Shown here piece after piece: positions 1 through 34,585 of a stretch of DNA of 34,585 nucleotides. Within the stretch, counting starts at the first letter, position 1; every line of letters begins with the position of its first letter. The notes beneath the pieces were generated by a model that was not told where the DNA came from, did no database searches, and saw only the letters and a program-made list of their open reading frames with translations. Origin of the DNA: Betaproteobacteria bacterium (GTDB lineage Bacteria > Pseudomonadota > Gammaproteobacteria > Burkholderiales > SG8-41); NCBI GenBank assembly GCA_947486575.1, contig CANKUB010000042.1, positions 1-34,585 of the forward strand, in the 5' to 3' direction. The position numbers and the translations under genes are program-made.

Positions 1-764
1 ATAATGGCTTTGTGAAACAGCCCTTGCGCCCGGGGCATCGCCATCAGCACGGCCACTTTTGATGCGCCGCCGGATTGGCCGGAGATGCTGACGTTGCTGA
101 CGTCGCCGCCGAAGTTGGCGATGTTTTGCTGCACCCATTTCAGCGCGGCAATCACATCCAGCATGCCTACGTTGCCTGCGTCGGCGTAACGTGCGTCGTT
201 TGATTCGGTGAGTGATAAATGTCCAAACACATTCAGGCGATGATTGAGCGACACCAGCACCACATCACCAGCCTTGGTGAAGTTGTGTCCATCCAGCCCC
301 GGCGCGCTACTCGCGCCACTGACAAAACCCCCGCCGTGGATATACACCAGCACCGGGCGCTTATGGTTGTCCGGGTTGTCGTTCACGCTCGGCGTGAACA
401 CGTTGATGACGAGGCAATCTTCGCTGTAGGCGCGCGTGTCGCGTATCCACGCGAGGTGCGGCTCTGTGGCCGGGCGTTCGTTTTGCGGCGCGCGCGGGCC
501 GTAGTCGAGTGCATCGCGCACGCCTGTCCACGCCTGCACCGATTGTGGCGGCAGCCAGCGGTTTTTGCCGCCAGCATTTGCGCCGTAGGGGATGCCTTTG
601 AAGCTGTGGATGCCCTCGCGCGTGGTGCCGCGCACTTTGCCAGATGTGGTTTCGACGATCGGGCTTGCTTGTGCCAATGCGGTGATGGCTTGCGCCAGCA
701 TGATGCCTCCGGTGAGTTTGAGGGTGTTGGTGATGAATACGCGGCGGGGTGTGATGTTTTGCAT
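1..764 (-). CDS. Type B carboxylesterase, N-terminal 254 residues (3' end outside window)
   Basis: Read on the minus strand from ATG at 762-764; the frame stays open to the window edge, so the C-terminal half (rest of the catalytic triad) is missing. The N-terminus has a twin-arginine stretch (PRRVFI, residues 6-11) followed by a hydrophobic segment ending in AQA near residue 33, which suggests export, possibly by Tat. Family hallmarks are the oxyanion-hole motif YIHGGGF (about residues 141-147), the EDCL motif (115-118), and the nucleophile elbow SGQSGG with Ser231. Members hydrolyse carboxylic esters; the substrate cannot be told. It is divergent from the Bug-type gene at 881, with about 116 bp between them, so the two could share a control region. 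Family assignment is secure; the exact start is less so because no strong ribosome site is seen. Confidence 0.88.
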   Translation of the reverse strand, partial: MQNITPRRVFITNTLKLTGGIMLAQAITALAQASPIVETTSGKVRGTTREGIHSFKGIPYGANAGGKNRWLPPQSVQAWTGVRDALDYGPRAPQNERPATEPHLAWIRDTRAYSEDCLVINVFTPSVNDNPDNHKRPVLVYIHGGGFVSGASSAPGLDGHNFTKAGDVVLVSLNHRLNVFGHLSLTESNDARYADAGNVGMLDVIAALKWVQQNIANFGGDVSNVSISGQSGGASKVAVLMAMPRAQGLFHKAI

Positions 765-880
765 GGTGATGTGTTGTAGCTCAATCTTTTGCAACGATGC
801 TATCACTGGCTATCGCTTTTGGCCGCGATTACCGGTATAGAATTCAGGGAAGCCATGAGTAGGTAACCGGGAAAATAGCA

Positions 881-1864
881 ATGAAAAATAGTGTTAAAAA
901 ACAAATAGTTACGATAACTCTATTCGCGGCGCTGCCGTGCGCTGCAAGCCACGCACAACAGAATTACCCCACGCGCCCGGTGCGCCTGATCGTCACCGTA
1001 CCACCCGGCGGTGCAGCCGATTTGGTGGCGCGCGTGATGGCGCAAAAGCTCGGTGACGCGTTTGCACAAACTTTCGTGGTCGATAATCGCGGCGGTGGCG
1101 GTGGACAAATCGCTGCAGAACTTGCGGCAAAAGCCGCGCCAGACGGTTACACCTTGTTGCAGCCGTCTATCACCACGCATGGCATCGGGCCGCATGTCTA
1201 CGAAAAACTGTTGTTTGATCCGGTGAAGGATTTTTCACCGATTGCGCTATATGCGACGATGCCGATGATTATTGTTGTCAACGCGCAGGTGCCGGTGAAA
1301 TCGATCAAGGACATGGTGGCGCTGTCGAAAGCGAAGCCGGGCGCGTATGCGTTTGGTTCATCCGGTTCCGGCGGCGCACCGCATCTGGTCGGTGAGTTGT
1401 TCAAGGCCGCCACGGGCGCCAACCTCCAGCACGTGCCGTACAAAGGCAGCGGCCCGGCGGCCACCGATGTGGCAGGCGGGCAGGTGGCGTTTTCGTTCGA
1501 TGCGATTGCACCGCACATGCCGCATATCAAATCCGGTCGCACGCGCGTGCTGGCAGCGATCAGCCCGGCGCGCCTGGCGCTGTTTCCTGATGTGCCAACG
1601 ATGAAAGAAATGGGCTACCCACAGGTGGCTGCATCCATCTGGTACGGCATGATGGCACCTGCGGGGGTGGCCAAACCGCTGGTTGCCAGACTCAACGCGG
1701 AAACCAATAAAGTACTGGGTCTGCAAGACGTCAAAGATCGCATGGCGGGGGCGGGCATCGATGCTGCTGCAGCGAATACGCCGGAGGATTTTGCGAAGTT
1801 TATCCGTGACGAGTTGGCGAAGTGGGGGCCGGTGGTCAAGGCGGCGGGGGCGAAGGCGGGTTAG
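881..1864 (+). CDS. Bug/TctC-family tripartite tricarboxylate transporter substrate-binding protein
   Basis: A 327-residue periplasmic binding protein. It begins with a Sec signal peptide (basic MKNSVKKQ, hydrophobic core, cleavage after ASHA near residue 25) followed by the family signature YPTRPVRLIV and a Gly-rich PPGGAADLVAR loop that in known Bug structures contacts the carboxylate ligand. The second signature LQHVPYKGSGPA and the C-terminal PEDFAKFIRDELAKW motif are also present. Known relatives deliver carboxylates to a TctAB permease, but most are orphans, as here: no tctA or tctB is in the window. The length is normal for the family. The ligand is not predictable. A different Bug protein lies at 2743-3702. 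Confidence 0.93.
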   Translation: MKNSVKKQIVTITLFAALPCAASHAQQNYPTRPVRLIVTVPPGGAADLVARVMAQKLGDAFAQTFVVDNRGGGGGQIAAELAAKAAPDGYTLLQPSITTHGIGPHVYEKLLFDPVKDFSPIALYATMPMIIVVNAQVPVKSIKDMVALSKAKPGAYAFGSSGSGGAPHLVGELFKAATGANLQHVPYKGSGPAATDVAGGQVAFSFDAIAPHMPHIKSGRTRVLAAISPARLALFPDVPTMKEMGYPQVAASIWYGMMAPAGVAKPLVARLNAETNKVLGLQDVKDRMAGAGIDAAAANTPEDFAKFIRDELAKWGPVVKAAGAKAG

Positions 1865-1905
1865 GTGATGTGTGGGTGGCCTTTGCACCCTGCCGCGCGC
1901 AACAA

Positions 1906-2337
1906 TCAAAGCCCCGCATGCGTAGCCCAGAATGTGGCTGGCGTTACGATGGGGTAGCACGCGCTCAACGCGAGCAAATCTTTATCACCGGTAATGAGGT
2001 AGTCGATGCCGGTAGTTTTGAGCGCCGCCAGCAAAGTGCCAAGCACGGGTTGGTCTTTGGCGTCACGCAAGTCCGGGTCTGCGTCTGGCAGCGGCTCAAT
2101 GATTTCCGCCTGTATGGAAAGCGCATCTATCAAATCACCGATTTCCGCCAGTGTTAATCCGTGGCGGTGATTCAGACGCGGGAGCACTCGTTGCAGCTCA
2201 TCCAGAATATAAACAGAAAGCTGCACGTCCACTGAACCGTGCCGTCAGGCTGCAATTATTTTGCCTGGCACACTGGCCGGATACGCGATGCCAGAGAGCA
2301 ACACGTTGGTATCAAGTACCACCCGCAAGATGGGCAC
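1906..2337 (-). pseudogene. PIN-domain toxin (VapC-like) interrupted by an in-frame TGA
   Basis: The frame starts with GTG at 2335-2337, seven bases after the antitoxin stop, and reads VPILRVVLDTNVLLSG, the start of a PIN nuclease with the first catalytic Asp (D9). Codon 31 is TGA (2245-2247). The same frame then continues without another stop to 1906 and supplies the rest of a PIN domain: an ILDELQRVL helix, an AKDQPVLGTLLA segment and ITGDKDLLAL, which carry the remaining acidic residues. The stop sits where relatives commonly have Trp (AAW-R-G), so TGG to TGA is the simple explanation. A shorter product could start inside at about 2232 but would lack the first catalytic Asp. Probably an inactivated toxin; a sequencing error is the alternative. 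Confidence 0.82.
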
Positions 2338-2343
2338 GTTGCG

Positions 2344-2637
2344 TTAGCGTTTTTTTGCAGATGAGCGTACCTGTGCGCGATCAAGCGCAATGGCGGCGTC
2401 AATTTCGGCCAACCCTTCGGCTTCAGGCGCATTTGCGTAACTGGCTTCGATGCGCAGGCACAGCGCGTCAAAGCGGCCTTGCATACGGCGTATACGCTCG
2501 AACAGACGCGCATCAACCAGCGCAGCCACAGGTTTGCCATCTTTGTTGATGACGACGCTGTCGTGCCGGTATTGCACCTGATTGAGCATCTCACCCAAGT
2601 TTTGCCTGAAGTTGACTGCGCTGGTTTCGGTGATCAT
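2344..2637 (-). CDS. Phd/YefM-family antitoxin
   Basis: A 97-residue protein starting at ATG 2635-2637, chosen because GGAGA lies about six bases upstream and because the protein then begins MITETSAVNFRQNLGEML, the typical Phd/YefM DNA-binding N-terminus. The phrase VVINKDGKPVAALVDA is the conserved beta-strand region of the family. The C-terminal part (about residues 50-97) is charged and would neutralise the toxin. It directly precedes the broken PIN toxin at 1906-2337 (six bases between stop and GTG). A 14-bp perfect palindrome 22 bp upstream of the start is the likely autoregulatory operator. The antitoxin appears intact although its partner is not. Confidence 0.85.
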   Translation of the reverse strand: MITETSAVNFRQNLGEMLNQVQYRHDSVVINKDGKPVAALVDARLFERIRRMQGRFDALCLRIEASYANAPEAEGLAEIDAAIALDRAQVRSSAKKR

Positions 2638-2658
2638 GGTGTCTCCATTGCTATGACC

Positions 2659-2672
2659 ATAATGATCATTAT
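2659..2672. promoter_or_regulatory. Palindromic operator candidate of the first toxin-antitoxin pair
   Basis: ATAATGATCATTAT is a perfect 14-bp palindrome just upstream of the Phd/YefM antitoxin start. A second partial copy (ATGATCA) lies at 2689-2695. Phd/YefM proteins are known to repress their own promoters by binding short palindromes, so this is the expected place and kind of site. The role is inferred from position and symmetry only. Confidence 0.6.
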
Positions 2673-2742
2673 TATGTAATTTCGAGAAATGATCAACCAG
2701 GCACAAGAATAATAATTCGTCGTAAGCTTTTGTTTTTAATAA

Positions 2743-3702
2743 CTATTCGATACGTATCCCCGCTGCCGCAATCACCTGCTTCCACTTGCCGGTTTCTTTG
2801 GCTATGAAGCGCTCGAATTCCTCGGGTGTGCCAGGCGCGATATTGTTACCTTGCGCTTCGATGGTGGTGCGCACGTCGGCGTTGTTGAGTAGGCGTACGA
2901 TATCGGTATTGAGTCTGCGCACGATTTCCGTCGGCGTGCCCGCGCGCACCGATATGCCTTGCCATGATTGCGATTCGATGTTGTAGCCGGCTTCGATCGC
3001 TGTCGGCACGCCGGGCAGTTCTTTGGTGCGCTGTGAAGTGAGCATGGCAACACCGCGAATCCGTCCGGCGCGCACATGCTGGCTGCTGACAATGGTGGTC
3101 ATCACGGCGGTGCTGATCTGGCCCGCGAACAGGTCCACCAGCGCGGGTGCGTCGCCTTTGTACGGCACATGGATCATGCGGATGCCGGTGACACGCGAGA
3201 GATATTCTGCCGTGAGGTGTATGCCCGTGGCGTAGCCGGGCGTGCCGTAGCTGATCTGCCCGGCCTTGCCGCGCGCCAGTTTGACGAACTCGGCGAGGTT
3301 ACGCACAGGCAGCGACGGATGCGCCACGAGCAGGTACGGCACGGTGGAGATCAGGGTAATCGCCGCATAATCGCGCAGCGGGTCGTAGCGTGGCGTGGCT
3401 TGTGTTAGGGGAATGATGGCGAGTGTGCTGATGGTGCCGAGACCCAGCGTGTAGCCATCGGCGGGTGCTTTCAGCACTGATTCAAAACCGATAAGGCCGC
3501 CCGCGCCGGGGCGATTTTCAACAATAACAGTTTGGCTCCAGGATTCGGTGAGTTTTTGCGCGAGGATGCGCGCGATAGTATCGGTGCCGCCGCCTGGCGC
3601 GAAGGGCACGATCAGGCGCACGGGCCTGGCGGGGTACTGCGCCAATGCAGGGAGAGATAAGGTAATGGCAGTCAGCGCGCCGATCAACAGTTGCCGGTTC
3701 AA
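2743..3702 (-). CDS. Bug/TctC-family substrate-binding protein
   Basis: A 319-residue exported binding protein. The signal peptide (MNRQLLIGALTAITLSLPALA) is cut just before QYPARPVRLIVPFAPGGGTD, the family N-terminal signature. Further family blocks are VENRPGAGG, the MIHVPYKGDAPAL motif and PEEFERFIAKETGKWK near the C-terminus. It overlaps the upstream VOC-fold gene by 4 bp (3699-3702, ATGA), so the two are translated as an operon and probably act on related small organic acids: the binding protein would capture the acid and the VOC protein could process it. That link is inference; no permease genes are nearby. Confidence 0.93.
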   Translation of the reverse strand: MNRQLLIGALTAITLSLPALAQYPARPVRLIVPFAPGGGTDTIARILAQKLTESWSQTVIVENRPGAGGLIGFESVLKAPADGYTLGLGTISTLAIIPLTQATPRYDPLRDYAAITLISTVPYLLVAHPSLPVRNLAEFVKLARGKAGQISYGTPGYATGIHLTAEYLSRVTGIRMIHVPYKGDAPALVDLFAGQISTAVMTTIVSSQHVRAGRIRGVAMLTSQRTKELPGVPTAIEAGYNIESQSWQGISVRAGTPTEIVRRLNTDIVRLLNNADVRTTIEAQGNNIAPGTPEEFERFIAKETGKWKQVIAAAGIRIE

Positions 3703-4289
3703 AATCGCACCAGCTCATCTTGCGGCGTGCCGGCACGAAATCGCGCCACGAATTCAGCCGGATCAATCTCGATGCCCGAGATGTTTTTCGCATACGATTC
3801 GGAGCGAAAGTACGCGAGGTAGTCCGCCTCGTTCACAAAGTTGGCCGACGATAACTCCACCGTGTTGCCATCGGGATCGTGATAGTAAAAACTGGTGCCC
3901 GGCCCGTGATTGAATGAACGCATGGGCGTGATGCCACGTGCGCGCAATGTTTCGTAGCGGCTGAACAGATGATCCAGACCGGCGTGGCGCAGTTGCATGT
4001 GGTGCATGCCGGGCTCGCCTTTTTGATTTTCCGCCTTGCCGTTCACTGCGGGCACTTCAAAAATGCCCAGCACCTGTGTGTACGGGTGCTCTGAAAATAT
4101 GCGAATGAAGGCGATATTGTAGGCGCCCGTCCAGTTGGGCTTTGTGGCGTCGTCGCGCACAAAAAACGCTTTGACGTCGGTGACGGTTTCATACCAGTCT
4201 TTCAGCGCGGCAAAACGCGATGTTTTTAAAATCACTTCGCTGAATTGCGGCGGCGTGAATTTGCCACTGGCGGTTTTGACTTGATTCAT
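3699..4289 (-). CDS. VOC (glyoxalase/extradiol dioxygenase fold) family protein
   Basis: A 196-residue protein with the paired beta-alpha-beta-beta-beta pattern of the vicinal oxygen chelate superfamily. An early segment QFSEVILKTSRFAALKDWY resembles the first repeat, MHHMQLRHAGLDHLFSRY the second, and FYYHDPDGNTVELSS is the classic closing motif with the metal-ligand Glu. Such proteins bind a divalent metal and act as ring-cleaving dioxygenases, glyoxalases or isomerases; the type seen here is often annotated as a biphenyl-2,3-diol dioxygenase relative, which cannot be confirmed by eye. It overlaps the following Bug gene by 4 bp, indicating translational coupling. No strong ribosome site precedes the ATG. 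Confidence 0.85.
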   Translation of the reverse strand: MNQVKTASGKFTPPQFSEVILKTSRFAALKDWYETVTDVKAFFVRDDATKPNWTGAYNIAFIRIFSEHPYTQVLGIFEVPAVNGKAENQKGEPGMHHMQLRHAGLDHLFSRYETLRARGITPMRSFNHGPGTSFYYHDPDGNTVELSSANFVNEADYLAYFRSESYAKNISGIEIDPAEFVARFRAGTPQDELVRF

Positions 4290-4338
4290 GGTTCGGCCTT
4301 TGTCGAAATTGAAGCAAAAACAGGCAATTGCGAGCGAT

Positions 4339-5049
4339 TTACCGCACCGGCAGAAATACTGCCGTGGCGATGGTTTGAATTACTTTCACCACCGTGCGAT
4401 TATTTTTGTCTGCGGCAATTTTGGACAGTATATCGAGGCTGGCGATTATTTTGCCAAACTCGCGCTCAAAGCTGAGATTGACTATCGGCCCGGCACCTTC
4501 ATTTGACAGTAGCAGCAATTGGCCTTGCGCGTCGCGGGCGGTGGAGAGCTTCCACACAGCGATTTCGATATTGCGCGCGGCGTTGTAAAGGCCCTGTGCG
4601 TCGAGATTATCGATCATGTAAAACTCGGTTTTATCGTGGAACGCTGTCTGGATCATGCTGGCCACGCCCACGGTGTAGGCGAGTACGCGGTCACCTTCAT
4701 AATCCTCGCGCAGCGCCAGTTGTATCGCCTGCGTGTCGCGCGTGCCACGCAGATCAGCAAATTTCCAGTCGTGGCGCACATCAAAAATGCGTGCAACGCC
4801 GACATCCACGGTGCTTTGCCCGCTTTTTTTCAGCTCGCGGGGATTGCGGCGATAGAGCTTTTCGCTGAGGACGCGCAGGTTGCGAAAAATTTCCTGCTGA
4901 TGCGCCTCAATAACCCGGTCGATATCGGATTTGCCCAATTGCGTGGGTCTGAAGCCGCCGCTCGGGCGCGGTGGCGTGGTGTGCTGGCTGGCGCAGGCGG
5001 GCAGCAATGCGAGCGCAATCAACATCAGGATTCGCATACAGGAACGCAT
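4339..5049 (-). CDS. Predicted outer-membrane or periplasmic lipoprotein of unknown function
   Basis: The likely product starts MRSCMRILMLIALALLPACAS, a lipoprotein signal with the lipobox LPAC just before the acylated Cys. The start at 5049 is preferred over a 35-residue upstream extension because it places the signal at the N-terminus; ATG at 5037 is equally possible. The mature part, about 215 residues, has a Pro-rich linker (HTTPPRPSGGFRP) and then a mainly helical domain with no motif that I recognise. The C-terminal segment TVVKVIQTIATAVFLPV is hydrophobic and might contact a membrane. It is divergent from the membrane-protein gene at 5139 and ends about 50 bp before the VOC gene, so it could be its upstream operon partner. 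Confidence 0.72.
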   Translation of the reverse strand: MRSCMRILMLIALALLPACASQHTTPPRPSGGFRPTQLGKSDIDRVIEAHQQEIFRNLRVLSEKLYRRNPRELKKSGQSTVDVGVARIFDVRHDWKFADLRGTRDTQAIQLALREDYEGDRVLAYTVGVASMIQTAFHDKTEFYMIDNLDAQGLYNAARNIEIAVWKLSTARDAQGQLLLLSNEGAGPIVNLSFEREFGKIIASLDILSKIAADKNNRTVVKVIQTIATAVFLPVR

Positions 5050-5138
5050 GGCGCATGATACATCGTGCCGGGTTTTCCCGGCTGCACGGTGGCGTTTGTT
5101 GCTATAGTGTGGCTTCCAAAACACGCGCCGGAGGGTGT

Positions 5139-5660
5139 ATGGAACCGATGTCATTCAAGCGCCCATTGATCATCACAGCAGTGCTTGCCACATTGCTGGT
5201 TGCGACCGGTGTGTCTATTGATGCTTTAACCTTTGCGCCACTCGGTTTGCTGGTGGTGTTCTGGCAGATACTGCGTGCCCTTTATTACGTGTTGCGGCGC
5301 AACTGGCCCGCGCTCAAATTGTGCGGCCTGCGACTGCTGATCTGGATCGCAGCGATGTTCGTACTGGTGATGGTGCATGACTACTATCAGAAAATCACCC
5401 AAAAAAGTGCGGATACGCTGGTGGCGGCGCTGCAGACATATCGCGCACGGGAAGGCCGTTTTCCGCGTGAACTTGACGCGCTGGCGCCGCGTGATATCGC
5501 GCAAGTGCCGTTGACGGTTAACTCGCCGGGCGCAGGCAGGCCATTTCGTTATCGGCTAGACGGTGATGTCGGTGAAAGATATACGCTCTCGTTCAACTCG
5601 GGCTTTCGGTTGCAGCACATCTACGATTCGACGACAAAGAAATGGGAGTTGCGAGATTGA
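5139..5660 (+). CDS. Small inner-membrane protein with a periplasmic pseudopilin-like tail
   Basis: A 173-residue protein. The ATG at 5139 is chosen because GGAGG sits at 5130-5134 with ideal spacing; a longer frame upstream lacks support. Residues 9-25 and about 28-45 are hydrophobic, and about 63-80 (LLIWIAAMFVLVMVHDYY) forms another membrane segment. The soluble C-terminal part (LVAALQTYRAREGRFPRELD, then a PFRYRLDGD strand) resembles the globular end of type II secretion pseudopilins, where a helix packs on small strands, but the prepilin leader is absent. The function is unknown. It is transcribed away from the lipoprotein gene and stands alone before the helicase. Confidence 0.7.
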   Translation: MEPMSFKRPLIITAVLATLLVATGVSIDALTFAPLGLLVVFWQILRALYYVLRRNWPALKLCGLRLLIWIAAMFVLVMVHDYYQKITQKSADTLVAALQTYRAREGRFPRELDALAPRDIAQVPLTVNSPGAGRPFRYRLDGDVGERYTLSFNSGFRLQHIYDSTTKKWELRD

Positions 5661-5770
5661 GCGATTGATTTTAGGCAACGGATCAAGGCCTCTGCACTCG
5701 TTGCCGTGTTATGTGGTGCACGCCTGTTTTGCAGTAGTCATGCCGCCCCTCACACGCTAAACTGCGCGCC

Positions 5771-7741
5771 GTGTCTGAAATCGAAAAGGTCTTTTCTCCC
5801 GAAGGTGCGCTGGCAGCGGTGGTACCCGATTTCCGCGCTCGTGCCGGTCAGGTTGAGATGGCTGTTGCCATTCAAAAAACCATTCAAAAACAAAAGGTTA
5901 TCATCGCAGAGGCAGGCACAGGCACCGGTAAAACATTTGCCTATCTGGCGCCTGCGCTGTTATCCGGCGGCAAGGTCATTATTTCCACTGGCACCAAGAC
6001 CTTGCAGGATCAGTTGTTTGATCGAGATATTCCCACCGTGCGCGCGGCGTTAAAGGCGCCGGTGTCAGTGGCCCTGTTGAAGGGGCGCGCGAATTATGTG
6101 TGCCACTATCATCTGGAAAATACGCAGGCCGATGGGCGCCTGGCCACGCGCGAGGACGTGCGCTATTTGCAGATGATTGCGAGCTTTGCGCGGCGCACGC
6201 AAAGTGGTGATCGCGCTGATCTGGCGGATGTACCGGAGAGTGCAAGTGTATGGGCGCATGTGACCTCCACGCGCGACAATTGCCTCGGTTCCAACTGCGA
6301 GCACTTTGATAAATGTTTTGTCATGCGCGCGCGCAAGCAGGCGCAGGATGCGGATGTGGTGGTGGTGAATCATCATTTGTTTTTTGCTGATGTGGCGTTG
6401 CGTGATGAAGGCGTGGCCGAGCTGTTGCCCAAATGCAATACGGTGATTTTTGATGAAGCGCATCAGTTGCCGGATACCGCCAGCCTGTTTTTTGGTGAAA
6501 GTGTATCTACAACACAACTCCTTGATTTGGCAAGAGATTCTCGTATGGAAGGTATTTCGGGCGCAAAAGAGTTTACGGCCTTGCCTGAAGCCGCGCTGGC
6601 GCTGGAAAAAGCTGCGCGTGATTTGCGTTTATCGCGTGATGAGGATAACGGGCGGCTAACGCACAAAGAGATCAGCGGTGATAGCGGTTTCATCAGCGCA
6701 TTGGATAACGCCTGCGCGAAATTGTCTGCTTTGTTTGTGCTGCTGGAATCGCAGGCGGAGCGCAGTGAGGGCCTGGAAAATTGCCGTGCGCGGGCACAGG
6801 AAGTTGCGCAAACCATCTCGCGCTGGCGCGAATCCAAGGATGATAGTTTTGTGCGCTGGATCGAGTTGTTCGGCGCTTCTTTGCAATTGCATGCTACGCC
6901 GCTGTCGATCGCTGAAATTTTTCGTAAGCAAGTCACCGAGTCGTCGCGTGCCTGGGTGTTTACCTCGGCCACATTGTCAGTCAATGGTGACTTCAAGCAT
7001 TACTGCGGCGAACTGGGACTTGAAGACGCGCATACGGAAAGCTGGGCCAGCCCGTTTGATTTTGCCAATCAGGCGTTGCTGTATGTGCCCAAGAGCATGC
7101 CAAATCCGAACACGCGCGAGTACACCGCGGCTGTGGTTAAAGCTGCGTTGCCAGTGCTGATGGCGAGCGAAGGCAGAGCGTTTTTGCTGTTCACCAGTTT
7201 GCGCGCCATGCGCGAGGCGAGCGAACTGGTGCGCGATGAGTTCAAGACGCGCGGGCTGGATTATCCGGTGCTGTTGCAGGGCGAAGGCTCGCGCACAGAA
7301 TTGCTTGATCGCTTTCGCACACTCGGCAATGCGGTGCTGGTGGCCAGCCAGAGTTTTTGGGAAGGCGTGGATGTGCGCGGTGAAGCGCTATCGGTGGTGG
7401 TAATCGACCGGCTGCCGTTTTCGCCGCCGGATGATCCGGTGCTGGCGGCGCGCATCGACAAAATGAACCGCGAAGGGCGCAATGCGTTTATGGAATATCA
7501 GGTGCCGCAGGCCGTGATCACGTTAAAGCAGGGCGCCGGGCGCCTGATACGCGACGAAACCGATCGTGGTGTATTGATGATCTGTGATCCGCGGCTGGTG
7601 GATAAACCCTACGGCAAGCGTATCTGGCGCAGCCTGCCACCGATGAAACGGACGCGCGAGATTGCCGAAGTGGAAGCGTTTTTTACGGCGAAAACTATCA
7701 GTCAAACCGCCGTTGAACTGGCCGCAGGCACGGTTCCCTGA
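5771..7741 (+). CDS. ATP-dependent DNA helicase of the DinG/YoaA (XPD-like, iron-sulphur) family
   Basis: A 656-residue superfamily 2 helicase with a GTG start. The Walker A motif is EAGTGTGKT (about 47-55), motif II is DEAH (228-231) in VIFDEAHQLPD, and the C-terminal helicase lobe shows GRAFLLFTSLRAMREA, SQSFWEGVDVRGE and QGAGRLIRDETDRG. Four cysteines at about 111, 171, 176 and 182 match the 4Fe-4S cluster insertion of XPD/YoaA proteins. Its length and cysteines fit YoaA better than the longer DinG. Such enzymes unwind DNA 5' to 3' during repair or R-loop processing. The gene ends 40 bp inside the convergent TAXI gene (overlap 7702-7741), so antisense interference is possible. No clear Shine-Dalgarno is seen. 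Confidence 0.93.
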   Translation: MSEIEKVFSPEGALAAVVPDFRARAGQVEMAVAIQKTIQKQKVIIAEAGTGTGKTFAYLAPALLSGGKVIISTGTKTLQDQLFDRDIPTVRAALKAPVSVALLKGRANYVCHYHLENTQADGRLATREDVRYLQMIASFARRTQSGDRADLADVPESASVWAHVTSTRDNCLGSNCEHFDKCFVMRARKQAQDADVVVVNHHLFFADVALRDEGVAELLPKCNTVIFDEAHQLPDTASLFFGESVSTTQLLDLARDSRMEGISGAKEFTALPEAALALEKAARDLRLSRDEDNGRLTHKEISGDSGFISALDNACAKLSALFVLLESQAERSEGLENCRARAQEVAQTISRWRESKDDSFVRWIELFGASLQLHATPLSIAEIFRKQVTESSRAWVFTSATLSVNGDFKHYCGELGLEDAHTESWASPFDFANQALLYVPKSMPNPNTREYTAAVVKAALPVLMASEGRAFLLFTSLRAMREASELVRDEFKTRGLDYPVLLQGEGSRTELLDRFRTLGNAVLVASQSFWEGVDVRGEALSVVVIDRLPFSPPDDPVLAARIDKMNREGRNAFMEYQVPQAVITLKQGAGRLIRDETDRGVLMICDPRLVDKPYGKRIWRSLPPMKRTREIAEVEAFFTAKTISQTAVELAAGTVP

Positions 7742-9051
7742 GATTCCAGTCGCCGCTGCACGTATTCTGCATGCGCGCGCAGGTTGTAATACTGATCGGA
7801 ATATTCGACCGGCACCGGTATCGCCCAAACGGCCTCGTCGATGCGTGCCATTTCCGCCAGATGTGTTGCGTGATCTGCCGGATTGTCGGACATATCAAGT
7901 TCGAGCTTTTTCAATGCTTCATACCAGTGCCACAAGCGCTTGCGGATGCGCCAGCTGTAAATCATCGGCACGATCTTGATCAGTGGCACCAGTATGGTGA
8001 CCACGGGAATCAGCAGCACCACCAGCCGATCCATCCACACCGCCAGCCAGAACGGCAGGTAGCGCTGAAAAAACGGCGGGCCGGATTTATGAAAACGCTC
8101 TGCCACGGGGCTCATCGGCAATTCGCTGCTTTGCGATTGCGGAAAATGATTTTCGGCGTGAATAATGCTGGGGCGTTTGTGTACCTCTGCCGCAGCCTGC
8201 GCTAGCGCAAACTGTAGTGCTGGATGCAGATCATCGCGTGCCGCGACGATGGCCCCGGCGCCGATCATCGGCACATCACGTGCAGGAATATTGTCTTTGA
8301 GATCAACCACGCCCTGATGCAGCGTAATGCGCGACAGATACGCTAAGCGCATGGCGTACGCATCGGCTTGAGCGAGGCTCATCAGTTTGATGTCTTTTGA
8401 GCGCAATGGTGCTTGCAGAATTTCAGCTTCGGGGCCGGCCACCAGGAACGCTGCGTCGATTTCACCTGCGTTCAGTTTTTCAAGTGCGTCTTTGGCCGAG
8501 GTTGCTACCAGCGTGGCGTTTTCAGGCGTGATGTCCGATAGCCGTAATAGCTGCATAACCAACTGATTCGTGCCGCTACCGATCGGGCCAACCGCGATGC
8601 GTTTGCCGCGCAGTTGCGCAAGCTGTGTGGTGTCGTTGGGCAGGCGGTGGAATACCCACACCAGTTCATAAAACATGCGGCCCAGGGAGAGCATGTTGTT
8701 GGAGTCTTCTGGCAGGGTGGTGCCGCCCTGCACAAAACCGGCGCTGGCCTGCGGCATGGCGCCGCGCATGCGGGACAGGTTTTCCAGCGCGCCAGCCGAC
8801 GTTTGCACTTGCAGCTTGATGCCGTCGCGCGCGAGGATTTCTTTGTATTTGATGGCGTAGCGGTAATACGCACCGCCTTCCGCGCCCGCGCTGAACACAA
8901 AGGTATTGGGCGGTGCGGGTTGCACAAAGCGCGAGGTCAGCCAGAACGCCGCGGCGATCAACAGCGCGGCTGGCCCAACGATGACGAGCCATTCGCGCCA
9001 TGCAGCACGCTCGAATTTGGGCCGTTTGAAGGCGGGTCGATTGAGCGCCAT
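7702..9051 (-). CDS. TAXI-family TRAP-type substrate-binding protein, membrane-anchored at both ends
   Basis: A 449-residue protein. A single membrane segment (about residues 22-42, VIVGPAALLIAAAFWL) anchors it, followed by the TAXI binding domain: FVFSAGAEGGAYYRYAIKYK, VQTSAGALENLSRM, and RGKRIAVGPIGSGTNQLV. A second hydrophobic region (about 335-365, LVVLLIPVVTILVPLIKIVP) returns the chain to the cytoplasm, where a helical tail of about 80 residues follows. Classical TAXI proteins are free periplasmic receptors for TRAP permeases; this larger anchored form with no dctM-like gene nearby may be a sensor or scaffold instead (inference). Its 3' end overlaps the convergent helicase gene. Confidence 0.88.
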   Translation of the reverse strand: MALNRPAFKRPKFERAAWREWLVIVGPAALLIAAAFWLTSRFVQPAPPNTFVFSAGAEGGAYYRYAIKYKEILARDGIKLQVQTSAGALENLSRMRGAMPQASAGFVQGGTTLPEDSNNMLSLGRMFYELVWVFHRLPNDTTQLAQLRGKRIAVGPIGSGTNQLVMQLLRLSDITPENATLVATSAKDALEKLNAGEIDAAFLVAGPEAEILQAPLRSKDIKLMSLAQADAYAMRLAYLSRITLHQGVVDLKDNIPARDVPMIGAGAIVAARDDLHPALQFALAQAAAEVHKRPSIIHAENHFPQSQSSELPMSPVAERFHKSGPPFFQRYLPFWLAVWMDRLVVLLIPVVTILVPLIKIVPMIYSWRIRKRLWHWYEALKKLELDMSDNPADHATHLAEMARIDEAVWAIPVPVEYSDQYYNLRAHAEYVQRRLESQGTVPAASSTAV

Positions 9052-9071
9052 AGACGGGAATTATAATCCCG

Positions 9072-9464
9072 TCATGCAATGAACCATTTACTGAAAATAT
9101 GCCAGGTGAACCACGCGGCTGCTATCCACAAAACAATAACAATCGCTGCACCCAGCCAGTTGCGCGGCTTGCTGTGTTTTTCAGCCATCCATAGTGTCGC
9201 TTTTTTGCGGCACTCGGCAAGTATCGGCGCGGGGATGAATTTCAGCGTGAGCCAGATGCCGATGGGTAGCAGAATGGCATCGTCGAGCAGGCCGAGTACG
9301 GGGATGAAATCAGGGATGAGATCAATCGGGCTGAAAGCGTAAGCGACAACGCTGATAGCTAGCATTTTTGCAATCAGTGGTGTCTGCGGATGGCGGTAAC
9401 AAAACCACAAAGTCACAGCTTCGCGTTTGAGCTGCTTTGCCCATTGCAATAGCCGATCTAACAT
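9072..9464 (-). CDS. YkvA-like DUF1232 membrane protein
   Basis: A 130-residue protein with the DUF1232 signature: RHPQTPLIAKMLAISVVAYA followed by SPIDLIPDFIPVLGLLDDA, the invariant core of the family. A C-terminal hydrophobic helix (AAIVIVLWIAAAWFTWHIF) is a likely membrane anchor. The function of the family is not known. It lies 12 bp downstream of rimO on the same strand and 20 bp upstream of the TAXI gene, so the three could form one transcript running phaR - rimO - DUF1232 - TAXI. Confidence 0.9.
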   Translation of the reverse strand: MLDRLLQWAKQLKREAVTLWFCYRHPQTPLIAKMLAISVVAYAFSPIDLIPDFIPVLGLLDDAILLPIGIWLTLKFIPAPILAECRKKATLWMAEKHSKPRNWLGAAIVIVLWIAAAWFTWHIFSKWFIA

Positions 9465-9476
9465 AAGTATTTGTTT

Positions 9477-10787
9477 TTAAACGATTTTTGAATATAGATC
9501 GTGCGCGTCTGCACGCGTGATTTCAACCTGCACAAAATCGCCGGGCTTGATATCGCCGGGTTTGCTGATGAAAACGCTGCCGTCAATTTCAGGCGCATCA
9601 GCGTAGCTGCGGGCGACGGCTTTTTTGCCGTCATTGCTGTCGATCAACACCGTTAATGTTTGTCCGATTTTTTTCTTCAGGCGTGCTTTGCTGATTTTCT
9701 CTTGTGCTTGCATGAAGCGCGCCTGGCGTTCTTCACGCACTTCTTCTGGCACCGGGTCAGGCAGCGCATTGGCAGTTGCGCCTTCAACCGGCGAGTAGGC
9801 AAAACAGCCGACGCGATCAAGCTGCGCTTCTTCGAGAAACGCGAGTAGTTCTTCAAACTCGGCTTCGGTTTCGCCGGGAAAGCCCGCAATGAAGGTGCTG
9901 CGTATCGTCAGTTCAGGACAAATCGCGCGCCACGCTTTGATGCGCGCCAAGGTGTTTTCACTGTTTGCCGGCCGCTTCATCAACTTCAAAATGCGCGGGC
10001 TGGCGTGCTGAAATGGCGCGTCGAGATACGGCAGGATTTTGCCCTCCGCCATCAGCGGAATCACTTCATCCACATTCGGATACGGATACACATAATGCAG
10101 GCGTACCCACACACCCAATTCGCCCAGCGCCTGCGCGAGCGCGGTCATGCGGGTTTTAATCGGCTTGCCGCCCCAGAAGCCGGTGCGGTATTTGATATCG
10201 ACGCCGTACGCGCTGGTGTCCTGCGAAATCACCAGCAGTTCTTTGACGCCTGCCTTCACCAGATTTTCAGCCTCTTGCATGACATCGCCAATCGGGCGGC
10301 TGACCAGATCACCGCGCATCGACGGAATAATGCAAAACGTGCAGCGATGATTGCAGCCTTCGGCAATTTTTAAATAGGCGTAATGCTTGGGGGTGAGCTT
10401 TATACCTTGCGGAGGAACCAGATCAATGTGCGGATTGTGTTTATGCGGCAGATGCTTATGCACTGCGCGCATCACTTCATCGGTGGCGTGCGGGCCGGTG
10501 ACGGCGAGCACTTTCGGATGCGTTTGTTTAACGATATCGCTCTTGGCACCGAGGCAGCCGGTGACGATCACTTTGCCGTTTTCGGCCAGCGCTTCGCCGA
10601 TGGCGTCGAGCGACTCTGCCACTGCGGAATCGATAAACCCGCAGGTGTTGACCACCACCAGATCCGCGTCGGTATACGAGGGCGAGATGGCGTAGCCTTC
10701 AGCACGCAGTTGCGTGAGGATGCGTTCGGAATCGACCAGCGCTTTGGGACAGCCGAGCGAGACGAACCCGACTTTTTTAGCGGGCAT
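9477..10787 (-). CDS. rimO: Ribosomal protein S12 methylthiotransferase RimO
   Basis: A 436-residue radical SAM enzyme that adds a methylthio group to the beta carbon of a conserved Asp of ribosomal protein uS12. The N-terminal UPF0004 domain carries three cysteines (13 in [13 protein letters not shown], 49 in VNTCGF, 78 in VTGCLG) for the auxiliary 4Fe-4S cluster. The radical SAM motif is [13 protein letters not shown] with Cys145, Cys149 and Cys152. A C-terminal TRAM domain (about residues 370-436) ends with [17 protein letters not shown], typical of RimO rather than MiaB. Length agrees with the family. It follows phaR with 25 bp between. Confidence 0.97.
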
Positions 10788-10812
10788 TTATATGACCGTG
10801 AAAAAGGGGAAG

Positions 10813-11388
10813 CTAGCTTTTATTCTCGCCGCCGTCTTTACCTGGCGTAGCACCCGTAAAACCAGGGAACGGAAAGCCGCCAAACATATTACGCGTTTGG
10901 CTCTGCATCTGCTTTTGCATATCGACAAATGCGTTGGCGCTTTGTTCGAGGTAGCGCCCCATCAAGCCCTGAATCGCCGGGCCCTGCATTTTGACGAACT
11001 CGTTCCAGGCCTCGGTGTTGAGCATGGGGTTGGCGCCGTAGAGTTGGCTCGATTGATCCTGCATGCGCTTCTGGATATCCATGAAGGTGGAGACGTTTTT
11101 TTCGAGGAAGTTGCCCATCATGCCCTGCATGGCATTACCATAAAACCGGATAACCTGCGACAGCATATCGCTGGAGAACATCGGCGCGCCGTCGGTTTCT
11201 TCTTCGAGAATAATTTGCAGCAAAATGCTGCGCGTGAGGTCTTCTTTGGTTTTGGCATCCTCAACCCGAAACACGGTGCTGTCGAGCACCAGCTTTTTGA
11301 CATCGGCAAGTGTGATGTACGTGCTGGTTTCGGTGTCGTAAAGACGGCGGTTCGGATATTTTTTGATTAAACGTGGATGTTGAGCCAT
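10813..11388 (-). CDS. phaR: Polyhydroxyalkanoate synthesis regulator PhaR
   Basis: A 191-residue cytoplasmic repressor. The N-terminal domain RLIKKYPNRRLYDTETSTYI is the near-invariant DNA-binding signature of PHB/PHA accumulation regulators. Residues of about 70-190 hold the amphipathic PHB-accumulation regulatory repeats (FYGNAMQGMMGNFLEKNVST, MQGPAIQGLMGRYLEQSANA) rich in Met and Gln, which in known PhaR bind PHA granules. Known PhaR represses phasin genes and its own gene until it is titrated by growing granules. This implies that the host stores PHA, although no phaCAB genes are in the window. The C-terminus (FPGFTGATPGKDGGENKS) is likely flexible. Confidence 0.95.
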   Translation of the reverse strand: MAQHPRLIKKYPNRRLYDTETSTYITLADVKKLVLDSTVFRVEDAKTKEDLTRSILLQIILEEETDGAPMFSSDMLSQVIRFYGNAMQGMMGNFLEKNVSTFMDIQKRMQDQSSQLYGANPMLNTEAWNEFVKMQGPAIQGLMGRYLEQSANAFVDMQKQMQSQTRNMFGGFPFPGFTGATPGKDGGENKS

Positions 11389-11605
11389 TGCGAACCCCTG
11401 CGAAAGTGACGCTGCATTATTTCAGAAAAGGTGTTGCAGTGCAATGGAGTGCTGTAAAAATCTTAATAAAAACAAGATGTTAATTTGTAAATCGTGGAAT
11501 ACCCCGTGGTGTTGGGCTTGCAGGAAATCTGGCGTAGCGTACTTTGTTGCCACAAAGCTCAAGCGCGCTCCGCCAAACCCCGTTGCCTCACCCATCCCGC
11601 GCAGT

Positions 11606-12622
11606 CTATCGGGGTTTCTTCAAAAACTCGGCATTTACGCAGTTCACCAGTTTGTTGTCTTTCAGATACCAGCACGCGGTTTGTGCGGCCTTGGTGCGTA
11701 AATCGACAAGGCTATCCGGGCTGTAAAAGCCGGAGTGCGGCCCCATCAACACGCGGCCTCTGATCCACGGTTCGTTGGCTTGCCAGGCCTTGACCAGCGG
11801 GTCAGCGAGCGTTGCTGGTTCGCTGGGCAACACGTCCAGGCCCACTGCGAGCAGGCGATTGCTTTTCAGGCCGTCCAGCAGCGCGCCGGTATCGCAGATG
11901 GGCCCGCGTGCGGTGCTGATCAAATACGCACCAGGCTTTATTTTCGATACGGTTTCAGCGTTGATCATGCGGTTGGTTTCAGGGGTGAGGGGGGCATGAA
12001 TGGTGATCACGTCCGCAACCTTGAGCAGGTCTTCAAGCTTATTGGCGCGCGTGAATCCGAACGACAGTTCGGCGCCGATTGAGAGCTGCGGGTCGTAAAA
12101 CACCACATTCATGCCGAAGGCGCGCGCGCGCAGCGCAGAAGCGGTGCCGATACGACCCATGCCGATTACGCCGTAGGTGGCGCCGCGCAGACGCCGTGCA
12201 GTGACGTTGTGCGTGTGTGTCCAGTGAGCGGTGGGGTTCTGGCGCAGCGTAGCGTCGTATATCGCGGTGCCGCGCGCAAACGCCAGCATCATCGCAAGGG
12301 CGGTGTCGGCGACTTCGGTGGTGCCGTAGTCGGGCACGTTGCAAACCGCGATGCCTGCGTCGCCCAGCAATTGCAGATCACAATTGTCGTAGCCCACGCC
12401 GTTGCGCACGATGATGCGGCATTTTTTCAAGTGTGGCACGACGGTGCTGTTCATCTGAATGCGCGCGACGACGATGCCGTCGCAGCTTTCCCACGCTTTG
12501 AGGTCGATGGCTTCGAAGCTTGATTTGCGCGGATTGAGCAGTGTCGTGTCGGCGCCGAAGACTTTGGCTTCTAGGTCGAGCACTTCTGAGCGGCTGTCGG
12601 GGTAGAGCATGGTAATAGGCAT
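11606..12622 (-). CDS. D-isomer-specific 2-hydroxyacid dehydrogenase (CtBP-like)
   Basis: A 338-residue NAD-dependent oxidoreductase. ATG at 12620-12622 is chosen because CAGGTAACC precedes it and the protein then begins MPITMLYPDS; an in-frame extension to 12715 adds 31 residues unlike the family. The Rossmann motif is YGVIGMGRIGTASALRARAF. The substrate half has VRNGVGYDNCDL, catalytic Arg in ISTARGPICDTGAL, Glu in LDVLPSEPA and His in GPHSGFYS. The NVPDYGTTEVADTALAMML block is typical of C-terminal-binding-protein-like dehydrogenases. The substrate is probably a 2-keto or 2-hydroxy acid and is not predictable. It is divergent from the cytochrome gene at 12859, with about 235 bp between them. 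Confidence 0.92.
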   Translation of the reverse strand: MPITMLYPDSRSEVLDLEAKVFGADTTLLNPRKSSFEAIDLKAWESCDGIVVARIQMNSTVVPHLKKCRIIVRNGVGYDNCDLQLLGDAGIAVCNVPDYGTTEVADTALAMMLAFARGTAIYDATLRQNPTAHWTHTHNVTARRLRGATYGVIGMGRIGTASALRARAFGMNVVFYDPQLSIGAELSFGFTRANKLEDLLKVADVITIHAPLTPETNRMINAETVSKIKPGAYLISTARGPICDTGALLDGLKSNRLLAVGLDVLPSEPATLADPLVKAWQANEPWIRGRVLMGPHSGFYSPDSLVDLRTKAAQTACWYLKDNKLVNCVNAEFLKKPR

Positions 12623-12858
12623 GGTGGTTACCTGGTAGTTTTCGGATAAATAGCGGGCGTAAAAAAAGTTAAATAAAAACAATGACTTGCAGTGCTTTCC
12701 TGAATTTTCGGGCAATCTTTATAGAGCGCATTGTAACGGCGATGACGCAGGTTGTGGCCATTTCAGGCAGCGTGATGGCTGGCTGTTAGAATGCGCCGCT
12801 TTTGCTGCTGCCTTTGTAAATGTCTGCGTGCGGCACAGCTTACTCAAAGGATTTGGCG

Positions 12859-13731
12859 ATGCCCATGTTGATGAACGTTCTTCGTCGCACTGCTTTGGCA
12901 CTGGCCATGAGCAGCCCCGCGATGGCACTGGCGCAATCGCCAGCCGCGACCAAGCCTGCCACCGCAGATCCCGGTGCGCGCGTATACGCGGCCAATTGCG
13001 TTGCCTGTCATCAGGACAACGGGCAGGGTGTCGTGGGCGTGTTTCCGCCGTTGGTCGGCCACGTGCCGGGATTGCTGGCACGCGCGGGTGGGCGCGACTA
13101 TCTGATTCGCGTTCTGTTGTTCGGGCTGCTGGGTGAAATCAGCATTAACGGGCAGAATTATTCTGGTGCAATGCCACCGTGGGAATCATTAAGTGACAGC
13201 GATGTTGCCGCCGTTTTGAATTACGCCGCTATGGGATGGGAGAACAAAACGCGTTTGCCCGCTGATTTCAAGGCATTTCAGGTTGGTGAAATTGCCGCCG
13301 TACGTAGCGAAAAATTATCCTCGGCAGCGGTGCATACGCTGCGGCGCAAGTTGATTTCAAGCAACGCGCAAGATGGCAGCGCAGCAACTTCCAGCCTGGT
13401 AACATTCACCAGCGAGCAGGCGGAAGAAGGCAAATTTATCTACCAGCGCAACTGCGCCGATTGTCACGGCTCCACGCTCGATAATGGCGAGTTTGGTGGC
13501 GCGCCTTTGCGTGGCGCATGGTTTCAGAACAAGTGGGGCAAAGGCAGTGTAGCGCCGCTCTACGCTTTTACCAAAGTCAAAATGCCGCCCGACCGGCCCG
13601 GTGCCATGAGCGACAAAGTTTACGCGGATGTGGTGGCTTTTATTTTGAGCGCCAATGGCTACGAGGCCAGCGACAAGGCGTTACCGCTGGACCCAAAGGC
13701 CCAGCAGCTTTTGACGCTTAAACGTGACTAA
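12859..13731 (+). CDS. Di-haem cytochrome c, periplasmic
   Basis: A 290-residue exported protein starting at ATG 12859 with AAAGGA about eight bases upstream; an upstream start at 12820 is less likely because it would bury the signal. The signal peptide (MNVLRRTALALAMSSPAMALA) is cut near residue 25. Two class I cytochrome domains follow, with haem motifs CVACH (Cys47-His51) and CADCH (Cys199-His203) and likely axial Met in SGAMPPW and VKMPPDRPG. It converges on the PQQ dehydrogenase gene 12 bp away, and a two-domain cytochrome is a natural electron acceptor for a quinoprotein; that partnership is inferred from position. Confidence 0.92.
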   Translation: MPMLMNVLRRTALALAMSSPAMALAQSPAATKPATADPGARVYAANCVACHQDNGQGVVGVFPPLVGHVPGLLARAGGRDYLIRVLLFGLLGEISINGQNYSGAMPPWESLSDSDVAAVLNYAAMGWENKTRLPADFKAFQVGEIAAVRSEKLSSAAVHTLRRKLISSNAQDGSAATSSLVTFTSEQAEEGKFIYQRNCADCHGSTLDNGEFGGAPLRGAWFQNKWGKGSVAPLYAFTKVKMPPDRPGAMSDKVYADVVAFILSANGYEASDKALPLDPKAQQLLTLKRD

Positions 13732-13742
13732 TGCGCGATTGA

Positions 13743-15515
13743 TTACTTGCCGTCCGGCAAAGCAAACACCCACAGCGACGAACCGCCATCCGGATTGCGG
13801 ATTTCTGGCGTGAGCGTTGCGAGTGAACGTGCGTGGCTCGAACCATTACCGACTGACACCGCAACATACTGTTTGCCCTTCACCGCATAAGTGATCGGGA
13901 ACGAGTTCACCGCGTTGCTGGTGCGGATCTGCCACAACAGTTTGCCGGTGCGGTCATCAAACGCGCGGATGTAACGATCCCACGAGCCTGAAAACACCAG
14001 GCCGCCGCCGGTTGCCAGCACCGCACCGGTTTGCGGCGCACGCGTGCGGTACGACCATGCAGCTTTCTGGTTATCGAGCCCCACAGCATCCACACGCCCG
14101 ATGTTGCCGTCGCTATTGGGAATGGGTTTACGTGCGTAAATGGCGCGTCCGCCGCCGGTGTAGACTTCACCTGGCCCGAGCGGGGTGGGTGTGGTATCCG
14201 AGCAGTATTCATTCAGTGGCAGGTAGAGCATTTTGGTTTTCGGGCTGTACGAGGTTGCCGGCCAGCCGCGCCCACCCGGATCAGCCGGGCAGTTCACCGT
14301 AGTCTTACCGATGTGTGGTACGGATTCTTCGTTGATGGTTTTATCGCCGGTCTTGGGATCAATGCTCTTGACCACGTTTTGATAAACCGTCTCTTTGTGC
14401 CACAGCCATTCGCCGGTGGTACGGTCGAGCACTTCGATAATGCCGAGTTTGCCGACGGTCACCAGCGCTTTGCGGGATTTGCCTTTGTACGGCAAATCAA
14501 CGAGGATGCGCTCGTAGGCGTAATCGAGATCCCAGGTGTCGTTATGCAGATGCTGGAAATGCCACTTGAGTTTGCCGGTAGCGGGATCAAGTGCGAGTGT
14601 GGAGTCGGTGTATAGCGCGTCATTTTTTGCGCCGTCTTTTTTCGGCGCAAGGCCCGACATCTCGGCAATCCACGGATACGGTTGGCCGACGCCGACGATG
14701 TAGGTGTTGCTCTCGACGTCGTAGCTGCCTGCGTTCCAGGTGGATGCACCGTGACGTTTTTCAACGGGCATGTCGTTCCAGGTGTCGCCGCCCGGCGTGC
14801 CCGGCTGCGCAATGGTGTTAAAGCGCCATACTTCCTTGCCTGTTTGTGGATCGTGTCCGGTGATAAAACAACCGCCGGGTTGCGCATTGCCACATCCGCT
14901 CATGCCCTGCATGATTTTGCCACCTGCCACCAACGGGCCGCCGGTGTAACGCCAGCCTTTGGTCCAATCGGCGGTGGCGTGATCCCACGTGACCTTGCCG
15001 GTTTTTACGTTCAGCGCGATTAGGTGTGCGTCGGAGGTTGCGACGATCAGGTTGTCACCGAAGATCGCCATATTGCGCTTGGCGAGCACATTGCCGCCGT
15101 CGGTCACCAGCTTGGCGGGCAGGTCGCGTTTATATTCCCACAGCAAATCGCCGTTGGTAGCGTTGAGTGCCTGTACCTTGTCGGCATAGTTGAAAATGAA
15201 CAACACGCCGTCGTGCACGATGGGCGTGATTTCGGTCGCACCGGTGGAGAGTGCCCACGTCCATGAGACCGTGAGATTTTTCACGTTGTTTTTGTTGATC
15301 GAATCGAGCGGGCTGTAACCTGCGCCATCATAGGTGCGACGGAACATCAGCCAATCCGCTGCGGGTGGATTGCGCAGCATTTGCTCGGTTACTGGAGTGA
15401 TGAATTCAGTTGGATTAGGGGCCTTCGCTGGTTGTGCAAATGCCATTGTGCATGCGACGGTCAGCATTGAAATGCCGAGTGCGGATGCTTTCAGGTGCTT
15501 CAGGTGCCGGGGCAT
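13743..15515 (-). CDS. PQQ-dependent (methanol/ethanol-type) dehydrogenase with atypical metal ligands
   Basis: A 590-residue periplasmic quinoprotein; ATG at 15513-15515 is fixed by AAGGAG nine bases upstream. The signal peptide ends at MAFAQ (about residue 28). The eight-bladed propeller shows repeated W-motifs: ALNATNGDLLWEY, ALNVKTGKVTWDH, DPQTGKEVWRF, DPATGKLKWHF, DRTTGEWLWHK, DDRTGKLLWQI. It oxidises an alcohol or aldehyde with PQQ. The catalytic Asp is in HNDTWDLDY; Asp329 is followed by Asp331, the spacing seen in lanthanide-dependent XoxF-type enzymes. However, the usual adjacent Cys-Cys pair is missing, the Asn of GTGNP is Gln278 (GVGQP), and the Glu region reads MSGCGN with Cys208 and Cys216, so the metal site is unusual. 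No haem motif is present, so electrons must leave through a separate cytochrome. Confidence 0.92.
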   Translation of the reverse strand: MPRHLKHLKASALGISMLTVACTMAFAQPAKAPNPTEFITPVTEQMLRNPPAADWLMFRRTYDGAGYSPLDSINKNNVKNLTVSWTWALSTGATEITPIVHDGVLFIFNYADKVQALNATNGDLLWEYKRDLPAKLVTDGGNVLAKRNMAIFGDNLIVATSDAHLIALNVKTGKVTWDHATADWTKGWRYTGGPLVAGGKIMQGMSGCGNAQPGGCFITGHDPQTGKEVWRFNTIAQPGTPGGDTWNDMPVEKRHGASTWNAGSYDVESNTYIVGVGQPYPWIAEMSGLAPKKDGAKNDALYTDSTLALDPATGKLKWHFQHLHNDTWDLDYAYERILVDLPYKGKSRKALVTVGKLGIIEVLDRTTGEWLWHKETVYQNVVKSIDPKTGDKTINEESVPHIGKTTVNCPADPGGRGWPATSYSPKTKMLYLPLNEYCSDTTPTPLGPGEVYTGGGRAIYARKPIPNSDGNIGRVDAVGLDNQKAAWSYRTRAPQTGAVLATGGGLVFSGSWDRYIRAFDDRTGKLLWQIRTSNAVNSFPITYAVKGKQYVAVSVGNGSSHARSLATLTPEIRNPDGGSSLWVFALPDGK

Positions 15516-15658
15516 CTTGTGAATCTCCTTGTGGGTGAACTGGTGGGACTTGCGAGAGAAGCGTGCTGCGCGCCATCCCGTTGCGGACAATGGTGCTGCG
15601 CTTGCTGTGGATAGTAGTCTTCGCCGGGAGCGCAAGCAATCGCGCTGAGCGGACTATT

Positions 15659-16069
15659 TCAGTAAGTCATGCAGGCCGAATTCAGTAGCCCTGTAGCGAG
15701 TGACACTGCGCCGAGAAATGTGCCCTGTGCGATTTTGCCCTCTGGGATGTCTTTTGAAATGCCGGGAATAATCAGCCGCACTACCGCATACACCATGAGT
15801 TGTATCACCAGCGCGATGCCCGCCCACGTCAGCATGTCATAGATGTCAGAGCTTTGCGCCACGGCTTTGGCGAGCGGAACGACAAAGCCGATCATCGCGC
15901 CCGATAAACTGATCGCGGCAGCAACGTTGCCCTCGCGGATCAACTGAATTTCGTGATACGGCGTGATCTTGACGTAGATAAACAGAAATAGCCCCAGCAG
16001 AACCAGTGCCGCTCCCAGATGCGTAATGAACGCGGTGAATCCGCTGAAAAGTTCTGTAAAAAGTTCCAT
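15659..16069 (-). CDS. DUF350 (YjfL-like) inner-membrane protein
   Basis: A 136-residue protein starting at ATG 16067-16069; a longer frame to 16174 would overlap the ligase gene. It has about four membrane helices: residues 12-31 (FITHLGAALVLLGLFLFIYV), about 47-66 (NVAAAISLSGAMIGFVVPLA), about 77-97 and about 116-132. The motif EIQLIREGNVAAAISLSGA is the family hallmark. The gene lies 16 bp downstream of the glutathionylspermidine synthase-like gene. In enterobacteria YjfL is encoded with YjfM and the ATP-grasp YjfC, the same set as here. Function of the family is unknown. Confidence 0.88.
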   Translation of the reverse strand: MELFTELFSGFTAFITHLGAALVLLGLFLFIYVKITPYHEIQLIREGNVAAAISLSGAMIGFVVPLAKAVAQSSDIYDMLTWAGIALVIQLMVYAVVRLIIPGISKDIPEGKIAQGTFLGAVSLATGLLNSACMTY

Positions 16070-16085
16070 GATCGGCCTCGGCTGA

Positions 16086-17216
16086 TTAAGTGAAATAATG
16101 GGGAACAAAACGACTGGTGTTGGTGGTGATCTGCTGCGTGTTTTCGCGGATGCCCATGCCGACAGCTTCGTCACCGACGATCCAGCTGCCGATCACCGGA
16201 AAGTTGCCGTTGAAATCCGGCAGTGCGGAGTAAGCCTGATAGACATAACCTTCCGCGCCATAGGTGCCGGGTTGTGCAATGGTGCCGCGCCTGGTATGCA
16301 GTTCGACATTGGCGCCTTCGCGTGAATAAATGGGTTTACGCACGTATTGCTCTGTCTGCAATTTCGAGTGATCGTAGTAGCACGGCAACAGATTCGGGTG
16401 ATTGGGATTCAATTCCCACAGCACGGGCAAGATCGCCTTGCTGCTCATCAGCACTTTCCACGCGGGTTCAATCACGGGGAAATTGGCCACTGGCAGATGC
16501 GGACCGAATGCCTCGCCGGCTATCCATTCCCAAGGGTAAAGTTTAAATAGCGCAGCAATTTTGTTGTTGTCGAGATCGATGAAATTTTCATTGGCATCGT
16601 GCCAGCCGATGTCTTCAATCGCAATTTGCCGCGTGGTAAAGCCTGCCTGCATCGCGGTATCGCGCAGGTATTCCAGATTGCCCAAGTCTTCAATGTTGTC
16701 TTTGACGCAGGCAAAATAAAGCACAGGGTTTTCGTAGTGATCGCGGATTTCTGCCCAGCGCGCGATCAATTTTTCATGCAGCGAATTAAATTGATCGTGA
16801 TGCGCTTTGACTTGCTGCTGCCAATTCCATTGCGCGACTGCGCACTCGATCAACGAAGTCGGCGTGTCGGCGTTGTACTCCAGCAGCTTTGGCGAATTGA
16901 TGCCGTCGTATCTGAAATCAAAACGACCGAACAGCGTGGGATCATCCGCATTCCACGAATCAATTGCGTAATCGATAAACCACTCGGGAAGCGCAAAAGG
17001 CCCGAACGCGCGTTTGTTGATGACATGATCGACCGCCTCAATGCACAGCGCGTGCAGCTTCCAGGTGACCTCTTCAATCATTTCAATCTCGCTTGACGAA
17101 AAGCGGTAACACGCGGATTCATCCCAATACACGCCGTCAAGGCTGTGAAAATGAAAGCCCAGGTCTTCAAACTGCTGTTGCCAATCGCCGCGCGGCGTGA
17201 GGGTTTCGCGCTGCAT
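16086..17216 (-). CDS. Glutathionylspermidine synthase-like ATP-grasp protein (YjfC/YgiC family)
   Basis: A 376-residue cytoplasmic protein matching the synthetase half of glutathionylspermidine synthase. Diagnostic stretches are FGRFDFRYDG and KLLEYNADTPTSLIE, which in the family hold ATP/Mg ligands, followed by LFKLYPWEW, VLWELNPNHPNLLPCYYD, a YVRKPIYSREGANV loop (binding of the phosphates), and SWIVGDEAVGMGIRE at the C-terminus. There is no amidase domain. Relatives YjfC/YgiC are thought to form an amide bond between a carboxylate and an amine, but the substrates are unknown. The gene starts five bases after the lipoprotein gene and is followed by DUF350, giving a three-gene unit. Confidence 0.92.
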   Translation of the reverse strand: MQRETLTPRGDWQQQFEDLGFHFHSLDGVYWDESACYRFSSSEIEMIEEVTWKLHALCIEAVDHVINKRAFGPFALPEWFIDYAIDSWNADDPTLFGRFDFRYDGINSPKLLEYNADTPTSLIECAVAQWNWQQQVKAHHDQFNSLHEKLIARWAEIRDHYENPVLYFACVKDNIEDLGNLEYLRDTAMQAGFTTRQIAIEDIGWHDANENFIDLDNNKIAALFKLYPWEWIAGEAFGPHLPVANFPVIEPAWKVLMSSKAILPVLWELNPNHPNLLPCYYDHSKLQTEQYVRKPIYSREGANVELHTRRGTIAQPGTYGAEGYVYQAYSALPDFNGNFPVIGSWIVGDEAVGMGIRENTQQITTNTSRFVPHYFT

Positions 17217-17221
17217 TAAGA

Positions 17222-17617
17222 TTAACTGCTGGCACCGTGCGAACTGCTGCTGCCATGTGATGATGCGCTGGAACCAAAGCCGCTGCGTGATACATGCGCC
17301 GTGCCAGTGGCACGGCTGCCAGGACGCGCTTCGGTGGTTGATCCCACGCTATGCGTGCTGTTCGAGCTGCCGTAACTGCCATGCGCATACCCCGGCCCGT
17401 AATAATGGGTGTACGATGACGAGCCACTGCCAGTTTTTCGAGGCTCGCATTTTGCTGGATCCGCGCCCCAATCCTTCGCACAGTCTGCCTGCGACGTATA
17501 CACATCGCGCCGAAGGGTATCGGCGCTTTGCGAACTTTGTCCGCACGCATTCAGTGCGGACGCACTGATCAGCACCAGCGTTACCGAGGATGAAGACCGC
17601 CGTCGTTTCTTGTTCAT
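17222..17617 (-). CDS. Ser/Gly/His-rich lipoprotein, YjfM/YgiB (DUF1190)-like
   Basis: A 131-residue protein with ATG at 17615-17617 and GGGGGCG eight bases upstream. MNKKRRRSSSSVTLVLISAS followed by ALNAC is a lipoprotein signal with acylated Cys25; the basic KKRRR start and the later SQADCAKDWG-x-KCE pattern resemble YgiB/YjfM proteins. The mature part is low complexity: YTHYYGPGYAHGSYGSSNST followed by Ser, Gly and His repeats to the end. It is the first gene of the unit with the ATP-grasp ligase and DUF350. One possibility is that the disordered tail is the target or scaffold of the ligase; this is speculation. The DUF1190 call is by gene order and weak motif likeness. Confidence 0.75.
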   Translation of the reverse strand: MNKKRRRSSSSVTLVLISASALNACGQSSQSADTLRRDVYTSQADCAKDWGADPAKCEPRKTGSGSSSYTHYYGPGYAHGSYGSSNSTHSVGSTTEARPGSRATGTAHVSRSGFGSSASSHGSSSSHGASS

Positions 17618-17726
17618 AATCGCCCCCTGCCTACCGAATATCGTCATCATATCGCGACTGTTCAAGTTGGGGAATTGCCGCAACGGTGGCTTTGCCCGCC
17701 CGATTCCGATAAAATTGCGTCTTTAC

Positions 17727-17803
17727 AGGCGCGTAGCTCAGCTGGTTAGAGCACCACCTTGACATGGTGGGGGTCGTTGGTTCGAGTCCAATCGCGCCTA
17801 CCA
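17727..17803 (+). tRNA. tRNA-Val (anticodon GAC)
   Basis: A 77-nt gene that folds fully: acceptor stem AGGCGCG paired with CGCGCCT, D arm GCTCAGCTGGTTAGAGC, anticodon stem CCACC/GGTGG enclosing TTGACAT with anticodon GAC, T arm with GGTTCGAGTCC, discriminator A and an encoded CCA end. A TAAAAT box at 17710-17715 is a likely -10 element. A strong terminator follows at 17812. Confidence 0.97.
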
Positions 17804-17811
17804 ACTTGCCC

Positions 17812-17843
17812 AGGGAGTTAAGCAAAAGCTTAACTCCCTTTTT
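17812..17843 (+). terminator. Rho-independent terminator after tRNA-Val
   Basis: A perfect 12-bp stem (AGGGAGTTAAGC and its complement, 17812-17823 and 17828-17839) with an AAAA loop and a run of five T ending at 17843. It lies nine bases after the tRNA CCA end, so the tRNA is probably a single-gene transcript. Confidence 0.93.
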
Positions 17844-18003
17844 GTGTTGGACAGGCTTTCAGGTTTGCAACCGTAGATGTCTGTCTAACCCTTGACACTG
17901 CCGAACCGTTCAACTGCCTGAGTCGGAGTGATATGCAAATTTTGGCGAAGGCGGTTGGGCTGTCCTGTGGCAGTTTGGATACGGTTCAGTAAATATCGCA
18001 TTT

Positions 18004-18063
18004 TCGGATTTTGAAATATAGATAAGTTATTGATTTTGTTAATATAATTATATTATTACAAAA
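18004..18063 (+). promoter_or_regulatory. AT-rich promoter region candidate upstream of 18079
   Basis: The stretch is almost free of G and C compared with its surroundings and holds several -10-like hexamers (TATAAT at 18043-18048, TATTAT at 18051-18056) with TTGATT at 18030-18035. The spacings are not canonical, so the exact promoter cannot be named. The preceding 17844-18003 shows no gene. Confidence 0.4.
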
Positions 18064-18078
18064 CTCAGGGTTAGGCCG

Positions 18079-18603
18079 ATGATCTACTGCGTTGAATTAG
18101 CGTTTTCCGAGCCGGCACGCGAAGCGCAATGGAACGATTGGTATTCCGAGCATCTTGATATATTGCTTTCTGTGCCGGGCTTTTCCACAGCGCAGCGATT
18201 TGTGAGTGTTGCACCGTGCCGCGCGCCTTATCTTGCGGCCTATAGCGTTGCCTCTGGTGCGGTATTTGAAAGCGCGCCGTATCAACAGCGTGGCGGCCGC
18301 GGTTCACCCGGAGCATGGGCACCACTCATGGTCAATTGGGATCGCAACCTATTCGATGGGCTTACGCAGATGCCCGATGTCAAATGGGATCAATACCTCG
18401 TGGTGGTGGATAGACCGTCGAATGAGATAGCGAATTTCTCAGTGAAATTACACTTGCTCAATTGCGCGGGTCTGGATCGCACAGTACCAAGCCGTGGCAT
18501 TGCGGTGTTGTCCGCAGATGATTACCCAGTATTGGCGTCGCTGGCCAATGAACACATCCGTTTTTACAAGGCACTCACGCCACAACTGCGGGCGTTAGCT
18601 TGA
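18079..18603 (+). CDS. EthD-like / dimeric alpha-beta barrel protein of unknown function
   Basis: A 174-residue cytoplasmic protein. The opening MIYCVELAFSEPAREAQWND, then WYSEHLDILLSVPGFSTAQR, is the pattern of EthD-like ferredoxin-fold proteins, in which a strand is followed by a helix with an NDWY-EH motif. The second half (KWDQYLVVVDRPSNEIAN and on) may be a second, diverged copy of the fold. Small proteins of this kind often assist degradation of hydrophobic compounds. The ligase gene begins 19 bp downstream, so the two are probably co-transcribed and act in one degradation pathway (inference). I do not recognise a named family beyond the fold. Confidence 0.7.
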   Translation: MIYCVELAFSEPAREAQWNDWYSEHLDILLSVPGFSTAQRFVSVAPCRAPYLAAYSVASGAVFESAPYQQRGGRGSPGAWAPLMVNWDRNLFDGLTQMPDVKWDQYLVVVDRPSNEIANFSVKLHLLNCAGLDRTVPSRGIAVLSADDYPVLASLANEHIRFYKALTPQLRALA

Positions 18604-18622
18604 GCTGCGAGTCGCTACAGTC

Positions 18623-20272
18623 ATGTCTCCGTTACTGACGCTACACAATCCAAGTCAGGCAAGCGCACACTATGCTGCAGGCCATTGGCGTGACTACACG
18701 CTCTATGGCTTGCTGTGCCATAACGCACAAGCGCGCCCAAACCGTTACGCGCTCCGCGACAGTGCGCGTCGGCTTACCTGGCGCGAACTGGCAGACTGGG
18801 TAGACGTGATTGCGCAGGATTTGCATGAGGCGGGATTGAAACACGGCGACCGCGTTTCAGTGTGGTTGCCCAATCGTGTGGAAACCGTTGTAGTGACGCT
18901 GGCCTGCTCGCGCATGGGATACGTTTGTAATCCGTCGCTGCACCAGACTTATTTGGTGTCCGATGTTTGCGCATTGCTCGCGCGCATCCATAGCCGCATT
19001 TTGTTTACGCAGCCGGGTTTTGGTGCAGATGCCTTGCGTAACGATGTCGTTGCTCAGGCAAGCCAAGAGCCATCCGTGCGGCGGGTCTACAGCCTGCTGC
19101 CGATTGCCGAGGCAGGTATGCCGCGTCGTCTCGGCGGCGCGCCTGCGCTTCCAGCGCCTTTGAACGATGCCGACAAGATTGTGTTGCTCGCGTTCACTTC
19201 AGGCACCACGGGTGACCCCAAGGGCGTGATGCATTCGGACAACACCCTGCTTGCCAATGCGCGGGCGATGGCGCGTGACTGGGGGCATCACCAAGATATC
19301 GTTCTGTTCAGTATGAGTCCGCTCACGCACGCGATCGGTACCATTGCCATGGCGCAATCGCTAGTGTCGGGCTTTGAGTTAGTGGTGAACGATGTTCCGG
19401 TGGGGCTGAAACCGCTCGATTGGATCCTTGAATCCGGTGCGACCTATGTGATGGGTGTGCCTACGCATGCCATTGATTTGCTTGCTGAAGCGCGAAAGCG
19501 CGGCACCAAGCAACTCGGCGCAGTCAAAATATTTTACATGGGCGGATCAGCGATTCCGCGCGAGACCGTGCGTGAGTTGCGTGGCATGAGCATCCTGCCG
19601 CAGAACGTCTACGGCATGACTGAGAACGGCGCGCATCAATACACACTGCCTGGCGACGACGCACAAACCATCGAGGAAACCTGTGGCGGCGCTTGTCCCG
19701 GTTATGAGGTAAAAATCTGGAATCCGGACAATACGGACGAGGCATTGGCCGCAGGTGAAGTTGGAGAAATCGGCAGCCGTGGTGCATGCCTGATGCTCGG
19801 TTATTTTGACGATCAATTGGCGACAGAGCAGTCGTTCAACAGCCAGGGCTGGTTCATGAGCGGCGATCTTGGCAGCCTTGATACTGCGGGACGCTTGCGC
19901 GTCGTTGGCCGCAAAAAAGATATCATTATTCGAGGTGGGCGCAATATTCATCCGGTGAAAATTGAGGACTACGCGCGCAGCCATCCAGCCGTGCAGAAGG
20001 CAGCGGCGTTTCCGCTTGACGACGCACGGTTGGGTGAAAAAGCGTGTCTCGCAGTTGTGCTGAATCACGGACATCAACTGCAGCCGCTTGATCTGCTGGC
20101 ACACCTCGATGCGCGTGGCCTATCACCATACGACATGCCTGAATACTACATCGCGCTTGACGTGCTGCCGCTCACTGCCAGCGGCAAAATACTGAAACGT
20201 GATCTGGTGGAGCAGGCGAAGCGCGGCAAGATTTCGCCGATACCAGTGCGCTGGCGCGGAACACCGGTGTAA
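18623..20272 (+). CDS. AMP-forming acyl-CoA synthetase (cyclohexanecarboxylate/fatty acid-type)
   Basis: A 549-residue member of the ANL superfamily that activates a carboxylic acid through an acyl-adenylate and then loads CoA. The phosphate loop is TSGTTGDPKG (about 192-201), motif A5 is YGMTENG, the hinge region is SGDLGSLDTAGRLRVVGRKK followed by DIIIRGG, and the catalytic Lys is in SGKILKRD close to the C-terminus. The domain order and length are normal. The N-terminal part resembles medium-chain and cyclohexanecarboxylate ligases; the substrate is not certain. It follows the EthD-like gene and converges on rne, separated by 109 bp in which I see no clear terminator. Confidence 0.93.
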   Translation: MSPLLTLHNPSQASAHYAAGHWRDYTLYGLLCHNAQARPNRYALRDSARRLTWRELADWVDVIAQDLHEAGLKHGDRVSVWLPNRVETVVVTLACSRMGYVCNPSLHQTYLVSDVCALLARIHSRILFTQPGFGADALRNDVVAQASQEPSVRRVYSLLPIAEAGMPRRLGGAPALPAPLNDADKIVLLAFTSGTTGDPKGVMHSDNTLLANARAMARDWGHHQDIVLFSMSPLTHAIGTIAMAQSLVSGFELVVNDVPVGLKPLDWILESGATYVMGVPTHAIDLLAEARKRGTKQLGAVKIFYMGGSAIPRETVRELRGMSILPQNVYGMTENGAHQYTLPGDDAQTIEETCGGACPGYEVKIWNPDNTDEALAAGEVGEIGSRGACLMLGYFDDQLATEQSFNSQGWFMSGDLGSLDTAGRLRVVGRKKDIIIRGGRNIHPVKIEDYARSHPAVQKAAAFPLDDARLGEKACLAVVLNHGHQLQPLDLLAHLDARGLSPYDMPEYYIALDVLPLTASGKILKRDLVEQAKRGKISPIPVRWRGTPV

Positions 20273-20381
20273 CGCAACGTTCGGGGTCGATGTGGGCACA
20301 GCACCAAACTGCCGCAGTGCTTGCGCAATGCCCAGAGCAGTTGGTGCTGTTGGTTCGCTGCTGCGATGTAATGCCTTATAG

Positions 20382-23291
20382 CTACGGCGTTTGTGGTGGA
20401 TTCTGGGTTTCCACTTGCATCAACGGTTCTTCCATAACTGGCGGCAGTGCCGGGCGCGTGCGCCGCACGCGTGGTGCTGCCGGTGCAGTAGCAACAGCTT
20501 GTTGCGCGGCGTGCGCTTTTTCCACCGCCGTTTCAATTTGCGTCAGTCCACTCGACCAATCCAGATTGAGGGGTGCTGGCGGTACCGGTGCCACCGGTAT
20601 CACGATAGGTGCCGCACTGGTTTGAATTGGTGCGGGACTAACTGCTGCTACGACTGGCGCAACGGATGCAGCGATCGGGGCAACCACAGGTTCCGGTGCA
20701 GGCGTACTGACCACCGGGGCGGCAGTCGGCATTTCTGCGATGGGCGCGAGCTGTGGCGCAGGAGGCGTCGCTACCGCTGGCGTTTCTGCCATCGGCGGCA
20801 AAGGTACTGCTGGCACTACCGGTGTCGCTGGTGTGGCAGTGTGCTCAGGCGCGGGCGTCGTGCTGGGTTCGTCGGCAGCGGCATCATTCTCACCAAAGCC
20901 AGTGCGTGGACGTGGCACAAACGGCGTGCGCGGATAGCGATAGCGGCGGCCTTCTCCTTGCAGTTCGCTGCGAGGTTCGCGTGCTGGTGCAGCTTCGCCA
21001 TTGGCACCGCCAGTGGCGCCATCAGCGGCCTGCGTGCTGCCTTCTTGCGTTTGCCCGGCAGAGCGTTCGCCACGGCCACGACCACGGCGGCGGCCGCGTC
21101 CTCGACCCTCGGCATTGCCGTTACCACCGGCACTGGCTTGTTCCTGCGCCGGAGCAGCGGTCAAGCCTGCTGCGTCACCTGCGGCCAATGGGACAACGGG
21201 GGCCGCCTCTTCGCCGTCACGCTTGGGTGCCTGCGCCTGACGTTGTGGCGCGCCACGTTCTCCACGCTCGCTACGTTCACCGTTTTTAGGGCGTCCGCCG
21301 CGATCATTGCGTTCACCACGGTCGCCTTCGGCTCCACGTTCGCTACGATGGCGATTGCGTCCGCCACCATCACGGCCACCGTCGCGATCTCTGCGCGGGC
21401 CGCCTGAACCTGAGCGTGGACGGTCGCGGCGGCCATCTTCGCGTTTTTCTGTCGAAGATGACGCGGCTGCGCTTGCTGCTGCGGCGACGGCTGCTGTAGC
21501 CGCTACGGCTTCCGCCGGCTTGTGGCGGAACCAGCCAAATATTTTGCCGATAATTGAAGACTGCTGCACCGGGGCAGCAACGGCGGCAGGCGCTGCCGCT
21601 GCGGGCGCTGGCGCTTCAGTAAACGGCGGACGCTCTGGCGGCAAAACACCTTTGACAGCGGCCTCAGGGCGCGGCGCGGCGGCTTCAGCAGCAGTAGCGG
21701 ATTTTTCCGGCGCTTCGGGTACTTTAACCTGCGCATAGCTGGGTGGCAGCGGGTCGCTTTGATTCAGATCGTCGTGACGCAGCCGGGCAATGGTGTAGTT
21801 GGGCGTTTCCAGATGGGTATTAGGAATGACCGTGATGGTTACCCGTTGGCGCGTCTCAAGTTGTTGAATATCAATACGTTTTTCATTCAACAGAAAAGTC
21901 GCTACATCCACTGGCACTTGCGCGTGTACTGCGCCCGTGTTTTCTTTCATCGATTCTTCCTGCAGGATACGCAGGATGTGCAGCGCGGTGGATTCCGTGC
22001 CGCGAATGTGGCCAGTGCCGTGGCAGCGCGGGCAAGGTTCATGGCTGGATTCGCCAAGTGACGGGCGCAGGCGTTGACGCGATAGCTCCATCAAACCGAA
22101 GCGCGAAATTTTGCCGAGCTGCACGCGCGCACGGTCATAGCGCAGCGAATCGCGCAATTTGTTTTCGACTTCGCGCTGATTGCGCTGGTTTTCCATATCG
22201 ATGAAATCGATCACCACCAGGCCACCCAGGTCACGCAGTCGCAATTGGCGTGCAACTTCTTCAGCAGCTTCCAGATTGGTGCGGAACGCTGTTTCTTCGA
22301 TGTCGTGGCCGCGTGTGGAGCGTGCGGAGTTAACGTCTACTGACACCAGCGCTTCGGTATGGTCGATAACAATCGCGCCGCCGGAAGGCAGATTCACCGA
22401 ACGTGAATGTGCGGTTTCGATCTGATGTTCGATCTGAAAACGCGAGAACAGTGGCACGTCGTCGCTATAATGTTTAACCAGCGAGACTTTATTCGGCATG
22501 ACGACTGACATGAAATGCACGGCTTGTTCGTGGATGTCAGCGGTATCAATAAGAATTTCGCCGATTTCGTCGTGGAAGTAATCGCGAATTGCGCGTACCA
22601 CCAGATTACTTTCGAGGTAGATCAGGAATGGGGCAGGGTTCAGCCGTTTGGGCTTGCCTGTGTTAGTCGCGCCTTCGGCGGCTTCTTCGTACTGCGGTTT
22701 GGACGCGCTATCGATGGCTTCCCACAGCTTCATCAGGTAATTCAAATCCCATTTCAGTTCTTCGGCTTCGCGGCCGATGGCAGCGGTACGTGCAATCACG
22801 CTCATCCCGCTAGGGATTTCGAGTTGATCGATGACGTCGCGCAGCTCGCTGCGATCTTCGCCCTCGATGCGGCGCGATACGCCGCCACCGCGCGGGTTGT
22901 TCGGCATCAGCACCAGGTAGCGGCCCGCCAGACTGATAAAGGTGGTTAACGCCGCACCTTTATTGCCGCGCTCGTCTTTATCCACCTGGACGATGATTTC
23001 CTGGCCTTCGCGCAGGGCTTCTTTGATGGTGGCTTTGCCCACATCCACGCCGGGCTTGAAATAGGCGCGGGCGACTTCTTTAAACGGCAAAAAGCCGTGG
23101 CGTTCTGCGCCGTAATCGATAAAGGCGGCTTCAAGGCTGGGCTCGACGCGGGTAATAATGCCCTTATAGATGTTGCTCTTTTTTTGCTCTTTGGATGAGG
23201 ATTCGATGTCGAGATCAACCAGCTTTTGACCATCGACTATCGCAACGCGCAGCTCCTCGGCTTGCGTTGCGTTAAACAGCATTCTTTTCAT
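20382..23291 (-). CDS. rne: Ribonuclease E
   Basis: A 969-residue endoribonuclease, the core of RNA decay and rRNA/tRNA processing. The N-terminal catalytic half has the S1 domain (about 35-120, [20 protein letters not shown]), the DNase I-like subdomain with Mg-binding Asp in VSVDVNSAR (D319) and VVIDFIDM (D362), and the zinc link CPRCHGTGH (Cys420, Cys423) needed for tetramer formation. Residues about 520-969 are a disordered scaffold: an Ala/Pro/Glu-rich part, an Arg-rich RNA-binding block with repeats like RGER, GGR and [14 protein letters not shown] (about 625-770), and a Pro/Ala/Val-rich tail. RNase G would lack this tail. The GC-rich repeats make the opposite strand look coding; that is an artefact. 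Confidence 0.96.
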
Positions 23292-23827
23292 CTTCTTCTC
23301 CCGCGCTCAATACGCCACGGGATGGGCAATACCGTCGCCGCCACGCTCGCGCGTTGCGGCGTTACTCAACTTCAGTCTGTAGCGGTATAAATCATACTGG
23401 CAAGGCTGATTCGAAGTTTTCTGGTTTTGCCTGTTGCGCACCCGCCCAACTTTTGCGAGGCGTTTGCGTACTATTCAAACGGTGTCTTGAGCGCGTATTT
23501 CGACTACTATCGCTACTTGGCGGTGAGCGACATTAACCGGTGTTTCCGGGCTTGCGGGCGGCGTATCTGACGCGTGACGGCGAGGCCGGTTTTTATTACG
23601 TTTTTATTGCTGAACGGTATTACAAATTTACTTGTTTTTTTGTGCATTCCTTGTTTACCCATCAATCGCAGACCAACAACTCGCTTCGCACTGTGGAAGC
23701 AAAACCCTGCAATTCCGCCGCTTGAGTACTCAACACGCCACACGAAAAAATGCGTTACGTGGTTTCCATCAAGCCAGCGTCCAACACGGTCAAACCCGGA
23801 TGTTGCACTGCGAAATAGTATAATCAA
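23292..23827. promoter_or_regulatory. Divergent rne-rluC control region
   Basis: The 536-bp gap between the divergent rne and rluC genes contains no convincing coding sequence. The part next to rne (23292-23301, GAGAAGAAG on the minus strand) is a purine-rich ribosome site. In enterobacteria rne has a leader of several hundred bases through which RNase E controls its own mRNA; the size of this gap would allow the same, but I cannot identify a conserved leader structure by eye. Confidence 0.55.
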
Positions 23828-24799
23828 ATGAAGCAGTTAAGTAAAGAAACCGTAAATTGGCTGGAAGTGGGGGCTGAAGAAGCTGGTCAACGTATCGACA
23901 ACTACTTGATACGATGGCTAAAAGGGGTTCCCAAGAGCCACGTCTATCGAATTCTGCGTAGTGGTGAAGTGCGGGTAAACAAGGGGCGCATCGGGCCGGA
24001 TTACCGCGTACAGACAGACGATAAGGTGCGTATTCCACCGATTAGAACAGCAGAGCGCGTGGTAGCAGCCGCACCAAAAGCGGGCGCACGGGTGGAGTTC
24101 GACATTTTGTATGAAGACGCGGCTTTGCTGGTGATTAACAAACCCTCAGGTTTGGCGGTGCATGGCGGCAGTGGTATCAGCTTCGGCGCGATTGAACAGT
24201 TGCGCGCGGCGCGTCCGCAAGCCAAATTTCTGGAACTGGTACACCGGTTGGATCGCGACACCTCCGGCATTTTGATGTTTGCCAAAAAGCGCTCGGCGCT
24301 GGTGGCGCTGCACGAGCAATTGCGTGAGGGGCGTGTGCAAAAAATCTATCTGGCGCTGGTGAGAGGCCACTGGCGCGACGCCAAACGCGCGGTTAAAGCG
24401 CCGTTGCAAAAACATCTGCTGGCAAATGGTGAACGGCGAGTCTCAGTGCATGAAGAGGGGCAGGCGGCACACACCGTATTTCGTCTGCGCAAAGCGTGGC
24501 CGGATTCACAGCCGCCATTCAGTCTGCTTGAAGCGGAGTTGAAAACCGGTCGTACGCATCAAATACGCGTGCATCTTGCGCATCTTGAGTTCCCGATAGC
24601 GGGTGACGATAAATACGGTGATTTCCCGCTGAATAAAACGCTTAAAAAACAATTACTTAAACGAATGTTCCTGCATGCTTATCGAACCGGCATCACGCAT
24701 CCTGATAGCGGCGAGGCGCTGCATTTTGAAGCAGCGCTGCCGCCGGAACTGGAAGCCTTTCTGATGCATTTGAATGAATCCCATGCCCAAACAGTTTGA
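23828..24799 (+). CDS. rluC: 23S rRNA pseudouridine synthase RluC-like
   Basis: A 323-residue RluA-family enzyme. An S4 RNA-binding domain occupies about residues 19-80 (AGQRIDNYLIRWLKGVPKSH, then VRVNKGRIGPDYRV). The catalytic motif is HRLDRDTSGILMFAK with Asp142 as nucleophile. LLVINKPSGLAVHGG and LKTGRTHQIRVHLAH are the remaining family motifs. Divergence from rne and the S4 domain favour RluC, which modifies 23S rRNA at positions 955, 2504 and 2580 in E. coli; RluD is the less likely alternative. It overlaps the next gene and leads an operon of four. Confidence 0.92.
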   Translation: MKQLSKETVNWLEVGAEEAGQRIDNYLIRWLKGVPKSHVYRILRSGEVRVNKGRIGPDYRVQTDDKVRIPPIRTAERVVAAAPKAGARVEFDILYEDAALLVINKPSGLAVHGGSGISFGAIEQLRAARPQAKFLELVHRLDRDTSGILMFAKKRSALVALHEQLREGRVQKIYLALVRGHWRDAKRAVKAPLQKHLLANGERRVSVHEEGQAAHTVFRLRKAWPDSQPPFSLLEAELKTGRTHQIRVHLAHLEFPIAGDDKYGDFPLNKTLKKQLLKRMFLHAYRTGITHPDSGEALHFEAALPPELEAFLMHLNESHAQTV

Positions 24800-25439
24800 T
24801 TTATTGGTATTTGACTGGGACGGCACGCTGATGGATTCGGCGGCGGCCATCACCACGTCGCTGCGTTCGGCTTGCGCTGATCTGGAACTGCCGGTGCCGA
24901 CGGAAGAACGTGCACGTTATGTTATTGGCCTGGGTCTAGCGGACTCATTGAAATACCTGTTGCCGGATTTTCCCGTGACGGGTTATCCCGCGCTGCTGGA
25001 ACGTTATCGGCAGCACTTCATGCGGCAGGATCGCGAAACCACCTTGTTCAGCGGCGTACCGGAAATGCTGCGTGCGTTGCAGGCCGCAGGTTTTACGCTG
25101 GCAGTTGCTACAGGCAAAAGCCGGCGTGGTCTGGATCGTGCGCTGGAGGCCACGGGCCTGCATAGTTTATTTCAAGCGACGCGCTGCGGCGACGAAGGCT
25201 TTACCAAACCGCATCCGGGCATGTTGCTGTGGCTGCTGGATGAATTGAATGTGACACGTGAGCGCGCGCTGATGATCGGCGATACCTCGCATGATATGGA
25301 AATGGCAGTGGCGGCTGAAGTCGCGCGTGTGGGCGTGGCGTATGGCGCGCATCCTCGCGAGAATTTGTTGAAGCATGCACCGGTGGCGTGCCTGGATTCC
25401 TTTGCCGAATTGTCGCAATGGCTGAACAGCCACGCGTAA
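24774..25439 (+). CDS. HAD-family phosphatase, phosphoglycolate phosphatase (Gph)-like
   Basis: A 221-residue cytoplasmic hydrolase. Motif I is FDWDGTLMDS with nucleophile Asp14 and acid-base Asp16, motif II is in TLAVATGKSRRGLDRA, motif III the Lys of GFTKPHPGML, and motif IV the acidic pair in MIGDTSHDMEMA. An inserted helical cap lies between about 20 and 85, giving subfamily IA. Relatives remove phosphate from 2-phosphoglycolate or related sugars. The start could be ATG 24774 or ATG 24783; both overlap rluC (26 or 17 bp), which indicates translational coupling. The downstream Rieske gene overlaps its end. Confidence 0.9.
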   Translation: MNPMPKQFDLLVFDWDGTLMDSAAAITTSLRSACADLELPVPTEERARYVIGLGLADSLKYLLPDFPVTGYPALLERYRQHFMRQDRETTLFSGVPEMLRALQAAGFTLAVATGKSRRGLDRALEATGLHSLFQATRCGDEGFTKPHPGMLLWLLDELNVTRERALMIGDTSHDMEMAVAAEVARVGVAYGAHPRENLLKHAPVACLDSFAELSQWLNSHA

Positions 25440-25777
25440 TTTGCGCCAGCAATGCGCTGGAAAATGGTGGCGCAGGGGTTCGCTTCACGGTGTTAACCCC
25501 GGCGGGCGAAGCGCCTGCGTTTGCGGTGAGATTTGATGGTACGGTTTACGCGTATGTTAATCGCTGCGCGCATGTGCCGGTGGAAATGGACTGGACTGAC
25601 GGCGCGTTTTTTGACTATTCCAAGCTATACTTGATCTGCGCCACACACGGCGCGATGTATCTGCCGCACACCGGCGTGTGCGTAACAGGGCCGTGTCCGG
25701 GCAAACGCCTTACAGCCGTTGCGATCGAAGAGCGCGACGGGCAAGTTTTACTGATGAAGGAAATTCAAAATGGCTGA
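25418..25777 (+). CDS. Rieske [2Fe-2S] ferredoxin-like protein
   Basis: A 119-residue protein with one Rieske domain. Cluster ligands are Cys50 and His52 (NRCAHVPVE) and Cys74 and His77 (ICATHGAMY), with the usual spacing. There is no signal peptide or membrane helix, so it is a soluble electron carrier or small redox sensor. ATG at 25418 overlaps the phosphatase gene by 22 bp, and the 3' end overlaps the peptidase gene by 8 bp. The same order rluC - HAD - Rieske - SppA is a familiar one in betaproteobacteria as far as I recall; the redox partner is unknown. Confidence 0.92.
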   Translation: MAEQPRVICASNALENGGAGVRFTVLTPAGEAPAFAVRFDGTVYAYVNRCAHVPVEMDWTDGAFFDYSKLYLICATHGAMYLPHTGVCVTGPCPGKRLTAVAIEERDGQVLLMKEIQNG

Positions 25778-26723
25778 TGAAAATAGCAGCGGCTGGGAAC
25801 GCGCCGTCCTTGAAAAAATCGCGCTCGCGGGGGTTACCGAGCAACGCCGTGCGCGGCGTTGGGGCATCTTTTTCAAGTTTTTGATTTTTACGTACTTATT
25901 TGTGGTGCTGGCCATTGCGATGGGCTGGTTTCACAAGAAAGACGGCTCGCACGGCAAACACACAGCGCTGGTTGAATTGAATGGCGTGATCGCGTCTGGC
26001 ACGGCCGCGAGTGCCGACGCAGTGATGCAAGGCCTTGCCGACGCGTTCAAAGACAAAGGCACGCAAGGGATTATTTTGCGCATCAACAGCCCCGGCGGCA
26101 GTCCGGTGCAATCGGGCTACATCAACGATGAAATCAAACGCCTGCGCGTGAAATATCCCGACATTCCGCTGTATGCAGTGGTGGAAGACGTGTGCGCGTC
26201 GGGCGGTTATTACGTGGCGGTGGCGGCTGATCGCATTTACGTCAACAAGGCCAGCATGATCGGCTCGATAGGCGTGTTGATGAACGGCTTTGGGTTTACT
26301 GGCACCATGGAAAAACTGGGTGTCGAACGGCGGCTGTTGGCCGCAGGCGCGAACAAGGGTTTTCTTGACCCTTTCTCGCCTTTGAATGATGAGCAAAAAG
26401 ACCATGCAAAACAAATGCTTACAGAGATTCATGATCAGTTCATCGATGTCGTGCGCAAGGGTCGCGGCAAGCGGCTGAAAGAAACGCCGGATATGTTTTC
26501 GGGGCTGGTGTGGGTGGGACAAAAAAGTATCGAACTCGGTCTTGCCGATGCAATCGGCAGCACCGAGCAAGTGGCGCGCGATGTGATCAAGGCCGAAGAT
26601 ATCGTTGACTTCACGCCGCGTGAAAATGTGGCAGAGCGCTTTGCCAAAAGATTGGGCGCTTCGGCGGCCGAGTCACTGGTTAAACTGGGTGCCAGCGGCG
26701 TTATCAATTTGCAGTTGCGATAG
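25770..26723 (+). CDS. S49-family signal peptide peptidase (SppA-like)
   Basis: A 317-residue membrane-anchored serine peptidase of the short SppA type. One membrane helix at about 33-53 (IFFKFLIFTYLFVVLAIAMG) places the catalytic domain outside the inner membrane. The ClpP-like fold shows LRINSPGGSPVQSGY, the nucleophile Ser144 in CASGGYYVA, and the general base Lys196 in GANKGFLDPF, 52 residues later as in the Bacillus enzyme. It degrades cleaved signal peptides and membrane protein remnants. The gene is the last of the rluC operon, overlaps the Rieske gene by 8 bp, and converges on the second toxin-antitoxin pair. Confidence 0.94.
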   Translation: MADENSSGWERAVLEKIALAGVTEQRRARRWGIFFKFLIFTYLFVVLAIAMGWFHKKDGSHGKHTALVELNGVIASGTAASADAVMQGLADAFKDKGTQGIILRINSPGGSPVQSGYINDEIKRLRVKYPDIPLYAVVEDVCASGGYYVAVAADRIYVNKASMIGSIGVLMNGFGFTGTMEKLGVERRLLAAGANKGFLDPFSPLNDEQKDHAKQMLTEIHDQFIDVVRKGRGKRLKETPDMFSGLVWVGQKSIELGLADAIGSTEQVARDVIKAEDIVDFTPRENVAERFAKRLGASAAESLVKLGASGVINLQLR

Positions 26724-26734
26724 CTAAGTAGAGG

Positions 26735-27148
26735 CTAGGCGCTCCAGGGGTTGATCACGTCCAGCTCAAATGCGGCGAAATCCTTTACGTTGCGGGTAAC
26801 AACAGTTAGACCGTGATGCGCCGCAGTCGCAGCAAGCAAACTGTCGATAGCAGGCACGGGTCGGCCCACTGCGAACACGATACGCCCCCAGCGATCTGCT
26901 ACCGGTGCGTCAACGGGCAGAATTCGTCCGGTAAAGAAGTCCGGTAGATCGGCCTCCAGCCAGTCAATCAGTGCCGTGCGGAGATTGGCATCGGATGCGC
27001 CCTCAATGCCCTTGCGCAATTCACCCAAGGTCAATACGCTAATGAAAAGTGTCGATGCCGGCCGTTGTGAAAACCATTCAACGACGCCGACATTGGGCAA
27101 TTTGCGGCGCAACTCTGAGAGCACGTTGGTGTGGACTAGGTAGCTCAA
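26735..27148 (-). CDS. VapC-like PIN-domain toxin with the first catalytic Asp replaced by His
   Basis: A 137-residue PIN nuclease beginning MSYLVHTNVLSELRRKLPNV. In the family this block reads YLLDTNVLSELRR with Asp as the first metal ligand; here codon 6 is CAC (27131-27133), giving His. The other acidic residues are in place: Glu in TLGELRKG, Asp in PAIDSLLAATA and Asp in VTRNVKDFAAF, and the closing NPW is normal. The start is TTG in a TTGA overlap with the antitoxin stop. VapC toxins cut RNA with Mg bound by these acids, so activity is probably reduced or lost. The length is normal and the frame otherwise intact. Confidence 0.88.
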   Translation of the reverse strand: MSYLVHTNVLSELRRKLPNVGVVEWFSQRPASTLFISVLTLGELRKGIEGASDANLRTALIDWLEADLPDFFTGRILPVDAPVADRWGRIVFAVGRPVPAIDSLLAATAAHHGLTVVTRNVKDFAAFELDVINPWSA

Positions 27149-27396
27149 AGTTCAATCCCGCGCGTCAAGCTGGCATCACGCTCGAACGAAATTTCGTCCA
27201 TCGCGTAAAGCGGCGACCGGCGCATAAATTCGACAAGCGATTGATCGCTGCCAGACAATCGCTCAAAGGTGCGCCGCGATACGACAACGGCAACCGACTG
27301 CCCATGCAGCGTAATATCTTGCGGGCCTTCACTCTCAGCGCGTTTCACTACCTCGGAAAGGCGCGCCTTAGCCTCTTGCATTTGCCATACGTGCAT
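27145..27396 (-). CDS. Phd/YefM-family antitoxin of the second pair
   Basis: An 83-residue protein. The N-terminus MHVWQMQEAKARLSEVVKRA and the strand ITLHGQSVAVVVSRRTFERL are the Phd/YefM fold; the C-terminal 30 residues (FMRRSPLYAM and on) form the toxin-binding part. GGAG lies about six bases before the ATG. It overlaps the VapC gene by 4 bp, and a palindrome lies 18 bp upstream of its start. Known relatives neutralise the toxin and repress the operon. Confidence 0.9.
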   Translation of the reverse strand: MHVWQMQEAKARLSEVVKRAESEGPQDITLHGQSVAVVVSRRTFERLSGSDQSLVEFMRRSPLYAMDEISFERDASLTRGIEL

Positions 27397-27413
27397 ATGC
27401 TCTCCAGAATTAA

Positions 27414-27426
27414 GACTAGACTAGTC
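27414..27426. promoter_or_regulatory. Palindromic operator candidate of the second toxin-antitoxin pair
   Basis: GACTAG-A-CTAGTC is a perfect 6+1+6 palindrome immediately upstream of the Phd-like antitoxin. Its place parallels the palindrome of the first pair, but its sequence differs, as expected if each antitoxin controls only its own promoter. The function is inferred from position. Confidence 0.55.
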
Positions 27427-27528
27427 AGAGTTTACGCTTTTGTGCTGCCCACGTAAAACAAAAAAAGCGTCCAATGGCATTGGAAGTTACTATTACGCAT
27501 TAACTTTATTTACCCAAAAGGAGCCGTC

Positions 27529-27921
27529 ATGCCCGCAACAGCGATGAATCATTTCACCATTCTCACCGACAACCTCGACACTACGCTTGCGTTCTACGCC
27601 GAGTATCTCGATCTGCATCCGGGCGCTCGGCCTCCGTTTACCTTTCCGGGTGCGTGGCTTTATGCGCGTGACGGTAAAGAACCCATCCTGCATGTCATTG
27701 CCGGTAAACCGAAAGATACGCTGGTGAAGGGCGTGATCGATCACATGGCTTTTACTGGCCGTGATCTTCCGGGCATGGTCGGCAAGCTCAAGGAACGCGG
27801 CATCGACTATGACCTGCGCCGTCTGCCCGATTACGGCACCTGGCAGCTTTTCTTCTACGATCCTAACAATGCCAAGGTCGAGCTGGATTTCGATGCGTCT
27901 GAGCAGACTGCGCACGCGTGA
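27529..27921 (+). CDS. VOC-family (glyoxalase-like) protein
   Basis: A 130-residue single VOC unit with AAAGGAG seven bases before the ATG. The first repeat is MNHFTILTDNLDTTLAFYAE, with a metal-ligand His at position 8, and the second starts at about residue 66 (GVIDHMAFTGRDL) with His70. The closing FFYDPNNAKVELDF carries the ligand Glu. Such proteins are metal-dependent lyases, isomerases or dioxygenases; the substrate is unknown. It stands alone in an accessory region, divergent from the toxin-antitoxin pair. Confidence 0.88.
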   Translation: MPATAMNHFTILTDNLDTTLAFYAEYLDLHPGARPPFTFPGAWLYARDGKEPILHVIAGKPKDTLVKGVIDHMAFTGRDLPGMVGKLKERGIDYDLRRLPDYGTWQLFFYDPNNAKVELDFDASEQTAHA

Positions 27922-27930
27922 GGTACTGAT

Positions 27931-27950
27931 GTTGGGCTTACCAGCCCAAC
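27931..27950. repeat. Short perfect hairpin, REP-like
   Basis: GTTGGGCT-tacc-AGCCCAAC forms an 8-bp stem with a 4-base loop, ten bases after the VOC stop codon. No T run follows, so it is not a standard terminator. Hairpins of this wording (GTTGGG paired with CCCAAC) are, to my knowledge, common intergenic repeats in betaproteobacteria; copies elsewhere in the genome would confirm that. Confidence 0.5.
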
Positions 27951-28075
27951 CTACCCGGTTGCGGCAAAATTGTACATGAGGTCAAAGGGTGAATTTACCA
28001 ATATACTCAATACTTAACTTTGGGTTGGAATGTTATCCGGTGCTTTCGATGATTAAAACTAGGTAGATTTCGCGA

Positions 28076-28492
28076 ATGGTAAATAGAGTGCAAAATCTGA
28101 ACATTGCGCAAAGGCTCGGCGTTCTCGCTTCTGTGGCATCCGTTGTGGGACTTTTCGTGCTGCACAACCCGACGGAAGGTTACGTAACCTAAAAGATCAA
28201 TGAAATTTATCCCTCTGGCCCTGCGTTGCCCGAACCGAAGGGAAATGTTCGTGAAATTACTGATCGGAAGGAATTTGAGAAATTTATTCAACAACAACAA
28301 GCGTGGATTGCATCAACAAGCGTCCGTTACGGTGATTCTGAGGCCATTTCATTTTGGAACTGGCAGAGTCGGGGAGCGCTTTCTGTGCACGTCGTTTACG
28401 TCAAACACGCTCTATTGATTCTTCTGGCTATCATCCTTATTGGTGTCACTTGCGTGTGGGTTTTTCGCGACGAAAGTGACAGTGAAGTCTAA
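28076..28492 (+). pseudogene. Small two-helix membrane protein gene interrupted by TAA
   Basis: From ATG 28076 the frame reads 38 codons (MVNRVQNLNIAQRLGVLASV, then a hydrophobic stretch ending FVLHNPTEGYVT) to TAA at 28190-28192. The same frame then stays open for 99 codons with sensible protein character: KINEIYPSGPALPEPKGNVR, a charged helix EFEKFIQQQQ, and a second membrane helix HALLILLAIILIGVTCVWVF near the end. This suggests one protein of about 138 residues with a membrane helix at each end, broken by a nonsense mutation. Alternatives are two unrelated short genes or use of TTG at 28226. I do not recognise the family. Confidence 0.55.
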
Positions 28493-28584
28493 CTTTAGGT
28501 GCCGTCGACAGGCCGCTAGTATCGCGCGTACCCAACTGTCAGTGCCGACCCGCCGTAGACCAAAACGTTATAGGTATTAGACAA

Positions 28585-29119
28585 ATGGCATTGTCTGCCC
28601 CTTTCGAGTTCGACGACTGGCTCAATCTTCTCGATATGGATGCCATCGCAGACCCAAACGACAAGATCGTCGAATGCGAGTATTTCCTCGAGTTTGCATC
28701 CGCCGAGCCAAATGTGCAGCGGTTTCGCTGGCTGATAAGCGCTTTCTTTGGTGCTGCGTACAGCTTCTTCGAGATTAGTGGCACTGAATGCCTTTCACGC
28801 CTTCACCGACCCAAAAACCGGTGCCTATATCGAAGACATAGAGGCTTTGAATATATTACGCGGTTACGTCACGATCTGTCAGAACGTCAAGAATCCATCC
28901 TTCGTCAAGACGAGCGGACACCACGACGTAACAAAACAACTGTACGAACGCCGCAGAGGTAACACGCACCACGTCCCCCTATCAATTATGGTCGCAGGAT
29001 CGGAGGTACCAGAGGACTTTCATTTTGGCTATATCACTGGACAAGGCACGCCAGCACTTGCCTTTTGTCGAGCGGCCATGTCACTCATACGAGAGGTTCA
29101 TCAAAAGCTTCAAGCATGA
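28585..29119 (+). pseudogene. Hypothetical protein gene split by a +1 frameshift
   Basis: From ATG 28585 the frame reads 65 residues ending ISAFFGAAYSFFEIS and then becomes meaningless. The next frame continues from GCA at 28781 with ALNAFHAFTDPKTGAYIEDI and on for 112 residues to TGA at 29117-29119. The frames meet at GTGG (28778-28781), so one extra base explains the break. The joined protein would be about 177 residues, mixed alpha and beta, with a conserved-looking ILRGYVTICQNVKNPSFVKT segment. I do not recognise the family. It could be a real pseudogene or a single-base sequencing error. Confidence 0.65.
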
Positions 29120-29159
29120 ACACTACGCACTACGCACTACGCAATGACGAAATGGACGT

Positions 29160-29180
29160 CTACGCCCGCTGCGGGCGTAG
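29160..29180. repeat. Perfect inverted repeat (10-bp arms)
   Basis: CTACGCCCGC-T-GCGGGCGTAG is a 21-base palindrome with a one-base centre. It overlaps the start of the first copy of the longer direct repeat; in the second copy (29344 onward) the left arm is changed and the palindrome is lost. Confidence 0.8.
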
Positions 29181-29249
29181 TGATTTAAAGCGATCTACCC
29201 CATGCACGAGGACCGCCACGCCTCGTCTTCCGTCATGATGCGCATGCCG
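29167..29249. repeat. Imperfect direct repeat, copy 1
   Basis: The 83-bp copy is about 85 percent identical by eye to 29344-29428. On the minus strand it encodes MRIMTEDEAWRSSCMG and a TAG stop; the second copy encodes MRIMSEEEARQSSCAG and the same TAG. The preserved frame and stop suggest that both derive from the 3' end of a gene. Confidence 0.75.
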
Positions 29250-29343
29250 CAGAATCAAAGGGGCCAGCGACGAATTAAAGTTGATACACTGTAACTATTT
29301 GTTTTAATTGATTTATTTTTGAGAGGGCATCCTCGCCCATACT

Positions 29344-29428
29344 CGCTGCGGGCGTAGTGATTTCTGAAGCGATCTACCCCGCGCACGATGACTGCCGCGC
29401 CTCTTCTTCCGACATGATGCGCATGCCG
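29344..29428. repeat. Imperfect direct repeat, copy 2
   Basis: The 85-bp partner of the copy at 29167-29249, 177 bp further on, with a two-base insertion and scattered substitutions. On the minus strand its reading frame is continuous with more upstream coding-like sequence, whereas copy 1 has only the tail. Confidence 0.75.
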
Positions 29429-29705
29429 TGGCAGCGTTTCATCAAGGTGCCTACGCAATGGCAAGCTGGCCGATACAGCAGCCACAACACTGACTGTAGT
29501 TTGAGCCAGCCGTACTGTCGGACGCCATTCCGGTGAGCAACGACGCCAAAGGTAAGTTTGTAATTTTTCTGCACATGCCCAACCCAAAACTGGGCGTGTC
29601 GGCAGCATTGCCGGTTATCGACTATTTCGACTATTTCTCTCGTGCATTGCCTCAATCTGATGCTTAGGCTACATTCCGCAGCTGAAGTTTTAACAGGAGC
29701 ATGCA

Positions 29706-30245
29706 ATGAGTGCAATGGTAAGACTGGTCAGTCCAGAAGCGCCACCCCCGGTCGTCGCCGCCACCGGTAAGCAGCGTGATTTGAAGATCGATGGCATACG
29801 TCTCGGCGTATTGGATAACAGCAAAGGCAATGCCGACCATTTGCTGAAATTCATTATTGAAGGCGTGAAAGCGCAGATGAAAGTGGCGTCAGTCGTCTCG
29901 CTGCGCAAGCCGTCACCGTCCGTGCCTGCTGAAAAAAATGTGCTCGATGAACTGACGGAGAAGGCCGATTGCGTAATCAGCGCAATGGCGGATTGAGGCT
30001 CCTGCACGTCGTGGAGTGTCCACGACATGACAGAGTTGCGTAAGCGCGGTCTGGTGACTGCGGTGATCTGTACCGATCCTTTTCTGAAACTGGGCAAGGC
30101 GCAGTCGCGTGTGTTCGGTGTGGCGGATTTGCCGCTGATTGTGATTCCGCACCCGCTGGGCGGCATTTCGCTGGAGAAAGTGGAAGGGCGCGCTGAAGTG
30201 GCAATTCCCGAATTTGTGAAGCTGATCAAGGAGCACAGCAAGTGA
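29706..30245 (+). CDS. UGSC-family selenoprotein (in-frame TGA read as selenocysteine)
   Basis: ATG 29706 has AGGAG six bases upstream. The frame gives 96 residues ending VISAMAD, then TGA at 29994-29996, then continues in the same frame GSCTSWSVHDMTELRKRGLV to TGA at 30243-30245, 179 residues in all. Both halves fit one alpha/beta protein: LKIDGIRLGVLDNSKGNADH is a typical first strand-loop-helix, and after the motif comes VTAVICTDPF and a C-terminal EFVKLIKEH helix. The motif U97-G-S-C100 defines a known family of Sec or Cys proteins with a redox-like U-x-x-C pair. A hairpin with SECIS geometry follows the TGA. Naive gene calling would split it at 29996. The catalytic role is unknown. It overlaps the next gene by 4 bp. 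Confidence 0.88.
29994..30029 (+). promoter_or_regulatory. Bacterial SECIS element candidate with its UGA
   Basis: The UGA is at 29994-29996. A perfect 8-bp stem GTCGTGGA/TCCACGAC (30008-30015 and 30019-30026) closes on a GTG loop, and two further pairs extend it at 30005-30006 with 30028-30029. The loop begins 19 bases after the UGA and has G first. Published rules for bacterial SECIS elements ask for a loop within about 16-37 bases of the UGA and a G in the first two loop positions; this hairpin meets both. Confidence 0.8.
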
Positions 30246-31390
30246 GCGATCTGTCGGATTTATTGAAAGCGCCTGAAGCGAGTCTTGAGGCGAAGGATGA
30301 TTTTTTTGCGATCAACGAGTTGTACATGGAAAAAGGCTGGGGCGATGGCCTTCCACTGATTCCGCCCACTGAAGCGCGCGTGGCCGCGATGCTTGAATAT
30401 TGCGACCGGCCGTGGAACGAGCCCGTGGGCAAAGTAGCGCCGCGTTATGGCGAAGCAACCCCGTTGCGGCTAGCGGCGAACGCAGTGATGGCTGGTTGCA
30501 AGCCAGAATATTTTCCCATCATCGTTCTCGCGGTTGAAGCGATGTGCGATGAGGCATTCAACCTGTACGGCATTCAGGCAACAACGCACATGTGTGCGCC
30601 GCTGGTGATCGTCAATGGCCCCGGTGCCAAAGAAATCGGCATGAACAGCGGCCACAATGCGTTTGGCCCCGGCACCCACAGCAATGCCACGATTGGCCGC
30701 GCTATCCGTTTGATTTTATTGAATATTGGCGGTGCGATTCCAGGGCTGGGCGATATGTCCACGTTTGGCGGGCCGAACAAATATTCGTATTGCGTGGCTG
30801 AAAATGAAGCAGGTAATCCGTGGGAGCCACTTCACGTGGAGCGCGGCTTTCCCAAAGAGGCGACGTGCGTCACCGTGGTGGGTGGCGAGTGCCCGCACAA
30901 CGTCAACGATCACGAAAGCATTTCCGGTTTGGGCATTTTGAAAACGATAGCCGGTACGCTGATTTCAACCGGAATGAACGATGTGTATTACCCGGACGCG
31001 CAACCGCTGATTGTGCTGGGCCCGGAGCACGCGGCGACCATTGCCAATGACGGCATCAGCAAAAAGGACGTGAAGAAATTCATCACCGAGCATGCCAAAA
31101 TTCCGCTGGGCACCTTCTCCCAAGAGAATATCGAGCGGCGTTTCAGGGTGGCGTTTGCGTCTGCCTTCAAAACAGCCGGGTTGGATGCGCCGGTGCCAAT
31201 GATTCATAACGCCGATCAGTTGCTGATTGCAGTGGTGGGCGGCGCTGGCAAGCATTCGGCAATTATCCCGACCTTCGGCGCAACCAAGGCGGTAACGCGC
31301 GCGCTGAAGCGAAAGGATGGGCAGTATGCGCGTAACATGCAGGAGATGCGCCGGGGATGGGATAGTATTGTAAGCATTTGTTTCAATTGA
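30242..31390 (+). CDS. Partner protein of the UGSC selenoprotein, function unknown
   Basis: A 382-residue protein with a GTG start overlapping the selenoprotein stop (GTGA), so the two are coupled. No signal peptide or membrane segment is seen. Notable blocks are MEKGWGDGLPLIPPTEARVA near the N-terminus, LRLAANAVMAGCKPEYFPII with a central Cys, MCAPLVIVNGPGAKEIGMNS, FGPGTHSNATIGRAIRLIL, and GGECPHNVNDHES with a second likely functional Cys. The Gly-rich NGPGA and GPGTHSNATIG loops look like ligand-binding sites. From memory, this domain accompanies or is fused to UGSC proteins in other bacteria. The two Cys could exchange with the U-x-x-C pair of its partner (inference). I cannot assign a reaction. 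Confidence 0.85.
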   Translation: MSDLSDLLKAPEASLEAKDDFFAINELYMEKGWGDGLPLIPPTEARVAAMLEYCDRPWNEPVGKVAPRYGEATPLRLAANAVMAGCKPEYFPIIVLAVEAMCDEAFNLYGIQATTHMCAPLVIVNGPGAKEIGMNSGHNAFGPGTHSNATIGRAIRLILLNIGGAIPGLGDMSTFGGPNKYSYCVAENEAGNPWEPLHVERGFPKEATCVTVVGGECPHNVNDHESISGLGILKTIAGTLISTGMNDVYYPDAQPLIVLGPEHAATIANDGISKKDVKKFITEHAKIPLGTFSQENIERRFRVAFASAFKTAGLDAPVPMIHNADQLLIAVVGGAGKHSAIIPTFGATKAVTRALKRKDGQYARNMQEMRRGWDSIVSICFN

Positions 31391-31459
31391 AATTTAATTT
31401 CCAATGCTGAAGATGCAGGAAGTGTCGGAATTGCGCGCCGTGGCAGGGTTGGCGGTGTT

Positions 31460-31465
31460 TATAAT
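31460..31465 (+). promoter_or_regulatory. -10 element candidate for the STAS/MCP-like pair
   Basis: A perfect TATAAT lies 74 bases before the GTG of the STAS gene, in the 149-bp gap after the selenoprotein operon. No matching -35 hexamer is found at 16-18 bp, so the call rests on the -10 alone. Confidence 0.35.
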
Positions 31466-31539
31466 GCGCAATGTCATTCATCAACAGGGAAACACTGCAC
31501 TAGCAACTGCACAAGCAGCGCTGGTGTAACAGCAAAAAC

Positions 31540-31815
31540 GTGTCTGATTCGACATACATCTTGTCCGCCGATGCGGGCATACGAGATATCGCTGAGTTGT
31601 GGGCGTGCGTGCGTGCGGCGCTGGATGTAGCCAACACGCAACTGGAGCTTGACGCTGAGGCTGTTACGCGGCCCGATACTGCGCTGGCGCAATTGCTGGC
31701 AGTGGCGGTGGTGCGCGCGCGTGAACAAGGTAAAACGGTGAGTATTGTGCGGGCCTCTCAGCGCATGCGCGAGCTGATTTCATTGCTCGCGCTCGACGTG
31801 GTGCTGGGGAGCTAA
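31540..31815 (+). CDS. STAS-domain protein
   Basis: A 91-residue cytoplasmic protein with a GTG start and no strong ribosome site. The whole chain fits a STAS fold (as in anti-sigma factor antagonists and lipid-asymmetry MlaB): a first strand STYILSADAGIRDIAELWAC, a central strand-loop LELDAEAVTRPDTALAQLL where a phosphorylatable Ser/Thr often sits (here TRPDT), and a helix REQGKTVSIVRASQRMRELI. It stands three bases before the MCP-like gene, so the two act together, perhaps as a regulator and its membrane sensor. Confidence 0.85.
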   Translation: MSDSTYILSADAGIRDIAELWACVRAALDVANTQLELDAEAVTRPDTALAQLLAVAVVRAREQGKTVSIVRASQRMRELISLLALDVVLGS

Positions 31816-31818
31816 CGC

Positions 31819-32709
31819 TTGCACATTCCGCTCGACGACGGCAAAACCGAAAGCCCGGTCAAGATTTTATTGATCTGCGCCGCAGCGGCGCTGGTGCCGT
31901 GGGTGTGGGACGTGTGGGCGAGGCCCCTGTGGGTGGTGGCAGTGTCGCTGGTGCTGTCGGCGATTTCGGTATTTCTGATTTACTGGCAAATTAAAAGCCT
32001 GACCAATAATTTGCGCGCGCGGGATGCCATCGTGCAGGGTGTCGAGCAACGGCAGGCCAGCGGCGCGTCAGATTCCGCATCGATGCTGCGGGCTATGTTG
32101 GGCCAATGGCTGGGTTCGTCGCACGCGGCAACCAGCAACTTGCAGCAGGCGCGCGCCATGCTTGATGAGGTGACCGAACAATCCGAATCAGCAGCGGCCA
32201 GAATCGGCAGAAGTTTTCGCGTGGTGATGAACAAAACCGGTCAGCAGATGGACGACGCGGTGCGTCTGTTAAAAAGCAATTCAGACGGCGCGGGTGGCTC
32301 GACGTGGCTATCGCTGCCAGACTTTATCAAGGCCTACGAAAACCAGCTGGATACCGTTACCGGGCGCATGATGGATTTCTCCAAGGCGTCGGAAGAAATG
32401 TCGCGTTACGAAGAAGTGGTGCGCGAACATTCGCTCGCCATCGATGAAATGCTCGATGAATTACGCAATATGGCGGCACGCATTCGCAAGCTGGCGCTGG
32501 ATTCAACGGTTGCGGCGAATCGCGGCGATTCGACCACCGACACGCGCTGGTTTATTGAAATCGCTGACCGCATACGCGAGACCAGCACGTCCGCGCACGA
32601 ACTCACACGGCGCATGCGCGACGGCCTGGAGCAGATCCGCGAGGTGATGAGCAAAACCTATGAAGAACTAAGTGTCCGCGCAAAAATAACTTCCCAGTTC
32701 TTAGCCTAA
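31819..32709 (+). CDS. MCP-like membrane signalling protein, 3' end interrupted by an insertion sequence
   Basis: TTG start with GGGGAG six bases upstream. The frame gives 296 residues, but the last 12 (from about VRAKITSQFLA) come from the left end of the insertion sequence at 32673. Two membrane helices lie at about residues 15-33 and 37-55, with almost no periplasmic loop. The cytoplasmic part is a long helical coil; near residues 220-260 RIRKLALDSTVAANRGDSTT followed by FIEIADRIRETSTSAHELTR echoes the tip of chemotaxis receptors (LALNAAIEAARAGE pattern). The native C-terminus should resume beyond the window. The product is probably truncated. Confidence 0.8.
   Translation: MHIPLDDGKTESPVKILLICAAAALVPWVWDVWARPLWVVAVSLVLSAISVFLIYWQIKSLTNNLRARDAIVQGVEQRQASGASDSASMLRAMLGQWLGSSHAATSNLQQARAMLDEVTEQSESAAARIGRSFRVVMNKTGQQMDDAVRLLKSNSDGAGGSTWLSLPDFIKAYENQLDTVTGRMMDFSKASEEMSRYEEVVREHSLAIDEMLDELRNMAARIRKLALDSTVAANRGDSTTDTRWFIEIADRIRETSTSAHELTRRMRDGLEQIREVMSKTYEELSVRAKITSQFLA
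32668..32672. repeat. Target-site duplication, left copy
   Basis: CTAAG directly before the left inverted repeat; an identical CTAAG follows the right inverted repeat at 34581-34585, the last five bases of the window. Because the outermost bases can belong either to the element or to the duplication, a 3-bp TAA duplication with a slightly longer element is also possible. Confidence 0.65.
32673..32693 (+). repeat. Left terminal inverted repeat of the insertion sequence
   Basis: It starts TGTCCGCGCAAAAATAAC; the right end reads TATCCGCGCAAAAATAAT on the opposite strand. Only two mismatches occur in 21 positions. Confidence 0.9.
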
Positions 32710-32814
32710 TTCAGACAGATAAAGCCTGACCGCAGAAGGCGCGGATTAATCTGAGATACCGATTTCCGCTGGTGTTGGCGCGCCTTGCGGAAGGTTGACG
32801 ATGTGTTGTGTAAA

Positions 32815-32850
32815 TGTCACAATTCTTCCGCATAAGGAGGAATTCTGACA
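32815..32850 (+). promoter_or_regulatory. Hairpin masking the ribosome binding site of the transposase
   Basis: Arms 32815-32829 and 32836-32850 pair at 13 of 15 positions around the six-base loop GCATAA. The right arm contains the Shine-Dalgarno AAGGAGG (32834-32840) of the ATG at 32853. A TTGACG box at 32795-32800 and CACAAT at 32818-32823 with 17 bp between could form a promoter starting near 32830, which would leave out the left arm. Confidence 0.6.
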
Positions 32851-32852
32851 TT

Positions 32853-33638
32853 ATGCGCACACCTCAGTTCGACTCTGACACGCTGCTCCCCCTGTTCCGC
32901 CGCCGCCAAGTTGTGACCATGGACCAGATGAAGGCCGCATTGGGCACTACAGTTGACCGCACCGTGTTTCGTAAATTGCGGGAATTTCCATACCACTCCA
33001 GCTATTCGCACCGCGGCAGGTTCTACACGCTCGATGCCTTGGCCGACTTCGATGACCGGGGCCTTTGGAGCTGCGACGGCGCTTTCTTTTCGCGATTCGG
33101 CACGCTCATGGATACGGCAGAACAGTTCGTCACGCGCTCGGATCGCGGATTTTTGGCCTCGGAGCTGACCGGTGAACTGCAGGTCCCAGTCAAGGAGCCC
33201 CTGCTCAAGCTGGTGAGCGCGCAGCGCCTCGTGCGAAAGCAGGTCGCTGGCCAATACGTCTATTGCGCGACCGACGCCGCAAAGCGCACTCAGCAACTGC
33301 AACAGCGCCATATGCCCATGACTGCAGAAACGTTGCCCTTCCTACGTGATCCCTTGGCGCAGAGCTCGGACGAGACCAAGGCGGCCATCATCCTGTTCTT
33401 CAGCACGCTCAATGAGCGGCAACGCCGGCTCTACGCCGGACTCGAGTCTTTGCGCCTGGGACATGGCGGTGACAGCCACATCGCCGCACTCACCGGGCTG
33501 GATGTCCACACCATCGCCAAGGGTAGATCCGAATTGCTTGCGCACGATGTACGCCTTGAGCGCATTCGGCGCCCTGGCGCAGGCCGTCCGCGGCTGGAAA
33601 AAAAACACCGCAAGTCATCGACGCGATCCAAAAGCTAA
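32853..33638 (+). CDS. Transposase ORF A: DNA-binding part of the ISAzo13-type transposase
   Basis: ATG 32853 has AAGGAGG twelve bases upstream; an in-frame ATG at 32814 adds 13 residues. The 261-residue product carries an N-terminal winged-helix-like region (TLLPLFRRRQVVTMDQMKAA and a later EPLLKLVSAQRLVRKQVAGQ wing) and, from about residue 175, the usual N-terminal part of ISAzo13 transposases: LNERQRRLYAGLESLRLGHG, a helix-turn-helix ALTGLDVHTIAKGRSELL, and the basic RIRRPGAGRPRLEKK. The frame then slips at A8 (33598-33605) into ORF B; without slipping it ends 11 codons later. The extra N-terminal region of some 170 residues is longer than I expect for the family. Confidence 0.85.
   Translation: MRTPQFDSDTLLPLFRRRQVVTMDQMKAALGTTVDRTVFRKLREFPYHSSYSHRGRFYTLDALADFDDRGLWSCDGAFFSRFGTLMDTAEQFVTRSDRGFLASELTGELQVPVKEPLLKLVSAQRLVRKQVAGQYVYCATDAAKRTQQLQQRHMPMTAETLPFLRDPLAQSSDETKAAIILFFSTLNERQRRLYAGLESLRLGHGGDSHIAALTGLDVHTIAKGRSELLAHDVRLERIRRPGAGRPRLEKKHRKSSTRSKS
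33598..33605 (+). other. -1 ribosomal frameshift signal (A8) in the insertion sequence
   Basis: Frame 0 reads GAA AAA AAA CAC; slipping back one base at the A run gives ACA CCG CAA and on into ORF B through TPQVIDAIQKLMEHHTAGDP, which restores the conserved family sequence across the joint. The fused protein would be about 569 residues from ATG 32853. Confidence 0.8.
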
Positions 33639-34561
33639 TGGAGCACCACACTGCGGGCGACCCAATCAACGGCCTGAAGTGGACACGCAAGACGACTCTG
33701 AAGATCAGTGGTGAATTGCGTAAGGCCGGCATTGTGGTGTCGCCCAAGACCGTCGCACGCTTGCTCAGGGGCTTGAAATTCTCCCTGCGCGTCAATCACA
33801 AGAAGGTCGCGGGCACATCCAGTCCCTTTCGAAATCAGCAGTTCGAATACATCAACCGCATGCGCCGGCGTTTCCAACGCCAAGGCTCCCCGGCCATCAG
33901 CATCGACACCAAGAAGCGGGAGTTGGTCGGACGCTTCAAGAACGCGGGCACGAGCTGGGAGAGCACCCCAGTGCTGGTCAATGACCACGATTTCAGAACC
34001 CTTGCGCAGGGCGTCGCAATCCCGTGGGGACTCTACGACACCCAGGCCAATCGCGGGCATGTCTACATTGGCACCTCTCACGACACGCCCGCATTCTCGG
34101 TCACGGCCCTTGCACAATGGTGGAGCCGTTCAGGCCGCAGATGCTACCCCCACACCAAGCGTCTGCTCATCCTCGCCGACGCTGGTGGCAGCAATGGGGC
34201 CCGCACGCGGGCCTGGAAGTATGAGCTACAGACCCGCGTCTGCGATCGCTTCGGACTTACGCTTACCGTCTGCCATTACCCCCCGGGCACCTCCAAGTGG
34301 AATCCCATCGAGCATCGCCTCTTCAGCGAGATCAGCAAGAACTGGGCTGGCCAACCTCTCGAGAATTACGAAACCGTGCTCAACTTTATTCGCACCACGA
34401 AAACCTTGACCGGTCTCCTCGTCAATGCCACCCTGCTAGACGGTGACTATCCGACTGGCATTAAAATATCCGATGCCCAAATGCACGAAGTGAACTTACG
34501 ACCGCATCGGGTTCTGCCTATGTGGAACTACACTCTCGTTCCCGCCCGCTCAAAAATGTGA
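33638..34561 (+). CDS. Transposase ORF B: catalytic DDE domain, ISAzo13 family
   Basis: A 307-residue frame from ATG 33638, which overlaps the ORF A stop as TAATG; most catalytic product is expected from the -1 fusion at 33598-33605. Family blocks are LKWTRKTTLKISGELRKAGI, VSPKTVARLLRGLKFSL and FEYINRMRRRFQ. The catalytic triad is Asp90 (AISIDTKKREL), Asp181 (LILADAGGSNG) and Glu225 (WNPIEHRLFSEI), and the CHYPPGTSKWN signature is that of the Rhodopirellula transposase DDE family. No internal stop is present. Confidence 0.92.
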   Translation: MEHHTAGDPINGLKWTRKTTLKISGELRKAGIVVSPKTVARLLRGLKFSLRVNHKKVAGTSSPFRNQQFEYINRMRRRFQRQGSPAISIDTKKRELVGRFKNAGTSWESTPVLVNDHDFRTLAQGVAIPWGLYDTQANRGHVYIGTSHDTPAFSVTALAQWWSRSGRRCYPHTKRLLILADAGGSNGARTRAWKYELQTRVCDRFGLTLTVCHYPPGTSKWNPIEHRLFSEISKNWAGQPLENYETVLNFIRTTKTLTGLLVNATLLDGDYPTGIKISDAQMHEVNLRPHRVLPMWNYTLVPARSKM

Positions 34562-34580
34562 AATTATTTTTGCGCGGATA
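34560..34580 (-). repeat. Right terminal inverted repeat of the insertion sequence
   Basis: On the minus strand it reads TATCCGCGCAAAAATAAT and pairs with the left end at 32673-32693. The ORF B stop codon (34559-34561) overlaps its inner edge. The flanking CTAAG ends the window. Confidence 0.9.
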
Positions 34581-34585
34581 CTAAG

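Follow-up and report, generated by a model that had tools for sequence, protein, structure and literature searches.

A very probable UGSC selenoprotein and its near-constant partner gene in a betaproteobacterial genome

Introduction

Selenoproteins of the UGSC family have been recorded in surveys of both genomes and metagenomes. In a 2016 survey, which covered over 5200 bacteria, Table 3 gives 33 UGSC selenoproteins in 26 organisms, and the same source, as far as its text was available, calls a selenoproteome with six or more selenoproteins rich (PMC5029168). The largest selenoproteomes named in the accessible part of a 2026 review hold 57 and 63 selenoproteins (PMC13188914). UGSC makes up 8.2% of selenoprotein genes and is among the most abundant in aquatic metagenomes, according to the available portion of another report (PMC9402790). 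In the excerpted text of the 2008 GOS paper, which deals with marine metagenome data, UGSC is described as fused to a conserved domain, 'Unknown_1', and is guessed to have a thioredoxin-like fold (PMC2398784).

In this study, we analysed a stretch of 34,585 nucleotides (the window) that constitutes contig CANKUB010000042.1 of assembly GCA_947486575.1, from a Betaproteobacteria bacterium. A preliminary description had read two apparent open reading frames of this window as one UGSC selenoprotein with selenocysteine (Sec) at codon 97, and the profile matches to PF24696 and NF041046, the orthologues and the Sec genes of the genome all agree with that reading. The features of the locus are collected in Table 1.

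Table 1. Features of the UGSC-partner locus, in window positions
Feature	Position	Strand	Basis or remark
Ribosome-binding site AGGAG of the UGSC gene	29695..29699	+	6 nt before the ATG; sequence
UGSC selenoprotein gene (predicted)	29706..30245	+	179 residues with Sec97; stop TGA 30243-30245
UGA codon of predicted Sec97 (U in U-G-S-C)	29994..29996	+	profile matches and orthologues
Cys100 codon, likely resolving cysteine (U-x-x-C)	30003..30005	+	invariant in 39/39 rows of the UGSC alignment
Bacterial SECIS-like hairpin, 8 bp, GUG loop (GUCGUGGA-GUG-UCCACGAC)	30008..30026	+	folding and covariation
GTGA overlap, partner start within UGSC stop	30242..30245	+	sequence
Partner gene, 382 residues	30242..31390	+	adjacent or fused in relatives; profile and PDB sequence searches
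Codon of the partner's invariant Cys86 (A-G-C motif)	30497..30499	+	40/40 partner alignment rows

Results

One UGSC domain on both sides of an in-frame TGA

The gene encodes 96 residues, an in-frame TGA as codon 97, and a further 82 residues before its TGA stop. Joined across codon 97, the 179-residue protein matches PF24696 with an E-value of 1e-41 and 143.4 bits (cut-off 25) from residue 17 to 174 and from profile position 12 to 170 of 172, which is nearly the full UGSC domain, and it scores 126.9 bits against NF041046 (cut-off 125); the gene thus belongs to this known family. The claim that protein-like halves flank the TGA in the same frame was borne out, as each half alone matches PF24696, the upstream one at profile positions 10-92 (E 6.8e-13) and the downstream one at 95-170 (E 5.4e-19). 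Since the two halves match one model in register, they are both parts of one contiguous domain, and the limits of the two matches indicate that nothing notable has been lost or duplicated around the TGA. Homologues that align across the TGA with Cys at position 97, a check proposed at the outset, make up all 38 other rows of the UGSC alignment, which come from a scan of named genomes whose pattern demanded Cys, so that they are Cys forms only. C97, G98 and C100 are invariant in all 39 rows, with U97 of the window protein written as C.

Of 14 genomes of the same genus, the own genome included, 13 contain a UGSC gene that matches closely (E of 1e-50 or lower), and nine matches in the other genomes of the genus have 85-95% identity and one TGA apiece. 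None of these nine orthologues has a stop other than the TGA at codon 97, and in each the partner gene follows directly. Between the window gene and the nine orthologues, dN/dS over codons 98-179 is 0 to 0.082, which argues that the half after the TGA is selected as protein. Codons 98-108, between the TGA and an ATG at 30027, encode identical residues in all nine, so that a translation start at 30027 cannot account for them. Silent changes are also scarce in these codons, which cover the hairpin: the nine comparisons give 7 synonymous changes in total (0.07 per codon), against 243 (0.38 per codon) in codons 109-179, the nine orthologues being mutually related and the counts therefore not independent.

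Bacterial SECIS elements are hairpins that lie shortly after the UGA. In the window, the loop of such a hairpin begins 20 nt past the UGA, and the segment 29994-30040 has a folding energy of -20 kcal/mol (z -2.53), which 4 of 200 shuffled sequences equalled. Over 31 of 38 sequences (26 distinct), 96.2% of the hairpin cells are paired and the covariation score is 0.251, neither of which was matched by any of 500 shuffles, and slid versions of the hairpin reach at most 0.094. The count left out the truncated copy C24, L112:10310, and the own genes C3a, C81, C47a, C47b and C153, which have the hairpin in another register. Two pairs are changed on both sides, a number reached by 318 of 500 shuffles; as this is not above the shuffles, the covariation depends on few positions. 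L151 and L152 carry one more change on both sides of a pair, with A for G15 and U for C33.

The Sec genes, which the preliminary description proposed to look for in the same genome, were all found. Neither of the outcomes named there as refuting the Sec reading, a lack of homologues aligned across the TGA or of selB and selC in the genome, was thus observed. The genes selA (579 bits) and selB (455 bits) and the tRNA-Sec (selC; 77.7 bits) are on one contig, where they sit, together with a thioredoxin reductase (TrxR)-like gene that follows selB, between two fused UGSC-partner genes. The selD gene (G000:C248:2697-3623) has one in-frame TGA, and SelD itself is therefore probably a selenoprotein. 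Contig C244 (L161) carries two adjacent TGA genes: a PrdB-like selenoprotein with U-P-N-C, which exceeds the cut-off of PF07355 and matches TIGR04483 at 2e-28, below that model's cut-off, and an OsmC-related selenoprotein with 171.5 bits against NF041052, above cut-off.

On these grounds, UGA97 is almost certainly decoded as selenocysteine, and SelB together with the hairpin would recode it to yield one 179-residue UGSC protein. The statement that the ATG at 30027 has no ribosome site of its own was not quite accurate, as a GGAG (30013-30016) lies 10 nt upstream, within the hairpin. This would suit an ordinary stop at UGA97 with a restart at 30027, hence two genes, or a decaying frame, a reading that is nonetheless extremely improbable in view of the purifying selection on codons 98-179 with no replacement in 98-108 in nine orthologues, the conserved hairpin, the Sec machinery, and the single in-frame TGA in 105 of 107 order-level matches above cut-off. 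Suppression that inserts a residue other than Sec (Trp or Cys) has an equally negligible chance, given the complete Sec machinery, the SECIS-like hairpin right after the UGA, the homologues with Cys at the site, and the TGA codons in the SelD, PrdB-like and OsmC-like selenoprotein genes of the same genome.

Elsewhere in the window, two 62-nt direct repeats (29188-29249 and 29367-29428, 89% alike) lie upstream of the UGSC gene, and a PIN-domain gene (PF01850) overlaps a small upstream gene on the minus strand (26735-27396) in a toxin-antitoxin-like arrangement. An ISAzo13-type insertion sequence (32668-34585) has 38-nt inverted ends, 82% complementary, and two overlapping frames (32814-33638 and 33638-34561), the second of which matches PF07592 at 3e-114; the contig ends at its right end.

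Expansion of UGSC genes

The genome of the window (5.35 Mb) contains 18 matches to PF24696, 17 of them above cut-off, with exactly one TGA in each of the 17; copy C24 is truncated at the end of its contig. In addition, a marginal match around the motif (G000:C195:259-369, E 5.6e-4, below cut-off) lies in a 554-residue frame with no stop within the match, and similar ones occur in G113 and G157. In the GTDB family, all 60 sampled genomes, the own one included, have PF24696 matches, at least 909 in all, with a median of 11.5 per genome and a range from 1 to 48, counts that include some matches below cut-off and are lower bounds where they are large. Six or more matches were found in 53 of the 60 genomes, and every family match listed has one TGA. 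Within the order, 14 of 120 genomes (three from the same family, the own one included) have matches; a single TGA is present in 105 of the 107 above cut-off, and the other two lack it. Good-quality genomes are also expanded, such as G008 (7.1 Mb in 30 contigs, 100% complete, contamination 3) with 21 matches, so that mixed strains are no general explanation. With 909 matches in the 60 genomes, gene prediction that treats UGA as a stop would leave hundreds of genes of this family divided or truncated.

The scan of named genomes gave 50 Cys-form UGSC loci, among others in Alcaligenaceae, sphingomonads, actinobacteria and haloarchaea. In a tree of 88 UGSC domains (37 Sec and 51 Cys), the own copies fall into several old subfamilies, some of which include relatives from other genera of the same family, and the window protein groups with the own copies C171 and C117 (support 100/100). 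The tree needs nine Sec/Cys changes, at least six of them by well-supported branches; several long branches make its deep joins unsure.

The partner gene

That the UGSC gene has a partner gene was also part of the preliminary description, and the partner proved to be real and general. It neighbours UGSC or is fused to it in all 50 named Cys-form loci, in 16 of the 17 own-genome genes (the exception being C171, whose 9-kb contig lacks a partner), and in 19 of 20 GTDB-family windows that were hand-picked from the match list, mostly on long contigs. One of the 22 UGSC matches in these 20 windows, L111:9724, was without a detectable motif. Seven of the 17 own copies (C29, C21, C3a, C81, C47a, C47b and C153) are single fused UGSC-partner genes, and in the window the overlap of the UGSC stop with the partner start makes it probable that the pair is translationally coupled. 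Partners without an own UGSC gene nearby occur at C40, at C24 (the second on that contig) and at C140 (cut by a contig end). On C24 (365-2410, L049), two tandem partner genes precede the truncated UGSC gene. Near-identical partner pieces at the ends of contigs C140 and C263 are either the two parts of a single broken locus or the result of a recent duplication.

Profile searches with the window partner found no Pfam or NCBIfam family, and its profile had no match among PDB sequences at E-values up to 1. Among 40 partners, a weak match to trimethylamine methyltransferase (MTTB) in seven (best E 0.0063) was the sole Pfam match common to more than two, and NCBIfam gave single matches only, at chance level. 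The partner alignment, from which L074 and L105 were left out because their ranges held a stop, has 14 invariant positions in 40 rows, including D35-G36 and A84-G85-C86; Cys184 is conserved in 37 rows. A structure model of the partner (pLDDT 85.7, pTM 0.88) gave a Foldseek list led by class I fumarate hydratases (E 5.7e-4), with Toblerone-fold cyclic-amide hydrolases further down. Among the 50 matches listed, the TM-score to solved folds is at most 0.29 by query length and at most 0.33 by target length.

Fold and kinship of the UGSC domain

The fused homologue of Streptomyces hyaluromycini was modelled with a pLDDT of 87.9 and a pTM of 0.75. Flavodoxin-like proteins (flavodiiron proteins, azoreductase and WrbA) come first in its Foldseek list, with E-values from 3e-4; the TM-scores do not exceed 0.21 when normalised to the length of the fused query and reach 0.58 when normalised to that of the target. 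No thioredoxin is among the 50 matches listed. The assignment of these matches to the UGSC domain follows from the strand-helix order, as the output names no aligned part. The Sec position (Cys89 in the fused model) is preceded by a strand (81-85) and followed by a helix (90-105). From this model we infer that UGSC is a flavodoxin-like α/β domain. A search of the UGSC profile for a relative in the PDB returned unrelated matches only, the best of them a designed origami protein (E 6.4e-4).

The best models of other families for the window protein are TIGR01917 (E 3.2e-5), TIGR01918 (0.0055) and GrdF (0.07), models of selenoprotein subunits from the glycine, sarcosine, betaine and D-proline reductase group that align at the U-x-x-C site; the scores, 23 bits against a cut-off of 602.2 for TIGR01917 and 15.7 against 65.45 for TIGR01918, are far too low for assignment, and PrdB (TIGR04483) gave no match at E 0.1. 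At E-values up to 0.1, PrdB matches 16 of 39 UGSC members (best E 0.0019) and GrdB 12, and the unrelated CheD model matches 8 of the 39 at the same lax threshold. An hhalign comparison of the UGSC profile with the single PrdB-like sequence of the own genome aligned the Sec positions, with a probability of 2.6%. Kinship between UGSC and GrdB/PrdB, as judged from these profile comparisons, is at best likely, and UGSC is not a member of GrdB/PrdB. The GrdE model PF09338 had zero matches in the own genome in a search that matched in no control either, so that GrdE may nonetheless be present.

Gene neighbourhoods

In 14 hand-chosen loci of the 50 named ones, the gene order was inspected for the arrangement seen in Bordetella. 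The order LysR, partner, UGSC, CaiB-type CoA-transferase, TctC receptor and thioredoxin reductase occurs in L063, L064, L065 and L069, of which three are from Bordetella and one is from Advenella, while L066, L079 and L100 have it without TrxR, and L067 and L073 without CaiB and TrxR. Saccharopolyspora (L084) and Microbacterium (L089) also have a TrxR-family gene next to the UGSC-partner pair, and Candidimonas (L087) has one after CaiB. Altogether, 7 of the 50 named loci (Alcaligenaceae and actinobacteria; three of them Bordetella) have such a gene in the UGSC cluster, and none was found in the 20 GTDB-family windows. Checked against the NCBIfam TrxR model (cut-off 343), for the Bordetella and own-genome genes only, the former scores 385 bits and the latter 230, under the cut-off.

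Receptors of the TctC/Bug type, of which the window carries two genes (881-1864 and 2743-3702), were considered as a clue to the substrate and rejected for the Sec loci. They account for 19 of 243 genes at these loci against 23 of 213 in 20 control windows. TctC genes are near 14 of 18 own UGSC loci, and all 150 scored of 693 TctC/Bug candidates in the own genome match.

Discussion

Together, these results place the UGSC gene in a large set of similar pairs. The presence of many copies of the UGSC-partner pair suggests a set of selenium-based enzymes. Since the partner is beside or fused to UGSC in nearly all loci (50/50 named, 16/17 own and 19/20 in the family), the two may be regarded as a two-subunit unit, and the near-constant partner may be the half of the UGSC enzyme that has been missing so far. 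Likewise, the distribution of the own copies over several old subfamilies argues for diversified paralogues.

Our preferred reading, to which we give an even chance, is that UGSC and its partner are a two-subunit selenol/thiol reductase in which the partner binds the substrate and TrxR supplies electrons. UGSC and the partner would form one enzyme, with Sec97 just before a helix and Cys100 as the resolving thiol. The partner would bind a small organic substrate and present it to the selenol, which would attack or reduce it to give a selenenyl intermediate; Cys100 would then resolve this intermediate to a Se-S bond, and a thioredoxin-reductase system would re-reduce that bond. Electrons would thus pass from NADPH through TrxR and UGSC to the partner-held substrate, a route that is consistent with the TrxR neighbours and with the location of the Sec genes between fused copies. 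The paralogues may differ in substrate. As to the bond that is broken, a first guess by analogy with the glycine, sarcosine and D-proline reductases would be reductive cleavage at an activated carbon. Against the reductase speak the GrdB/PrdB cut-offs, none of which is reached, the CheD matches at the same lax threshold, the hhalign probability of 2.6%, the lack of any GrdE/PrdA match for the partner, whose most frequent weak match is to trimethylamine methyltransferase, the poor fit of all listed solved folds to the partner model, the own copy C171 without a partner, and the presence of TrxR near only 7 of 50 loci and in none of the 20 family windows.

Many selenoproteins are of the peroxidase or oxidoreductase (antioxidant) kind. 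UGSC might accordingly be a general thiol/selenol peroxidase or disulfide oxidoreductase, with the partner as a scaffold or regulator, and the U-x-x-C redox motif, the TrxR neighbours in 7 of 50 loci and the thioredoxin-like fold guessed in the consulted part of the GOS paper (PMC2398784) are consistent with such a role. However, flavodoxin-like proteins rather than thioredoxin lead the matches listed for the fused model. One general peroxide function is hard to square with up to 48 matches per genome and with a partner that is constant, about 330-390 residues long and invariant at 14 positions over 40 rows. We therefore consider an antioxidant role rather unlikely. Still less likely is that the partner is a lyase or hydratase akin to class I fumarate hydratase that UGSC protects or supplies with a metal or cluster. 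Fumarate hydratases do top the Foldseek list of the partner, with the Toblerone-fold hydrolases lower, and Cys86 and Cys184 are conserved; however, a TM-score of 0.33 or less and an rmsd of about 16-20 Å in the fumarate hydratase rows amount to no fold match. Moreover, a cluster of the fumarate-hydratase type is usually bound by three Cys, more than the two that are conserved here.

Returning to the two-subunit reductase, we put forward a broader picture only tentatively, and hold it to be somewhat doubtful as a whole. In it, much of the selenoproteome of one bacterial family would be a single two-subunit selenoenzyme whose copies are substrate-specific reductases, with cleavage of the glycine/proline-reductase type, a different partner subunit, electrons from TrxR, and Cys versions in actinobacteria, Alcaligenaceae, sphingomonads and haloarchaea. 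The groups with Cys-form UGSC are mostly aerobic, and if the enzyme does cleave C-X bonds reductively in aerobes, this would add a new type of chemistry to catabolism. The expansion and the near-constant partner make an unsolved selenoprotein family testable: the Cys forms in cultured strains allow UGSC or its partner to be knocked out, and the expansion throughout one bacterial family offers natural variation for the discovery of substrates.

The expansion and the constant partner seem to be undescribed so far, as no description of a UGSC expansion was found in the open-licence literature within the portions available. The window protein resembles the published UGSC family (PF24696, NF041046) in its U-G-S-C motif, its scores over both cut-offs and its Sec/Cys site. 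In contrast to the 33 UGSC selenoproteins that Table 3 of the 2016 survey distributes over 26 organisms (PMC5029168), this genome alone has 17, and one relative has 48 matches. The UGSC/Unknown_1 architecture in the available GOS text (PMC2398784) is one fusion, whereas the partner is a near-constant companion here; 'Unknown_1' is perhaps the partner family. The GrdB/PrdB proteins of the glycine, sarcosine, betaine and D-proline reductases likewise carry Sec in a U-x-x-C motif that aligns with the UGSC site, but the window protein is far under their curated cut-offs, and in contrast to the GrdE/PrdA subunits that accompany them, the UGSC partner matches no model of that kind.
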